Part shown: positions 1-64,000 of the stretch, in pieces
How positions within the stretch are numbered: the stretch's first letter is position 1
How the letters are laid out: every line of letters begins with the position of its first letter
Source of the DNA: Chryseobacterium sp. MA9
Lineage (GTDB): Bacteria; Bacteroidota; Bacteroidia; Flavobacteriales; Weeksellaceae
DNA: 64,000 nucleotides
Assembly: GCF_024399315.1 (NCBI RefSeq)
Contig: NZ_CP075170.1
Span: 744,001-808,000, forward strand
Direction: 5' to 3'
Notes under the pieces: generated by a model
Seen by the model: the letters and a program-made list of their open reading frames with translations, nothing else
Databases searched by the model: none
Told to the model about the DNA's origin: nothing
Position numbers and translations under genes: made by a program

Positions 1-755
1 GGAAAACCTGGGTAGGTAATCAGTTTACCGTTCTTTAATAATTTCGCTGATTTTATAGCAGAATTTTCAATAGGTACAATCTGATCATCCTCTCCGTGTA
101 ATACCAAAACAGGAATATCAACTGCTTTCAAATCTTCTGTGAAATCGGTTTCAGAAAATGCTTTAATACCGTCATAGTGAGCAACAATTCCTCCCATCAT
201 TCCCTGTCTCCACCAGTTTCTCTGAATACCGTCTTTGATGTCAGCTCCTTCTCTGTTGTAACCATAGAAAGGAAATGTCAGATCAAAATAAAACTGCTGT
301 CTGTTGTTTAATGTCTGTTCTCTGATGTTGTCAAAAACTTCCATCGGAACTCCATCAGGATTGTTCTCGCTTTTTACCATAACCGGAGGAACAGCACTGA
401 TTAATACTGCTTTTTTTGCTCTGCCATTGGCATATTTATGTACATAGCGGATCACCTCACCACCACCTGTAGAATGTCCTATATGAACAACATCTTTCAA
501 ATCAAGAAATTCTACAAGTTCCGCAGCATCGGAAGCATATTGCTCAATGGTATGGTTATAGATATTCTGGCTTGAACGGCCGTGGCCTCTTCTGTCATGA
601 GAAATTACTCTGTAACCTTTCTGTAAGAAAAAGATAACCTGTGCATCCCAGTCGTCAGATGATAATGGCCATCCGTGGTGAAACATTAATACAGGTCCTT
701 GTCCTTGGTCTTTGTAAAAAATCTCGGTTCCGTCTTTTAATGTAAGTGTGCTCAT
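1..755 (-). CDS. Alpha/beta hydrolase, chloroperoxidase-like (3' end outside window)
   Basis: The reverse strand reads from ATG at 755 to the left edge without a stop, giving about 251 residues that begin MSTLTLKDGTEIFYKDQG. The alpha/beta-hydrolase core is visible: an HGWP oxyanion-hole segment near residue 28, a nucleophile elbow GHSTGGG near residue 95, and an acidic strand LVLHGEDDQIVP near residue 220. The catalytic His should lie just past the window edge. The wording GHSTGGGE and the SAVPPVM segment resemble the cofactor-free haloperoxidase/arylesterase group, which hydrolyses small esters. The true substrate is unknown. No signal peptide, so cytoplasmic. It stands alone behind its own promoter-like element. 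Confidence 0.85.
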   Translation of the reverse strand, partial: MSTLTLKDGTEIFYKDQGQGPVLMFHHGWPLSSDDWDAQVIFFLQKGYRVISHDRRGHGRSSQNIYNHTIEQYASDAAELVEFLDLKDVVHIGHSTGGGEVIRYVHKYANGRAKKAVLISAVPPVMVKSENNPDGVPMEVFDNIREQTLNNRQQFYFDLTFPFYGYNREGADIKDGIQRNWWRQGMMGGIVAHYDGIKAFSETDFTEDLKAVDIPVLVLHGEDDQIVPIENSAIKSAKLLKNGKLITYPGF

Positions 756-821
756 AGTTTTAAATTTTTAATGTTAATTATTAATTTATATGATAATTTT
801 TTTGTTGTCTTAATTCTTTAA

Positions 822-829
822 CAAATGTA
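822..829 (-). promoter_or_regulatory. Candidate -7 promoter element for the alpha/beta hydrolase
   Basis: On the minus strand the bases read TACATTTG, matching the Bacteroidota -7 consensus TAnnTTTG, about 65 bp upstream of the hydrolase ATG. No convincing -33 TTTG was found at the usual spacing, so the call rests on one element and position. Confidence 0.4.
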
Positions 830-951
830 GGACAGTTTGAGTTCACTGAAATTAAACTAGATTAATTTCGTCCATATTTAATAAAAAATTTTTATTTGAT
901 ATCTGATCCGTTTTTGTCTGCAACCTTTTGAAGAATCGAAATTTTTTACAG

Positions 952-986
952 AAAAGGCACTAACCAAAGATAGTTAATGCCTTTTT
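952..986. terminator. Hairpin downstream of the phzF-like gene
   Basis: AAAAGGCA (952-959) pairs with TGCCTTTT (978-985), with an inner TAAC/GTTA pairing that gives a long interrupted stem. It lies between the stop of the phzF-like gene (1057) and the hydrolase promoter, so it could end phzF transcription. The T-run is on the plus strand, so the orientation fits imperfectly. Confidence 0.4.
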
Positions 987-1056
987 GTTTGCTGCCAATC
1001 TAATACATCGTTCGCCGGAACGAGCTGTTTGACTATTCAGTTTGATCAGGATCATA

Positions 1057-1845
1057 TTATTCTATCCATAGATATCCCATAGAATAAGTTTTGGCTTTAC
1101 CTGCAACAATAACCCTTTCATTTTTGTTTTCACAATAGAGCTGTCCACCTCTTTCAGACAGCTGACGGGCAAAAAGCGTATCTTTTCCTAATCTTGAAGA
1201 CCAGAACGGAATGAGCGAGCAGTGTGCAGAGCCGGTTACAGGATCTTCGAGAATAGATGACTGTGGAGTAAAATATCTTGAAACAAAATCACTGTCTGTA
1301 CCGGCAGCCGTCACAACAAGGCCGCCAGGATCCAGATTGATAAGGTCAAAAACAGATCTTTCAATCTTGATATTTTTGATGTCATCCTCAGAATCATATA
1401 GCAGAATATAATCTCTTGATTTGAAAACTTCTTTGGGCTGTATATTCAGCGATCTGGATATAGTGTCTGGAAGAACTGCTGTTTCGGGCATTCTTGAAGG
1501 AAAATCCATATAATAAGTGTCATCTTTAACATCAACTATTAATTCACCGCTTTTAGTTTCAAAAATGATTCTATTGCTCTGATAGTTTAAGATTGAAATC
1601 AAGCAATGAGCTGTGGCCAGAGTAGCATGTCCGCATAAGTCCATCTCTATTTCAGGTGTAAACCATCTCAGATGAATTGTATTGCCATTGTCAATAAAGA
1701 AAGCTGTTTCGGCTACGGCATTTTCGCGGGCTATTTTTAAAAGCAATTCATCAGCTAACCAGGTTTTTAAAGGAACGACACATGCAGGGTTTCCATGGAA
1801 AATTTTTTCAGTAAATGCATCTATTTGATATAATTCTAACTTCAT
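1057..1845 (-). CDS. PhzF-family isomerase/epimerase
   Basis: This encodes 262 residues starting MKLELYQIDAFTEKIFHGNP, the usual N-terminus and length of the PhzF/diaminopimelate-epimerase-fold family. An upstream in-frame ATG at 1914 would add 23 residues not typical of the family, so I place the start at 1845. The family's acid/base glutamate is in NAVAETAFF (about residue 45), and the second conserved block is DLCGHATLA. The C-terminal lobe carries EDPVTGSAHCSL. PhzF itself isomerises a dihydro-hydroxyanthranilate in phenazine synthesis, but most homologues, including lone ones like this, have unknown substrates. No phenazine genes are nearby. Confidence 0.9.
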   Translation of the reverse strand: MKLELYQIDAFTEKIFHGNPACVVPLKTWLADELLLKIARENAVAETAFFIDNGNTIHLRWFTPEIEMDLCGHATLATAHCLISILNYQSNRIIFETKSGELIVDVKDDTYYMDFPSRMPETAVLPDTISRSLNIQPKEVFKSRDYILLYDSEDDIKNIKIERSVFDLINLDPGGLVVTAAGTDSDFVSRYFTPQSSILEDPVTGSAHCSLIPFWSSRLGKDTLFARQLSERGGQLYCENKNERVIVAGKAKTYSMGYLWIE

Positions 1846-2727
1846 GATTGATAAAAATTTCTGTCTGTAACGAAGATACTTTATTTTTCGGACAGCTGTT
1901 GATAGATTTATCATTCTGCTGTTTTTTTAATCATTTTTTGAAGTTGGCTTATAAGATGGTAGCGTAGATTATTAATAAATCTTTATTTATTATCATGTAT
2001 TTAAATTTTTCGAGTTAATAATGGCTTTTTATTAAAAAATTAATAAAACACACAACAAAAAATGTCACTTTTATTTCTTTATTTTTTAATTCCGTCACTG
2101 TTATGTACAAATAAAAGTTCCCTTGCAGAAGAAGTTTAACATATTTTAATATAATATTATGATCAGGGTCATAATAATATTACTTGTATTTCACTATGTT
2201 TGGAATAATAAAACTAATACATGAAATAAGGATAACATAAAAACTTGTTAAACTAAAAATTAGTAAAGATTATCAAAGATTATGAAGGACTTATTTTCAC
2301 TAAAAGGAAAGAGGAAGGATCATATTATAAGGTACTTTAAAAAAAAAATGTACCAATTGATCGAAAAGGGTGATTGGATTACTTTTACAATAAAAAAATA
2401 CTACAAGACAATAACTATTTCCTGTTTGATATGTAATGATTTAGTTACTTTAATTATCGTAAGGACAAAAGTTACTCCATTTTATGAAAAATATACAGTA
2501 CTGTAGTGTTATAAATGAGGTAATCTGGATATATCGAAATGGATCTATGGAACAAACCTTTCAAAAAAAACTGAGCATCCTAATATTGTGTTCAAATAAA
2601 TATTTTGTTCGTCGAAACCTTTTATCTTTTTCATTTACTCGTCATAATTAATTTATCCATTCCTAAAGCAAAAGAATTGTTGGATAGATAATCCTTCAAA
2701 TTTTTATAAAATAAAAACCACAAAACA
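1846..2727. other. Long AT-rich intergenic region
   Basis: About 880 bp between phzF and the tRNA promoter. It holds an imperfect dyad around 2156-2175 (ATTATGA-N6-TCATAAT), a TATGTTTG promoter-like element at 2195-2202, and a doubtful 74-codon ORF at 2282-2506. I see no RNA gene, repeat family or transposase remnant in the rest. Confidence 0.4.
2282..2506 (+). CDS. Hypothetical 74-residue protein (doubtful)
   Basis: The ORF begins MKDLFSLKGKRKDHIIRYF and ends YEKYTVL. It is basic, with a lysine/tyrosine-rich first half and a hydrophobic stretch (ITISCLICNDLVTLIIV) near residues 45-62 that could be one membrane segment. It resembles no family I recognise. A TATGTTTG promoter-like element sits 80 bp upstream. 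The composition is close to what random AT-rich DNA gives, so it may not be translated. Confidence 0.25.
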   Translation: MKDLFSLKGKRKDHIIRYFKKKMYQLIEKGDWITFTIKKYYKTITISCLICNDLVTLIIVRTKVTPFYEKYTVL

Positions 2728-2758
2728 TTTGCATATATTATTTAAATACTTACTTTTG
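2728..2758 (+). promoter_or_regulatory. Promoter of tRNA-Ala, Bacteroidota type
   Basis: TTTG at 2728-2731 and TACTTTTG at 2751-2758 are separated by 19 bp, matching the -33 TTTG / -7 TAnnTTTG arrangement used by the Bacteroidota housekeeping sigma factor. Transcription would start about 20 bp before the mature tRNA. Confidence 0.75.
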
Positions 2759-2785
2759 TACCCGCTTCACAATTAATGAAGATAC

Positions 2786-2859
2786 GGGGGATTGGCGCAG
2801 TTGGCTAGCGCGTTTGACTGGCAGTCAAAAGGTCACGGGTTCGAATCCCGTATTCTCCA
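2786..2859 (+). tRNA. tRNA-Ala (anticodon GGC)
   Basis: The cloverleaf folds completely. The acceptor GGGGGAT pairs with ATTCTCC, and the D stem is GCGC/GCGC. The anticodon stem TTTGA/TCAAA has loop CTGGCAG, giving anticodon GGC at 2820-2822. The T stem is ACGGG/CCCGT with TTCGAAT, and the discriminator is A. The third acceptor pair is G:U, the classic alanine identity element. CCA is not encoded, as is usual in this phylum. No second copy of its 3' end was seen, so there is no sign of an integrated element. Confidence 0.96.
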
Positions 2860-2904
2860 CTTGGTGCAACTGATGAAATCTTCAAAATGCACAAAAAAAT
2901 TGAT

Positions 2905-2941
2905 AAAACCTGCAAAATTTCTAGTTTTGCAGGTTTTTTTA
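2905..2941 (+). terminator. Intrinsic terminator after tRNA-Ala
   Basis: A perfect 13-bp stem (AAAACCTGCAAAA with TTTTGCAGGTTTT) closes a 7-nt loop and is followed by a run of T. It lies 45 bp past the tRNA. Its A-rich left arm could also end the convergent araC-type gene. Confidence 0.85.
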
Positions 2942-3021
2942 TTTCCCAGCTAACAAATTTTTAAATAAACTCATAAAATTTGCAGCAAACTTTTCTGAAA
3001 ATGTCCTTTCTTATTTATATT

Positions 3022-3804
3022 TTACAGCATTGCTTTAAATTCAGTGGGACGCATATTGGTCAGCTGGAAAAAAGTATTACTAAAAGCAGATATGTTTGAA
3101 TATCCAACTTCATAAGCAAGTTCTGTAACCGTTAAGTTGGTATTTTTGATAAGCTCCATCGCCCTGATAATGCGGAGCATTTTGATATATTGGATAAATG
3201 ATATATGCAGTTTATTTTGAAATAACCTGGTCAGGCTTCTTACACTGAGTCCAAATTTTGAAGCAATATCTTGCAGAGTAAGGGGTTCGCTGATTCTTTT
3301 CCTCAGATCAGATGTTATATCATTGAGTCGCTCATCATCTGTGGTAGGAAGCTGGATTGAAAATTTTTGTAAGTTTTCTTTTGGCAATAAACCCCATAAT
3401 GTTTTTAAAAATTCAAATTCCCAATCTCCCGGGAAAAAATTTCCCTGCCACTTTTCACTGAAAAAAAGCATCTCGGAAAGCAGTCTGCTTACGGGATAAA
3501 TTCCCAGATTATTATAAAATTCTTCTACATAAGCCTCCGGGAAATAAATATTAATAATATGGAGGTCCTGTGCATTGTACATCAGGTTATGCGGAAAATT
3601 CTGCGGAATCCATATATAATGATTGGAAGGAATATAATAATCCCTTTCACTTGTTTGTAGATAAGCAATTCCGCCTAACACCAAAAGCAATTGTCCCTTT
3701 TTATGCTGATGGGCGGGCAGACGTTGTTCGGTCTGCTGCCGCATTACTAAAATTGAATTATCATACTGATCTACAATCCTGTTAAGCTCTTCCAGAAAAT
3801 TCAT
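3022..3804 (-). CDS. AraC-family transcriptional regulator
   Basis: A 260-residue protein. The N-terminal half is a cupin-like sensor domain (LPAHQHKKGQLLLVLGG with a YIWIPQNFPHNL strand). The C-terminal 100 residues hold the two AraC helix-turn-helix units: LTLQDIASKFGLSVRSLTRLF, then LTVTELAYEVGYSNISAFSNTFF ending in MRPTEFK. Regulators of this layout often control an adjacent efflux or detoxification operon. Here the divergent TolC/HlyD/MFS operon starts 330 bp away, so it is the obvious target (inference). The ligand is unknown. Confidence 0.93.
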   Translation of the reverse strand: MNFLEELNRIVDQYDNSILVMRQQTEQRLPAHQHKKGQLLLVLGGIAYLQTSERDYYIPSNHYIWIPQNFPHNLMYNAQDLHIINIYFPEAYVEEFYNNLGIYPVSRLLSEMLFFSEKWQGNFFPGDWEFEFLKTLWGLLPKENLQKFSIQLPTTDDERLNDITSDLRKRISEPLTLQDIASKFGLSVRSLTRLFQNKLHISFIQYIKMLRIIRAMELIKNTNLTVTELAYEVGYSNISAFSNTFFQLTNMRPTEFKAML

Positions 3805-3863
3805 TTGGCTAAAATAAACAAAATTTGGGCTTATTATATAAAATAAGATGGATGCTCTTAAAA

Positions 3864-3871
3864 TAATTTTG
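3864..3871 (+). promoter_or_regulatory. Candidate -7 element of the efflux operon
   Basis: TAATTTTG matches TAnnTTTG and lies 49 bp before the small ORF at 3920 and about 260 bp before tolC. No -33 TTTG is at standard spacing, which would fit an activator-dependent promoter (the AraC-type regulator is divergent), but that is inference. Confidence 0.4.
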
Positions 3872-3919
3872 TAAACAAGATATAATAAGATTTTAGTTAT
3901 AAAAAATTTCTATAACCAC

Positions 3920-4144
3920 ATGCGAAAAATAAATAAAGATCCTGGAAAAATGGATTATAATGGAAAATATCCAGCTCAATGCGAGGTGCAGAAAATTAAA
4001 TTCATTTTCAATTCAATGTATTTAAATCCTTTCATTCCTATAACTGATTTAACATTTATAGTAGATGAACTGAGAGCAGTCATAAAATACTGGAAACAAA
4101 GAAATCAACAACAGTTTAATAGGCCTTCACATGAAACATTCTAA
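3920..4144 (+). CDS. Small ORF overlapping the start of the TolC gene
   Basis: A 74-residue ORF begins MRKINKDPGKMDYNGKYPAQ and ends NRPSHETF. Its last 14 bases overlap the first codons of the TolC gene in another frame, and it is the first ORF after the TAATTTTG element. No signal peptide, membrane segment or known domain is visible; the middle (IKFIFNSMYLNPFIPITDLTFIVDEL) looks globular. It could be a real small protein translationally coupled to tolC, or a chance ORF in leader DNA. Confidence 0.4.
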   Translation: MRKINKDPGKMDYNGKYPAQCEVQKIKFIFNSMYLNPFIPITDLTFIVDELRAVIKYWKQRNQQQFNRPSHETF

Positions 4145-5462
4145 CTTGATAGCTTCGTTAAGTATGATAGCTGTTCTTTGTTCTCAACAGGTAGAATCAC
4201 AAATTTCGGATAGTACAGAGCTACTGACACTTGAAAAGATTTGGAATATTTCAGCACTCCATAACAGACAGTTGAAGTTATCAGACCTGAGCCGGAAAGA
4301 AAGTCGACTAGGTACTGATGAAGCAAAAAATAGACTCTTACCCGAGCTTTCTGTCGGGGGAGACTTTAGACTCAATTCAAAATTTCTTGTTTACGAAAAT
4401 GGCTTGTTTTCCTCCCCGCAAAATGTAAACGTTTCCCATTACGGATATAGTGCAGGATATCATTTAAATCTGAATCTGTACAGTGGGGGTAAAGAAACAA
4501 GAAATATTAAAATGAAGCAGGAAGAAGAACTGGTAAAACAGTATGAGTTTGACCTGCAGAAGAATAATATAAAATATAATGCTGCGGTTGCCTACTATGA
4601 TCTTTACAAATTTTTGCATTTTCGGACGTTTATTTCGGCTGAAATTTCGGCAGAGAAAAAACAGTTTACCCTTGTAGAAAATTTATATAAGAATGGTGTG
4701 ATAATGAAAAGTGATGTGTTAAGAATATCGGTTAAATTATCACAGATGGAGCTGAACCTTTCTGACATTGAAAAGAAAATAGATCTTGCAAGACAGCGGC
4801 TCAATATATTGATGGGCCGTGAAAGCAACATACCTTTTGATATATCATATCAGGATATTTTTGAACCTGAAACCATAACCGAAGCCCATCCTGATTATAT
4901 TGATATTGCTCTGAACAACTCTCCGCAATATAAAATTGCTTATAGTAATATTATATTGAGTGAATTGAATATCAGGCAGACAAAGGCAGATTTACAGCCA
5001 AAAGTTTCTTTGTATTCGAAGTACAATTATACCTTTCCCCAGATTTCTTTCTATCCTTATTCTAATGATTTGTGGGGATTCGGCCAGACAGGAATTCAGG
5101 TACAGTTCTCTATTGACAATCTTTATAAAAGCCGGCATTCCATTGCCCGTGCCCAAAATATATATGAGCAGCAGAAGGAAAAAGCCAGCATACAAAAAGA
5201 TGAAATCACGTTTCGGGTTAACGAGGCATATTTACAGGAGCAACAGGCGTTTGAGAGTGTGGAAATGGCTGAGAAAAATATCAAAAAAAGCTCGGAAACA
5301 GTTAGGGTAATCAGAAATAGTTATCTGAATCAGGAATCACTGTTAACAGATTTGCTGGATGCTGAAAATATCCTTCTTGAAGCAAAATTCAATCTGATCA
5401 CTGCTCAGGCTGAACTAAAACTAAGCCATATCAGATTATTGGCCATTACAGGAATACTTTAA
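4131..5462 (+). CDS. TolC-family outer-membrane efflux protein
   Basis: A 443-residue protein with an N-terminal signal sequence (MKHSNLIASLSMIAVLCSQQ), then two repeats of the outer-membrane efflux protein fold. The long periplasmic helices are rich in Gln, Glu and Lys, as in KNIKYNAAVAYYDLYKFL and in the C-terminal LLTDLLDAENILLEAKFNLITAQAELKLS. It forms the outer-membrane duct of a tripartite pump. The HlyD and MFS genes follow directly, 13 bp and 1.06 kb downstream, making an EmrAB-TolC-like set. The exported compound cannot be told from sequence. Confidence 0.93.
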   Translation: MKHSNLIASLSMIAVLCSQQVESQISDSTELLTLEKIWNISALHNRQLKLSDLSRKESRLGTDEAKNRLLPELSVGGDFRLNSKFLVYENGLFSSPQNVNVSHYGYSAGYHLNLNLYSGGKETRNIKMKQEEELVKQYEFDLQKNNIKYNAAVAYYDLYKFLHFRTFISAEISAEKKQFTLVENLYKNGVIMKSDVLRISVKLSQMELNLSDIEKKIDLARQRLNILMGRESNIPFDISYQDIFEPETITEAHPDYIDIALNNSPQYKIAYSNIILSELNIRQTKADLQPKVSLYSKYNYTFPQISFYPYSNDLWGFGQTGIQVQFSIDNLYKSRHSIARAQNIYEQQKEKASIQKDEITFRVNEAYLQEQQAFESVEMAEKNIKKSSETVRVIRNSYLNQESLLTDLLDAENILLEAKFNLITAQAELKLSHIRLLAITGIL

Positions 5463-5475
5463 TGAATTTAACAAT

Positions 5476-6522
5476 ATGAATAAAAATAAAACAGATAAAA
5501 CAGTTGTAGTAATAACCCAATGGTTGGGGAATGCATTATTGGCTGCATTAGTGATATGGGGAAGTATTTACATCTGGAAAGGATACCATTATCAGCATAC
5601 TAATGATGCGCAGATTGATGCTTATCTGTCACCAGTAAATGTGAAAGTAGGAGGATACATAAGCAAAATTTATTATAAAGATAACCAGAAGTTTAAAAAA
5701 GGAGATACCCTGGTCATAATCGAACTGGATGAATACGGAATGAAAAGAGATGCAGCACTGGCAGAATTAATGAGTTCAAGAGCTAAACAGCCGATCCTCA
5801 CAGCCAATGAAGAAACACAGACCAAAAGCATTGATGTTATCAGAGCACAGCTTTCTGGTGTCTGGGCGAAACTGGTGCAACAGCAGCGAGAGTATCAGCG
5901 CTATAAAAATCTGCTGGCTGATGAATCAACAACACAGCAAAAGTTTGATCATGTAACAGCCTCACTGGCTATTAATCAGTCCGATTACCTACAGACGAAA
6001 GCCGAATTACGGGTTGCCGAATCTAAACTTAATGATATCAGAGCACAACGCGCTGCAATAGATGCGGAAATAAAAATTAAAGAAGCTTTATTGAAAAGAC
6101 AGATGCTGGATATCAAATATACCGTTATTACGGCTCCGTTTGATGGACAGATTGGCAAAAAGACAATTCAGGAAGGACAGCTGGTGCAGCCTGGACAAAC
6201 GCTTGCTTTTATGGTAAATAGCTCAGAGGCGAAATGGGTAATTGCCAATTTTAAAGAAACACAGATTAGTAATTTTAAGCCGGGGCAGAAAGTATTGGTT
6301 GAAGTAGATGCTTTTCCAGGTGAAAAATTGAATGGAACTATAGAATCTCTTTCTCCGACCACTGGCTCCCGTTATTCGATTCTGCCGCCTGATAATGCCA
6401 CAGGTAACTTTGTAAAGATTACACAGCGAATTCCGGTCCGGATAAAACTGACCGATAGTCCAGGAAAGTTAACTCGCTTTTCTGCAGGAATGAACGCCAA
6501 TGTTGATGTTATAAATGACTAA
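5476..6522 (+). CDS. HlyD/EmrA-type membrane fusion protein
   Basis: A 348-residue periplasmic adaptor with one N-terminal membrane anchor (residues 12-35). The split biotinyl-lipoyl domain begins TNDAQIDAYLSPVNVKVGG, and its second half is ITAPFDGQIGKKTIQEGQLV, near residues 215-235. Between them lies an alpha-helical hairpin, and the C-terminal beta-barrel contains KPGQKVLVEVDAFPG. It bridges the TolC duct and the inner-membrane MFS pump. The stop overlaps the next start (TAATG), so expression is coupled. Confidence 0.94.
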   Translation: MNKNKTDKTVVVITQWLGNALLAALVIWGSIYIWKGYHYQHTNDAQIDAYLSPVNVKVGGYISKIYYKDNQKFKKGDTLVIIELDEYGMKRDAALAELMSSRAKQPILTANEETQTKSIDVIRAQLSGVWAKLVQQQREYQRYKNLLADESTTQQKFDHVTASLAINQSDYLQTKAELRVAESKLNDIRAQRAAIDAEIKIKEALLKRQMLDIKYTVITAPFDGQIGKKTIQEGQLVQPGQTLAFMVNSSEAKWVIANFKETQISNFKPGQKVLVEVDAFPGEKLNGTIESLSPTTGSRYSILPPDNATGNFVKITQRIPVRIKLTDSPGKLTRFSAGMNANVDVIND

Positions 6523-8114
6523 TGATGCAAGCACATAGAATTCCTGTTTTTAAAAATTGGGTATCCGAATGGGTAGCACGATCAGTGATATTTACCATAT
6601 TGATGACCTGCCTTTATAGCTTTGCCTTATATACCAATCCGGCAACAATAATGGGTTTTTACGGAGTGGAATCTACGGATATTCAATATGCTATGGTTGT
6701 TATTTATGGATCTACGGTGGCTTTTCTGGCTTTGGATTTTCGTATTGTGAAGTACTTTTCTCCTCGTAAATATCTTCTGACGGCACTTGCTGTGAATGCG
6801 TTGTGTTCACTGATCTGTTTCTATACCAGGAATTGGATGATCTTCATAGTGGTCCAGTTCATTCAGGGAATTACCTGCGCTCTGATGTCCGGAATTGTAT
6901 TGAACATGATATTTCCACGTTTAGAATCTGCACGGGCAAGGGTAATAGGATACACCGTACTTTATGGCGGTATACAGATTTCAGTTCCTCTATATTCAAT
7001 TTATTACAGCATAGTGCTTTATTTTTTTGATTTCAACTGGTTGTTTTACGGATTAATTGTACTGCTGGTAATCTTAACGGGTATGGTGATGGTTACAATG
7101 AATGGGAAAGCAAGGTTTCATAAAAAAATTCCGCTTTATCAGGTAGACTGGATAGGTTATCTTTTCTATATAACTTTTATTCTCATATTAGGATACATTT
7201 TGGTATACGGGAGACAGCTGGGGTGGCTGGACAGTCCTTTGATAGCTTTTTTAAGTCTGTTTAACGTATTGGTTCTTTTTATTTTTATAAGCAGGGAACT
7301 CAAATTAAAACGTCCGTTAATTAACCTTCATATTTTTAAAACGAGGAATTTTGTTATTGGTCTATTGCTGCTTTTTACTTTTTACATTTTTAAAGGAAGT
7401 ACCGGGCTTGCTTATGGATATCTGGAAATCATTCTGGGAAATGACCCTCTCAGTACAATTCCCATATGGATGGCGGTAATTGCAGGAACCGTGATTGGAA
7501 TGTTTGTAATTTCCCGCTTTATTCTTATGGGTTATAACCTGATAAAGATCATTATTGCAGGTTTTGGAATCATGGCTTTGTTTTATGTCTATATGTTGCT
7601 CTTTGTAACCGTTCAGGGGGAGACATGTGATTTTATTCCCGCTTTGTTTATCTATGGTTTTGCAACAGGAGTGCTATTTGTTCCAATTGTATCTTTTACC
7701 ATTTCTGCGGCTCCCCCAAACATTGCTGCCAATGCATCACTGGTTGGTATTCTCGCAAGGTTTACCGGTTTTACGACAAGCTTAGCACTTAATAATGAAC
7801 TTCAGTTATATACTAAAGGTGCAGCCACAGAGAAAATACGTGAAAATGTGAATGAAACAAATCCCCAGCTTTCCATTACTCTGGAGAATACTTATCAGAT
7901 GTATATGAATGCTGGGAATGATATTTATACTGCAAAGAATTCTTCTGCCGGATATCTGAACAGTCTGGTAAAAGAACAGGTATTGGTAAGTGCTACCCGT
8001 GATTATTATAACCTGATGCTTGCTGGGGTGTTATGCGTTATTATAATTGTTTTGCTGCTGCCATATGTTCAGCGGGTAGTACTTAAACTGAAGAAAGGGC
8101 AGGTTCCTTACTAG
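6522..8114 (+). CDS. MFS drug efflux transporter, DHA2/EmrB-like
   Basis: A 530-residue hydrophobic protein with about 14 membrane segments, the size and layout of the DHA2 (14-TM) drug:proton antiporters. The start is the ATG overlapping the HlyD stop by one base; a second ATG follows immediately. It would expel a toxic compound using the proton gradient, with the adaptor and TolC carrying it across the outer membrane. The family signature motifs are weakly conserved, as is common in Bacteroidota members. No T-rich terminator follows; the next 170 bp are AT-rich. Confidence 0.92.
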   Translation: MMQAHRIPVFKNWVSEWVARSVIFTILMTCLYSFALYTNPATIMGFYGVESTDIQYAMVVIYGSTVAFLALDFRIVKYFSPRKYLLTALAVNALCSLICFYTRNWMIFIVVQFIQGITCALMSGIVLNMIFPRLESARARVIGYTVLYGGIQISVPLYSIYYSIVLYFFDFNWLFYGLIVLLVILTGMVMVTMNGKARFHKKIPLYQVDWIGYLFYITFILILGYILVYGRQLGWLDSPLIAFLSLFNVLVLFIFISRELKLKRPLINLHIFKTRNFVIGLLLLFTFYIFKGSTGLAYGYLEIILGNDPLSTIPIWMAVIAGTVIGMFVISRFILMGYNLIKIIIAGFGIMALFYVYMLLFVTVQGETCDFIPALFIYGFATGVLFVPIVSFTISAAPPNIAANASLVGILARFTGFTTSLALNNELQLYTKGAATEKIRENVNETNPQLSITLENTYQMYMNAGNDIYTAKNSSAGYLNSLVKEQVLVSATRDYYNLMLAGVLCVIIIVLLLPYVQRVVLKLKKGQVPY

Positions 8115-8289
8115 AAGCTTAATGGATGTGTTTTATTTGTTTTTAGTTCTTTTTTATCAGCAAATTTAAAATCCTGTTTGAAATATGATTAGAATCCAAG
8201 CAGACTAAAATCATATTCTTGATCAGACAATATTCTTTTTAATTTTTTTGATAAGCTTTTATATCTGTATTTTTTTTACCAAAAAATTG

Positions 8290-8297
8290 TATATTTG
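8290..8297 (+). promoter_or_regulatory. Promoter -7 element of the aspartokinase leader
   Basis: TATATTTG matches TAnnTTTG exactly and is followed after 16 bp by the ATG of the 18-codon leader ORF. A -33 TTTG at standard spacing is not evident, but the element is well placed to make a leader RNA of about 160 nt before the aspartokinase start. Confidence 0.55.
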
Positions 8298-8313
8298 CCC
8301 AGCAAAAAAGAAA

Positions 8314-8370
8314 ATGATATTATCTAACTTAAAAAAAGGAAAGAAACAGTACTTACGTCGAACGTCGTGA
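8314..8370 (+). CDS. Putative leader peptide of the aspartokinase attenuator
   Basis: An 18-codon ORF encodes MILSNLKKGKKQYLRRTS and ends in TGA. Four of five consecutive codons (7, 8, 10, 11) are lysine, and an Arg-Arg-Thr-Ser end follows. It lies between a promoter element and an intrinsic terminator that directly precedes an aspartokinase gene. Lysine and threonine are end products of that pathway, so ribosome stalling at Lys (or Thr) codons could decide termination. The GAAAATGA around its start can pair with TCATTTTC at 8372-8379, giving a possible alternative structure. Translation is not shown. Confidence 0.5.
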   Translation: MILSNLKKGKKQYLRRTS

Positions 8371-8405
8371 GTCATTTTCCTATTGGTTAGAAACTAAATA
8401 CACAG

Positions 8406-8437
8406 GAGCTTGTCATCACGACAAGCTCTTTTTTTTT
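8406..8437 (+). terminator. Attenuator terminator upstream of aspartokinase
   Basis: A 9-bp perfect GC-containing stem (GAGCTTGTC / GACAAGCTC) with a 5-nt loop ATCAC is followed by nine T. It ends 27 bp before the aspartokinase ATG and does not follow any long gene, so it most plausibly acts as a conditional terminator in the leader. Confidence 0.8.
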
Positions 8438-8464
8438 GAAAAAATTTTAACAATTTAATTTATT

Positions 8465-9784
8465 ATGAAAGTATTGAAATTTGGTGGGACTTCGGTAGGA
8501 AGCCCGGAAAGGATTGAACAGTTATTACCCATTATCAGATCTCAGGCTTCGGACAAACATCTGGTTGTTTTATCAGCCGTTTCCGGTACCACAAATGATT
8601 TGGTGAAATTATCGGAGCTGTATGAGAACAAAGATATTGAAGGAGCTTACAAACATATTGATGTACTATATGAAAAATATAAAAAATTTGTAAATGAATT
8701 ATTTAAGACTGAAGGAGGGATTCTGGAAGCTTTATCTTTTATTGGTAAAATTTTTGATCTTTTTTATCAGTTCAAAAATAAAAACTTCACTTCCAGTGCG
8801 GAACGTATTATTCTTGCACAAGGTGAAATTATTTCAACAACTCTGTTTCACTTATATTTAAAGGAAAAAGAAATATCGTCTGTATTACTATCAGCGTTAG
8901 ACTTTATGTTGATTGACGAAGATAAAGAACCCGATATTGACTACATCAGAAAACAGGCGGGTCTTGAAATTGCAAAATATCAGGAAGAAACCCTATTTAT
9001 TACTCAAGGATATATATGCAGAAATGCTCAAGGTGAAATTGATAATCTGCAAAGGGGAGGCTCTGATTACACAGCTTCATTACTGGGAGCAGCATTGCAG
9101 GTAGAAGAAATCCAAATCTGGACGGATATTGATGGATTCCATAATAATGATCCGAGATATGTTCAGAATACAAAATCTATTGCCAGACTCAGTTTTGATG
9201 AAGCGGCAGAACTATCATACTTTGGAGCCAAAATCCTCCATCCACAAAGCGTTTTCCCTGCAAGAAAATATAATGTTCCTGTAAGATTATTAGATACAAT
9301 GAATCCTGCTGCTGCCGGAACGTTGATCTCAGGAGAAACAACCAATCAAAATCAGATTGTAGCAATTGCCGCTAAGGATGGGATCACGGCAATTCGTATT
9401 CAATCTTCCCGTATGCTGATGGCTTATGGCTTTTTGAGAAAGGTTTTTGAAATTTTTGAACGGTATAAAACACCTATAGATATGATTACTACTTCTGAAG
9501 TAGCGGTATCGCTTACAATTGACCAAACGGATAATCTTTCTGAAATTATAAGAGAATTGAACTCCTTTTCAGCAGTTGAAATTGACAGTGAACAGTCGAT
9601 CATATGCATTGTAGGAGACTTCAGAAAAAATAATCATGGATATGCAACCATTGTCTCGGAAGCGTTAAAACATATTCCAATACGAATGATTTCCTATGGA
9701 GGAAGTGAGAATAATATTTCATTATTAGTTCCATCTGTATACAAGGTAGAGGCCTTAAGATCCCTGCATAACAGATTGTTTTAG
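8465..9784 (+). CDS. lysC: Aspartate kinase (monofunctional)
   Basis: A 439-residue protein beginning MKVLKFGGTSVGSPERIEQL; KFGGTSVGS is the amino-acid kinase nucleotide/substrate loop. Other family blocks are RGGSDYTASLLGAAL, EIQIWTDIDGFHNNDPR and LSYFGAKILHPQ. The C-terminal 140 residues form ACT regulatory domains (TPIDMITTSEVAVSLTID), where end-product amino acids usually bind. It phosphorylates aspartate, the first step towards lysine, diaminopimelate, threonine and methionine. There is no homoserine dehydrogenase fusion; the protein stops after the ACT region. It is preceded by a probable attenuator and followed by its own terminator. The gene symbol is by function; paralogues may exist elsewhere. 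Confidence 0.93.
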   Translation: MKVLKFGGTSVGSPERIEQLLPIIRSQASDKHLVVLSAVSGTTNDLVKLSELYENKDIEGAYKHIDVLYEKYKKFVNELFKTEGGILEALSFIGKIFDLFYQFKNKNFTSSAERIILAQGEIISTTLFHLYLKEKEISSVLLSALDFMLIDEDKEPDIDYIRKQAGLEIAKYQEETLFITQGYICRNAQGEIDNLQRGGSDYTASLLGAALQVEEIQIWTDIDGFHNNDPRYVQNTKSIARLSFDEAAELSYFGAKILHPQSVFPARKYNVPVRLLDTMNPAAAGTLISGETTNQNQIVAIAAKDGITAIRIQSSRMLMAYGFLRKVFEIFERYKTPIDMITTSEVAVSLTIDQTDNLSEIIRELNSFSAVEIDSEQSIICIVGDFRKNNHGYATIVSEALKHIPIRMISYGGSENNISLLVPSVYKVEALRSLHNRLF

Positions 9785-9822
9785 AAAAAAATAAATCTAT
9801 ATTAGAACAGAAGTTATAGAGA

Positions 9823-9846
9823 AAAACCGCTTTTAAAGGCGGTTTT
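9823..9846 (+). terminator. Intrinsic terminator after aspartokinase
   Basis: AAAACCGC pairs with GCGGTTTT around an 8-nt loop, followed by ATTTATT. It lies 38 bp downstream of the aspartokinase stop. Confidence 0.75.
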
Positions 9847-9892
9847 ATTTATTAGAATTGTAGTCTATTTATTTTAAATTTCTGAAAGAGCA

Positions 9893-10006
9893 CTAATGGC
9901 TAAAATACAAGTCCTCGAGAAAACCGTATCCGCTTTTCTTTTCTTCTCCGGCTTCTTTCGGAAAGTTCTGAATATTTCCTTTAAGTGCTATCAACTGTTC
10001 CTGAAA
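9893..10006 (-). pseudogene. Remnant C-terminal fragment of an unidentified gene
   Basis: On the minus strand 37 sense codons precede a TAG with no start codon. The fragment includes EQLIALKGNIQNFPKEAGE and ends GYGFLEDLYFSH. An in-frame TGA lies just before it, and no further coding-like sequence continues upstream. The amino-acid make-up (Glu/Lys/Gly-rich, balanced) looks protein-like rather than random, so it may be the tail of a deleted gene. I do not recognise the family. Confidence 0.35.
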
Positions 10007-10124
10007 TCAATATTATGAAGGGTAATAATTTTGGTCTATAAATTCATTGTTTCGCAAAACTTTAGTTCCAGAGAAGTAAAATTGGTAAAATAAAGTGGTT
10101 ATTTATATGGTTTTTAACAATGAA

Positions 10125-10143
10125 AAGTGTGCTTTTTACATTT
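10125..10143. promoter_or_regulatory. AAGTGT-N7-ACATTT dyad, site 1
   Basis: AAGTGT GCTTTTT ACATTT. The two half-sites are inverted copies of AArTGT. The same dyad with the same 7-bp spacing occurs before araB, before the araR-like gene and at the GH127/146 start. This copy is 287 bp upstream of the xylR-like ATG, further away than the others. Confidence 0.5.
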
Positions 10144-10282
10144 TTTTTTCAAGCAAAATGAAAAAAAAATTGATTCTTCTTATCATAATATTTATTCTGA
10201 AAATTAAATTTTTTTTTTGTGCTGATTGATATTGCAATTAATTGTGAATTCATGTCTTATGAAATAAGTAAGTGTAAAACTA

Positions 10283-10298
10283 ATGATAACCTTATCAT
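10283..10298. promoter_or_regulatory. ATGATAA-CC-TTATCAT palindrome upstream of xylR
   Basis: A perfect 7-bp inverted repeat with a CC spacer, 97 bp upstream of the xylR-like -7 element. The right half with its flank (CCTTATCATAA) recurs at 54613-54623 and, inverted, at 55841-55851, both in the araR neighbourhood. A looser copy, TTATCATAA, is at 10180-10188. It could be an operator for one of the two Nudix-like regulators. Confidence 0.45.
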
Positions 10299-10394
10299 AA
10301 TTTTTATACAATTGATATCATTAAAATTCGATATGTAATGTATTGATAAGCAGTAGATAGTGGAGGATTTATTTTTTTTATTCAGATGAATTTT

Positions 10395-10402
10395 TATATT
10401 TG
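10395..10402 (+). promoter_or_regulatory. Promoter -7 element of xylR-xylB-xylA
   Basis: TATATTTG matches TAnnTTTG and lies 27 bp before the xylR ATG. A -33 TTTG at the standard distance was not seen; the region there is T-rich. Confidence 0.55.
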
Positions 10403-10429
10403 TAATGTTACCAAAATGTTAACGAACTA

Positions 10430-11155
10430 ATGAATCAGAACTTTATCCATACCTATGTCTCTGTAGATTGTGTTGTCTTTGGATTTGACCATGAAAACCG
10501 GTTGAATATATTATTAGTACAACGCCATGTTGATGATGTACCGTTAGAAAAACAGATCAAACTTCCCGGAAGTTTGATTTTCAGTGATGAAGATGTAGAT
10601 GATGCTGCACAAAGAGTACTTCATGAACTTACAGGGATAAAAAAAATGGTTCTCAAACAGTTCAAATGCTTTGCTGATCCTATGAGAGCAAGCAATGCAC
10701 ATGATATTAAATGGATGGATCAGGAATACAAACATCATATAGACAGGATCATTACAGTTGCCTACCTTTCTCTTTGTAAAATAGATCACAAGATCAACAG
10801 TACAAAATATGATACCGTAGATTGGTATCCTGTTGATGAAGTTCCTTTACTGCCTTTTGATCATAACAAAATTATCAATGAATCTCTGATGGAGATTAGA
10901 AAATGGATTGAATCTGATTTCTCCATTATTTTTGAGTTGCTGCCAAAAAGATTTACCATAAGACAGCTCTATCAGCTCTATAGCGCTTTAAATGAAAAGA
11001 ATATTGATATTAAGAATTTCCATAAAAAAATATCTTCATTCCCCTATATCGTTCCTCTAGACGAAATTCAAAAAGATGTATCTCACCGCGCAGCAAGATA
11101 TTACAGATTTGATGCTAAGATTTACAAGAAAAACAATACAAAACTTATAAAATAA
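10430..11155 (+). CDS. xylR: Nudix-like (NrtR-family) transcriptional regulator, XylR-type
   Basis: A 241-residue protein. Residues 5-150 have the Nudix fold (VDCVVFGFDHENRLNILLVQR). The Nudix box (PGSLIFSDEDVDDAAQRVLH then ELTGI) lacks the catalytic REXXEE residues, so it probably senses a ligand rather than hydrolysing nucleotides. Residues 165-235 form a winged-helix DNA-binding domain (FELLPKRFTIRQLYQLYSAL, ending RYYRFDAKIYKK). Proteins of this architecture are known in Bacteroides as pentose regulators, with AraR the characterised case. Direct linkage to xylB (15 bp) and xylA argues for xylose control. The symbol is by context; the ligand is not shown. Confidence 0.85.
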   Translation: MNQNFIHTYVSVDCVVFGFDHENRLNILLVQRHVDDVPLEKQIKLPGSLIFSDEDVDDAAQRVLHELTGIKKMVLKQFKCFADPMRASNAHDIKWMDQEYKHHIDRIITVAYLSLCKIDHKINSTKYDTVDWYPVDEVPLLPFDHNKIINESLMEIRKWIESDFSIIFELLPKRFTIRQLYQLYSALNEKNIDIKNFHKKISSFPYIVPLDEIQKDVSHRAARYYRFDAKIYKKNNTKLIK

Positions 11156-11170
11156 CCTTTTTAAAAAATT

Positions 11171-12655
11171 ATGTACTTACTAGGCTATGACATTGGCAGT
11201 TCTTCTGTGAAAGTGTGTCTCATTGAGGCATCCAGTGGAAAAGTGATTGCTTCTGAATTTTCTCCCAAAAAAGAAATGAAAATCACTGCTATAAATCCGG
11301 GATGGGCAGAACAAAACCCGGTCGACTGGTGGATCAATCTGAAATTGGCACATGAAGCTGTTATGCATGAATCCGGAGTACATGCTGAAGATATTAAAGG
11401 AATTGGAATCACATGGCAGATGCATGGTTTGATTCTGGTAGATAAGGATCAGAACCTTTTAAGACCATCCATTATCTGGTGTGACAGCCGTGCTGTACCT
11501 TATGGTGAAAGAGCTTTTAAAACAATAGGAGAAGAAAAATGTCTCTCACATCTGTTGAATTCGCCAGGAAATTTTACAGCATCAAAGCTTGCATGGGTAA
11601 AAGAAAATGAACCTGAAATTTTTGAAAAGATAGATAAAATAATGCTCCCTGGAGACTATATTGCGATGAGACTCTCTGGGCAGATAGGAATGACCATCGA
11701 GGGATTATCGGAAGGAATTTTCTGGGATTTTAAAAACAACTGTATTTCGGAAGATATTATTAATTACTATGGAATCCCGAAAAGCTTTTTTCCTGAAATC
11801 GTACCCACGTTTGGAATCCAGGCAACCGTTTCCAGCATTGCGGCTGAAGAATTAGGCTTAAAAGAAGGAACGCCCATCTCATACAGGGCAGGAGACCAGC
11901 CTAACAATGCTCTTTCCCTGAACGTTTTTAATCCGGGAGAAATTGCCTCTACAGCAGGAACTTCAGGAGTGGTATATGGAGTTCTGGACCAGCTGGAATA
12001 TGATAAATTATCAAGGGTAAATACATTTGCCCACGTCAATTACACACCGGAACAGATCAGACTGGGAGTTTTATTGTGTATCAATGGAACCGGAATTTTA
12101 AACTCGTGGCTAAAACATAATTTTGCAACCTCTCTTTCTTCTTATGGTGATATGAATGACATGGCTTCACTTTCACCTATTGGTTCAAAAGGATTAAGTA
12201 TTATTCCCTTTGGAAATGGAGCCGAGAGAGTGCTTGAAAATAAGGATACAAGCTGTTCTATCCACGGAATTAATTTCAACATACATTCTAAGGGAGATAT
12301 TTTGCGTGCAGCGCAGGAAGGTATTGTATTCTCTTACGAATACGGAATGGATATCATGAGAAATATCGGAATGGATATCCAGGTGATCCGTGCAGGAAAT
12401 GCCAACATGTTTTTAAGTTCAATTTTTCGTCAGTCGTTATCCAGCGTCAGCAACGCAGTCATTGAACTTTATGATACTGATGGAGCGGTAGGAGCGGCAA
12501 GAGCTGCCGGAATGGGAATAGGATTTTACTCAGATTCCAGAGAAGCATTTTCTTCACTTGAAAAAATAGCGGTGATAGAGCCTGAACACGAAAAACAAGA
12601 ACAATATTTAGAAGCCTATGCCAGATGGAAACATCATCTTAACGAAATAATCTAG
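11171..12655 (+). CDS. xylB: Xylulokinase
   Basis: A 494-residue FGGY-family sugar kinase. The N-terminal ATPase motif is LLGYDIGSSSVKVCLIEA. Xylulokinase-like blocks follow: ITWQMHGLILVD (near residue 80), IIWCDSRA, and the catalytic-Asp segment YRAGDQPNNALSL (about residue 240). The glycine-rich ATP-binding part is STAGTSGVVYG, and RAGNANMFLS lies in the C-terminal lobe. It phosphorylates D-xylulose to xylulose 5-phosphate for the pentose phosphate pathway. It lies 15 bp after xylR and 107 bp before xylA, so one transcript is likely. Confidence 0.95.
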   Translation: MYLLGYDIGSSSVKVCLIEASSGKVIASEFSPKKEMKITAINPGWAEQNPVDWWINLKLAHEAVMHESGVHAEDIKGIGITWQMHGLILVDKDQNLLRPSIIWCDSRAVPYGERAFKTIGEEKCLSHLLNSPGNFTASKLAWVKENEPEIFEKIDKIMLPGDYIAMRLSGQIGMTIEGLSEGIFWDFKNNCISEDIINYYGIPKSFFPEIVPTFGIQATVSSIAAEELGLKEGTPISYRAGDQPNNALSLNVFNPGEIASTAGTSGVVYGVLDQLEYDKLSRVNTFAHVNYTPEQIRLGVLLCINGTGILNSWLKHNFATSLSSYGDMNDMASLSPIGSKGLSIIPFGNGAERVLENKDTSCSIHGINFNIHSKGDILRAAQEGIVFSYEYGMDIMRNIGMDIQVIRAGNANMFLSSIFRQSLSSVSNAVIELYDTDGAVGAARAAGMGIGFYSDSREAFSSLEKIAVIEPEHEKQEQYLEAYARWKHHLNEII

Positions 12656-12682
12656 AAAAGTTACAACAGCATTTTTCATCCG

Positions 12683-12708
12683 CTTACTGACTCTTAAGAA
12701 TCAGTGAG
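12683..12708 (+). other. Stem-loop between xylB and xylA
   Basis: CTTACTGACTCTT and AAGAATCAGTGAG form a 13-position near-palindrome with one mismatch and one G:U pair. No T-run follows, so it is more likely an mRNA processing or stability hairpin, or a binding site, than a terminator. Confidence 0.45.
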
Positions 12709-12762
12709 AAGGGTATCTCTACGCAAAAATTAAAAAAACAAATTAAAAATAATCAAATAAAT

Positions 12763-14091
12763 ATGAACACTTTAACAGGTACAAAAGAGTTTTTTACAGG
12801 TATTGAAAAAATTAAATTTGAGGGGAAGGAAAGCAGGAATCCGTTGGCATTCCGTTATTATGATGCTGAAAAGATCGTAATGGGAAAACCTATGAAAGAC
12901 TGGACCAGATTTGCAATGGCATGGTGGCATACCTTATGTGCAAACGGAAGCGATCCATTTGGAGGACCTACAATCCACCACCCATGGGATATCGGAAATG
13001 ATCCTGTGACCAGAGCAATGCACAAAATGGATGCGGGCTTTGAATTCATGTCTAAAATGGGATTCAACTACTACTGCTTCCATGATATCGATTTGGTAGA
13101 CCCTGCCAGTAACTGGAAAGACTACGAGAAAAATATGCAGACTATTGTTGAATATGCAAAACAAAAACAACAGGAAACAGGAATAAAGCTTTTATGGGGA
13201 ACAGCGAATGTTTTCACGCATGAAAGATACATGAACGGAGCATCTACCAACCCAAATTTTGATGTTGTGGCATGTGCAGCAACACAGGTGAAAAATTCAA
13301 TAGATGCTACAATAGCACTGGGAGGTGAAAATTATGTTTTCTGGGGTGGAAGAGAAGGATATATGAGTCTTTTAAATACTGATATGAAACGTGAAAAAGA
13401 TCATTTGGCCCGTTTCCTTTCTATGTCAAGAGACTATGCACGCCAACAAGGCTTTAAAGGAACTTTCCTGATCGAACCCAAACCAATGGAGCCTACGAAA
13501 CATCAGTATGATTATGACTCTGAAACAGTAATTGGGTTCCTGAGACATTACGGATTAGACAAAGATTTCAAACTGAATATTGAGGTTAATCATGCTACAT
13601 TGGCGGGCCATACGTTCGAACATGAACTTCAGGTTGCTGTTGATGCAGGGCTTTTAGGAAGTATTGATGCGAACAGAGGCGACTATCAGAACGGCTGGGA
13701 TACGGATCAGTTCCCGTTAGATTATTATGACATGGTTCAGGCATGGCTTGTACTGCTTCCGTCAGGAGGTCTGGGAACCGGAGGCGTAAACTTTGATGCC
13801 AAAATCAGAAGAAATTCTATTGATGCTGAAGATTTATTCATTTCTCATATTTCAGGAATGGATGTTTTTGCCAAAGGTCTTCTTGCGGCAGCAGATATCC
13901 TTGAAAATTCAGATTACAAAAAGCTAAAAACAGACCGCTACGCCTCTTTTGATAAAGGAAATGGAAAAGCATTCGAGGAGGGTACGCTTACACTGGAAGA
14001 TCTTCAGAGAATCGCTCACGAAATCGGCGAACCACAGCCAAAAAGCGGAAAACAGGAATTGTTTGAAGCCATCGTGAATATGTATATATAA
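12763..14091 (+). CDS. xylA: Xylose isomerase
   Basis: A 442-residue protein with the length of class II xylose isomerases. The conserved blocks are in order: [19 protein letters not shown], the catalytic FHDIDLVDP (about residue 105), the [19 protein letters not shown] strand, metal-binding [33 protein letters not shown] and GSIDANRGD. It interconverts D-xylose and D-xylulose in the cytoplasm using divalent metal. It is followed after 94 bp by the SusC gene. That gap contains AAAAGGCT (14101) and AGCCTTTT (14149) as a possible long-loop stem. Confidence 0.97.
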
Positions 14092-14185
14092 TAAAAAAAT
14101 AAAAGGCTTATAAACACTAAGGATTTTTATACACTATAATTATTAAACAGCCTTTTATTCAACAACTAATACTAAAATAATAATT

Positions 14186-17080
14186 ATGAACCGATTTTAT
14201 TTCAATAAAAGCAATAGAGCGGCACTATTTTTTGCAATGACTTTATTGCCTTCCGGCATAGCATATTCACAGGTTAAGAAAGATACAGTAGCTAAAGAAA
14301 ATAAAATAGATGAAGTTGTTGTAATAGGATATGGAACTCAGAGAAAAGAAGCCGTAACAGGTTCTGTAGCCACTGTAAAAGGAGATGCCCTGCGTGAAGT
14401 ACCTTCTGCCAACATTACTCAGGCATTACAGGGAAGAACGGCAGGTGTAGATATCTCACAAACCTCTACAAAACCAGGGGCTGCTATGCAGATCCGTATC
14501 AGGGGAACAAGATCTCTGACAGGAGATAACAACCCGTTGATTGTATTGGATGGTATTCCTTTTGTGGGATCACTGGGAGATATAAGCTCAAGTGATATCA
14601 AAAGTATTGATATTCTGAAAGATGCTTCTGCTACAGCGATCTACGGGTCCAGAGGGGCAAATGGTGTGATTCTCGTTACGACAAACAGAGGTGCAAAAGG
14701 GCAGAGACCCAAATTTAGTTACAATACGTTTACAGGAGTTCAGACTTTGTTTTCAAAATATCCAATGATGGATGGTCCTAAGTTTGCGCAGCTGCGTTCT
14801 TATGCAATTCCTGCAGGAAATACAACGCCTTTATATTCAAACGGGGTTGATGAAAATAACAGTGTTAATACAGACTGGCAAAGCCTGTACTATAAGCCTG
14901 CCATGATGACCAGCCATGATATTGGTGTTTCAGGCGGAACAGAAGGAGGAAACTATAATGTAGGTCTATCATACTTCAAGCAAAATGCGTTAATTCCTGT
15001 CCAAAGTTATGAAAGATTTGCCCTGCGAATGGCCATTGACCAGCAGGTAGGATCCATCTTTAAATTCGGTTTTACGACCAATACAAACTATTCGATTTCG
15101 GAAGGGAATGGGGTAAATCCGGGAGCAGTTCTGGGATATTCTCCCATTGCCAATCCTTACAATCCGGATGGAAGCCCGAAGAGAGTAATGAGTACAGCAG
15201 GTGGCATTGATCAGACATGGATTTATACCAGAAGAAATTTAGAGAGCCTGGCGGATAAATATATTGATGAAACCAAATCTTTTGCATCCTATAACAATCT
15301 TTACGGGGAGGCAAGTTTACCAATTAAAGGATTAAAATACAGGTTAAATGTAGGATTGGATTTCCGTACTTCAAACAGTGGAAATTACACCGGTGTAGGA
15401 GTCTTTAATACGAATCCTCTGGGGCCCTCAGCGGCAGGAAAAGGGAACAACCAGACCTATCACTGGGTATTGGAGAACCTTTTAACTTACGACCGCACAT
15501 TTGGTAAGCATAAGGTTAATGCCGTAGCGTTATATTCCGCAGAAGAAAATAAGTATACAAGCTCATACATGAGTGCAAAGAATGTCCCTGCAGATTTTTT
15601 CCAGTATTATAACTTAGGACAGTCGCCTCAGGCTGATATTACCGTAAGACCTGAAGACCAGGTTTATTGGAAAACAGGCCTGCTTTCAGCCATGGGAAGA
15701 ATTATGTATACTTATGATAACAAGTATATGCTTACAGCAACACTTCGTGCAGATGGATCTTCCAGGCTGGCTCCAGGAAACAAATGGCATACCTATCCCG
15801 CACTATCATTAGGATGGAATGTTACCAACGAATCTTTCATGCAGAATATCAAAGTGATTAATCTCCTTAAATTCAGAGCCGGCTGGGGACAGACTTCCAA
15901 TCAGGCAGTAGATCCATACTCTACCATGGGAAGATTTAATGTAGCTCCTTATAATTATGGAAGTGCAGGAAGTACAGGGATCTATGGAAATCAACCACCC
16001 AACCCGAACTTAGGATGGGAATATTCAAAAACGCAAAACTACGGAGTAGATTTCGGAATATTGAACAACCGCCTTACAGGAAGTGTGGAATATTACAAAA
16101 CCCATACATATGACCTGTTGACACAGAAAAGCCTTCCGGCAACAAGCGGCTGGACATCAATTGTTTCCAATGTAGCGGAAACAGAAAATAAAGGGCTGGA
16201 AGTTTCTTTAAACGGAATTATTTTTGATAATCCGGACGGGTTTACATGGGAGGCTGGAGTTAATTTTTATACCAATAAAAACAAAATCTTATCCCTTGCA
16301 TCCGGAACACCACGTGATGTCAATAACTTATGGTTTGTAGGACATAATATTAATTCATTATATGATTATCAGTATATCGGTCTTTGGCAGGCTGGTGACC
16401 CTTATCAGAATATTCTGGAGCCGGGAACTGCTGCAGATGTTACAGGATCTATTAAAGTGCTTTACACCGGAGGTTATAATGCTGACGGAACGCCGGTAAG
16501 AGCAATAGGACCGGACGACAGACAGATCTTTGATACAGCACCGAAATTCCAGGGAGGATTTAATATGCGCTTTGCTTACAAGAATTTTGAACTGAGCACA
16601 GTAGGAGCTTTCCAGCATGGCGGAATTCTGGTAAGTACCATTTATGGATCTGCAAGTTACCTTAACAGATTAACAGGAAGAGGAAATAATGTGGATGTAG
16701 ATTATTGGACAGAAGATAATACTGGAGCCTATTTTCCTCGTCCAGGACGTCATTTGAGTGGAGATAATCCGAAATATTCTTCTACGTTGGCAATGTTTGA
16801 TGCTTCTTATCTTAAGCTTCGCACCATTACCTTAGGCTATAATGTTAATAAAGATTTTTTAAAGGATTTAAAAATCACCAGCTTAAGAATTTACTTTACT
16901 GTAACCAATCCTGTAGTATTATTCTCTCCTTATCACAAATTCTCAGGAATGGATCCGGAACCAAACTCTTTTGGAAATGAAAACCAGGCAGTAAGCGGAT
17001 ATCAAAACCGCCAGCTTGTTATTGGAACCAATAACCCTTCTACAAGAAATTACTTAATGGGACTAAACTTAACCTTTTAA
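14186..17080 (+). CDS. SusC-like TonB-dependent outer-membrane receptor
   Basis: A 964-residue protein: signal peptide ending SGIAYSQ, a TonB-box-like KIDEVVVIGYGTQRKEAVTG (about residues 41-60), the plug domain (IRIRGTRSLTGDNNPLIVLDG, ILKDASATAIYGSRGANGVI), then a 22-strand barrel ending in an aromatic-type NYLMGLNLTF. The carboxypeptidase-regulatory-like N-terminal extension usual in SusC proteins is absent: the TonB box follows the signal peptide almost directly. With the SusD lipoprotein 12 bp downstream it imports oligosaccharides, here presumably substituted xylo-oligosaccharides from the locus context. It is the only SusC in the window. Confidence 0.95.
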   Translation: MNRFYFNKSNRAALFFAMTLLPSGIAYSQVKKDTVAKENKIDEVVVIGYGTQRKEAVTGSVATVKGDALREVPSANITQALQGRTAGVDISQTSTKPGAAMQIRIRGTRSLTGDNNPLIVLDGIPFVGSLGDISSSDIKSIDILKDASATAIYGSRGANGVILVTTNRGAKGQRPKFSYNTFTGVQTLFSKYPMMDGPKFAQLRSYAIPAGNTTPLYSNGVDENNSVNTDWQSLYYKPAMMTSHDIGVSGGTEGGNYNVGLSYFKQNALIPVQSYERFALRMAIDQQVGSIFKFGFTTNTNYSISEGNGVNPGAVLGYSPIANPYNPDGSPKRVMSTAGGIDQTWIYTRRNLESLADKYIDETKSFASYNNLYGEASLPIKGLKYRLNVGLDFRTSNSGNYTGVGVFNTNPLGPSAAGKGNNQTYHWVLENLLTYDRTFGKHKVNAVALYSAEENKYTSSYMSAKNVPADFFQYYNLGQSPQADITVRPEDQVYWKTGLLSAMGRIMYTYDNKYMLTATLRADGSSRLAPGNKWHTYPALSLGWNVTNESFMQNIKVINLLKFRAGWGQTSNQAVDPYSTMGRFNVAPYNYGSAGSTGIYGNQPPNPNLGWEYSKTQNYGVDFGILNNRLTGSVEYYKTHTYDLLTQKSLPATSGWTSIVSNVAETENKGLEVSLNGIIFDNPDGFTWEAGVNFYTNKNKILSLASGTPRDVNNLWFVGHNINSLYDYQYIGLWQAGDPYQNILEPGTAADVTGSIKVLYTGGYNADGTPVRAIGPDDRQIFDTAPKFQGGFNMRFAYKNFELSTVGAFQHGGILVSTIYGSASYLNRLTGRGNNVDVDYWTEDNTGAYFPRPGRHLSGDNPKYSSTLAMFDASYLKLRTITLGYNVNKDFLKDLKITSLRIYFTVTNPVVLFSPYHKFSGMDPEPNSFGNENQAVSGYQNRQLVIGTNNPSTRNYLMGLNLTF

Positions 17081-17092
17081 AACTGTACTGTC

Positions 17093-19051
17093 ATGATAAA
17101 TTTTAACAAAAAACTGCTATTAGGAGCAATCTTTTTATCCTTAACATTTACAGGATGTAACGAAATTCTTGATGAGCAGCCAAGAGCAATATATACAGCT
17201 GATTATTTTAATACACCAGATGGAGTTAATCAGGGATTTACAGCTTTATACAGACAGCTGAGATTATTGTACGGTAATGGATACTTTATGAGTAACTGTC
17301 AGAATGGAACTGACGAATCTACATGGGCACAAAGTGCTGATGGTAACTTTAAAGAGCTCGATATGTCCGGAAATGGTATTATTAATTCCAATACGTTTCC
17401 TACAAGCATGGTTTGGAATTCAGTCTTCCCATATATCAATACTGCCAACGGAATTATTGAAAAAGGGCCCGGTTTCGGAATCGCAGAATCTATGATTTCT
17501 GAAGCCCGTTTCTTCCGTGGATTTTACTATTTCATGCTGGTGCAGACCTATGGAGGAGTTCCTCTGGATTTAGGTGCAGGAGAATTGAAATATAACACTC
17601 TGCCATCCACAACTTCTGCAAGAAGTACTGTTCCGGAAGTCTATACAAAAACAGTTTTTGCTGACCTTAAAAAAGCTATTGAGAATCTGCCTGCCTCACC
17701 AAGGGTAACAGGAGGTGTGACCAAAAATGTAGCAAGACTTATGCTTGCCAAAGCTTATCTTACCTATGGATGGTGGCTGCAGAATCCCAACAATATTCCA
17801 ACTTATCCCGAAGCGACAAGAAATGATCCTGACGGGCACAATGCCCAGTGGTATTTTCAGCAGGCTTATGATATTGCAATGGAAGGAATCAACAATCCCG
17901 GACCTTATGCGCTTCAGCCTACTTTCTATGATGTCAATGTAGGTTCAAATGACAGAAATACTGAATCTATGCTCTATGCAGACCATACGCAGTCAAGCAC
18001 ATACTATAATGAAAGTGACCCTGTAGGGTTTGGATCAGGCTGGGCGCCGGATAATTTTGCAGCATGGATGCAGACATGGAACTACACAGCCATCAAAAGC
18101 AGTAAAACGACAGCGTGGGCTGGGGCAGACGTTGTAAGTGGAGTACAGAGAGAAGCGGCACAGCCACTGGGACGTCCGTGGGTTCGTATGTGTCCTACTT
18201 TGGGAGTTATTAAAAATACTTTTGCAGATAAAACCAACGATTCCCGTTATGATGGGACTTTTGTAACCACTTACAGAGGAAACTGGAACAAAAATGGAAC
18301 AGGGTTAACAACGGTTCCTGTACTTTATAATGCCAATAATCTGCCTGTACAGCCCGGAGGAGCCATTTTAAGTTTCCTTAATGATGACAGCCAGACTCCT
18401 TCTTATCCTTCAGGAGCAGGACAAAGCGGGGTAGGTGCTGGAACTCTGTCAGGAAGAGCAGATTGGGTAATTGCACCGAATGGAATCAGCAGAATTGTAT
18501 ACCCTGGCTTATGGAAAATTGGAACTTATCGTACTGATGATCCGAACGGCTTAGGATATCCGAATGCAGGATTAACCCGTCCATTCAGTGTTGCCAAATT
18601 CTCAGAATTCTATTTTATTGCAGCGGAAGCAGCCGTAAAAGGAGCTTCAGGAGCTATGACAGCCAGAGACCTTATCAATGTTATCCGTGCCCGTGCCGGA
18701 AAATGGAAATTCAATAATGCCCAAAATACCGCTTATGTAGCAGATAACAGTGTAGCTATGACTGCTGCCACACCTTCTGCAATCACCATCGATTATATTC
18801 TTGCAGAAAGATCCCGTGAATATTACGGAGAATTCTACAGATGGTATGATCTGGTGCGTACTCAGAAGTGGGGAGATTATGCCGCCAGTTATCAGATCGG
18901 AGGAGCTTCTTATGGAGATCACAATCCGCAGACGGTTACAAGAACGATAAAACCTTTTCATTATCTGAGACCAATTCCTCAGAATCAGATTGATGCTATG
19001 GAAGTATCTGCAGATATTAAGGCAAAATACCAGAACCCCGGATACAACTAA
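17093..19051 (+). CDS. SusD/RagB-family surface glycan-binding lipoprotein
   Basis: A 652-residue protein with lipobox FTGC (Cys 22) followed by NEILDEQPR, the usual SusD start. The N-terminal SusD-like domain includes YFNTPDGVNQGFTALYRQL and EARFFRGFYYFMLVQTYGGVPL. The C-terminal RagB/SusD part holds ARDLINVIRARAG and LAERSREYYGEFYRWYDLVRT, and it ends with LRPIPQNQIDAM. It lids the SusC barrel and captures glycan at the cell surface. It is about 100 residues longer than a typical SusD, with the extra length in the Gly/Thr-rich middle. Confidence 0.95.
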   Translation: MINFNKKLLLGAIFLSLTFTGCNEILDEQPRAIYTADYFNTPDGVNQGFTALYRQLRLLYGNGYFMSNCQNGTDESTWAQSADGNFKELDMSGNGIINSNTFPTSMVWNSVFPYINTANGIIEKGPGFGIAESMISEARFFRGFYYFMLVQTYGGVPLDLGAGELKYNTLPSTTSARSTVPEVYTKTVFADLKKAIENLPASPRVTGGVTKNVARLMLAKAYLTYGWWLQNPNNIPTYPEATRNDPDGHNAQWYFQQAYDIAMEGINNPGPYALQPTFYDVNVGSNDRNTESMLYADHTQSSTYYNESDPVGFGSGWAPDNFAAWMQTWNYTAIKSSKTTAWAGADVVSGVQREAAQPLGRPWVRMCPTLGVIKNTFADKTNDSRYDGTFVTTYRGNWNKNGTGLTTVPVLYNANNLPVQPGGAILSFLNDDSQTPSYPSGAGQSGVGAGTLSGRADWVIAPNGISRIVYPGLWKIGTYRTDDPNGLGYPNAGLTRPFSVAKFSEFYFIAAEAAVKGASGAMTARDLINVIRARAGKWKFNNAQNTAYVADNSVAMTAATPSAITIDYILAERSREYYGEFYRWYDLVRTQKWGDYAASYQIGGASYGDHNPQTVTRTIKPFHYLRPIPQNQIDAMEVSADIKAKYQNPGYN

Positions 19052-19074
19052 TTTCATTCTTCATTCATATCAGT

Positions 19075-19106
19075 AACAGAGTAGGTGTGAAAGCACCTGC
19101 TTTGTT
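19075..19106 (+). other. Strong stem-loop after susD
   Basis: AACAGAGTAGGTG pairs with CACCTGCTTTGTT (13 positions, two of them G:U) around TGAAAG. No T-run follows. A hairpin at this spot could stabilise the susCD part of the message or damp read-through into the hexuronate genes. Confidence 0.5.
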
Positions 19107-19130
19107 TAACTGAATTAAATTTTAAAAAAT

Positions 19131-20306
19131 ATGGAAAAAACCTGGCGTTGGTTTGGCAAAAAAGACAAAATAGAACTCAGCACGCTTCGTCAAATAGGAG
19201 TAGAAGGAATTGTTTCTGCTCTGCATGATATCCCAAACGGAGAAATCTGGAATCTGGAGGCTATTAATGATTATAAAAACTATATAGAAAGCCACGGACT
19301 TCGCTGGTCTGTTGTGGAAAGTCTTCCCGTAAGCGAAGCGATCAAATACGGAGGTGAAGACCGTGACTCTTTAATAGAAAATTATATCACAAGCCTTGAA
19401 AATCTGGGTAAAGCAGGCATTACAACAGTTTGTTACAACTTTATGCCTGTTCTAGACTGGGCAAGAACCGATCTCTTTCATGAATGGGAAGACGGTTCAT
19501 CATCACTTTATTTTGACAAAGCCAAGTTCGCATACTTCGAAATTCATATTCTCAAAAGAGAAGGAGCAGAAAATGATTATAACCCACAGATCCTTCAAAA
19601 GGTAGAAGAATTAAAAAATACCTTAACAGAAAAAGATAACAATGCTCTGATAGACTCTGTCATTGTAAAAACACAGGGATTCGTTAACGGAAACATCAAA
19701 GAAGGAGATGATAATCCGGTAGCTATTTTCAAAAATTTACTGGCATTGTATGATGGTATAGATAAAAACCAGCTTCGCCAGAACATGAAATATTTCCTTG
19801 AAAAAATAATGCCTGTCTGTGAAAAATGGAATATTCAGATGTGTGTACATCCTGATGATCCGCCATTTTCATTACTGGGCTTACCAAGGATAGTAACCAA
19901 TGAAGAAGATATTGACTGGCTTCTGAAAGCTGTTGATAATCCTCACAACGGATTGACCTTCTGTGCAGGTTCTTTAAGTGCCAACCTTCAGAATGATGTT
20001 CCGGAACTGGCTCAGAAATTTGCCCACCGGACTAAATTCGTTCACCTGAGAAGTACAAATGTCTTTGAAAACGGGGATTTCATCGAAGCTCATCATTTGG
20101 GAGGAAGAGGAAAGCTCATAGAAGTAATCCGTGTATTCGAAAAAGAAAATCCAGATCTGCCCATGAGAATTGATCACGGAAGACTTTTAACAGAAGATAT
20201 TGATAAAGGATATAACCCCGGTTATTCATTTTTAGGACGAATGCTGGCATTGGGACAGATAGAAGGAGTAATGGCAGCAGTTCAGTCGGAATTACAGAAA
20301 AATTAA
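19131..20306 (+). CDS. uxuA: D-mannonate dehydratase
   Basis: A 391-residue protein of the UxuA family, starting MEKTWRWFGKKDKIELSTLR with ALHDIPNGEIW. Blocks expected for the metal-dependent TIM barrel are visible: CVHPDDPPFSLLGLPRI, TFCAGSLSA, and FVHLRSTN with DFIEAHHLGG, plus PMRIDHGR near the C-terminus. It dehydrates D-mannonate to 2-keto-3-deoxygluconate (KDG). With the isomerase, reductase, kinase and aldolase genes that follow, it completes glucuronate catabolism, supplying a use for the glucuronic acid side groups of xylan. Confidence 0.95.
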   Translation: MEKTWRWFGKKDKIELSTLRQIGVEGIVSALHDIPNGEIWNLEAINDYKNYIESHGLRWSVVESLPVSEAIKYGGEDRDSLIENYITSLENLGKAGITTVCYNFMPVLDWARTDLFHEWEDGSSSLYFDKAKFAYFEIHILKREGAENDYNPQILQKVEELKNTLTEKDNNALIDSVIVKTQGFVNGNIKEGDDNPVAIFKNLLALYDGIDKNQLRQNMKYFLEKIMPVCEKWNIQMCVHPDDPPFSLLGLPRIVTNEEDIDWLLKAVDNPHNGLTFCAGSLSANLQNDVPELAQKFAHRTKFVHLRSTNVFENGDFIEAHHLGGRGKLIEVIRVFEKENPDLPMRIDHGRLLTEDIDKGYNPGYSFLGRMLALGQIEGVMAAVQSELQKN

Positions 20307-20337
20307 TCTGCGTTTGTAATAAATAGTAAAAAGTAAA

Positions 20338-21153
20338 ATGAAAGACCTGTTTAGTATTAGGAACAAAGTGGCAGTTATCACAGGGGCTTCAGGCGTTTTG
20401 GGAGGTAGTCTTGCTAAAAGTTTTATCGATGCCGGAGCAAAAGTTATCGCATTGGGAAGAAACCAGGAAACACTGAACGCCCGTGTAAAAGAGCTTACAG
20501 ACTTGGGAGGAGAGGCACTCGCTGTAGAAGCCAATGTGATGGATATTGAAAGCCTTGAAGCCGCCTCAGAAAAAATAAAAGAAAAATATGGCAGGATTGA
20601 TATTTTGCTCAATATAGCCGGCGGAAATATTCCCACAGCTACCTTATCTCCTGAACAATCATTTTTTGATATGGACATCAAAGGATGGAATGACGTTACT
20701 GATCTCAATATCAACGGAACTGTTTATCCAAGTTATGTTTTCGGAAAAGTAATAGCAGAGCAGGGAAACGGAAGCATTATTAATATTTCTTCTATGGCTG
20801 CTTACTCAGCTATTACAAGAGTCGCCGGATACTCTGCAGCTAAATCTGCAATTACCAACTTCACACAATGGCTTGCATCTGATCTGGCATTGAAATTCGG
20901 AGATAAAATACGTGTTAATGCAGTGGCGCCGGGATTTTTTATTGGTGATCAGAACCGGGCCATTCTCCTGAACCCTGATGGAAGTTTAACCGAGAGAAGC
21001 AAAAAAGTAATCGCCAAAACACCCATGCAGAGATTTGGAGAAGTAGAAGAACTGAATGGTGTTATACAGTTTCTATGTTCAGATGCCGCAAGTTTCATCA
21101 CAGGAGCACTGATTCCTGTTGACGGAGGTTTCAGTGCATTCAGCGGAGTATAA
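20338..21153 (+). CDS. SDR oxidoreductase, probable D-fructuronate (mannonate) reductase
   Basis: A 271-residue short-chain dehydrogenase. The Rossmann cofactor loop is VITGASGVLGGSL (residues 14-26), the NNAG-like segment is LLNIAGGN, and the catalytic Tyr-x3-Lys is in GYSAAKSAI. The end is SDAASFITGALIPVDGG. It sits between mannonate dehydratase (31 bp) and glucuronate isomerase, where classical pathways have UxuB. No UxuB-type long-chain dehydrogenase is present, so this protein most likely converts D-fructuronate to D-mannonate. The role is inferred from context. Confidence 0.85.
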   Translation: MKDLFSIRNKVAVITGASGVLGGSLAKSFIDAGAKVIALGRNQETLNARVKELTDLGGEALAVEANVMDIESLEAASEKIKEKYGRIDILLNIAGGNIPTATLSPEQSFFDMDIKGWNDVTDLNINGTVYPSYVFGKVIAEQGNGSIINISSMAAYSAITRVAGYSAAKSAITNFTQWLASDLALKFGDKIRVNAVAPGFFIGDQNRAILLNPDGSLTERSKKVIAKTPMQRFGEVEELNGVIQFLCSDAASFITGALIPVDGGFSAFSGV

Positions 21154-21180
21154 AAAAACTAATTTCTTCATATCCAATGA

Positions 21181-21218
21181 ACAGGACCTTAATGGTTTCA
21201 TGTAAGGTCCTGTTTTTT
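21181..21218 (+). terminator. Intrinsic terminator inside the hexuronate cluster
   Basis: ACAGGACCTTA (21181-21191) pairs perfectly with TAAGGTCCTGT (21203-21213), followed by further T. It lies between the SDR gene and uxaC, so either uxaC has its own promoter in the following 68 bp or this is a partial terminator that lowers expression downstream. Confidence 0.8.
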
Positions 21219-21285
21219 AAATGTTGACTTTCTTAAAGTCTGAATACCTAAAGAGAATTAAAATTCTGAATTGTAAAAGTAAATA

Positions 21286-22704
21286 ATGAGTAATTCCATT
21301 AAAAATAAAGAAGTTTTCGGAGAATCGTTTTTGCTGGAATCAGCAAAGGCAGAGAATCTGTATTTTGGCTATGCTAAAGATATGCCGATTATCGATTATC
21401 ACAATCACCTTGAACCGGACGTTATTTCTGCCAATCAGAATTTCCGCTCTCCAACGGCTATTTGGCTGGACGGAGACCATTACAAATGGAGGGCTATGAG
21501 AAATTTTGGAGTTCATGAACAGTTTATTTCAGGGCAGGATTCAGACCAGGAAAAGTTTATGAAATGGGCAGAAGTCGTGCCTTATACACTTCGTAACCCA
21601 TTATTTCACTGGACCCACTTGGAATTAAAAAATCCTTTTGGAATCAGCGAATATTTATCGCCAAAAAATGCAAATGCAGTGTATCATCAGATGAATGAAA
21701 GTCTGCAGACCTCTGGTTTTCTGCCACAATCCATTCTTCAGAATTTTAAGGTGGAGGCTTTATGTACCACAGATGATCCTGCTGATGATCTCGTTCATCA
21801 TAAAGCTTTAAAAGAGAGTGGCTTTAAAACGGCTGTTCTTCCGGCTTTCCGCCCTGATTCCTATATTAATATGATTAACCCTGAACAGTATATTTCAGGA
21901 ATTAAAAAGCTTGAAAAAGTCTGCGGATTTCCAATTACATCAGCTTATGATCTGTTGAATGCACTCCAGTCCAGAATCAATTATTTTGTGGAAGCAGGGG
22001 CAAAAGTAGCCGATCATGGCTTTGAATATTTCCCGGATACTACGAAATGGAATCATAGCCTTGAAAAAGAATTTTCTGAATTCCTTAAGGGGAATCTCTC
22101 ATCATTTTCCGATCCCGAAGCCTTGTGCGGTTATATGCTGAAAGAGCTTTGCAAAATGTACGCAGAAAAAGATTGGGTGCAGCAATTTCATGTAGGGGCA
22201 ACCCGAAACAACAATTCAGAAATGTTCAGAAAAATGGGTGCCAATGCAGGTTATGATGCTATTGGAGAACAATATCATGCACAGAGACTGAGCATTCTGC
22301 TTGATGAACTCAACACAGAAGGAAAACTGACCAAAACCATTATCTACAATTTAAACCCGGCATTTAACGAAGTTCTGGCAGCTCTTGCCGGAAATTTCAA
22401 CGAAGGAGGAATCAGATCTAAGGTACAGTTTGGGGCAGCCTGGTGGTTCCTGGATCAGCTTGACGGAATGACAAAACAGATGAATACGCTTTCAAATATT
22501 GGATTAATCAGCACTTTTATCGGTATGCTTACCGATTCCCGAAGTCTGTTGTCGTTCTCAAGACACGATTATTTCAGAAGGCTCTTATGCAATCTGTTCG
22601 GAAATGAGATGGAAAGAGGTCTCCTTCCCGATGATGAAAAATGGGTTGGAAAGATCATTCAGGATATCTGTTATCACAATACAAAAAATTATTTTGAAAT
22701 CTAA
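21286..22704 (+). CDS. uxaC: Glucuronate isomerase
   Basis: A 472-residue UxaC. The amidohydrolase-like metal motif is MPIIDYHNHLEPDVIS (residues 30-45). Other family blocks are LEALCTTDDPADDLVHH, FHVGATRNNN, and LLSFSRHDYFRRLLCN near the end. It interconverts D-glucuronate and D-fructuronate, the entry step of hexuronate catabolism, in the cytoplasm. It is followed after 4 bp by the KDG kinase. Confidence 0.96.
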   Translation: MSNSIKNKEVFGESFLLESAKAENLYFGYAKDMPIIDYHNHLEPDVISANQNFRSPTAIWLDGDHYKWRAMRNFGVHEQFISGQDSDQEKFMKWAEVVPYTLRNPLFHWTHLELKNPFGISEYLSPKNANAVYHQMNESLQTSGFLPQSILQNFKVEALCTTDDPADDLVHHKALKESGFKTAVLPAFRPDSYINMINPEQYISGIKKLEKVCGFPITSAYDLLNALQSRINYFVEAGAKVADHGFEYFPDTTKWNHSLEKEFSEFLKGNLSSFSDPEALCGYMLKELCKMYAEKDWVQQFHVGATRNNNSEMFRKMGANAGYDAIGEQYHAQRLSILLDELNTEGKLTKTIIYNLNPAFNEVLAALAGNFNEGGIRSKVQFGAAWWFLDQLDGMTKQMNTLSNIGLISTFIGMLTDSRSLLSFSRHDYFRRLLCNLFGNEMERGLLPDDEKWVGKIIQDICYHNTKNYFEI

Positions 22705-22708
22705 TACC

Positions 22709-23707
22709 ATGCAGGATTTGTCTAAGATATTATGTTTCGGAGAACTGCTTCTCCACTTTGCTCCGGATTCCGAAGGAAACTGGCTCAATGAGCAGTCTCT
22801 GAAAATCTATGTGGGCGGAGCTGAATACAATGTAGCGGCAGCACTTTCCCAGTGGGAAAATTCTGTGAAATTGTTAACAGCTTTACCTGAGAATTTTGTT
22901 GGAAACCAATTAGAATTTCAACTTAAAAATAAAGGAATAGAAGTTCTGGCAGGAAAAACTCAAGGGAGAATAGGAACATTTTATCTTTCTTCCGATGGAG
23001 ATATGCAGAATGCTTCGGTGGTTTACGATCGCTTTCCGTCTGTTTTTACCCAATCGGATTTTGAAGCATTCAGTGATGAGGAAATATTTTCAGATGTAAA
23101 ATGGCTGCATATCAGCACCATCACACCGGCTTTGAGTGATCATGCATTTCGCAAATGTTTACATATCATGAAAGAAGCCAGGGCAAAAAATATTACTGTT
23201 TCTCTCGACTTGAATTACAGAGCGTTACTCTGGCAAAATCAGAGTCCTCATACAATTAAAGAGCTGATGCCTTTTGTAAACGTTCTCATGGGAAATATCT
23301 GGTCTGTTGAGCAGTTCCTGAATATTCCCATTGAATATGAGCTTAACGGAAATTTTGATGATGAAAATCTTCTGAAACAGGCTGGAAAAACAGCTTTGGA
23401 AATCCGGAAACAATTTCCAAATGTAGAAAGTATTGCCAATACGTTCCGCTTTACAAATGGAGAACAGGTGAATTACTTTGCCACCTTATTTGCTGGTGAA
23501 CAGCTTTTGATTTCAGAAAAATATAATGCAGACAAAATTGAAGAAAGAGTAGGAAGTGGTGATTCTTTCATGGCCGCTTTGGTTCATGGAATTTTAAAAG
23601 GAAATCCTGATCAGCAGATCCTTGAGGATGCCGCAAAAGTTGCTTTTAAAAAGCTTTTTGTAAAGGGAGATACCATTGATGAAAGCATTAATATCGAAAA
23701 ATTATGA
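22709..23707 (+). CDS. kdgK: 2-keto-3-deoxygluconate kinase (PfkB family)
   Basis: A 332-residue ribokinase-fold kinase starting MQDLSKILCFGELLLHF. A longer reading from 22604 would overlap uxaC by 100 bp with no family support, so the ATG at 22709 is preferred. Substrate-site VGGAEYNVAAAL is near residue 32, and the catalytic motif ERVGSGDSFMAALVHG is near residue 275. It phosphorylates KDG to KDPG, the substrate of the aldolase encoded next (4-bp ATGA overlap). Confidence 0.93.
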   Translation: MQDLSKILCFGELLLHFAPDSEGNWLNEQSLKIYVGGAEYNVAAALSQWENSVKLLTALPENFVGNQLEFQLKNKGIEVLAGKTQGRIGTFYLSSDGDMQNASVVYDRFPSVFTQSDFEAFSDEEIFSDVKWLHISTITPALSDHAFRKCLHIMKEARAKNITVSLDLNYRALLWQNQSPHTIKELMPFVNVLMGNIWSVEQFLNIPIEYELNGNFDDENLLKQAGKTALEIRKQFPNVESIANTFRFTNGEQVNYFATLFAGEQLLISEKYNADKIEERVGSGDSFMAALVHGILKGNPDQQILEDAAKVAFKKLFVKGDTIDESINIEKL

Positions 23708-24339
23708 ATGAAATAATACAGAAAATAAAAGACCATAAAATAGTTCCATTATTTTATAACGAATCGTTTGAAGTCTCAAAAAATATCATAAAAGCTTTAT
23801 ACGAAGCAGGAATCCGTGTAATAGAATACACCAACCGCGGTCATCAGGCATTGGAAAATTTTACAGAGCTGAAAGCAATTTCCCATACAGAATTTCCCGG
23901 TCTTTTGTTAGGAATTGGAACGGTAAAAAACATAGAGGAAATGGATGATTTTGCCAATGCAAAGGCAGATTTTATCATTACACCGGTTATCAGTGAAGCA
24001 TTGGTGAAATATTCTTTCGAAAGAAATATCCTGCTGATTCCGGGCTGCTTTACCCCTTCTGATATCAATATCGCGTATCAGAACGGTTTAAGACTGGTTA
24101 AAATATTTCCGGCAGACGCTTTAGGAAAGAATTACATCAAATCTGTGAAACCTGTTTTTCCGGGAATGAATTTTATGCCAACCGGAGGAATCCATGCTGA
24201 TTATAAAGATATCACGGAATGGCTCAATGGTGGTGCCATAGCAGTAGGACTGGGCAGTTCGCTCATCGGAAAAGATTTTAATGAAGAAGAACTGACTCTG
24301 AAAACAAAGGATTTATTACAACAACTTAATCATAACTAA
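23704..24339 (+). CDS. kdgA: KDPG aldolase
   Basis: A 211-residue class I aldolase of the KDPG/KHG family. The active-site glutamate lies in the VIEYTNRG strand, GIGTVKN follows, and the Schiff-base lysine is in LVKIFPADALG (about residue 130). Phosphate-binding PTGGI comes near the end. It cleaves KDPG to pyruvate and glyceraldehyde 3-phosphate. Start and stop abut neighbours tightly (4-bp overlap upstream, 0 bp downstream), so it belongs to one operon with kdgK and the carrier. Confidence 0.95.
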   Translation: MNEIIQKIKDHKIVPLFYNESFEVSKNIIKALYEAGIRVIEYTNRGHQALENFTELKAISHTEFPGLLLGIGTVKNIEEMDDFANAKADFIITPVISEALVKYSFERNILLIPGCFTPSDINIAYQNGLRLVKIFPADALGKNYIKSVKPVFPGMNFMPTGGIHADYKDITEWLNGGAIAVGLGSSLIGKDFNEEELTLKTKDLLQQLNHN

Positions 24340-25614
24340 ATGCAGACCCCTCACAACCGAAATATAAGATGGTGGATGCTGTCTCTCGTTTTTCTCGCCA
24401 CTACGATCAATTATCTTGACCGTCAGGTAATGGGTTTGCTGAAACCTGTTCTGGAAAAAGAATTCAGCTGGGATGAAAAAGATTACAGCTATATTGTAAT
24501 GGCATTTACCACTACTTATGCTATCGGATACATGGCCATGGGAAGGTTTATAGACAAGGTGGGAACAAAAATCGGGTATGCTGTTTCCCTTATTGTATGG
24601 AGCTTTGCCTCTATAGGACATGGGTTTGTCAAAAGTACAGTAGGATTTATCATAGCGAGAAGTACGTTGGGAATCAGTGAAGCCGGAAACTTTCCTGCCG
24701 CCATCAAATCTGTGGCTGAATGGTTCCCAAAAAAGGAAAGGGCATTGGCAACAGGGATTTTCAACTCGGGAGCAACTGTAGGAGCTATTTTAGCACCGCT
24801 GCTGGTTCCTTTCATTCTCGGGCATTACGGCTGGAGGCAGACTTTTGTGTGGATTGGTGCTTTGGGTATGGTTTGGATTATCCTTTGGTGGAAATTCTAT
24901 GCCGTACCGGAAAAAACAAAAAACCTCAGCAAAGAAGAACTTCAATACATAAAAAGTGATCAGGCTGAAAAAACAGAGGAGAAAACCAAAATTCCTTTAT
25001 CGGAATTACTCAAATATAAAGTAACATGGTCATTTGCTATTGGTAAAATATTAACTGATCCTATCTGGTATTTCTTCATGTTCTGGCTTCCGGCGTATTT
25101 CTCGGATGTGTTCAAAATGGATTTAACAAAACCATCCCTTCCGTTGATTATTATTTACAGCGGAACCACGATCGGAAGTATCGGCGGAGGATATCTCTCA
25201 TCATTTCTGATCAAAAAAGGCTGGGCAATCGGAAGAGCAAGAAGTTTTACGATGTTACTGTTTGCTTTGATGGTTGTTCCGGTCATGTTCTCAAAATATG
25301 TAGATAATATGTGGCTGATTACCCTGATTATAGCTCTTGCTACGGCTGCGCATCAGGGCTGGGGAGCCAATCTTATGACTACGGTCGGGGATCACCTGCC
25401 TAATCATTATGTAAGCTCTGTGATAGGGTTTGGAGGTATGCTCGGCTCAGCAGCAGGAATTATTTTTCCTCTTTTTATCGGAATCGTTCTCGATACCTTT
25501 AAAAAATCAGGAAATATCAACGGAGGCTATAATATCATATTTTTCATAGCTGGAATATCCTACATTACAGCCTGGGGATTGATTAAAATCATCAACCGCA
25601 GGAAAACCGTTTAG
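24340..25614 (+). CDS. exuT: MFS hexuronate transporter, ExuT-like
   Basis: A 424-residue, 12-segment carrier of the anion:cation symporter branch of MFS. It starts with TTINYLDRQVMGLLKPVL in the first segment, and has MGRFIDKVGTKIG and ARSTLGISEAGNFPAAIKSVAEWFP. Members with this wording carry hexuronates (glucuronate or galacturonate) with protons. Its place straight after the KDPG aldolase gene supports glucuronate import from the periplasm, where alpha-glucuronidases of this locus would release it. Confidence 0.9.
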   Translation: MQTPHNRNIRWWMLSLVFLATTINYLDRQVMGLLKPVLEKEFSWDEKDYSYIVMAFTTTYAIGYMAMGRFIDKVGTKIGYAVSLIVWSFASIGHGFVKSTVGFIIARSTLGISEAGNFPAAIKSVAEWFPKKERALATGIFNSGATVGAILAPLLVPFILGHYGWRQTFVWIGALGMVWIILWWKFYAVPEKTKNLSKEELQYIKSDQAEKTEEKTKIPLSELLKYKVTWSFAIGKILTDPIWYFFMFWLPAYFSDVFKMDLTKPSLPLIIIYSGTTIGSIGGGYLSSFLIKKGWAIGRARSFTMLLFALMVVPVMFSKYVDNMWLITLIIALATAAHQGWGANLMTTVGDHLPNHYVSSVIGFGGMLGSAAGIIFPLFIGIVLDTFKKSGNINGGYNIIFFIAGISYITAWGLIKIINRRKTV

Positions 25615-25669
25615 AATAGAATTAAGCTTAAAAATTGCAAAATATTAAAAACTATAAAAAAGAATAACA

Positions 25670-27388
25670 ATGAAACAGAATATAATGGATTTAACTTTTT
25701 TCAGGAATAAAACTCATGTCCTTGCGGCAGCGGCTTTACTTTCAGTGACTACTATTTCTGCCCAAACATTCTCCGACTTTACTTACCACGGAAATGATAA
25801 AATATATAATGACAACCCTCTCAAGCCGGATGAGTTCTACTCGCCGATCCTTCAGGGATGTTATCCCGATCCCAGCATTACCAGAAAAGAGGAAGACTAT
25901 TATCTCGTTAACTCCTCATTTTCAATGTTCCCGGGCGTCCCGATTTTTACTTCTAAAGATCTGGTGAACTGGAAACAGGTAGGGCACGTCCTGGACAGAC
26001 CTTCACAGCTTAAAGTTGAAAAATCAGGTGTTTCGCACGGAATTTATGCGCCGGACATCAAATACAACAGGCACAACGACACTTTTTATATGATCACTAC
26101 CCAGTTTGCGGGAGGTATTGGAAATATGGTCGTAAAAACAAAAGATCCGTCAAAAGGATGGAGCGAAGTTCAGAAACTGAATTTTGACGGTATTGATCCG
26201 GCTATTTTCTTTGATGATGATGGAAAAGCATATATCGTTCACAACGATGCTCCACCACAAGGTACCGAGCAGTACAACGGCCACCGCGTCATTAAAATCT
26301 GGGAATATGATCTCGAAAAAGACCAGGTCGTGCCTGGTTCGGATAAAATTATTGTCAACGGTGGAGTTGATCTTTCCCAAAAACCGATCTGGATTGAAGG
26401 CCCTCATATTTACAAAAAGAACGGTAAATATTACCTGATGTGTGCAGAAGGAGGAACTGGAGGGAATCACAGCGAAGTTATTTTTATGTCTGATTCTCCA
26501 AAAGGACCTTATGTTCCGGCGGGTAATAACCCGATTCTGACACAGCGTTATTTCCCAAAAGACAGAAAAGAAAAGGTAGACTGGGCGGGCCATGCAGATT
26601 TGGTGAAAACACCAAATGGCCAATATTACGGAGTATTTCTGGCGATACGTCCCAACGAGAAAAACCGTGTTAACAAAGGCCGTGAAACGTTCATTCTTCC
26701 GGTTGACTGGAGCGGAACCTATCCTGTTTTCCAAAACGGGCTGGTTCCGATGAAACCAAAACTGAAATTGCCTGAAGGAGCTCAGAATCACAACGGACAA
26801 AACGGATTTTTTCCCAACGGAAACTTTACCTATGCCGATAAGCTGACAGATAAAAATCTTGATTACCGATGGATTGCCATGCGCGGACCTCGTGAAAGCT
26901 TCATCAATATTACCAAAAACGGTGTGAAAGTAAATCCTTTTGCAACCAATATCAAAGCATTGGCCCCGGTTTCAGCACTGTTCCACAGATTACAGCATGA
27001 ATCTTTTGAAACCTCTGTAACCCTTGATTTTAAGCCTAAATCAGAAAAAGAGCTGGCGGGAATTACCTGTTATCAAAGTGAAAAATTCAATTATGTTTTC
27101 GGAATCACAAAAAAGGATAAAGATTTCTACATCGTATTGGAAAGAACCGAAAAAGGAGAATCAAAGTTAATTGCAAGCGAGAAAATTTCATTATCCAAAC
27201 CGGTTAAACTGCAGGTGGTGGCTGATAAGGATGAAAATAGCTTTAATTATTCTGTGGATGGTAAGAGCTACAAAAATCTAGGAGGACCGGTTTCAGGGGA
27301 TATTCTTTCTACTGATGTGGCGGGAGGTTTTACAGGAAGCCTTATTGGCCTGTACAGTACCTCTTCCAATGATATCGTACCGGAATAG
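25670..27388 (+). CDS. GH43 family beta-xylosidase/arabinofuranosidase, exported
   Basis: A 572-residue enzyme with signal peptide ending TISAQ. The five-bladed GH43 propeller shows catalytic base Asp in CYPDPSITR (about 67), pKa-tuning Asp in DGIDPAIFFDDDG (about 174) and acid Glu in IEGPHIYKKNGKYYL (about 243). The last 180 residues are a concanavalin-like beta-sandwich usual in xylosidases. The protein stops at STSSNDIVPE, where homologues usually continue with an aspartate/phenylalanine-rich closing strand, so the C-terminus looks slightly short. An ATG at 25685 is an alternative start. It would release xylose or arabinose in the periplasm. Confidence 0.92.
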   Translation: MKQNIMDLTFFRNKTHVLAAAALLSVTTISAQTFSDFTYHGNDKIYNDNPLKPDEFYSPILQGCYPDPSITRKEEDYYLVNSSFSMFPGVPIFTSKDLVNWKQVGHVLDRPSQLKVEKSGVSHGIYAPDIKYNRHNDTFYMITTQFAGGIGNMVVKTKDPSKGWSEVQKLNFDGIDPAIFFDDDGKAYIVHNDAPPQGTEQYNGHRVIKIWEYDLEKDQVVPGSDKIIVNGGVDLSQKPIWIEGPHIYKKNGKYYLMCAEGGTGGNHSEVIFMSDSPKGPYVPAGNNPILTQRYFPKDRKEKVDWAGHADLVKTPNGQYYGVFLAIRPNEKNRVNKGRETFILPVDWSGTYPVFQNGLVPMKPKLKLPEGAQNHNGQNGFFPNGNFTYADKLTDKNLDYRWIAMRGPRESFINITKNGVKVNPFATNIKALAPVSALFHRLQHESFETSVTLDFKPKSEKELAGITCYQSEKFNYVFGITKKDKDFYIVLERTEKGESKLIASEKISLSKPVKLQVVADKDENSFNYSVDGKSYKNLGGPVSGDILSTDVAGGFTGSLIGLYSTSSNDIVPE

Positions 27389-27509
27389 TAGGAAAGACCT
27401 TTGTCATTATGAATATGGGAGGTCTGACAACATAGAAAAAACATTCATTTGTTGCATAAATGTTTTAATTAAAAAAACTAAGATTAAAAACCAAACATCA
27501 CAGTACATT

Positions 27510-29117
27510 TTGAAAATCAAAAAATCTTATATAGTTTCTTTATTGGGGTTTATCGGGCTGAATCTTCTTTCAGCCCAGGTAAATCCTTCTGGAAAACAGA
27601 GTACAGCGTTTACTAATCCTATCATATGGGCTGATGCACCGGATTTATCCATTACCAGAAACGGAAATGATTTTTACCTGATCAGTACCACAATGCATCT
27701 GATGCCGGGAGCACCGGTGATGCACTCCAGGGATCTGGTACATTGGGAAATGTCAGGTTATGTTTTTGATACTTTAAATGATAATTCAAAATATAATCTA
27801 TTGAATGGAACGGTTTACGGGAGAGGCCAATGGGCTTCTTCAATCCGCTACCATAAAGGAAAATACTATGTTTTATTTTCTCCGAATGATGAACCTTTCA
27901 AATCTTATTTCTATGTGACGGATAATCCTGAAAAAGGAAACTGGAAGCTCATCACCAGAACACGGCATTTTCATGATGCTTCTCTGTTTTTTGATGATGA
28001 TGACAAAGTATATGTTTTCACTTCCAACAAAGTTTTTGAACTGAGTCCTGATTTTAAAGAGGTCATAGGAAATCCGGATGGAACTGAAGTGTTTCAGAAA
28101 GATGCTTCGGAAACCGGACTTCTGGAAGGAAATCAGATCATCAAAAGAAACGGAAAATACTACATGATGATGATTTCATGGCCCAGAAACGGAAAACGCC
28201 GTCAGGTAATCTACAGAGCGGATAAAGTGGCAGGCCCTTATGAGAAAAAAGTAATTCTGGAAGACAATTTTTTAGGATTTTCCTATGCAGGTCAGGGAGC
28301 TTTAATAGATGATAAGAACGGAAACTGGTATTCTCTTATTTTCCAGGACAGAAATGGAGTAGGGCGCGTCCCGATTTTATTGCCTGTTCAATGGGAAAAC
28401 GATTGGCCGGTCTTGGGAGATAACGGAAAAGTTCCTCTGAAAGGTGAAGTTCCTCTTCCGCCATTCAAAGCAAAAAATCATTTGGTGGAAAGTGATGAGT
28501 TTTCTGACAAAAAAATGAAGATCCAGTGGCAGTGGAATCATAATCCGGTGAATGAAGCATGGTCTTTATCCGAAAGAAAAGGATTTCTCAGACTGAAAAC
28601 GAGCAGAGTCGTAGACAATCTGTACGCGGCACCCAATACTTTAACCCAGAGAATGGAAGGTCCGACTTCTTCAGCGGTTGTCGCGATGGATCTTAAAGGA
28701 ATGAAAGATGGAGATGTTGCGGGTTTCAGCGCTTTCAACGGTGATTCCGGTATCTTGTCAATAATGAAGGAGGGTAATGAAAAATTTATCGTTTTTTCAA
28801 CCAATGAAGTGAGCCTGGATAGTAAAACAAAAGCCATTACGGAGGTTAAAAAAGAAGAAAAAAAACGCATTCGTATCAACTCAGATAAGGTTTTCCTTCG
28901 TATTGATGCCAATTTTAACCTTGGGAAAGATCTTGCAGACTTTTATTACAGCACCGATCAGAAAAACTGGACGGAAATGGCAAAAGACTATAAAATGATT
29001 TTTGATTACCGTAGATTTTTTATGGGGTCGAAGTTTGCAATTTTTAATTATGCCACTAAAAATACCGGAGGATTCATAGATGTAGATTTTTTCAGAGTCA
29101 ATGAAGCAGGAAAATAG
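27510..29117 (+). CDS. GH43 family glycosidase, second copy, exported
   Basis: About 535 residues. No ATG is suitably placed; the signal peptide KIKKSYIVSLLGFIGLNLLSAQ follows a TTG at 27510, which I take as start. The open frame runs back to 27315, but that part is not signal-like and overlaps the previous gene. Catalytic residues: Asp in ADAPDLSITR (about 45), Asp in RHFHDASLFFDDDDK (about 155) and Glu in LLEGNQIIKRNGKYYM (about 205). A C-terminal beta-sandwich domain follows. It is a paralogue of the gene just upstream and probably acts on differently substituted xylo-oligosaccharides. Confidence 0.9.
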   Translation: MKIKKSYIVSLLGFIGLNLLSAQVNPSGKQSTAFTNPIIWADAPDLSITRNGNDFYLISTTMHLMPGAPVMHSRDLVHWEMSGYVFDTLNDNSKYNLLNGTVYGRGQWASSIRYHKGKYYVLFSPNDEPFKSYFYVTDNPEKGNWKLITRTRHFHDASLFFDDDDKVYVFTSNKVFELSPDFKEVIGNPDGTEVFQKDASETGLLEGNQIIKRNGKYYMMMISWPRNGKRRQVIYRADKVAGPYEKKVILEDNFLGFSYAGQGALIDDKNGNWYSLIFQDRNGVGRVPILLPVQWENDWPVLGDNGKVPLKGEVPLPPFKAKNHLVESDEFSDKKMKIQWQWNHNPVNEAWSLSERKGFLRLKTSRVVDNLYAAPNTLTQRMEGPTSSAVVAMDLKGMKDGDVAGFSAFNGDSGILSIMKEGNEKFIVFSTNEVSLDSKTKAITEVKKEEKKRIRINSDKVFLRIDANFNLGKDLADFYYSTDQKNWTEMAKDYKMIFDYRRFFMGSKFAIFNYATKNTGGFIDVDFFRVNEAGK

Positions 29118-29227
29118 AAATAGTAATAAAAGTCAGAAAGTCAGAGAAAAGTCTGCGGAACTATGTACATAAAATAATATGTTATTATTTTTTTATCCGA
29201 AATAATAAGTGTTAAAAATACAAATAA

Positions 29228-30106
<879 letters not shown>

Positions 30107-30132
30107 AAGTTTACATCCAAATTCTCTGTTCT

Positions 30133-31509
30133 ATGAATATCCGCAAAATACATATCAGTTGCATTGCTATAGTAGGTTTATTTTCGATGGGATTTGCTCA
30201 GAATCCTATCATTCAGACCAATTATACTGCAGATCCCGCACCGATGGTTTATAATGATAGACTGTATGTGTATACCACACACGATGAAGATGAGTCCACC
30301 TGGTTTACCATGAACGACTGGAAAGTCTATTCCACCAATGATATGGTCAACTGGACAGACCATGGGACAATTCTCTCGTATAAAGATTTTGACTGGGCAA
30401 AACGCGATGCTTGGGCCGCACAATGTATAGAAAGGAACGGGAAATTTTTTATGTATATCCCGATGTGGTCAAAAACCAATAACAAAGGCGCTATAGGGGT
30501 TGCTGTCGGCGACAGTCCGTTTGGGCCTTTCCATGATCCGCTGGGAAAACCTCTGGTTCAGAGCGAATGGGGTGATATTGATCCTACAGTTTTTGTGGAT
30601 GATGAAGGCCAGGCCCATATGTACTGGGGAAATCCCAAATTGAAATATGTCAAGCTGAATGAAGATATGATTTCCTATTCCGGAAACATCATAGAAGTTC
30701 CGATGACAGAAGAATCATTTGGAAAAAGAGATGGAAAACCCAATCCGGAAAGACCAACAAAATATGAAGAAGGCCCGTGGCTGTACAAAAGAAAAAATCT
30801 GTATTATCTTTTCTGGCCGGGTGGTCCGCTTCCTGAATTCATAGGATATTCTACCAGCAAAAAAGCAGAAGGCCCTTGGAAATATGGAGGAATTATCATG
30901 CCTGCTGAAGGAAAGTCATTCACCAATCATCCCGGTGTTATTGATTTCCGGGGGAAAACCTATTTCTTTTATCACAATGGTGCGTTGCCGGGCGGAAGCG
31001 GTTTTACAAGATCGGTAAGTCTGGAAGAGCTTACTTTCAATAAAGATGGCTCTATTTCACCCTTTAAAATGACCAATGGAATTACAAAAGCTATTGCTGC
31101 AGTTAATCCCTATTCGTTCAATCAGGCAGAAATGATTGCCTGGTCAGAAAATGTAAAATCTTATCAGAATAAAGAGGCTGGTGTTTTCATCAAAGCAAAG
31201 AAAAATGGTGCTTATACCAGTGTAAAGAATGTGGATTTCCGAAAAAAAGGAGCCAGTGCTTTCTCTGCAAGGGTAGGAACTACCCATAACAGTGACGTCA
31301 CAATGACCATTCATCTGGATGCTGTGAACGGACCGGTTGCCGCGACGGTAAAGGTTCCGATGACGGGTGGAGATGACCGCTGGGAAACGGTAAAAGTTCA
31401 GATTACCGAAAAGATTACCGGTGTTCATGATCTGTACTTTGTATTCAATGGCAAAGCCTCAACAGATATTATGTATTTCGATTACTGGACCTTTCTTGAA
31501 AATAATTAA
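30133..31509 (+). CDS. GH43 arabinoxylan arabinofuranohydrolase-like, with C-terminal carbohydrate-binding domain
   Basis: A 458-residue exported protein (signal peptide ending MGFAQ). Catalytic residues: Asp in [18 protein letters not shown] (about 33), Asp in [14 protein letters not shown] (about 150) and Glu in [17 protein letters not shown] (about 213). Residues 330-458 form a CBM6-like beta-sandwich ([25 protein letters not shown] cut short here as [10 protein letters not shown]). This layout matches enzymes that remove arabinose from arabinoxylan. Only 2 bp separate it from the GH97 gene. Confidence 0.9.
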
Positions 31510-31511
31510 TT

Positions 31512-33449
31512 ATGAGAAAAAAAGTTTTATATCTACTATTCAGTTTTTTTCTGATCAGCAAAAGTTTTGCACAGGTAGCAGAAGTTGCAAGCCCTGATGG
31601 ACACCTGAAGCTTCATGTCTTTTCAGAAGATGGAAAAGCATGGTATAATGTTATCCTTCAGGAAAAAATAATGCTTGAAAAATCCCCGCTGGGCTTGGTA
31701 ACCAATGAGTCCGATTTTTCAAAGAATCTGAAATTTACTGACAGCCAAAAAGACTTGGTTTCTAAGAAATACACAAATGCAAAGATCAAAAAATCTGAGA
31801 TTGATTATAAGGCAAATACTTTATCGGTTAATTTCATCAATGCAGACCAACATCAAATAAACATTGAATTTCAGGTCAGCAACAACAATATTGCTTTCCG
31901 CTACAATATTCCACCCATGAAAGAACGGCTGAGTGTTGTGGTACAATCAGAAACTACAGGTTATAGATTCCCGATACAGACAACTACTTTTCTTTCACCT
32001 ATGATGAAGCCAATGACAGGTTTTGCCCGTACAGCACCAAGCTACGAAAGCGGTTATAAAGCCGATGCTGAGATGGGAATGTCGTCTGATTACGGATACG
32101 TTTTCCCTGGTCTGTTCCATATCGGAAATGAAGGTTGGGTATTGCTTTCCGAGACAGGAGTGAACAGTTCGTATTGTGCTTCACACCTTGAAACCACAGC
32201 AGAAAAAAGTCTTTACAAAGTAGCTTATCCGAACATTGCTGAAAATAACGGTTTCGGAAGTATCGGAGCAGCAGTCTCACTTCCCGGAAAGACGCCGTGG
32301 AGAACAATTACAGTAGGCAGCTCCCTGAAACCCATTGTAGAAACTACCATTCCTTTTGATGTGGTAGATCCGATGTATGAGCCTTCACAGGACTATCAGT
32401 TCGGAAAATCTACATGGAGCTGGATTCTTTGGCAGGATAAAAGTATGAACTATGATGATCAGGTGAAATTCATAGACCTTGCTGCTGCGCTGAAATATCA
32501 GTTTATTCTTATGGATGCACTTTGGGATAAAAATATTGGAAAAGAACGAATGAAAAACCTTATTCAATATGCAAAATCCAGAAATGTAGGCGTGTTGCTC
32601 TGGTATAATTCCAACGGTGCGGCTAATGATGCGCCCATGGGGCCTAGAAATAAAATGAGCTCATCCATTGAACGGAAAAAAGAAATGAAATGGCTGAAAG
32701 AAGCAGGCGTAAAAGGATTGAAAGTAGATTTCTTAGGAGGAGACAAACAGGAAATCATGCGTCTTTACGAAGATATTCTGTCAGATGCCAATGATTTTGG
32801 ATTAACCATTATTTTTCACGGGGCTACTGTACCTAGAGGCTGGGAAGTGATGTACCCGAATTACGCAGGAAGCGAAGCCGTTCTTGCCTCAGAAATGCTT
32901 TATTTCTCAGAAGATGTACGGAAACAGGAAGCTTTTTTTGCCACACTTCATCCTTTCATCAGAAATACAGTGGGAAGTATGGAATTCGGAGGTACTTTCC
33001 TCAATAAATATTTAACGGAATCCAACAGGGATAAAAATAAAAGACATACAACAGATGGTTTTCAGCTGGCTACAGCAGTCCTGTTTCAAAATCCTGTTCA
33101 GATGTTTGGTGTAATGCCGAATAACCTGACCGATGCTCCGGAATTTCAGCTCAGTTTTATGAAAGAAGTTCCGACACTTTGGGATGAGACAGTTTTCATA
33201 GACGGCTATCCCGGGAAATATGCTGTGGTTGCGAGAAGACATGCGGATGAATGGTATGTGGCAGGCGTAAATGCTGAGAAGCAATCCCGGAAACTGAAAA
33301 TAAAACTGCCGATGTTCGCCGGGAAAAACTTGAAACTTATCAATGATGATGCAAAAGGAAATTCATCAGAGAAAGAAGTAAAAGTGAATGTAAAAGGAGA
33401 TTTTACGATTGAAATTCAGTCGCAGGGTGGTTTTGTACTGAAAAATTAA
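31512..33449 (+). CDS. GH97 alpha-glycosidase
   Basis: A 645-residue exported protein (signal peptide ending KSFAQ). It has the GH97 three-part plan: an N-terminal beta-super-sandwich (SPDGHLKLHVF onward), a central TIM barrel (WSWILWQDKSMNYDDQVKFI; AGVKGLKVDFLGGDKQE; PNYAGSEAVLASE) and a C-terminal beta-sandwich ending GGFVLKN. An Asp in KVDFLGGD near residue 405 is where retaining GH97 alpha-galactosidases carry their nucleophile, so alpha-galactosidase-type activity is more likely than SusB-type inverting alpha-glucosidase. It could remove terminal galactose from complex xylan side chains. Specificity is inferred. Confidence 0.88.
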   Translation: MRKKVLYLLFSFFLISKSFAQVAEVASPDGHLKLHVFSEDGKAWYNVILQEKIMLEKSPLGLVTNESDFSKNLKFTDSQKDLVSKKYTNAKIKKSEIDYKANTLSVNFINADQHQINIEFQVSNNNIAFRYNIPPMKERLSVVVQSETTGYRFPIQTTTFLSPMMKPMTGFARTAPSYESGYKADAEMGMSSDYGYVFPGLFHIGNEGWVLLSETGVNSSYCASHLETTAEKSLYKVAYPNIAENNGFGSIGAAVSLPGKTPWRTITVGSSLKPIVETTIPFDVVDPMYEPSQDYQFGKSTWSWILWQDKSMNYDDQVKFIDLAAALKYQFILMDALWDKNIGKERMKNLIQYAKSRNVGVLLWYNSNGAANDAPMGPRNKMSSSIERKKEMKWLKEAGVKGLKVDFLGGDKQEIMRLYEDILSDANDFGLTIIFHGATVPRGWEVMYPNYAGSEAVLASEMLYFSEDVRKQEAFFATLHPFIRNTVGSMEFGGTFLNKYLTESNRDKNKRHTTDGFQLATAVLFQNPVQMFGVMPNNLTDAPEFQLSFMKEVPTLWDETVFIDGYPGKYAVVARRHADEWYVAGVNAEKQSRKLKIKLPMFAGKNLKLINDDAKGNSSEKEVKVNVKGDFTIEIQSQGGFVLKN

Positions 33450-33455
33450 AGAAGT

Positions 33456-33488
33456 AAACCTTATAGGTTTTTAAAACCTATAAGGTTT
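33456..33488. repeat. 33-bp perfect palindrome in the GH97-SGNH gap
   Basis: AAACCTTATAGGTTTT and its exact inverse complement are separated by one T. A 16-bp perfect arm ending in T/A runs can act as a bidirectional terminator, and palindromes of this look are common as dispersed intergenic repeats in flavobacterial genomes (general knowledge; copy number not checked). It lies 6 bp after the GH97 stop. Confidence 0.75.
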
Positions 33489-33535
33489 GAAGAGATTAAA
33501 AGAATACAGATTTTTTAAGGTTAAATAAACTGATT

Positions 33536-33644
33536 ATGAATCATTTAAAAATACTTTTCTTATTGCGTTGTTTGGGTTTTGCCTGCAGAACCGTTTATCA
33601 GAACTGAGAAAATCTCCGACGGAGGATTTGTAGTAAGAAATTAA
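33536..33644 (+). pseudogene. Collapsed gene remnant, possibly a second GH97
   Basis: An ATG at 33536 opens a signal-peptide-like stretch, MNHLKILFLLRCLGFACRT, that stops after 23 codons. The next frame, from 33606, reads EKISDGGFVVRN then TAA. That tail resembles the C-terminus of the GH97 protein just upstream (GGFVLKN). The simplest reading is a gene from which almost everything between signal peptide and last residues was deleted, with the two pieces now out of frame. This is inference from two short matches. Confidence 0.4.
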
Positions 33645-33672
33645 AGGTTGATAAAACGAAAAAACAGAAAAA

Positions 33673-34893
33673 ATGCGCTTCAAAAACTTATACATCTTTA
33701 TCATTTCGGGATTTTTGGTTTCCTGCTCTTCCTCCCAGAGTTTGGAGAAGCATTCATCCAAAGATCAGTGGCTCACTACCTGGGCAACGGCTCCCCAATT
33801 GGTGGAACCCAAAAACCTTCCGCCGGAACCGGGACTTTCGGGGAACACCATGCGTCAGATTGTGCGTGTATCTGTGGGTGGAAAAAAATTGCGGTTACGT
33901 TTTTCCAATAGGTATTCTACAGACAGCCTTGCAGTAAAAGCCGTTTCTATTGCCGTGCCTTCTGATAGCAGCAATGTAGATGCAGCTACTGTCAGATCAT
34001 TAACGTTTGGGAAGAAAAACAATTTTAAAATTGCTCCCGGATCTGATATTTATTCTGATGAAGTGAACTTTAACCTGAAGCCTAATTCGTTGCTGGCTAT
34101 TACAATTTCCTATGGAAAAGTAACCCAATCTGTCACCGGGCATCCGGGGTCAAGAACAACCTCTTTTATTGTTAAAGGTGAGCAGGCGAGTTCAGCAGTA
34201 TTAAAAAATCCTGTAAAAACAGATCATTGGTATTCGCTTTTTAACATCGATGTAAAGACCAGTGAACCCTCACATGCGGTGGCTATTATGGGAAACTCCA
34301 TTACCGACGGAAGAGGATCGGGAACCAACAGACAGAATCGTTGGCCGGATATTTTTTCGGAGCGGTTACTGGCAAATCCTTCAACCAGAAATGTAAGTGT
34401 CCTTAATTTCGGAATTGGTGGGAATTGTGTAGTGCGAGGAGGTTTGGGTCCTACAGCATTAGACCGTTTTGATTATAACATCCTCAATCAGCAGGGCGTA
34501 AAATGGTTGATCATTCTGGAAGGAGTGAATGATCTGGGAGGAACAAGAGATCCTGATGACGCCTCCAAAAGAACAGAAGAACTGATTGCCGCTTACCAGG
34601 TGATGATCGATAAGGCACATGCTAACGGAATCAAAGTGTACGGAGCAACGATTCTTCCTTTCGGAAGGTCATTCTACGACAAGCCTTTCCGTATCGAGGC
34701 CTGGAAAAAAGTAAACGACTGGATCAGAAACAGCGGGAAGTTTGATGCCGTCATAGATTTTGCAAAACAAATGCAAAGTGAAAATCCGGAAGTCATCTTA
34801 AACGATATGCACGACCATGATTTTCTTCATCCCAATGAAGCCGGTTACAAAAGAATGGGAGAATTTGTGGATCTGAACTTATTTAAAAATTAA
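33673..34893 (+). CDS. SGNH/GDSL-family esterase lipoprotein
   Basis: A 406-residue lipoprotein (lipobox FLVSC, Cys 18). The N-terminal beta-sandwich (about 40-190) precedes an SGNH hydrolase domain with its blocks in order: GNSITDG (about 208), GIGGNCV, LEGVNDLG with the conserved Asn-Asp, and DHDFLHPNEAGY containing the Asp-x2-His-type end of the triad. This type of two-domain protein hydrolyses ester substituents. In this setting it is likely a xylan acetylesterase, but the exact ester is not shown by sequence. Confidence 0.88.
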   Translation: MRFKNLYIFIISGFLVSCSSSQSLEKHSSKDQWLTTWATAPQLVEPKNLPPEPGLSGNTMRQIVRVSVGGKKLRLRFSNRYSTDSLAVKAVSIAVPSDSSNVDAATVRSLTFGKKNNFKIAPGSDIYSDEVNFNLKPNSLLAITISYGKVTQSVTGHPGSRTTSFIVKGEQASSAVLKNPVKTDHWYSLFNIDVKTSEPSHAVAIMGNSITDGRGSGTNRQNRWPDIFSERLLANPSTRNVSVLNFGIGGNCVVRGGLGPTALDRFDYNILNQQGVKWLIILEGVNDLGGTRDPDDASKRTEELIAAYQVMIDKAHANGIKVYGATILPFGRSFYDKPFRIEAWKKVNDWIRNSGKFDAVIDFAKQMQSENPEVILNDMHDHDFLHPNEAGYKRMGEFVDLNLFKN

Positions 34894-34910
34894 AATCAAA
34901 AAGATATAGT

Positions 34911-37436
34911 ATGAATTTTACAAAAAACATTTCGCTGTTTCTTACGTTGTTGTTTATATTTTTTGTAAAAGCAGCCGAACCATTTATTTCTTTTGCCAAA
35001 ACAGAAAATTCGGTGGTATTGAAAGAGCGCAATTCAGGTTTGATGCTTTTTTCAGACAGTGATTCGGATAAAGGAATTCTGCGTGCTGTTGCGAATCTTC
35101 AATCTGATTTTCAAAAAGTAACCGGTGTTCAGCCTCATCTTATTTCCCAAAACCCTGGAGTGAACGGAATGATCATTATTATTGGGGAAGCAGGTAAAAG
35201 CAAAGCCATTGATGATTTAATCAGGCAAAAAAAGCTGGATGGAAAAATATTAACAGGGAAAAGAGAAAAATATATCATTCAGAATGTCAGTAATCCTTTT
35301 CCGGGAGTTTCTGAAGCCATCGTGATTGCAGGAAGTGATAAAAGGGGAACGATTTATGGAATTTATGAAATGTCCCAGCAGATAGGTGTTTCACCATGGT
35401 ATTATTGGGCAGATGTTCCGGTTCCGGCAAAAGAAAATTTATATTTCAAAAAAGGAATGTATACCGATGGTGAGCCTGCTGTAGAATACCGTGGTATTTT
35501 CCTTAATGACGAGGAACCTTCGCTTGGAGGATGGGCCAGAGCAACATTTGGCGGAGTAAACAGTAAATTCTACGAAAAAGTTTTTGAGCTGATCCTGCGT
35601 CTTAAAGGAAACTATATCTGGCCGGCAATGTGGGGAAAAGCTTTTTATGACGATGATGCTCTGAGCGGGCCGTTAGCGAATGAAATGGGTATTGTCATGG
35701 GAACTTCTCACCATGAACCTATGGCTTTGGCACAGACCGACTGGCACAGGTATATCAAAAAAAATAATCTGCTGAATGTCTGGGATTACTCTAAAAATGC
35801 TGAAGTTTTACAGAAATTCTGGAAATCCGGAATAGAAAGAAGCAAAAACTGGGAAAAGCTCGTTACAGTAGGAATGCGGGGTGATGGTGATGAAGCAATG
35901 GGAGAGGGAACCAATATTTCTCTGCTGGAGAAAATCGTAAAAGACCAGCGTAAAATCATTGCTGATGTTACGGGGAAAAAGGCTGAGAAAACGCCCCAGG
36001 TCTGGGCATTGTATAAAGAAGTTCAGGACTACTATGATAAAGGAATGAGGGTTCCGGATGATGTGATCCTGCTGTTCTGTGATGATAACTGGGGAAATGT
36101 AAGAAAGCTTCCGGACCTTTCAAAACCTTTGCATAAAGGAGGCTATGGAATCTATTACCACTTTGATTATGTAGGCGGCCCGAGAAACTCCAAATGGATT
36201 AACATCAGTCCCATCCAGAGAGTCTGGGAACAGATGAATCTTTCCTATGAACATAAAGTAGATAAGCTTTGGGTAGTGAATGTTGGAGATTTAAAACCTA
36301 TGGAGTTTCCGATCAGTTTTTTCCTGGAAATGGCTTGGAATCCAAAGCAGTTTAACACTAAAAATCTTTTCGAGTATACCGAAAAATGGGTTGCCCAGCA
36401 GTTTGGAGATAAACACGCAAGAGAAATTGCAGGGATGATTAATCTGTATGCCAAATACAACAGAAGAGTAACGCCTGAAACCCTTGACAGTAAAACGTAC
36501 AGCCTTCAGAATTACAATGAATTTGAAACGGTTTTAAATGATTACAGAGAATTGGCCATAGAAGCTTTACGGTTAAAAGAACAGATTCCTGCCGAATATC
36601 AGGATGCTTATTATCAGTTGGTTCTGTACCCGATTGATGCATGCAGTAATTTGTATGAAATGTACTATGCCGTAGCAAAAAACAGGAAACTGGCAGCTCA
36701 ATATGACTTAAAAGCAAATTATTACGCAGATAAGGTAAAAGAGTGTTTTGAGAGAAATGCTTATCTGGATCATAAATACAATAATGTGATTGCCGGTGGG
36801 AAGTGGCAGCACATGATGGACCAGATGAGAATAGGATACAAAACATGGGCAGACGGAAAGGAAAACATAATGCCTGAAGTTACCTATGTTTACAATGATA
36901 ATGCTTCGAAAGAAAAAATATTTCAGGAGAAAAACGGCTATGTTTCCATTGAAGCAGAAAATTTTGCAAGAATGAGCAATTCTGACCGAATCCATTGGGA
37001 AGTGATTCCTGATTTCGGAAAAACAAAGTCGGGAGTGACAACATTTCCGCAGAATGCATATCCTAAAAGCGATGAAAATATCTGGCTGGAATATGATATC
37101 AATTTTGAATCAAAAGGGGAGTTTGAAGTCCAATTATTATTAGCTCCGACTTTAAATTTTAATCATAATAAAGGACTCCGCTACGAAATTTCTTTTGACA
37201 ACGAAACTCCGCAAATTGTCAACTTCAATGGCCATTACAAAGGGGAATTGGGAAAATGGCAGTCCGAACATATTATTAAATCCGTAACAAAGCATTTGAT
37301 TCAAAAGGCAGGAAAATATACTTTACGCTTCAGAGTGCTTGAACCTGGCATTGTCCTGGAAAAAATACTGATCAATACCGGAGGTTTAAAACCTTCTTAT
37401 CTGGGCGCTCCCGAAAGTGAAATGTTAACTAAATAA
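34911..37436 (+). CDS. GH115 xylan alpha-1,2-glucuronidase
   Basis: An 841-residue exported protein with the GH115 order of blocks: IAGSDKRGTIYGIYEMSQQ and SPWYYWADVPVP before the barrel, then EYRGIFLNDEEPSLGGWARA, LKGNYIWPAMWGKAF, MGTSHHEPM, GMRGDGDEAM and LLFCDDNWGNVRKLP. A C-terminal beta-sandwich follows (residues 660-840). GH115 enzymes remove (4-O-methyl)glucuronic acid from internal xylose units of glucuronoxylan, complementing the GH67 at the right edge, which acts at chain ends. The released acid would feed exuT-uxaC-uxuA. Confidence 0.94.
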   Translation: MNFTKNISLFLTLLFIFFVKAAEPFISFAKTENSVVLKERNSGLMLFSDSDSDKGILRAVANLQSDFQKVTGVQPHLISQNPGVNGMIIIIGEAGKSKAIDDLIRQKKLDGKILTGKREKYIIQNVSNPFPGVSEAIVIAGSDKRGTIYGIYEMSQQIGVSPWYYWADVPVPAKENLYFKKGMYTDGEPAVEYRGIFLNDEEPSLGGWARATFGGVNSKFYEKVFELILRLKGNYIWPAMWGKAFYDDDALSGPLANEMGIVMGTSHHEPMALAQTDWHRYIKKNNLLNVWDYSKNAEVLQKFWKSGIERSKNWEKLVTVGMRGDGDEAMGEGTNISLLEKIVKDQRKIIADVTGKKAEKTPQVWALYKEVQDYYDKGMRVPDDVILLFCDDNWGNVRKLPDLSKPLHKGGYGIYYHFDYVGGPRNSKWINISPIQRVWEQMNLSYEHKVDKLWVVNVGDLKPMEFPISFFLEMAWNPKQFNTKNLFEYTEKWVAQQFGDKHAREIAGMINLYAKYNRRVTPETLDSKTYSLQNYNEFETVLNDYRELAIEALRLKEQIPAEYQDAYYQLVLYPIDACSNLYEMYYAVAKNRKLAAQYDLKANYYADKVKECFERNAYLDHKYNNVIAGGKWQHMMDQMRIGYKTWADGKENIMPEVTYVYNDNASKEKIFQEKNGYVSIEAENFARMSNSDRIHWEVIPDFGKTKSGVTTFPQNAYPKSDENIWLEYDINFESKGEFEVQLLLAPTLNFNHNKGLRYEISFDNETPQIVNFNGHYKGELGKWQSEHIIKSVTKHLIQKAGKYTLRFRVLEPGIVLEKILINTGGLKPSYLGAPESEMLTK

Positions 37437-37698
37437 CAATATTAATAAGAAACAACACTTTAATTATGAATCAGTAATCTTAATTCACATTCCAATCTAA
37501 AATACAGTTCCCTGACAGAGAATGAAGAAAAAGAACAGCGGATGATTTTGTAAGCAACTTTATTTAACAGATCGCTGCCTGATATAATTCGGGGTATTTT
37601 CCTGATGGTTTTTGAAAATTAACTGTCTTGAGGGGGATTCTATTGCCTTTATTTCAATTGTTTACACACAAAATCACGAATATTTAAACCAAAACATT

Positions 37699-40437
37699 AT
37701 GAAAAAAATTTTAAGTCTTGTTACCATTCATTCTATAGCTCTGTTTTGCAGTCTGATGCTGCAAGGCCAGCTTACTACAGTGAAAATTGATAAGAATACT
37801 GCTTATCAGAAAATCAGAGGATTCGGAGGATTTGTCTGCAGCCCTCAGTTTGCTTACAACCATATGTCTACAGCAGAAATTCAGAATCTCTGGGGGGCTT
37901 CCAGTGAAGGCGGATACAATATCATGAGGCTGTATATTCCCGAAAACAGTAGCAACTGGAGCTCCGTATTGGCTACAGCACAGCTTGCCAAATCAATGGG
38001 GCTTACCATTTTTGCTTCGCCATGGACAATGCCTGCAGCCTGGAAAACCAACAACCATGTAAATGCAGTGTACACCGATACCAATGGAGTACAGCAGATC
38101 GGATATTTAAAGCCGGAAAATTACCAGGATTATGCGCTTTATCTTAACAGCTTTGTTACCTATCTCCAGAACAACGGAGTAGAGCTTGATTATATCTCCA
38201 TTCAAAATGAACCGGATGAAATGGCACAGTATCAGGGATGTATCTGGACTCCTGCGCAAATTACCACTTTCATCAAGAATTACGGACAGCTTATCAATTG
38301 TAAAGTGATTGCCCCGGAAAGTGTGGGATTTACGGATAATTTTGCCAGTGCTTTGCTGGATCCTTCGGCAATGGCCAATTTCGAAGTGTACGGCGGGCAT
38401 CAATACGGGCTTATGCAGTCTACCTACAAACAATTCCAGAATTACAACAAAGAAATCTGGCAGACAGAATATCTGATCAACTGGAATTCTTCATCCACAC
38501 AGCCGGCCCGTGATTTCAGCTGGAATACAGATGCATTTACTTTTGCAGGCAGTGTCAACAATGCATTACTGGGAAATATTAATGCATGGATCCATTACTC
38601 TGCCAAACGTTATTATGGCTTGATGGGTGACGGAACTTACGGAACTACCGTAGGCGTAATGACTAAAAGAGGCTATATCCTTTCACATTATGCCAAATAT
38701 ACAACTGGCAAAACAAGAATAGAAGCCAAATGGGATGACAAAACCGGAGTTTTACAGGGATCTTCCTATATTTCCCAGGATGGAAACCAGGTTGTTCTTA
38801 TGGTCATCAACCCTTCTCAGAACTCCTATAGTTTAAAAGTTGATCTGCCTTTTTACACGACTTCAGGAACAAAAGTACTGACTAATACACAATCCAATAT
38901 GGTGAGCACACCTATTTCTTTGAGTGCGGCAACATTCCGGCCTACTGCTGATATCAGCCCTTCCAGTGTTATGACTTTCGTTTTTAATAAAAGTGGTGAC
39001 AGACCTGCTTCTCTCATGACAGGCGGAGATATTCATTATAATAAAATTGAAACACAAACTCCTACCAGTGCAGCTTTTGGTACAGGATTCAATATAAGCA
39101 ATACAACGGTGACGTTCTCCAATCCAAGCCCCCTTATCAGTAATAATATGACTGCGGTTAACGGATATCTTCAGCTTAATGACAGGTACAATAAACTGAT
39201 CCTGCATGTAAACAGCTATACAACGGCGGGACAAAGTTACTCAGACAATACAACTTTATACTATATTAACAGTCAGGGCATAACAAAATCATATAATTAT
39301 GGCAAGATTAATTTTCCACAGGGAGGAAACTTCGATATTACATTAGATATTTCAAGACAGGTGCTTACAGACGGATGCAAAGGAATTTTAGGATTGAGAA
39401 ATTCCAATTACAGCTCTGTGCTTACGATTAATCTGGGAGATGTTTATTTCAATGTGGGTAATGAAATTGCTTCTAAATTTGGAGGGACCTATTCCGCAAG
39501 CGACAGCTATCTGATGGATGCGCTGGAAAATGGCTACTACACTTCTGTAGACTTCAGAAATGCAGCAGGAATTACTTCCTCCAATAACTGGCAGCCTATG
39601 AGTGCTAACACTAATAGCATTTATTATGTGAATTCAAACGTAAGTTCATCTGCCAATAATGTGATTTCAGGTACAGCTTGTTCAAATCTTGTCCTTTCCG
39701 GCCAGGGTATGGATTTTCAGGTGCCGTTTAACTTCACAGCCAATACAGCTTCTTACAGCCGTACCTTTAATGGTTATGACGTGCTGATCTTGCCATTCCA
39801 GGCTAATATACCTTCCGGAGTTACTGCTTATCTGATGTCTCCGGATGCAAGTAATATCAACTGTACTGCAATTTCAAATGGAATCATTCCTGCAAATACT
39901 CCGGTAATCATTAATGCTACAGGAAATATTACTTTCAACGGTTCAGGAAATGTTTCCACGCCCAAAGCAATCACGGTCAATCAGATGAACGGTGTCTATC
40001 AGAGCATCAAGGTTCCGGCCAATGCCTATGTTTTAAAAACAGAAAACGGAGTAACAGGCTTCTATAAAGTAACTGCAGGAAGTGAACCTGCAATAGGATC
40101 TTTCAAAGCCTATCTTACAGAAGAGAATGCCTATTCAGCCAACGTTCTTCCTTTAAATTTTGGATCGTTAAGTGCCAGGAATCTTCCTGCTGAAGCCAAA
40201 AAAGAGAGTGTGAAAATATATCCTAATCCGGTAAAAGCAGATCTTTTTATTGATTCTGATTTTTCAGAAGCTGTTGCCAATATTTTTGATGGAAAAGGAA
40301 GTGTCATCAGATCCGGATTGAAAATAAATTCAGGAAAAAACAATATTAATATTGCAGATTTCCCGGCTGGTATTTACTTTATTGAGGTTACTCAAAAAAA
40401 TAATGTAGTGGTGAAACAAAAATTTGTCAAAGAGTAA
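37699..40437 (+). CDS. GH30 xylanase with T9SS sorting domain
   Basis: A 912-residue protein. The frame opens at 37612, but the signal peptide starts at the ATG at 37699 (MKKILSLVTIHSIALFCSLM). The GH30 barrel shows YQKIRGFGGFVCSPQF, acid/base Glu in SIQNEPDEM (about 170) and nucleophile Glu in IWQTEYLINW (about 257), followed by the side beta-domain to about 430. A long repetitive Asn/Ser/Thr-rich region leads to a T9SS type-A tail (SVKIYPNPVKADLFID, ending VVVKQKFVKE). It resembles glucuronoxylan-specific endoxylanases. It is the only T9SS cargo seen in the window, so it probably acts outside the cell first. Confidence 0.9.
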   Translation: MKKILSLVTIHSIALFCSLMLQGQLTTVKIDKNTAYQKIRGFGGFVCSPQFAYNHMSTAEIQNLWGASSEGGYNIMRLYIPENSSNWSSVLATAQLAKSMGLTIFASPWTMPAAWKTNNHVNAVYTDTNGVQQIGYLKPENYQDYALYLNSFVTYLQNNGVELDYISIQNEPDEMAQYQGCIWTPAQITTFIKNYGQLINCKVIAPESVGFTDNFASALLDPSAMANFEVYGGHQYGLMQSTYKQFQNYNKEIWQTEYLINWNSSSTQPARDFSWNTDAFTFAGSVNNALLGNINAWIHYSAKRYYGLMGDGTYGTTVGVMTKRGYILSHYAKYTTGKTRIEAKWDDKTGVLQGSSYISQDGNQVVLMVINPSQNSYSLKVDLPFYTTSGTKVLTNTQSNMVSTPISLSAATFRPTADISPSSVMTFVFNKSGDRPASLMTGGDIHYNKIETQTPTSAAFGTGFNISNTTVTFSNPSPLISNNMTAVNGYLQLNDRYNKLILHVNSYTTAGQSYSDNTTLYYINSQGITKSYNYGKINFPQGGNFDITLDISRQVLTDGCKGILGLRNSNYSSVLTINLGDVYFNVGNEIASKFGGTYSASDSYLMDALENGYYTSVDFRNAAGITSSNNWQPMSANTNSIYYVNSNVSSSANNVISGTACSNLVLSGQGMDFQVPFNFTANTASYSRTFNGYDVLILPFQANIPSGVTAYLMSPDASNINCTAISNGIIPANTPVIINATGNITFNGSGNVSTPKAITVNQMNGVYQSIKVPANAYVLKTENGVTGFYKVTAGSEPAIGSFKAYLTEENAYSANVLPLNFGSLSARNLPAEAKKESVKIYPNPVKADLFIDSDFSEAVANIFDGKGSVIRSGLKINSGKNNINIADFPAGIYFIEVTQKNNVVVKQKFVKE

Positions 40438-40446
40438 ATTGTATCC

Positions 40447-40480
40447 AAAGCCATCATAAGATCAGCTTATGGTGGCTTTA
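40447..40480 (+). terminator. Hairpin after the GH30 gene
   Basis: AAAGCCATCATAAG pairs with CTTATGGTGGCTTT (14 positions, one G:U) around ATCAG. The following T-run is short, so termination may be partial. Confidence 0.6.
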
Positions 40481-40641
40481 TCTATATTCCATTCGATGAT
40501 GGATTAAAATAAAAATTGAAACAGAGAAGCATTAAAAAAATATATACAGTCATCTGTGAAAATTTGTGAAATCTGTAGTTAAAAATTATTAACCGCAAAA
40601 GTCACAAAAGCTTTTAGGACTTTATTGAAACCATAATATTT

Positions 40642-43275
40642 ATGAAAAGAATTGTATTAACCCTATATGCAACATTGGCGGCACCTTTATTATTCGCTCA
40701 GAGCCATTATAAATACCCGTTCAGGAATCCGGATCTCCCGGTTAATGAAAGAATAGAGAACCTTCTTAATTTACTCACAACGGAAGAAAAGATAGGAATG
40801 ATGATGGATAACTCCCAGGCAGTTCCGCGCCTTGAAATTCCTGCCTACGGATGGTGGAATGAAGCACTTCACGGGGTGGCAAGAGCAGGAACAGCTACTG
40901 TTTTTCCACAGGCTATCGGGATGGCGGCCACATGGGATGTTCCGGAGCATTTTAAAACTTTTGAAATGATTTCTGATGAAGCACGGGCAAAATACAACAG
41001 ATCTTTTGATGAGGCCTTAAAAACAGGGCGGTACGAAGGACTTACTTTCTGGACACCCAATATCAATATTTTTCGTGACCCAAGATGGGGAAGAGGCCAG
41101 GAAACCTATGGTGAAGACCCTTATCTTACCTCTGTTCTGGGCGTTGCTGCAGTAAAAGGTCTGCAGGGAAACGACCCAAAATATTTTAAAACCCACGCCT
41201 GTGCCAAACATTTTGCGGTACACAGCGGACCGGAATGGAACCGTCATTCCTATAACGCAGAAATTTCTAAAAGAGATCTGTATGAGACGTATCTTCCCGC
41301 TTTCAAAGCATTGGTTCAGGAAGGGAACGTAAGAGAAGTAATGTGTGCCTACAATGCTTTTGACGGCCAGCCATGTTGTGCCAATAATACTTTGCTTACT
41401 GAAATTCTCCGTGGAAAATGGAAGTATGACGGAATGGTGGTCTCAGACTGCTGGGCACTGGCTGATTTTTTTCAGAAAAAATACCATGGCACTCATCCTG
41501 ACGAAAAAACAACCGCAGCAGATGCCCTGAAACATTCTACGGATCTGGAATGCGGAGATACCTATAACAATCTGAATAAATCTCTTGCAAGCGGACTGAT
41601 TACCGAAAAGGATATTGATGAGTCGATGCGCCGAATCCTGAAAGGCTGGTTTGAGCTGGGAATGCTTGATCCGAAATCGTCTGTTCACTGGAACAAAATT
41701 CCTTATTCTGTAGTCGATTCTGAAGAACATAAAAAGCAGGCACTGAAAATGGCACAAAAGTCAATTGTGCTGATGAAAAACGAAAAGAATATTCTGCCTC
41801 TCAGCAGAAGTATTAAAAAAATTGCCGTTGTAGGACCAAATGCCAATGACGGATTGATGCAGTTAGGAAACTATAACGGAACCCCTTCTTCAATTGTCAC
41901 GATTTTAGACGGAATCAAAACCAAATTTCCAAATGCTGAAATTATCTACGAAAAAGGAAGTGAAGTAACAGATCCTTCGTCCAGAACCTCACTCTATCAG
42001 AATTTCATCAGTCAGAAAAACGGCGCGAAAGGAATGAAAGTAGCGTTTTTTAATAACAATGAATTCAAAGGCCAGCCGGCAAACATTTCCGTAAATTCCA
42101 CCGCCATCAGCTACAACAGCTTTGGAGGAACCCAGCTTGCGCCCAATGTAGGAAGAGAAAATACCTCAGCTATCATTTCAGGGGTTTTCAAAAGTACCTA
42201 TACAGGAGAGGTTGTGTTTTCTGCTTCCACTTCTGATATTTATACTCTTTTTGTGGACGGGAAAGAAATCGCAACAAGAAAAGGCCCTGATGCAAGACAT
42301 CCTTCGGAGTTTCCTGTAAAAATGGAAAAAGGAAAAGAATACCAGATAGAACTGCGTCATACACAAAAAGGAAAATATGTAAGCATCAGTTTTGAAGTGT
42401 ATAGAAAAGACCCTGTTAATTTTGCTTCGGTGAGGGAAAAGGTGAAAAATGCAGACGTCATTGTCTTTGCAGGCGGACTTTCTCCAAGTCTGGAAGGTGA
42501 AGAGATGATGGTGAATGCAGAAGGCTTCAGAGGAGGTGACAAAACTTCGATAGCCCTTCCTAAAGTCCAGCGGGACCTGTTGGCGGAGCTTAGAAAAACC
42601 GGAAAACCTGTTGTTTTTGTTCTTTGTACCGGAAGCGCTCTGGGATTGGAACAGGATGAGAAAAATTATGATGCCCTGTTGAACGCCTGGTATGGCGGAC
42701 AGTCCGGAGGAACGGCTGTAGCAGATGTTTTGGCAGGAGATTATAACCCTTCCGGAAAATTACCCATTACCTTTTACAAAAACCTTGCACAGCTGGATAA
42801 CGCTCTTTCAAAGACAAGCAAGCACGAAGGATTTGAAAATTATGATATGCAGGGAAGAACGTACCGTTATATGACGGAAAAGCCTCTTTATCCGTTCGGG
42901 CATGGTTTGAGCTATTCAAAATTTGCTTACGGAGATTCAAAACTGAGCAAAAATACAATCAGTACCAATGAAAATGTGATGATCACAATTCCGGTCACCA
43001 ATATTTCAGATAGAGACGGCGAAGAAGTAGTGCAGGTATATATCAAAAGAAATAATAATTCCCAGGCCCCGGTAAAAACGTTAAGAGCCTTTGAAAGAGC
43101 TTTAATCAAATTTAAAGAAACAAAAAATATTCAGCTAATCCTTTCCAAAGACTCATTTGCGTTCTACGATGCAAAAGCAGATGATCTGGTTTCAAAACCC
43201 GGTGACTATACCATTTTTTATGGTGGAACTTCTGATGATACGGGGTTAAAAAGTATTCCGTTAAAAGTAAAATAA
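40642..43275 (+). CDS. GH3 beta-xylosidase with PA14 insert
   Basis: An 877-residue exported protein (signal peptide ending LLFAQ). The GH3 N-domain shows the GVARAGTATVFPQAIGMAATW and RDPRWGRGQETYGEDPYL blocks. The nucleophile Asp is in GMVVSDCWAL (about 269), and the KHFAVHSGPE loop is typical of xylosidases. A PA14 domain is inserted at about 470-590 (YTGEVVFSASTSDIYTLFVDG). The C-terminal sandwich and fibronectin-like end (GEEVVQVYIKRNN) follow. It releases xylose from xylo-oligosaccharides in the periplasm. The next gene, GH51, begins 51 bp downstream. Confidence 0.94.
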   Translation: MKRIVLTLYATLAAPLLFAQSHYKYPFRNPDLPVNERIENLLNLLTTEEKIGMMMDNSQAVPRLEIPAYGWWNEALHGVARAGTATVFPQAIGMAATWDVPEHFKTFEMISDEARAKYNRSFDEALKTGRYEGLTFWTPNINIFRDPRWGRGQETYGEDPYLTSVLGVAAVKGLQGNDPKYFKTHACAKHFAVHSGPEWNRHSYNAEISKRDLYETYLPAFKALVQEGNVREVMCAYNAFDGQPCCANNTLLTEILRGKWKYDGMVVSDCWALADFFQKKYHGTHPDEKTTAADALKHSTDLECGDTYNNLNKSLASGLITEKDIDESMRRILKGWFELGMLDPKSSVHWNKIPYSVVDSEEHKKQALKMAQKSIVLMKNEKNILPLSRSIKKIAVVGPNANDGLMQLGNYNGTPSSIVTILDGIKTKFPNAEIIYEKGSEVTDPSSRTSLYQNFISQKNGAKGMKVAFFNNNEFKGQPANISVNSTAISYNSFGGTQLAPNVGRENTSAIISGVFKSTYTGEVVFSASTSDIYTLFVDGKEIATRKGPDARHPSEFPVKMEKGKEYQIELRHTQKGKYVSISFEVYRKDPVNFASVREKVKNADVIVFAGGLSPSLEGEEMMVNAEGFRGGDKTSIALPKVQRDLLAELRKTGKPVVFVLCTGSALGLEQDEKNYDALLNAWYGGQSGGTAVADVLAGDYNPSGKLPITFYKNLAQLDNALSKTSKHEGFENYDMQGRTYRYMTEKPLYPFGHGLSYSKFAYGDSKLSKNTISTNENVMITIPVTNISDRDGEEVVQVYIKRNNNSQAPVKTLRAFERALIKFKETKNIQLILSKDSFAFYDAKADDLVSKPGDYTIFYGGTSDDTGLKSIPLKVK

Positions 43276-43326
43276 AATTGATTCAGGACAAATTGAGACA
43301 TGCTTTAGCTTCAAAATATACGATCT

Positions 43327-45315
43327 ATGACAACAAAAAATAAAATATTCTCAATCGCGATTTCTCTGAGTGCTGCTTTTTTTTCGGCTCAGAGTAATAC
43401 GATCCGTACTTATAACCTGGATCTGAAAGAAACTCCTGCACCTGTTAAAATACAACCCACCATGTATGGGATTTTCTTTGAAGACATCAATTTTGCAGCA
43501 GATGGCGGATTGTATGCGGAACTGATTAAAAACCGGAGCTTTGAATTTGACGAACCATTTACAGGCTGGAAACAGCCTAACACAAAAACACTTTCTCCTA
43601 ATCTGGATTCCGGGTTTCTGACCATTTATTCTGACCCTTCCAAGACCAATAAAAATTACGCACGAATTACCGTTTTCAATGATAAAAATTACATTCTGGA
43701 AAATGAAGGATTCAGGGGAATAGGGCTTCATCAGGGAGAACAATATGATTTCAGTTTTGACCTGGAGAATGTTTCAGGAAATATTGCTGCGGTAAATGCA
43801 AGTCTTGTTGATGAAAATGGAAAGGAAATTTCTTCAGTTTCCACGCTCATAAAAGGAAAGGGATGGCAGAAATATACAGCCGTTTTTAAATCACCACAAA
43901 CTGTAGAAAAAGCAAAACTGCGAATTACATTTACCGGAAACGGCATCGTGAACATGGATATGATCTCCCTCTTCCCTCAAGATACCTGGAAAGGCAGAAA
44001 AGGAGGCTTACGAAAAGATCTCGTTCAGAAACTATATGATTTGCAGCCCGGATTTTTGAGGTTTCCGGGTGGCTGTATTGTAGAAGGTAGAACTTTGGCA
44101 GAACGCTATCAGTGGAAAAAAACAATAGGAAATGTGGCAGACCGTAAATATCTTATCAATAAATGGAGTACAGGATTTCCGCATCGTCTTACACCGGATT
44201 ACGGACAGTCTTTCGGGCTGGGATTTTATGAATATTTCCAGCTTTCCGAAGATCTGGGTGCAGAACCGGTTCCTATTCTGAGTTGTGGTATGGCATGCCA
44301 GTTCAACACAGCAGAACTGGTCAAAATGGAAGACCTCGATCCTTATGTTCAGGATGCTTTGGATCTGATTGAATTTGCCAACGGAGATTCCGGAACAAAA
44401 TGGGGGAGAATCCGTACTGAAATGGGGCATCCAAAGCCTTTTAATTTAAAATTTATCGGAGTGGGAAATGAACAGTGGGGAGCAGATTATATCGAACGCT
44501 ATAAAGTATTTGAAAAAGCCATTCATGCAAAATATCCTGACATTAAGATCATCTCCGGAAGCGGACCGTCACCCGATGGCGAGTTCTTCGAATATGGCTG
44601 GAAAGAACTGAAGCAGCTTAATGCGCAGATTGTAGATGAGCATTATTACAATTCTCCCGAATGGTTTATGAAAAATGCAGGCAGATATGATCACTATGAC
44701 CGTTCCGGACCAAAAGTGTTCGCCGGAGAATACGCTGCCCAATCAGTAGGAGTGGTAAAACCTGATAATAAAAATAACTGGCTGACAGCCCTTTCAGAAG
44801 CCGCTTTCATGACCGGACTTGAAAGAAATGCAGATGTGGTCTATATGACTTCCTACGCACCGCTTTTTGCCCATGTTGATGGCTGGCAGTGGACGCCCGA
44901 TCTCATCTGGTTCAATAATTTGAAATCCTACGCCACTCCCAATTATTATATTCAGAAATTATTCTCCAACAATAAAGGAACAGATTTACTGAAAATAGAA
45001 AGTAACGGAAAAGCTGTGTCCGGCCAGGAGAAGTTATATGCTACAGCAGTAAAGGATGTTAAAACTCATGAGATCATTATTAAAATGATCAATACTGATA
45101 CTCAGGCAAAAATGGTAAATATCAACCCCGGAACTCTGAAAATTGGTAAAAAAGTGACCCAAATTCTTCTGTCTGCCCCACAGCTTTCCAGTGAAAATAA
45201 TTTCGATGCTGAACCTGTGAAACCCAAAGAGGAGAATTCAGAAGCTAAAAAAGGTAAAATTTCAACAGAGATTCCAGCCAATTCTCTGGTTATTTTAAAG
45301 GTGAAAATAATTTAA
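43327..45315 (+). CDS. GH51 alpha-L-arabinofuranosidase
   Basis: A 662-residue exported protein (signal peptide ending AFFSAQ). It opens with PTMYGIFFEDINFAADGGLYAELIKNR cut by a CBM4-like beta-sandwich (about 70-220), then the GH51 barrel with FLRFPGGCIVEG, acid/base Glu in IGVGNEQWGADY (about 382) and nucleophile Glu in KVFAGEYAAQS (about 468). A C-terminal beta-domain follows. It removes arabinofuranosyl branches, and the product feeds the araBDA genes next door. The Lys/Glu-rich segment EPVKPKEENSEAKKG near the end looks like a flexible insert. Confidence 0.94.
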   Translation: MTTKNKIFSIAISLSAAFFSAQSNTIRTYNLDLKETPAPVKIQPTMYGIFFEDINFAADGGLYAELIKNRSFEFDEPFTGWKQPNTKTLSPNLDSGFLTIYSDPSKTNKNYARITVFNDKNYILENEGFRGIGLHQGEQYDFSFDLENVSGNIAAVNASLVDENGKEISSVSTLIKGKGWQKYTAVFKSPQTVEKAKLRITFTGNGIVNMDMISLFPQDTWKGRKGGLRKDLVQKLYDLQPGFLRFPGGCIVEGRTLAERYQWKKTIGNVADRKYLINKWSTGFPHRLTPDYGQSFGLGFYEYFQLSEDLGAEPVPILSCGMACQFNTAELVKMEDLDPYVQDALDLIEFANGDSGTKWGRIRTEMGHPKPFNLKFIGVGNEQWGADYIERYKVFEKAIHAKYPDIKIISGSGPSPDGEFFEYGWKELKQLNAQIVDEHYYNSPEWFMKNAGRYDHYDRSGPKVFAGEYAAQSVGVVKPDNKNNWLTALSEAAFMTGLERNADVVYMTSYAPLFAHVDGWQWTPDLIWFNNLKSYATPNYYIQKLFSNNKGTDLLKIESNGKAVSGQEKLYATAVKDVKTHEIIIKMINTDTQAKMVNINPGTLKIGKKVTQILLSAPQLSSENNFDAEPVKPKEENSEAKKGKISTEIPANSLVILKVKII

Positions 45316-45345
45316 TAAACTGTTATGTAGCATGTTATAGAAAAT

Positions 45346-45364
45346 AAGTGTGTTTTTTACATTT
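45346..45364. promoter_or_regulatory. AAGTGT-N7-ACATTT dyad, site 2 (araB operator candidate)
   Basis: AAGTGT GTTTTTT ACATTT lies 16 bp before the TATATTTG -7 element of araB, so it covers the -33 region. A bound repressor there would block the promoter. Same dyad and spacing as the sites at 10125, 55518 and 55960. Confidence 0.65.
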
Positions 45365-45380
45365 ATTTAAAATAGAATCT

Positions 45381-45388
45381 TATATTTG
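45381..45388 (+). promoter_or_regulatory. Promoter -7 element of araB-araD-araA
   Basis: TATATTTG matches TAnnTTTG and lies 56 bp before the araB ATG. The -33 region is occupied by the candidate operator rather than a clear TTTG. Confidence 0.6.
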
Positions 45389-45444
45389 TTTTTATCTCAT
45401 CAGGAGAATTTAAAATCTCCAATAATCAAAAACGTTTCACCACC

Positions 45445-47145
45445 ATGAAAAAATATGTTATCGGGCTGGACTATGGTACAGATTCCGTACGGGCCGTCCT
45501 TATTGATACTGAAAACGGGTCGGAAATAACTTCTTCAGTCAGTTATTACCAAAGATGGAAAGAAGGCAGATATTGCAACCCCTCAGTCAACAGTTTCAGA
45601 CAGCATCCTTCAGATCATATGGAAGGCCTGGAGAAAACCATTTCAGAAGTAGTAAGAGAAAGCGGGATACCGCCGGAGCAGATTGTCAGTATTTGTATTG
45701 ATACTACAGGCTCTTCACCGTTGCCTGTAACAAGTGATGGAGTAGCCTTAGCATTGGTTCCCGGATTTGAAGAGAATCCTAATGCTATGATGGTTTTATG
45801 GAAAGACCACACCGCTATCCGCGAAGCCGAAGAAATCAATACCCTTGCAAGAACCTGGGGTGGAGAAGATTATACAAAATATGAAGGCGGTATTTACTCT
45901 TCAGAATGGTTCTGGGCCAAAATACTACACATCAGCAGAGTGGATGCAGAAGTAAAAAATGCGGCTTATAGCTGGATGGAGCACTGTGATTATCTGACTT
46001 TCCTTTTATCAGATCATAAAGACCTGGCCACCTTCAAAAGAAGCCGTTGTGCAGCAGGTCACAAAGCCATGTGGCACGAGTCATGGGATGGTCTGCCTTC
46101 TGAAGAGTTTCTCAACAGGCTAGATCCTTCTCTGGGAGAGCTCAGAGGAAGGTTATACCGGGAAACGTATACTTCAGATGAAATAGCAGGATATCTGAAT
46201 GAAGAATGGGCCGCTAAAACGGGTCTTACAACCCAAACCATTATTACAGTAGGAACTTTTGATGCCCATTCAGGCGCAGTAGGAGCCAGGGTGGAAGAAA
46301 ATACACTGATCAGGATCATGGGAACTTCTACCTGCGATATTATGGTGGCCTCACAAGAAGCTATCGGGGATACAACAGTTAAAGGAATATGCGGACAGGT
46401 TGACGGCTCCGTAATTCCCGGACTGATAGGGCTTGAAGCAGGACAGTCCGCCTTTGGAGATGTTCTGGCATGGTATAAAGATATCCTGATGTGGCCGGTT
46501 CACCAGGTTATGATGCAATCTGAAAGTATTTCAGATGAACAGAAGACAAAGCTCTCAGATGAAATGGAGGCAGGGCTTATCAGAAAATTAACCCTTGAAG
46601 CAGAAAAAATTCCTCTTTCAGATAGTGTTCCGATTGCATTGGACTGGGTAAACGGAAGAAGAACACCGGATGCAGACCAGGAACTCAAAGCAGCGATCAG
46701 CCAGCTTTCTCTGGGAACAAAAGCTCCCCATATTTTCAAAGCTTTGGTTAATGCCATTTGTTTCGGAGCTAAAAAGATCGTTGACCGTTTTGAAGAGGAA
46801 GGGGTGAAAATCAATAAAGTGATCGGAATCGGAGGAGTAGCAAGGAAATCGCCGTTTATCATGCAGACGCTGGCTAATGTTCTGGATATGCCAATTGCGG
46901 TAGCTGCTTCAGATCAGACTCCCGCATTGGGTGCTGCTGTTTATGCTGCTGTATCAGCAGGGATTTATCCTACCGTTCAGGAAGCGAGTATGAAAATGGG
47001 TTCCGGATTTGAAGCGGAATACCAGCCGAAAGCGGAAGAAGTACAGCACTACAGAGAATTAATGCAGCAATACCAGAAGCTCGCTGATTTTGTAGAATAC
47101 AATACCAAACTGAAAAACAACAGGAAAGAACTTCAGAATTTCTGA
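45445..47145 (+). CDS. araB: L-ribulokinase
   Basis: A 566-residue FGGY kinase, the longer size typical of ribulokinases. It starts KKYVIGLDYGTDSVRAVLIDT, with SIDTTGSSP-type and KDHTA residues typical of AraB near residues 95-125 and VGTFDAHSGAVGARVEENTL in the middle. The ATP-binding end is VIGIGGVARKSPFIMQTLA. It phosphorylates L-ribulose to L-ribulose 5-phosphate. First gene of an araB-araD-araA operon with its own promoter and operator candidate. Confidence 0.96.
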   Translation: MKKYVIGLDYGTDSVRAVLIDTENGSEITSSVSYYQRWKEGRYCNPSVNSFRQHPSDHMEGLEKTISEVVRESGIPPEQIVSICIDTTGSSPLPVTSDGVALALVPGFEENPNAMMVLWKDHTAIREAEEINTLARTWGGEDYTKYEGGIYSSEWFWAKILHISRVDAEVKNAAYSWMEHCDYLTFLLSDHKDLATFKRSRCAAGHKAMWHESWDGLPSEEFLNRLDPSLGELRGRLYRETYTSDEIAGYLNEEWAAKTGLTTQTIITVGTFDAHSGAVGARVEENTLIRIMGTSTCDIMVASQEAIGDTTVKGICGQVDGSVIPGLIGLEAGQSAFGDVLAWYKDILMWPVHQVMMQSESISDEQKTKLSDEMEAGLIRKLTLEAEKIPLSDSVPIALDWVNGRRTPDADQELKAAISQLSLGTKAPHIFKALVNAICFGAKKIVDRFEEEGVKINKVIGIGGVARKSPFIMQTLANVLDMPIAVAASDQTPALGAAVYAAVSAGIYPTVQEASMKMGSGFEAEYQPKAEEVQHYRELMQQYQKLADFVEYNTKLKNNRKELQNF

Positions 47146-47179
47146 TTCATCAATTTTAACTTTTTGAATGACACTTAAA

Positions 47180-47890
47180 ATGAATACCTATAAAGAACTC
47201 CAAAGAGAATGTTATGAAGCGAATATGCAGCTGGATGCCCTGAAGCTGGTGGTCTATACTTTCGGAAATGTAAGTGCTGTAGACCGTGATAAAGGCATTT
47301 TTGCCATTAAACCAAGCGGTGTCCCTTATGACATTTTAAAGCCGGAAGATATGGTGATTTTAGACTTTGACGCCAATGTCATTGAAGGCAGGTTCAGACC
47401 CTCTTCCGATACGAAAACACATGCTTACCTGTATAAAAACTGGGAAAATATCGGTGGGATTTCGCATACTCATGCCATCTATTCCGTAGCGTGGGCACAG
47501 GCACAAATGGATATTCCTGTTTTCGGGACCACCCATGCAGACCATTTAACAACAGATATTCCCTGCGCTCCACCTATGCGGGATGAGCTGATTGAAGGAA
47601 ACTACGAATACAATACAGGAATCCAGATTCTGGAATGCTTTAAAGAAAAACAGCTCTCTCCGGAAGAAGTAGAAATGGTTCTTATTGGCAATCACGGTCC
47701 GTTTACCTGGGGTAAAAATGCAGAGAAAGCAGTCTACAACAGCAAAGTGCTGGAGACCATTGCCGAAATGGCTTATCTCACCAGGCAGATAAACCCTGAT
47801 GCGGAACGACTGAAAGACTCACTCATCAAAAAACATTATGAACGTAAGCACGGCAAGAATGCTTATTACGGACAGGAATTTAAACACTAA
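47180..47890 (+). CDS. araD: L-ribulose-5-phosphate 4-epimerase
   Basis: About 236 residues of the class II aldolase/adducin fold, starting MNTYKELQRECYEANMQ; an ATG 12 bp upstream (47168) is an equally possible start. The phosphate-binding GNVSAVDRDKG and PSGVPYD loops are followed by the zinc motif SHTHAIYSVAWAQ and by PVFGTTHADH, then NHGPFTWG. It converts L-ribulose 5-phosphate to D-xylulose 5-phosphate, joining the arabinose and xylose routes. Confidence 0.95.
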   Translation: MNTYKELQRECYEANMQLDALKLVVYTFGNVSAVDRDKGIFAIKPSGVPYDILKPEDMVILDFDANVIEGRFRPSSDTKTHAYLYKNWENIGGISHTHAIYSVAWAQAQMDIPVFGTTHADHLTTDIPCAPPMRDELIEGNYEYNTGIQILECFKEKQLSPEEVEMVLIGNHGPFTWGKNAEKAVYNSKVLETIAEMAYLTRQINPDAERLKDSLIKKHYERKHGKNAYYGQEFKH

Positions 47891-47929
47891 ACACTTCAAC
47901 ATAAACAACTATTAACGATCAACAAAATT

Positions 47930-49426
47930 ATGTTAACACCTCTCAATACCAAAGAAGTCTGGTTCATCACAGGAAGTCAGCATTTATACGGACCAGAAAC
48001 ACTGGCGCAGGTAGCAGACCACTCACAGAAAATTGTGGCAGAACTTGAAAAATCTTCTTTCATCCCGGTAAAAATCATTGTAAAGCCAACGGTAAAAACC
48101 ACCGAAGAGATATTTGAAACCATTGCAGCGGCTAACCATGCAGAAAACTGCATAGGAGTAATTACGTGGATGCATACCTTTTCACCCGCTAAAATGTGGA
48201 TCAGGGGATTAAAAATTTTACAGAAACCTCTTCTGCATCTGCATACCCAATTCAACAGAGATATTCCATGGTCTACGATGGATATGGATTTTATGAATCT
48301 CAACCAGGCGGCTCATGGGGATCGTGAATTTGGTTTTATGGTAAGCAGGCTCCGAAAGAACAGAAAAGTAGTGGTAGGGCACTGGTCAGAAGAAAGAGTT
48401 CAGAAGCAGATCGGTGACTGGAGTCGTGTTGCTGCAGGCTGGGACGACTGGCAGGGAACTAAATTTGCACGCTTCGGGGATAATATGAGATTTGTAGCCG
48501 TAACAGATGGAGATAAAGTGGAAGCTGAAACCCAATTCGGCTTTTCAGTCAATACCTGGGGAATCGGTGACCTTGTCGGAGTTATCAATTCAATAGGGGA
48601 AGGGGAAATAAATAGTCTGATGGAAGAATATGAATCTTCTTATCACATGGCTGCATCTCTTTTGGCAGGAGGAGCCAACAGAAATTCACTGCACACCGCC
48701 GCAAAAATTGAATTAGGACTTGAAAAATTTTTAAAAGACGGAGGATTTAAAGGATTTTCAGATACCTTTGAAGACCTTCACGGGCTGGAGCAGCTGCCAG
48801 GAATTGCCGTGCAGCGCCTGATGCAGAAAGGATACGGATTTGCAGGAGAAGGAGACTGGAAAACAGCAGCACTCGTACGTGCCATGAAAACAATGGGGCA
48901 GGGCCTTGAAGGTGGAAACGCCTTTATGGAAGATTATACCTATCATTTAGACCCTTCCAATCCTTCTATTTTAGGCTCCCATATGTTGGAAGTAGATCCT
49001 GTGCTGGCCGCCGGAAAACCTTCATGTGAGATCCATCCGCTGGGAATCGGGGGAAAAGCAGATCCGGTTCGTCTTGTTTTTAATTCCAGAGGAAATATTG
49101 ATTCTCTGAACGCTGCCCTGATGGACTTTGGAAACCATTTCAGACTGCTGATCAACAAAACAAAAGCATTGGAAATTACAGAAGAGCTGCCAAAACTTCC
49201 GGTAGCAAGAGTTTTATGGAAACCTCTTCCTGATTTATATACGGCCGCAGAAGCCTGGATACTTGCAGGAGGGGCACACCATACATGTTACAGTGAAAAT
49301 ATTTCAGCAGAGCAACTGGAAGATTTTGCTGAGATAGCAGGAATTGAATCATTAGTAATTGATGAAGATACCAAAATACGTGATTTTAAAAATACACTTC
49401 GTTGGAATGAAATGTATTATCGTTAA
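47930..49426 (+). CDS. araA: L-arabinose isomerase
   Basis: A 498-residue protein of family-typical length, starting [19 protein letters not shown]. Conserved blocks: [58 protein letters not shown], the acidic [11 protein letters not shown], and GGAHHTCYS near the C-terminus. It interconverts L-arabinose and L-ribulose in the cytoplasm. Third gene of the ara operon. Confidence 0.97.
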
Positions 49427-49453
49427 TTAATTGTAAAAAATATGTAAATAATT

Positions 49454-50611
49454 ATGAAAAAAACAACATATAACGGCATTTTTATTTTATTATTTTTAAT
49501 TATTTTCGGTTGTAAAAAAGAAAATAATAAACAGGATATTTCAGGAAAAATGGAGAACATTTCTACTTCAGACTATGGAGTTACGTCAAAAGGCGATTCT
49601 ATTAAAAAATACACGCTGACCAATAAAAACGGGATGAAAGTTGAGGTCATCAACTTCGGTGGAATTATCACTTCTTTAACCGCTCCGGACAGAAACGGGA
49701 AATATGAAGATGTGGTACTCGGCTTTACAAAACCCGAAGGATATTTTGATGGCAACCCTTATTATTTCGGTGCTTTGATCGGAAGATACGGCAATAGGAT
49801 TGCTAATGCAAAATTCTCACTGGAGGGTAAAGCATACGAAATTGATAAAAATGATGGACCCAACAGCCTTCACGGAGGAAAAGAAGGATTTCATACCAGA
49901 TTCTGGAATATTGAAGTTGTAAAGGATGTAAAATTTCCGACATTGAAATTATCTTACACCAGTGCAGACGGTGAAGAAGGTTATCCGGGAAAACTGACCA
50001 CAACCGTTTTTTACACGCTTACAGACGATAATGCCTTGGAAATTTCTTACGAGGCTGAGACGGATAAGCCTACAGTAGTAAATCTTACCCAACATTCTTA
50101 TTTTAACCTGTCCGGAAATTTTACAAAAACGATTACCGATCATGAAATGCAGATTAATGCAGATAAGTTTTTACCTGTGAATGAAACTCTGATTCCTACC
50201 GGCGAACAGAAAGCAGTAAAAGATACTCCCTTTGATTTCACTGTTTCAAAACCCATCGGAAAAGAAATCAATGCAGACGATGATCAGCTGAAAAAAGGAA
50301 AAGGATATGACCACAACTGGATTCTGAATGGAAAAGGACTCAGAAGCATCGCCAAAGTATATCACCAGGGTACAGGAAGACTGATGGAAGTTTTCACCGA
50401 TGAGCCTGGTGTACAGTTTTATTCCGGGAATTTTCTTGATGGAAAGTTTGATACCAAAACCGGTGGCAAAAATGAATTCAGAACAGGATTCTGCTTAGAG
50501 ACACAGCATTTCCCGGATTCGCCAAATCAGCCTTCTTTCCCTTCTACAGAATTGAAGCCCGGACAGAAGTACCAGTCTAAAACCATCTATAAATTCTCCG
50601 TTAAAAAATAA
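49454..50611 (+). CDS. Aldose 1-epimerase (mutarotase) lipoprotein
   Basis: A 385-residue protein with lipobox IIFGC (Cys 20), so anchored in the periplasm or outer membrane. The galactose-mutarotase fold shows GGIITSLTAPDRNGKYEDVVLG, GRYGNRIANAKF, NSLHGGKEGFH, VVNLTQHSYFNLSG (catalytic His region) and GKGYDHNWIL, with the base Glu region near FCLETQHFPDSPNQP. It equilibrates anomers of sugars freed by the glycosidases. It lies between araA and the symporter, so it probably serves arabinose or xylose uptake. Confidence 0.93.
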   Translation: MKKTTYNGIFILLFLIIFGCKKENNKQDISGKMENISTSDYGVTSKGDSIKKYTLTNKNGMKVEVINFGGIITSLTAPDRNGKYEDVVLGFTKPEGYFDGNPYYFGALIGRYGNRIANAKFSLEGKAYEIDKNDGPNSLHGGKEGFHTRFWNIEVVKDVKFPTLKLSYTSADGEEGYPGKLTTTVFYTLTDDNALEISYEAETDKPTVVNLTQHSYFNLSGNFTKTITDHEMQINADKFLPVNETLIPTGEQKAVKDTPFDFTVSKPIGKEINADDDQLKKGKGYDHNWILNGKGLRSIAKVYHQGTGRLMEVFTDEPGVQFYSGNFLDGKFDTKTGGKNEFRTGFCLETQHFPDSPNQPSFPSTELKPGQKYQSKTIYKFSVKK

Positions 50612-50614
50612 ACT

Positions 50615-52342
50615 ATGGGAAAATTAGCAACTATTGATATCATCATATTCCTGATCTATTTCGTAGTGGTAGCTTCCTACGGATTATGGATTTATAAAAA
50701 GAAAAAGTCTGAATCTACAGGAAGTAAAGATTATTTCCTTGCCGAAGGGTCATTGACCTGGTGGGCTATCGGAGCCAGCTTAATTGCTTCTAATATTTCT
50801 GCTGAACAGTTTATCGGAATGAGCGGTGAAGGTTTCTTTGTCGGAATTGCCGTTGCCGCCTATGAATGGATTGCTGCCCTTGCGCTGATCATTATTGCGG
50901 TCTGGTTTATTCCGATCTATCTTAAGAATAAGATCTATACTATGCCTCAGTTTCTGGAGAGAAGGTATAACAAATCTGTTTCATTGATCATGGCAGTGTT
51001 CTGGCTGTTTCTGTATGTTATCGTGAATCTTACTTCCATTCTTTATCTTGGAGCTCTTGCTATTGATACTTTGTTGGGAGGAGAACACCTTCACGGTATT
51101 ATGATCGCCCTTTTGCTTATGGCTCTTCTGATCGGTCTTGGAGGGATGAAAGTGATAGGATATACAGACGTTATCCAGGTAGCAGTGCTTATTATCGGAG
51201 GCTTTGCAACGGTTTATATGGCTTTACAGATTGTGGACCAGAGAATCAACGGAGCTGCAGTAGGTAATGCTCTGGCTGGTTTCAATACCCTGATCAATGA
51301 GGCTCCGCAGCACTTTAAGCTGATTCTTCAAAAACCAACAACTACGACCACTACTTTGGCAATGCCTCAAAACCTTGATGTACAGAAGTATGTCGTGTTA
51401 CCAGGTCTGGCCATGTATTTTGCAGGTCAGTGGATTGTTAACCTGAACTATTGGGGCTGTAATCAGTACATCACCCAAAGAGCTTTGGGGGCAGATCTGA
51501 AAACAGCAAGAACGGGAATTTTATTTGCCGGTTTTCTGAAGCTATTCATGCCTGTGATTGTTATGCTTCCGGGAATTGCAGCGTATGTATTATATTCCAA
51601 AGGACACCTTCCGGGATTCAACGGAGTGAAAGACGGAGCCTACTCTGCAATATTAGGATTCTTACCAGTAGGATTGAAAGGATTGGCCATTGCAGCGTTG
51701 ACAGCAGCGATTGTGGCTTCACTGGCTGGAAAAGTAAACAGTATTTCAACCATTTTTACGCTGGATATCTATAAAAAATACCTTAAAACAGACGCCACCG
51801 AAATTCAGATGGTGAGAACAGGCCGCTGGGTTATTATTATTGCGATGATGGTAGCATTAGCCTTTACCTGGACAGACGTTTTGGGGATTGGTGGAGAAGG
51901 AGGCTTTACATTTATCCAGAAATACACAGGTTTTATCAGTCCCGGAGTGTTTGCCATGTTCCTTCTGGGAATGTTCTGGAAAAGAACAACAGGTACTGCT
52001 GCTTTGGTAGGAGTGATTTTAGGTTTCGTCCTGGCCATTTTCTTCAACAGTTTTGCTGTGGGTATTTTCGGAAAAGAAACCTGGATGTATACGGCATTCA
52101 CTTATGAAAAGCTGGAGAATGGAGTGGTTCATACCATTACAGAGATTCCTTTCCTGATCAATATGGGATGGTCCTTTTTTATCACAATAATTGCCATGAT
52201 ACTCATCAGTCTTGCGGGTCCTAAAGTAAATCCTAAAGCCTTTGCCATTGATGCAACGATGTTTAAAGTGGACAACAGAACTTTAGTTTTGATCGTGATG
52301 ACACTGCTTTTACTGACTGCCTTATATGTAAGGTTTTGGTAG
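50615..52342 (+). CDS. Sodium/sugar symporter (SSS family)
   Basis: A 575-residue membrane protein with about 14 segments. SSS-family blocks: FLAEGSLTWWAIGASLIASNISAEQFIGMSG split here as LTWWAIGASLIASNISAEQF, IYTMPQFLERRYNKSVS, and the LAALTAAIVASLAGKVNS-type segment in the middle (LAIAALTAAIVASLAGKVNS). It resembles SGLT-type carriers and would bring arabinose, or another monosaccharide of the locus, in with sodium. It ends the ara cluster 3 bp after the mutarotase gene, followed by a strong terminator. Confidence 0.92.
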   Translation: MGKLATIDIIIFLIYFVVVASYGLWIYKKKKSESTGSKDYFLAEGSLTWWAIGASLIASNISAEQFIGMSGEGFFVGIAVAAYEWIAALALIIIAVWFIPIYLKNKIYTMPQFLERRYNKSVSLIMAVFWLFLYVIVNLTSILYLGALAIDTLLGGEHLHGIMIALLLMALLIGLGGMKVIGYTDVIQVAVLIIGGFATVYMALQIVDQRINGAAVGNALAGFNTLINEAPQHFKLILQKPTTTTTTLAMPQNLDVQKYVVLPGLAMYFAGQWIVNLNYWGCNQYITQRALGADLKTARTGILFAGFLKLFMPVIVMLPGIAAYVLYSKGHLPGFNGVKDGAYSAILGFLPVGLKGLAIAALTAAIVASLAGKVNSISTIFTLDIYKKYLKTDATEIQMVRTGRWVIIIAMMVALAFTWTDVLGIGGEGGFTFIQKYTGFISPGVFAMFLLGMFWKRTTGTAALVGVILGFVLAIFFNSFAVGIFGKETWMYTAFTYEKLENGVVHTITEIPFLINMGWSFFITIIAMILISLAGPKVNPKAFAIDATMFKVDNRTLVLIVMTLLLLTALYVRFW

Positions 52343-52372
52343 ATTGAACCGTGTACTGAAACATGAAATAAT

Positions 52373-52408
52373 AAAAAATAGGATGCTGAAAAGCATCCTA
52401 TTTTTTTT
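52373..52408. terminator. Strong intrinsic terminator after the ara cluster
   Basis: AAAAAATAGGATGCT pairs with AGCATCCTATTTTTT around a GAAA tetraloop, with a T-run on either strand, so it can stop both the symporter transcript and the convergent GH5 transcript. Confidence 0.9.
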
Positions 52409-52431
52409 GGGTCTTAGATGTTTCTAACGCA

Positions 52432-54150
52432 CTAGTTCATCCCAATATATTTGAACTTGAACAACTGACAGGATGTACCGTAATAATCCCAAAGGTGCAA
52501 GTTTGAATTGCCATCCATGGTGCAGTTGGGAATATCCCAGCCACGTGTAGGATCCACCTTGGATAGGATTTTGTAATAACCATTGGAGACAGCGACAACC
52601 TGCCATGCCTGTGCATCATTATTATAATTCTGCCAAAGACGGATTGAAGTTCCCAGTGTATTGCTGTTACTTGCCAGGTCAATGCAGCGATTTGTTGCGC
52701 TGGCTTTAGATACAAAACGCCAGTATCCATTACCTGCGTCAATGGCAACCCATCGCTGTGCAGAAGCACCATTTCTTGCCCATGGTCTTAACACTGCGCC
52801 GTTGGTATCCTCTCCGGATTTCAGATCAAGTACTTTGTTAGCATCAGTCTGAAACTCGATCTCGTAAATACCATTGTTGACCAGGCTATTGTTTGTATTA
52901 CAGTTTCCAACTGGATAGTTGGAGGATGCATATTGCTGGAACCACTGTTTAACTGGTGCGGCGCAGGCTTCCCAATCGTTGTTGTAGGCCGTTCCTGCAT
53001 TAGGATCGCCTTTGTGGAGGAGATTATCCGGGGCAAGAACATTCCAGCTTACATTGCCCGACTGATCCACGATATATTTTAAATTGGCACCAAATCCGCT
53101 TCCACCTGCCGTACCAGTGTTACCAATGCCGAAGGTACCATATCCTTGTGGTGCCCAGTCTGTCTCGGTAATGGCGATCGGTGCAATGTCTGCAATCGGT
53201 TTAACGTTGACATTCCATGCGTTCTGAAAGGATAGATAGTTGTTGAGACCACCCCAGTAACCCGGATAGATATGAACAGCATAACCAATATTACCACCGG
53301 TGATCTGATTATTGACATAACCTTGATAATGCGATTGCCAGCCTGTACCTGGTATCCAGCAAACATTATTGGCTCCATTGTTGCGAATGATGTTAACCAA
53401 TGGCTGAAAGAAATTTTTGAGTGCTGCAAAGTGCTCGTTTCCTGTCGATCCCCATGTGCCGTTTGTTCCCAGAATCTCAACCGGTTCGTTGGCTAATTCA
53501 AACATCACATTGTCAGCATTCTTTAGGCCCGGATGTTGCGACAAAAAGGTCCATACGGTTTTAAGATAGCTATGATAGGCATCGTTCACAGCAATACGAT
53601 TTGGACATACGCCTGGTGGACGCAGGATGACATACATTCCTAGACTTCGGGCATGGTTGATCAATGGGATGATCACCTGATCAGTATAAGTAACCAGGCG
53701 GTTATAATTGAATCTTGAGATATCGTTCTCAGGGATAGCCGGTCCGGGATCATTGGTCCAATACGGATCAATGTGAAGGCGGATGTAATTGAGATACCAG
53801 CCATCACCAGCGCTGCTGAGTTTATTCATGACAGCCTTATTATAGTTCAGAGCACCCTGCACATTGTAATTATCCCAGGTACAGTAGCCGGAATTAGCAC
53901 CATACTGACAGCCATTGAACCAGGGGCTGGGAGTTATGGCAACACCATGTAAGACAACATTATTGTCGCAGGGATCTTTAAGGTATCTGCCTCCAACATG
54001 CAGCATTGGTGTTGCTGCCAATGCTCTTGCGCTAGCACTTAGGTTTTGATCAGATTCTTCTTGTAAAAATTTTTCTTCCATCCGGGAGCAGCTTGAAAGG
54101 ATGATTAACAGAAGAGAGGCTAGAAGTAGCCACATTTTGTTTGTTCTCAT
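52432..54150 (-). CDS. GH5 glycosidase with C-terminal ricin-type (CBM13) domain, lipoprotein
   Basis: A 572-residue protein with lipobox LSSC (Cys 21). The GH5 barrel spans about 45-390, with acid/base Glu in MFELANEPVEI (about 220) and nucleophile Glu in IAITETDWAPQG (about 330). The last 145 residues are a ricin-B-like beta-trefoil whose Q-x-W-type repeats read AQRWV, AQAWQV and CQLFKF. Activity could be on beta-glucan, mannan or xylan; the subfamily is not certain. It is the only convergent gene in the locus, and two 60-bp stretches sampled have 55% and 45% GC against about 35% in GH127/146, suggesting acquisition from another lineage. Confidence 0.9.
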   Translation of the reverse strand: MRTNKMWLLLASLLLIILSSCSRMEEKFLQEESDQNLSASARALAATPMLHVGGRYLKDPCDNNVVLHGVAITPSPWFNGCQYGANSGYCTWDNYNVQGALNYNKAVMNKLSSAGDGWYLNYIRLHIDPYWTNDPGPAIPENDISRFNYNRLVTYTDQVIIPLINHARSLGMYVILRPPGVCPNRIAVNDAYHSYLKTVWTFLSQHPGLKNADNVMFELANEPVEILGTNGTWGSTGNEHFAALKNFFQPLVNIIRNNGANNVCWIPGTGWQSHYQGYVNNQITGGNIGYAVHIYPGYWGGLNNYLSFQNAWNVNVKPIADIAPIAITETDWAPQGYGTFGIGNTGTAGGSGFGANLKYIVDQSGNVSWNVLAPDNLLHKGDPNAGTAYNNDWEACAAPVKQWFQQYASSNYPVGNCNTNNSLVNNGIYEIEFQTDANKVLDLKSGEDTNGAVLRPWARNGASAQRWVAIDAGNGYWRFVSKASATNRCIDLASNSNTLGTSIRLWQNYNNDAQAWQVVAVSNGYYKILSKVDPTRGWDIPNCTMDGNSNLHLWDYYGTSCQLFKFKYIGMN

Positions 54151-54693
54151 AATTTATATATTTAAAGATTGGGTATTTTTTAGCCATCAATATCTCGATT
54201 CCCTAACCCTGCACAGGAGTTTTGGGCAGATAAGTAAAACTTCTTAATTTATTGACGCTGGGTATGAATAAGAATTGCTGTTATATTCTATTAAACCGAC
54301 TAACGGCTTGTCTCCCGGCTTTCTTTATCTAATTCTTCAACACTGGTCTCGGTAGAACAATGGAACCATTTCTATTCAGTTTCCGAGTTGAAAATCTTTT
54401 TCTTCTCTTTTTCTGGGTTCCTACGTATGTAAGCGTGGAGGTTATTAAAATTTAAGTTATAGTTAAATATGGTTATTAGTTTTATATAAAAATACGTATA
54501 ATGTTAAATATAAACCAATAATTTATTAAAAATTAACAAAAAATTACATATCATAAATAGAATTATAAAATATATAATCATAATGTATTTTGTGGTAGGG
54601 AAAAAGAAAAAACCTTATCATAAATTTTTATTATGATAATTCTAAAAAAAGACAAAATAACTTTTTGCCCTGCTTGAAATTTCTCACAAGAGC
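54151..54693. other. Upstream region of the GH5 gene
   Basis: The first 300 bp are richer in GC than the AT-rich rest and contain AATGG-AA-CCATT (54359-54370) and CTCGG/CCGAG pairings, but no clear -7 element on the minus strand. Short minus-strand frames here (for example SVEELDKESRETSR near 54300) look weakly protein-like but are not a recognisable gene. The remainder is AT-rich with the TTATCATAA inverted repeat. Confidence 0.35.
54615..54639. promoter_or_regulatory. TTATCATAA-N7-TTATGATAA inverted repeat
   Basis: A perfect 9-bp inverted repeat with a 7-bp spacer. The left arm sits in CCTTATCATAA, the same 11-mer as in the palindrome upstream of xylR and, inverted, at 55841-55851. It lies between the araR-like gene's terminator and the GH5 gene. 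Confidence 0.45.
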
Positions 54694-54723
54694 ATAAAAA
54701 AAATCTCACTTATGTGAGATTTT
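54694..54723 (-). terminator. Terminator of the araR-like gene
   Basis: On the minus strand AAAATCTCAC and GTGAGATTTT form a 10-bp stem with a 4-nt loop followed by a T-run, 58 bp past the araR-like stop. Confidence 0.85.
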
Positions 54724-54780
54724 AATAAAGGTATGCGGAATTTTTTACAACTCTAAATTGTTAATTTTCTGAAACAGGTT

Positions 54781-55467
54781 TTAAATTTTAAACATAAACC
54801 CCTGTGAGATCTTTTTATTATATTTTTTTTCGTCAAAGCGGTAAAGAAAAGAGCCTTTTCGGGATGAGGTCATATCCTTTTTATTGGTGTTGACAAGGAT
54901 ATCCATACTGTTGATCTTGCTGGTAAAATTCCGCTTATCAAATTTTTCATCAAAAATGGCTTCATAGAGATTCTGAAGATCCTTCATCGTGAATTTTTCA
55001 GGTAGAAGCTCAAACCCTATAGGTCCTGTGGAAGCCCTTCTTCTCAGTCTGGCCACAGCATCCTTTACCATGTCATTGTGATCGAAAATAAGGTCAGGTG
55101 CTTTCTGAAGCTCAACCCATTTTGCACTGTACTGCTCATTGATCTGAATATCTTTTTCAATATTGATCAGTGCATAATAGGAAATAGACATGATTCTGGC
55201 TGTCGGCTCACGTTTAATTTCCGTATAACATTTCAGTTGTTCAAGATAAATATTTTCAAGACCGGTCAGCGTATAAAGAACCCTATTGGCCGCCTCATCA
55301 GAAGTCTCGTCACTGCCAATGAAACCACCCATCAGTGACCATTCGCCCATCTGTGGTTCAAAATTTCTTTTTACTAAAAGGATTTTAAGATTTTCACCGT
55401 CAAAACCGAAAATAATACAGTCAACAGCGACAAGGTGTTTGGGATATTGTGAGTAATCCTCAGTCAT
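54781..55467 (-). CDS. araR: Nudix-like (NrtR-family) transcriptional regulator, AraR-type
   Basis: A 228-residue paralogue of the XylR-type regulator. It has an N-terminal Nudix fold (LVAVDCIIFGFDGENLKILLVKR) with a decayed Nudix box (MGGFIGSDETSDEAANRVL then YTLTGL), so ligand sensing rather than catalysis. The C-terminal winged helix is FELLPEKFTMKDLQNLYEAI, ending FLYRFDEKKYNKK. In Bacteroides, AraR of this architecture represses arabinose genes and is released by arabinose. Here it is beside araBDA and divergent from a beta-L-arabinofuranosidase gene, with candidate operators before all three. The symbol is by homology and context. Confidence 0.86.
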   Translation of the reverse strand: MTEDYSQYPKHLVAVDCIIFGFDGENLKILLVKRNFEPQMGEWSLMGGFIGSDETSDEAANRVLYTLTGLENIYLEQLKCYTEIKREPTARIMSISYYALINIEKDIQINEQYSAKWVELQKAPDLIFDHNDMVKDAVARLRRRASTGPIGFELLPEKFTMKDLQNLYEAIFDEKFDKRNFTSKINSMDILVNTNKKDMTSSRKGSFLYRFDEKKYNKKISQGFMFKI

Positions 55468-55483
55468 CTTCTATATTTTATGA

Positions 55484-55491
55484 CAAAGGTA
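55484..55491 (-). promoter_or_regulatory. Promoter -7 element of araR
   Basis: The minus strand reads TACCTTTG, matching TAnnTTTG, 17 bp before the araR ATG. A TTG lies 15 bp further upstream (55507-55509), slightly closer than usual for a -33 element. Confidence 0.55.
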
Positions 55492-55517
55492 AAGCTTTTA
55501 TAGATACAATTTTATAT

Positions 55518-55536
55518 AAATGTGATTCATACACTT
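55518..55536. promoter_or_regulatory. AAATGT-N7-ACACTT dyad, site 3 (araR upstream)
   Basis: AAATGT GATTCAT ACACTT is the AAGTGT-N7-ACATTT dyad read from the other strand. It sits just upstream of the araR -33 region, where it could give autoregulation. Confidence 0.6.
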
Positions 55537-55959
55537 TTGAATAAGCATTCATTTATTTCATTAAAATTATTTCTTAAAGATATTTTGGGAGATAAAACAA
55601 TCACTAAAAATGAAGAATATCACTGAAATCAGGTTAATTATTCATGAATCAAATGTTAAAATTATGTTAAAAATAGGATTTGGGTTAATAATTATCATGT
55701 AAATAGGCTTAACGTTAAAAATACGATAAGGTATCATTGATATTGTTTAAATTTTCACTAAAATATACCCTGAATTCATTTTCATAGGGAATCGTATGAT
55801 TTTTCGGTTTCGTTTTTTTGTAAATTGATTATCTTGTTTTTTATGATAAGGTATTGCAATTTTGTCTGTTTATAGGGTTTTATGAAAGGTTTAAAATGAA
55901 AAAATGAATGAACCGGACTCAAAAAATGTTTCGTATATAGATTCTTTCCATTACTTTAG
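55537..55959. other. araR-GH127/146 divergent intergenic region
   Basis: About 420 AT-rich bp. It contains TTATCAT at 55692, GATAAGGTATC at 55725-55735, TTATGATAAGG at 55841-55851, and an AAATGT half-site at 55645, but no ORF with protein-like composition. A 66-codon frame at 55904-56104 is rejected. No perfect TAnnTTTG for the GH127/146 gene was found. Confidence 0.45.
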
Positions 55960-55978
55960 AAATGTTGAATTAACATTT
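55960..55978. promoter_or_regulatory. Symmetric AAATGT-N7-ACATTT dyad, site 4, at the GH127/146 start
   Basis: AAATGT TGAATTA ACATTT is the fully symmetric form of the dyad seen at 10125, 45346 and 55518. It ends 4 bp before the GH127/146 ATG, so a bound protein would sit over the transcription or translation start region. Confidence 0.6.
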
Positions 55979-55982
55979 ATCT

Positions 55983-58358
55983 ATGACCCCAAAACTTTCA
56001 GTTCTTTTATTGTGTTTTGTTTCATTTACCTCAGCGCAGGTGAAGGAGAGAATTCACTATTTTCCTTTGGAAACTGTAAGGTTATCAGAGAGTGTTTTCA
56101 ATAAAGCCATGATGGCAGACCGGAAATATCTCATGGCGATGGAGCCGGACAGATTGCTGGCTCCCTATCTGAAAGAAGCTGGTTTAAGACCAAAATCCGA
56201 AAATTATCCCAACTGGGAAAATACAGGTCTGGACGGGCATATAGGAGGGCATTATATTTCAGCATTATCCCTGATGTATGCTTCTACAGGAGATATAACA
56301 ATAAAAGAGAGGGTTGATTACATGATCAGTGAATTGGAACTTTGCCAGAAAGAATCTCCGGACGGATACATTTCAGGAATTCCCGATGGAAAAAAGATCT
56401 GGAAAGAAATAAAACAAGGAAATATAAGAGCTTCAGGCTTTGGTTTGAATGACCGCTGGGTGCCTTTGTATAATATTCATAAACTGTACTCAGGATTACG
56501 CGATGCATATTGGTATGCCAAAAATGAAAAAGCAAAAGCAATGCTCATCAGACTCACAGATTGGATGATGAATGAAGTTTCAGACCTTTCTGATGAACAG
56601 ATACAGGATATGCTGCGCAGTGAACATGGAGGACTCAACGAAGTTTTTGCGGATGTTTATGATATCACTCATGACAAAAAATATCTGCAGCTGGCTCACC
56701 GCTTTTCCCATCAGGCTATCCTTACTCCTCTTTTAGCAGGAGAAGATAAACTTACAGGGCTTCATGCGAATACACAGATTCCAAAAGTAATCGGATACAA
56801 GCATATTGCCGATCTTGAAAATAACGAGTCCTGGAGTAATGCCGCTGACTTTTTCTGGCATAACGTTACCGGGAAAAGATCTTCAGTTATTGGAGGCAAC
56901 AGTGTCAGTGAACATTTTAACCCTGTCAATGATTTCAGCAGTATGATAAAAAGTATTGAAGGTCCGGAAACCTGCAATACCTATAATATGCTCAAACTTA
57001 CCAAAGAGCTTTATGCAACACTGCCTGAATCTTACTATATCGATTATTACGAAAAAGCTTTATACAATCATATCCTTTCCACAGAAAATCATGATCAGGG
57101 AGGTTTTGTGTACTTTACGCCAATGCGTCCCGGACACTACCGTGTTTATTCACAACCTCAGACCAGCTTCTGGTGCTGTGTAGGATCCGGAATGGAAAAT
57201 CATGCCAAATATGGAGAAATGATTTATGCCCGGTCAGATAAGGATTTATATGTGAACCTGTTTATCCCTTCCACATTGACATGGGAAAAGGAAAAAGTAG
57301 TGCTTCGTCAGGTCAATAACTTCCCGGAAGTTCCTGAAACAACATTGATCTTTGATGCTGCAGGAAAGTCAGAATTTGATTTAAAACTGAGATGTCCGGA
57401 CTGGACCACTCCTTCAGAAGTAAAAATTCTGATCAATGGAAAGCAGGAAAAAGTACAGCGTGGTTCAGATGGCTATTTTACGCTGACTAAAAAATGGAAG
57501 AAAGGAGATGTGGTGAAAATGATTTTACCCATGCATCTATCTGCAGAACAACTTCCTGACCATTCCAATTATTATGCATTTAAATACGGTCCTGTAGTGC
57601 TTGCCGCAAAATACGGTACCGAAAACCAACAGGGACTTCTTGCGGACGATAGCAGAGGCGGCCATATTGCTCATGGTCCGCAGATTCCTTTAAACGAAAT
57701 TCCAGTTATCCTTGGAAATTCTTCCGAGGTGGTCAGCCATGTTACACCTTTGAACAATAAACCGCTCAACTTTGCGGTTACAGGGCTTTATCCGTCGGAA
57801 AAATTTGGAAAAGGTTTAGATCTTGTGCCATTTTACAGTATTCATGCAGAAAGATATATTCTGTACTGGCCTCAGGCTGACAAAAACGAAATAGAGAATA
57901 CATTGAAGCAAAAGGCAAAAGAAGAAGCGGAAACCAGAAAGCTGGATATGATCACAGTAGATAAAATCCAATTGGGCGAACAGCAGCCGGAATCAGACCA
58001 TTTTATAGAAAGCAAAGACTCTGGCACAGGATATATGGAAGACCGTCATTTCCGCGATGCTAAAGGCTGGTTCAGTTACCAGATGAAAAATAACGGGAAA
58101 AATGCTTCATACCTTTACGTTCTGTATTTTGATGCGAATACCAACCGTACGCTGAATATTGAGATCAACGGTAAAAAAATCATGACTCAAAATCTGGAAG
58201 GAAAATCCGGAAGTTCACCACAATATCTGGCCGTTCCGATACCTGATTCAGAAAAGAATAAAGAAAATCTAACTGTAAAATTCCTGGCAGATGAAAAATT
58301 GATGACCGCTAAAATCATCGAAGTCCGTTTACTTAAAGGAAAATACGAAAAGCAATAA
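55983..58358 (+). CDS. GH127/GH146-type beta-L-arabinofuranosidase
   Basis: A 791-residue exported protein (signal peptide ending SFTSAQ). The (alpha/alpha)6 barrel begins NWENTGLDGHIGGHYISALS. Metal and catalytic residues are visible: Glu and Cys in GPETCNTYNML (about 328-330), and the Cys pair in FWCCVGSGMENHAKYGE (about 397-398), matching the zinc-cysteine site known for this group. C-terminal beta-domains follow. It would release beta-linked L-arabinofuranose from arabinoxylan or arabinan side chains. Divergent from araR, with a perfect dyad at its start. Confidence 0.92.
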   Translation: MTPKLSVLLLCFVSFTSAQVKERIHYFPLETVRLSESVFNKAMMADRKYLMAMEPDRLLAPYLKEAGLRPKSENYPNWENTGLDGHIGGHYISALSLMYASTGDITIKERVDYMISELELCQKESPDGYISGIPDGKKIWKEIKQGNIRASGFGLNDRWVPLYNIHKLYSGLRDAYWYAKNEKAKAMLIRLTDWMMNEVSDLSDEQIQDMLRSEHGGLNEVFADVYDITHDKKYLQLAHRFSHQAILTPLLAGEDKLTGLHANTQIPKVIGYKHIADLENNESWSNAADFFWHNVTGKRSSVIGGNSVSEHFNPVNDFSSMIKSIEGPETCNTYNMLKLTKELYATLPESYYIDYYEKALYNHILSTENHDQGGFVYFTPMRPGHYRVYSQPQTSFWCCVGSGMENHAKYGEMIYARSDKDLYVNLFIPSTLTWEKEKVVLRQVNNFPEVPETTLIFDAAGKSEFDLKLRCPDWTTPSEVKILINGKQEKVQRGSDGYFTLTKKWKKGDVVKMILPMHLSAEQLPDHSNYYAFKYGPVVLAAKYGTENQQGLLADDSRGGHIAHGPQIPLNEIPVILGNSSEVVSHVTPLNNKPLNFAVTGLYPSEKFGKGLDLVPFYSIHAERYILYWPQADKNEIENTLKQKAKEEAETRKLDMITVDKIQLGEQQPESDHFIESKDSGTGYMEDRHFRDAKGWFSYQMKNNGKNASYLYVLYFDANTNRTLNIEINGKKIMTQNLEGKSGSSPQYLAVPIPDSEKNKENLTVKFLADEKLMTAKIIEVRLLKGKYEKQ

Positions 58359-58391
58359 AAGCTGAACTAAAAATAAAAACAGATTTTTTCC

Positions 58392-60296
58392 ATGAAAAAC
58401 AGAACCCTATACTTATTATTTTTTCTTGCAGCCATTTGCAGTTTTGATGCAAAAGTAAGGCTGCCTGCTTTGGTTTCAGACGGAATGATCCTTCAGAGAA
58501 ACCAGGATCTGAAAATCTGGGGATATGCAGATGCAGGAGAAAAAATTAGGGTTAAGTTTATCGGTAAAACCTATAATGCTACAGCTGATCAGAATGGCAA
58601 TTGGTCTCTAACGCTTCCAAAACTTAAAGCCAGCGGCCCGTATACCATGTCAATTAATGAGATCACCCTTAAAGATATTCTTATTGGTGATGTGTGGGTG
58701 GCTTCAGGACAATCCAATATGGAACTTCCGATGCGCAGGCTGACACCTCTGTATGAAAATGAAATTAAAAATGCCAATAATCAGAATATAAGATTCTTCA
58801 CGGTTCCGCAGAAATACAATTTTAAAGCTCCGCAAAATGATCTTGACGGCGGGAAATGGGAAAGTACAAATCCTCAGACGATACTTGATTTTTCTGGGGT
58901 TGCTTATTTCTTTGCCAAAGAACTGAATGAAAAAAATAAAGTGCCTGTAGGAATCATTAATACCAGTTTGGGAGGCTCTCCGGTTCAGGCTTGGATGGAT
59001 GAAAAATCACTGAAAAAATACCCGGAATACCTGGCTGAAGCAGAAAAATGGAAAAATGATGACCTGATAAAATCTACAGAATCCCAGGAACAGTCACTAA
59101 GTAAAGCATGGTATGCAGAGCTGGATCAGAGCGACATTGGTTTCAATCAGCACTGGGAAAAGGATAACACCAATGATTCCGGATGGAAAACCATGATGGT
59201 GCCGGGCTCATGGGAAGATCAGGAAGGTCCGTTTGACGGTTCGGTGTGGTTCCGTAAAGAAATTATCCTGCCTAAAGGAGCAGACCAGAAAACAGCATTT
59301 TTAAATCTGGGAAGAATAAAAGATGCTGATATTACTTATATTAATGGAATTAAAGTAGGAAATGTAACCTATGAATATCCGCCACGCTGGTATGACATTC
59401 CCAAAGGTGTTTTAAAAGAAGGAAAGAACGTCATTACGGTAAGAGTCATCAATGGCAGCGGAAAAGGACAGTTTATTGCTGATAAACCATATTACTTAGA
59501 AATTGACGGACAAAAAATAGACCTTAAAGGCGAGTGGAAATATAAGATAGGAGCAAAAATGGAAAAAATGGCTCCCGGACAAACATTTATCCGCTGGAAA
59601 CCGGTAGGACTTTATAATGCTATGATTAACCCGCTGATCAATTATAAAATCAAAGGATTTATCTGGTATCAGGGGGAAAGCAATACAGGAAAGCCAAAAG
59701 AATACGGAGATTTGTTATCAACAATGATTTCACTTTGGCGTTCAAAATGGAACAAGAATGACCTGCCGTTCTTCATTGTACAGCTGGCTAATTTTATGGA
59801 GAAAAAAGATGAACCTCTGGATAGTGGTTGGGCAGAACTGAGAGAGCAGCAGAGACAGGTTTCTCTCAATATTCCTTACACAGGACTTGCAGTAGCTATT
59901 GACGTGGGAGAATGGAACGATATTCATCCGCTCAATAAAAAAGCAGTGGGTGACAGGCTGGCTTTACAGGCCTTGAAAATCGGAGAAGGCAAAAAAATCA
60001 TAGCTGACGGACCCGTTTATCAGTCAATGAAAACAGAAGGTAATACCATTATTTTATCCTTTAAACCTGGTACAGATGATCTGGTACAGGGAAGCCTTAA
60101 AGGTTTTGCCATACAGCAGAAAGACGGCCGTTATCAATGGGCAAAAGCAGTAGCAAAAGGTAATAAAGTCATTGTCTGGAATGATCAGATCACCAATCCT
60201 GTCAATGTACATTATGATTGGGCAGACAACCCAGACGGCAATCTTAAAAATACAAGCGGGCTGCCTGCTTCACCTTTTACAACAGAAAAAAATTAA
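58392..60296 (+). CDS. Sialate-O-acetylesterase-like SGNH esterase (probable xylan acetylesterase)
   Basis: A 634-residue exported protein. The catalytic SGNH domain is split by a beta-galactosidase-type jelly roll (about 255-370, DQEGPFDGSVWFRKEIILPK). Ser is in WVASGQSNMELPM (about 107), the FIWYQGESN block is near 425, and Asp/His are in DVGEWNDIHPLN (about 505-510). Proteins of this plan deacetylate sugars; in xylan loci the substrate is probably acetylated xylo-oligosaccharide. It lies 33 bp after the GH127/146 gene. Confidence 0.88.
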   Translation: MKNRTLYLLFFLAAICSFDAKVRLPALVSDGMILQRNQDLKIWGYADAGEKIRVKFIGKTYNATADQNGNWSLTLPKLKASGPYTMSINEITLKDILIGDVWVASGQSNMELPMRRLTPLYENEIKNANNQNIRFFTVPQKYNFKAPQNDLDGGKWESTNPQTILDFSGVAYFFAKELNEKNKVPVGIINTSLGGSPVQAWMDEKSLKKYPEYLAEAEKWKNDDLIKSTESQEQSLSKAWYAELDQSDIGFNQHWEKDNTNDSGWKTMMVPGSWEDQEGPFDGSVWFRKEIILPKGADQKTAFLNLGRIKDADITYINGIKVGNVTYEYPPRWYDIPKGVLKEGKNVITVRVINGSGKGQFIADKPYYLEIDGQKIDLKGEWKYKIGAKMEKMAPGQTFIRWKPVGLYNAMINPLINYKIKGFIWYQGESNTGKPKEYGDLLSTMISLWRSKWNKNDLPFFIVQLANFMEKKDEPLDSGWAELREQQRQVSLNIPYTGLAVAIDVGEWNDIHPLNKKAVGDRLALQALKIGEGKKIIADGPVYQSMKTEGNTIILSFKPGTDDLVQGSLKGFAIQQKDGRYQWAKAVAKGNKVIVWNDQITNPVNVHYDWADNPDGNLKNTSGLPASPFTTEKN

Positions 60297-60324
60297 TTTA
60301 ACATAGAAAACCTTATCAAAATCA

Positions 60325-61770
60325 ATGGATAATCAGCCACAAAAAATATCGGTAGTAGAAAAAGTAGGGTATAGCCTGGGAGATCTGGCGGCCAACCTTG
60401 TTTTTCAAACCTTAGTTACCTACCTGACCTATTTTTATACAGATATTTACGGACTAAAACCAGAGGATGCCTCTGTCATCACCCTTACCGTAGGTTTAAT
60501 TGCCGGATTTGGCTTTAACCCGCTTATCGGAGCCCTGGCAGACCGTACAAGCTCGCGATGGGGGAAATTCCGCCCATGGATTTTATTTACCGCTGTGCCG
60601 CTTGGTATTGCTGCACTGTTAGCCTTCAGTACCCCTCATTTTTCTTATCAGGGCAAAATGATCTATGCTGCGGTCACCTATTCATTATTATTGTTGTTAT
60701 ATGCTTCCAATAACTTACCCTATGCAGCTTTGAGCGGGGTTATTACGGGAGATATGAGTGAACGTAACAGTATTTCTTCGTATCGTTTTGTAGCTGTGAT
60801 GTTTGCACAGTTCTTTGTACAGGTTTTTATGCTGCCTATTATTTTATATGTAGGCCATGGAGACAAAGCACAGGGAATTGAAACCGTGATGACATGGCTG
60901 GCTGTAATCGGATCTGTAATGCTGTTGATCACCTTTTTTACGACCAGAGAAAGAATCATTCCTAAGCCGGAGCAGAAATCAAGCTTGAAAGAAGATCTAA
61001 AAGATTTATTCCAAAACAGGCCATGGATTATTATGCTTACCGTGACAGCATTTATATTTATCACCCTGGCAATGAAGGGAGGATCTTATGTATATTATTT
61101 TAATAATTATGTGGATGAAAATGCTCTGAAGAGTTTTATTTCACCCATTACAGCATTTTTTAATTCTGCAGGGATGAATTTCTTCGGAGAAGATCCAAAG
61201 TCTGCAGGATTCGGATTGTTTAATGCAGGAGGAATTGTGATGATGATTGTAGGCATTACCTTCTCTAAAAAACTTGCAGACAGATTTGGAAAACGTGATA
61301 CTTTTATTGCCTCATTATTCATCTCTACACTTTTTATTCTGTTTTTTATCTTCTATCCTCCGAAAGCAGTGGGAATTATGTTCTTGTCACAGATTTTACA
61401 CGGATTCTTTTACGGAATCAGTACTCCGCTTTTGTGGGCTATGATTGCCGATGTCGCCGACTATTCGGAATGGAAGAATAACCGCAGGGCAACAGCTATT
61501 ATTTTCTCGGCTATGATGGTAGGACTTAAGGTGGGTCTCAGCATCGGAAGCTCTCTGGTAGCTTTGATCATTGGAAAATATGGATACATTTCAGTACATG
61601 GAAATGAGCAGGTTATTCAGCCTGAAACAGTGGCAGCAGGAGCGAAGATGCTCGTGAGCATATTTCCGTCCATTCCGTTTTTCATTGCCTGCGGACTGCT
61701 TTTATTGTATAAAATCAACAAAAAAATGGAAGTTCAGATTGAAAAAGATCTGGCTGAAAGAAGAAAATAA
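60325..61770 (+). CDS. GPH-family glycoside/pentoside:cation symporter
   Basis: A 481-residue 12-segment transporter of the MelB-like GPH family. The typical start is KVGYSLGDLAANLVFQTLVT with YFYTDIYGL. The cation-site helix and loop read NPLIGALADRTSSRWGKFRPW, and the C-terminal half has LLWAMIADVADYSEWKNNRRAT. It would import xylosides or short xylo-oligosaccharides across the inner membrane. The signal-peptide-less GH43 that follows GH10 could hydrolyse them inside. CCTTATCA precedes its start (60310). Confidence 0.9.
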   Translation: MDNQPQKISVVEKVGYSLGDLAANLVFQTLVTYLTYFYTDIYGLKPEDASVITLTVGLIAGFGFNPLIGALADRTSSRWGKFRPWILFTAVPLGIAALLAFSTPHFSYQGKMIYAAVTYSLLLLLYASNNLPYAALSGVITGDMSERNSISSYRFVAVMFAQFFVQVFMLPIILYVGHGDKAQGIETVMTWLAVIGSVMLLITFFTTRERIIPKPEQKSSLKEDLKDLFQNRPWIIMLTVTAFIFITLAMKGGSYVYYFNNYVDENALKSFISPITAFFNSAGMNFFGEDPKSAGFGLFNAGGIVMMIVGITFSKKLADRFGKRDTFIASLFISTLFILFFIFYPPKAVGIMFLSQILHGFFYGISTPLLWAMIADVADYSEWKNNRRATAIIFSAMMVGLKVGLSIGSSLVALIIGKYGYISVHGNEQVIQPETVAAGAKMLVSIFPSIPFFIACGLLLLYKINKKMEVQIEKDLAERRK

Positions 61771-61780
61771 AACTAACAAT

Positions 61781-62890
61781 ATGAAACGTATTTTAATTGG
61801 TTTGGCAGCAATTACCGCTTCAGGTCTGTCGGCACAGAAATCTGACGGTACTTTAAAAAAAGCATTTCAGGATAAATTCTACATTGGAACTGCGATGAGT
61901 CTTCCTCAGATTGACGGTACAGATCAGAAAGCAGTAGCCATCATCAGAAAACAGTTTAGCTCTATTGTTGCCGAAAATTGCATGAAATCTATGTTCTTGC
62001 AGCCTCAGGAAGGAAAGTTCTTCTTTGATGATGCCGATAAATTTGTTGATTTCGGGATGAAAAATAATATGTTCATCATCGGACATACGTTAATCTGGCA
62101 TTCCCAGCTTCCAAAATGGTTTTTTACAGACAGCAACGGAAAGGATGTTTCTCCGGAAGTATTGAAACAACGAATGAAAAATCATATTACAACAGTAGTT
62201 TCCCGTTACAAAGGAAAAGTAAAAGGATGGGATGTGGTCAATGAAGCGATTCTTGAAGACGGAACCTATAGAAAAAGTAAATTTTACGAAATTCTGGGTG
62301 AAAATTTTATTCCTTTGGCATTTCAGTATGCACAGGAGGCCGATCCCAATGCAGAATTATATTACAACGATTATAATGAATGGTATCCTGAAAAGGTAAA
62401 AACAGTCATTGCAATGGTTGAAAAACTTAAATCAAGAGGAATCCGTATTGATGGAGTAGGAATGCAGGCTCATGTCGGCATGGATACACCTTCCATGGAT
62501 GAATATGAAAAAGCAATCTTGGCTTATTCCAATGCAGGAGTTAAGGTCAATATTACAGAACTGGAAATTAGTGCGCTGCCTTCTCCTTGGGGAAGTTCTG
62601 CCAATGTTTCAGATACTGTTGCCTATCAGAAAGAAATGAACCCTTACACAAAAGGTCTTCCCAATGATGTAGAAATGAAATGGGAAAAACGTTACCTTGA
62701 CTTCTTTGGTCTGTTCTTGAAACACAAAGATAAAATAAGAAGAGTAACCTTATGGGGAGTTACCGACAAGCAGTCCTGGAAAAATGATTTTCCTGTGAAA
62801 GGCAGGACAGATTATCCGTTACTTTTTGACAGAAAAGACAAGGAAAAACCTGTGGTAGAAAAAATAATAAAACTTGCAGAGAAAAATTAA
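61781..62890 (+). CDS. GH10 endo-beta-1,4-xylanase
   Basis: A 369-residue exported enzyme. The frame opens at 61685 inside the upstream gene, but the signal peptide (MKRILIGLAAITASGLSAQ) fixes the start at 61781. GH10 hallmarks: NCMKSMFLQPQEGKFFFDDAD, GHTLIWHSQLPKWF, acid/base Glu in GWDVVNEAIL (about 154), YYNDYNEW, and nucleophile Glu in VNITELEIS (about 259), then VTLWGVTDKQSW. It lacks a carbohydrate-binding module and a T9SS tail, so it probably works in the periplasm on imported xylan fragments. Confidence 0.96.
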   Translation: MKRILIGLAAITASGLSAQKSDGTLKKAFQDKFYIGTAMSLPQIDGTDQKAVAIIRKQFSSIVAENCMKSMFLQPQEGKFFFDDADKFVDFGMKNNMFIIGHTLIWHSQLPKWFFTDSNGKDVSPEVLKQRMKNHITTVVSRYKGKVKGWDVVNEAILEDGTYRKSKFYEILGENFIPLAFQYAQEADPNAELYYNDYNEWYPEKVKTVIAMVEKLKSRGIRIDGVGMQAHVGMDTPSMDEYEKAILAYSNAGVKVNITELEISALPSPWGSSANVSDTVAYQKEMNPYTKGLPNDVEMKWEKRYLDFFGLFLKHKDKIRRVTLWGVTDKQSWKNDFPVKGRTDYPLLFDRKDKEKPVVEKIIKLAEKN

Positions 62891-62911
62891 AAACAACAGA
62901 ATTTTTACTTA

Positions 62912-63886
62912 ATGAAAAAATCAAAATATTTATTCCCGGAAGATTATATGGCAGACCCTTCCGTTCACGTTTTTGAAGATAAAATCTATATCTATCCTTC
63001 TCATGACCGCGAAAGCGGAATTGAAGAAAATGATAACGGGGATCATTTCGATATGAATGATTACCATGTTTTCTCAATGGATGATGTAGACAGCGGAGAA
63101 ATTAAAGATCATGGCGTAGTACTTTCGGTAAAAGATATTCCATGGGCGGGAAGACAGCTTTGGGATTGCGATGTAGCCTTTAAAGACGGAAAGTATTATA
63201 TGTACTTTCCCCTGAAAGATCAGAATGATATTTTCAGAATCGGTGTTGCAGTAAGTGACAAACCTTACGGGCCTTTCATTCCTGAAAAACATCCGATGAT
63301 GGGAAGCTACAGTATTGATCCCTGCGTTTTTGAAGATAACGGGAAATATTATATGTATTTTGGAGGAATATGGGGTGGGCAATTGCAGCGCTACAGAGAT
63401 AATAAGGCACTTGAATCTGCAATAATTCCTGAAAATGACGAGCCTGCAATCCATTCAAAGGTGGCTTTGCTAAGCGATGATATGCTTCAATTTGCTGAAG
63501 CTCCTAAAGACGTTGTCATCATCGATGAAAATGGAAAACCACTGCTTCATGGTGATAAGCACCGCTTTTTTGAAGCGTCATGGATGCATCAGTACAACGG
63601 CAAATATTATTTTTCTTATTCTACAGGTGACACTCACCTGATTTGCTATGCAACCGGGGATAATCCTTACGGTCCGTTTACTTTTCAGGGTGAAATTCTT
63701 ACTCCGGTGGTAGGATGGACTACCCATCACAGTATTGTGGAATTCAAAGGGAAATGGTACCTGTTTTTCCATGATTCTATTCCAAGTGGCGGTAAAACAT
63801 GGCTGAGAAGTATGAAAGTAATTGAACTGGAATACGATCATGAAGGTAAAATCAAAACAATTGAAGGTCTTGAAGACCAGCAATAG
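62912..63886 (+). CDS. GH43 glycosidase, cytoplasmic
   Basis: A 324-residue single-domain GH43 without signal peptide. Catalytic Asp 15 is in DYMADPSVHVFEDKIYIY, the second Asp is in YSIDPCVFEDNGKYYMYF (about 137), and the acid Glu is in HRFFEASWMHQYNGKYYF (about 221). Small intracellular GH43 proteins like this are typically exo-beta-xylosidases. Its place 21 bp after GH10 and behind a GPH carrier supports hydrolysis of imported xylo-oligosaccharides in the cytosol. Confidence 0.92.
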   Translation: MKKSKYLFPEDYMADPSVHVFEDKIYIYPSHDRESGIEENDNGDHFDMNDYHVFSMDDVDSGEIKDHGVVLSVKDIPWAGRQLWDCDVAFKDGKYYMYFPLKDQNDIFRIGVAVSDKPYGPFIPEKHPMMGSYSIDPCVFEDNGKYYMYFGGIWGGQLQRYRDNKALESAIIPENDEPAIHSKVALLSDDMLQFAEAPKDVVIIDENGKPLLHGDKHRFFEASWMHQYNGKYYFSYSTGDTHLICYATGDNPYGPFTFQGEILTPVVGWTTHHSIVEFKGKWYLFFHDSIPSGGKTWLRSMKVIELEYDHEGKIKTIEGLEDQQ

Positions 63887-63913
63887 AAATTCTTAATTAT
63901 TTAAAATTTTTCA

Positions 63914-64000
63914 ATGCAATATCTGAGACTCTATATCCTTTTTTTTCTGATGATTCCGCTACTGATTTTCGCAGAGGACGGAAGTCAGCTATGGCTTAGG
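63914..64000 (+). CDS. GH67 alpha-glucuronidase, 5' part (runs off the right edge)
   Basis: Only 29 codons are in the window: a signal peptide (MQYLRLYILFFLMIPLLIFA) then EDGSQLWLR. That wording straight after the signal sequence is the usual N-terminus of GH67 alpha-glucuronidases, which remove (methyl)glucuronic acid from the non-reducing end of xylo-oligosaccharides. The call rests on this short match and on the locus. Confidence 0.7.
   Translation, partial: MQYLRLYILFFLMIPLLIFAEDGSQLWLR

Follow-up and report, generated by a model that had tools for sequence, protein, structure and literature searches.

A putative lysine-responsive transcription attenuator upstream of an accessory aspartokinase gene in Chryseobacterium sp. 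MA9, related in its RNA body to the Bacteroid-trp leader

The leader that precedes a monofunctional aspartokinase gene in Chryseobacterium sp. MA9 is, in all likelihood, a ribosome-mediated, lysine-responsive transcription attenuator controlling this accessory gene. The initial annotation of this DNA had already interpreted the leader as an attenuator, and this reading is supported by the conservation of a short ORF with its Lys codons and of the terminator that follows it, by compensatory changes in the terminator and in the other helices, and by folding calculations, in which mutually exclusive structures form according to the position of the ribosome. The chassis of the leader is common with that of Trp leaders.

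All elements listed here lie on the plus strand, starting at position 8290 of the window (the whole analyzed stretch of 64,000 nucleotides), with the leader extending to the aspartokinase start codon at 8465:

8290-8297, plus strand: promoter element of the Bacteroidota -7 type, TATATTTG, as read from the sequence
8314-8370, plus strand: leader ORF of 18 codons from ATG (8314) to the TGA stop (8370), encoding MILSNLKKGKKQYLRRTS, present in 44/44 distinct leaders
8332-8346, plus strand: putative sensor codons 7-11, KKGKK (AAA AAA GGA AAG AAA), assigned from Lys-codon conservation
8323-8357, plus strand: segment A, the 5' side of the protector hairpin, with TCTAAC (8323-8328), AGGAAA (8337-8342) and CTTACG (8352-8357)
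8365-8391, plus strand: segment B, the 3' side of the protector and 5' side of the antiterminator, with TCGTGA (8365-8370), TTTTCCT (8375-8381) and GTTAGA (8386-8391)
8404-8422, plus strand: segment C, AGGAGCTTGTCATCACGAC, the 3' side of the antiterminator and the 5' arm plus loop of the terminator
8406-8437, plus strand: intrinsic terminator (C:D), GAGCTTGTC (8406-8414), loop ATCAC, GACAAGCTC (8420-8428) and a T-run to 8437
8465-9784, plus strand: the regulated gene, a monofunctional aspartokinase of 439 aa with AA_kinase and ACT domains

Every coordinate of the initial annotation that we checked (promoter, ORF, hairpin segments, terminator and aspartokinase ATG) was correct. In particular, the 9-bp intrinsic terminator, with its T-run ending 27 nt before the aspartokinase ATG, was confirmed at 8406-8437, where a terminator scan also recovered it. 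CTTACG (8352-8357) can pair with CGTGAG (8366-8371), and in the antiterminator segment C pairs through AGGAG with TTCCT and through TCACGA (8416-8421) with TCGTGA. The transcription start is expected a few nucleotides past TATATTTG, and a -7-type promoter element is found 18-33 nt upstream of the leader ATG in nearly all relatives.

Among candidate stretches, 558 encode relatives of the window aspartokinase, and the best 80 of these 558 loci were retained. Leaders of 37 of them (L004-L039 and L079), together with that of the window's own genome, make up a 38-sequence alignment, which further genomes extend to 44 distinct leaders from Chryseobacterium, Elizabethkingia, Paenimyroides, Myroides and a few Flavobacterium. 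The ORF has 18 codons and a TGA stop in all 44, starting with ATG in 43 and GTG in one. Lys occupies codons 8, 10 and 11 in 44/44 leaders and codon 7 in 42/44, and AAA and AAG are exchanged synonymously at all four positions. In the 38-sequence alignment no indel occurs inside the ORF, and the spacer on the 5' side of the terminator varies in length. The expectation of the initial annotation that an alignment across genera would reveal conserved Lys codons and compensatory changes in the stems is thus borne out; the opposite outcome, a terminator retained without the ORF or its Lys codons, is not what we see, since all three are kept together in 44/44 leaders. A model search detected no leader before the gene in 42 other loci encoding aspartokinase relatives, from Sphingobacteriaceae and kin (L043, with too short an upstream region, was omitted from this search).

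The RNA itself has the design of a ribosome-mediated attenuator, with an A:B protector, a B:C antiterminator and a C:D terminator. The leader folds with a z-score of -4.96 relative to 200 dinucleotide shuffles. In the 38-sequence alignment the terminator is 100% paired, and 5 of its 9 pairs exhibit compensatory changes on both sides. The protector comprises three helices, paired in 85-99.6% of the alignment cells, and its outer and middle helices contain pairs changed on both sides; the outer helix, in which 5/6 pairs have changed on both sides, is paired in just 85% of the cells because its register shifts in Myroides. In the antiterminator, 96.7% of the cells are paired, and the TTCCT:AGGAG helix accounts for all 14 both-side changes. 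The A:B and B:C helices are retained above controls. The TCGTGA:TCACGA helix is almost invariant and draws its support from conservation, not covariation; for the same reason, swapping cognate for non-cognate B:C duplexes left little to contrast. The stop codon of the ORF sits within this TCGTGA, and Trp relatives often keep the motif even where it has ceased to serve as the stop codon or the reading frame differs, therefore it is an RNA element.

The initial annotation had also pointed to complementarity between GAAAATGA at the ORF start (8310-8317) and TCATTTTC (8372-8379). This complementarity is real in the window leader and recurs in 30/44 leaders (7-8 of 8 pairs), but it is reduced to 2-5 pairs in 13 Myroides and Flavobacterium leaders, and we rejected the helix as a general switch because it is lineage-specific. 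In general, TTTTCCT pairs either in A:B, with AGGAAA within the Lys codons, or in B:C, with AGGAG from the terminator arm.

For folding with a modelled ribosome, its 3' edge was placed 12 nt past the A-site codon (PMC4833913), a footprint assumed from other bacteria, and B:C pairs were counted in transcripts folded up to the end of segment C for 44 Lys and 64 Trp leaders. With this footprint, a ribosome at Lys-11 covers CTTACG and one at the stop codon covers segment B. A stall at codon 11 yields a mean of 15.5 expected B:C pairs, and none of the 44 Lys or 64 Trp leaders has fewer than 8, whereas a ribosome at the stop codon leaves a mean of only 1.2-1.5 (1.2 over the 44 Lys leaders), and in the absence of a ribosome the Lys leaders mostly form A:B, with a mean of 4.6 B:C pairs. 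Shuffling segment B lowers the B:C count under the stall to 7.7 (Lys) and 6.3 (Trp), the native value being higher in every leader. Thus, besides a conserved short ORF in which codons for the end product recur and an intrinsic terminator between this ORF and the gene, the leader possesses, by computation, a mutually exclusive antiterminator that depends on ribosome position. Once the 3' arm is present, the complete terminator is preferred at equilibrium even with a stalled ribosome, therefore the switch must be kinetic. Classic attenuators likewise switch kinetically. In partial folds B:C forms for stalls anywhere up to about codon 13, therefore the folds by themselves do not point to lysine; what supports the proposed assignment of lysine is the conservation of the codons, the target gene and the analogy with the Trp leaders.

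We infer that the ORF is translated, that the ribosome stalls on it with lysine as the signal, and that termination takes place in the cell. Transcription would start right after TATATTTG and a ribosome would load on the 18-codon ORF. With ample Lys-tRNA it would reach the stop codon and cover segment B (TCGTGAG...TTTTCCT), allowing the C:D terminator to form and transcription to end near 8437. With scarce Lys-tRNA it would stall at Lys-10/11, covering segment A up to CTTACG, and the free segment B would pair with C (TCGTGA:TCACGA and TTCCT:AGGAG) before the 3' arm of the terminator is made, so that RNA polymerase would continue into the aspartokinase gene. Without translation A:B would form, and termination would be the default.

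We built a covariance model from the Lys leaders only and searched 396 genomes of the order with it. Apart from eight strong Lys matches in the genus, it returned many leaders from a second family of this order (E 7e-13 and weaker); a search across the phylum (395 genomes) gave matches at E <= 1e-4 only in the window's genus and in that family. The latter leaders contain ORFs mostly of 18 codons, like MKITMNNTWWWKNLRQTS, with TGG-TGG-TGG at codons 9-11, and precede trpE, as named from the N-terminal sequence and the Rfam match. All five that were tested are recognized by Rfam as RF01692, Bacteroid-trp (Weinberg 2010, PMC2864571), with 50-75 bits. The window leader attains 22.6 bits with RF01692, below the gathering score of 49; an RF01692 search finds several Lys leaders, the best seen at 46.9 bits, also under the threshold, as well as Trp leaders that precede a trpB-like gene in Myroides and in one Flavobacterium. 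The 64 Trp leaders were selected by WWW, so that their codons constitute no independent test. Both leader types, Lys-type before the aspartokinase gene and Trp-type before trpB, occur together in seven genomes. When the two leaders of a genome are aligned from CTTACG onward, scores reach 19.5-50, compared with shuffled maxima of 2-14; their 5' (sensor) halves are much less alike than their bodies. In the MA9 genome the Lys-leader model found no second good copy; a match on the opposite strand of the window (8398-8474) is the terminator read backwards, and one at 52326-52408 (E 0.039) is merely an ordinary terminator.

The Lys leader shares with Bacteroid-trp the RNA body CTTACGTC...TCGTGA, the TGTCATCACGACA terminator, a usually 18-codon ORF with sensor codons ending at 11, and the placement of the terminator before a biosynthetic gene. 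It differs in having KKGKK instead of WWW, an aspartokinase gene instead of trpE or trpB, and a score below gathering. Score, codons and target gene all place it outside RF01692, but its RNA body is homologous. From sequence comparison, it is best read as a lysine-specific sibling of Bacteroid-trp, in which the sensor codons would have been exchanged on a common chassis, and by analogy it very likely works like Bacteroid-trp. In the Trp family the sensor codons agree with the target gene, which calibrates the reading of Lys codons before an aspartokinase gene as lysine sensing. In the Myroides Trp leaders before trpB (L244, L245, L247, L249) the CTTACGTC...TCGTGAG element is read in a shifted frame as part of a longer peptide, therefore it is an RNA rather than a peptide element. 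In Myroides and a Flavobacterium (L258, L259, L260), trpE is preceded by a further WWW leader whose terminator is unrelated, hence two Trp attenuators, of trpE and of trpB, coexist in one genome.

Could the leader sense something other than lysine? L14, R15 and S18 are as strongly conserved as Lys in the 44 leaders, and a stall anywhere up to about codon 13 gives antitermination in the folds, so a response to Arg, Leu, Gln/Tyr or Ser, or to translation in general, might be considered. However, RNA helices account for CTTACG and TCG, which are read in another frame in the Myroides trpB leaders, and the LR...S end of the peptide is conserved through the RNA helix and not for sensing; moreover, several Trp leaders replace LR, codons 12, 13, 16 and 17 vary, and Lys alone is repeated at the position where the Trp relatives have WWW. 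We therefore regard this alternative as improbable. Likewise, of the two sensing options raised in the initial annotation, stalling at Lys codons is supported, while the Arg/Thr/Ser codons near the end of the ORF are not upheld as the sensor.

A structured, strongly folding leader with a terminator before a lysine-pathway gene would also be expected of a metabolite-binding riboswitch, either the lysine L-box or an undescribed one, to which the ORF would be incidental. Yet at Rfam gathering scores the leader matches neither the lysine riboswitch nor any other family (only weak hits occur below them), an aptamer needs no indel-free 18-codon ORF with synonymous Lys exchange, and the homologous Trp leaders differ in codons, not in an aptamer; a riboswitch is thus very unlikely. 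Exceedingly unlikely is a terminator whose sole role is to end an upstream transcript or to release a stable trans-acting small RNA or peptide. Conservation of the leader is indeed high, and terminated leaders can act in trans, as described in PMC7298713 for rnTrpL/peTrpL of Sinorhizobium, but the aspartokinase gene is accompanied by the promoter, ORF and terminator wherever it occurs in the genus (18/18 genomes), while the upstream DNA differs between species. A role in trans could exist in addition to the cis control by attenuation that we favor.

Where aspartokinase is under lysine control, riboswitches or feedback inhibition are the usual explanation, and the L-box precedes lysC in other bacteria. 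The Lys leader has in common with the L-box the control of aspartokinase by lysine through a terminator, but it is predicted to sense via the ribosome and not via an aptamer. The window leader matches neither the lysine riboswitch nor the T-box covariance model, and over the whole window Rfam reports only a tRNA at gathering scores. With the classic enterobacterial attenuators (trp, his, thr, leu, phe) it shares a short ORF with regulatory codons and the protector, antiterminator and terminator segments; no sequence relation to them was found, and here the promoter is of the Bacteroidota type and the putative signal is lysine. Leader genes have also been suggested for other lysine- or aspartate-related genes, namely the predicted Lys-containing leader of lysQ in Lactococcus (PMC4833913) and SEP5 of Sinorhizobium, a predicted leader with Thr/Lys codons, mainly Thr (PMC10117765), but these organisms and genes are unrelated to the Chryseobacterium leader. 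Attenuation is less novel in Bacteroidota than the initial annotation assumed in calling it little described: it is already recorded as RF01692 (PMC2864571), Bacteroid-Trp RNA is mentioned upstream of the trp operon in Flavobacterium psychrophilum (PMC6414381), and PMC9723704 gives clues of leader-peptide attenuation before amino-acid operons of that species, naming structured elements ahead of pheA and hisG; its main text refers to neither lysine nor aspartokinase. No description of a lysine leader of the KKGKK type was found in open-access main texts, an earlier mention being possible.

The aspartokinase gene has its own terminator at 9823-9846, according to the scan, and is therefore probably monocistronic. 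It is accessory in Chryseobacterium, occurring in 18/118 genomes, and all 18 possess the leader (15 by a strict pattern, three read individually). In the aspartokinase tree Chryseobacterium, Elizabethkingia and Paenimyroides group together, apart from Myroides. Since Paenimyroides belongs to the same family as Myroides, this grouping suggests that the gene and its leader may have been transferred horizontally together. MA9 encodes two other aspartokinase homologues, one of which is a fused ThrA with a Thr-rich leader. This aspartokinase-homoserine dehydrogenase gene (leader just upstream of 2531569, outside the window) is followed by a thrB-like gene, and its leader, with the ORF MNLLRNISDISALKLPISGISSVSTFTTTTTTP and a hairpin with a T-run, is a probable Thr/Ile attenuator of an architecture unlike that of the aspartokinase leader. 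The trpE gene of MA9 (near 4938100, minus strand, outside the window) is preceded by a leader, MFKMSNNIWWWLSNSSSGLKVLSCC, in which codons 9-11 encode WWW but the chassis has diverged (terminator loop GGATACC), also unlike the aspartokinase leader.

We consider it probable that flavobacterial attenuators are modular, with one chassis duplicated and furnished with different codon cassettes (WWW or KKGKK) and target genes, here as a lysine attenuator travelling with an accessory aspartokinase. A Lys leader on the chassis of a Trp leader would mean that an attenuator can change its amino acid by swapping a few codons, and the genomes with both leader types may supply natural pairs in which codon-programmed switches of Bacteroidota can be tested and engineered.
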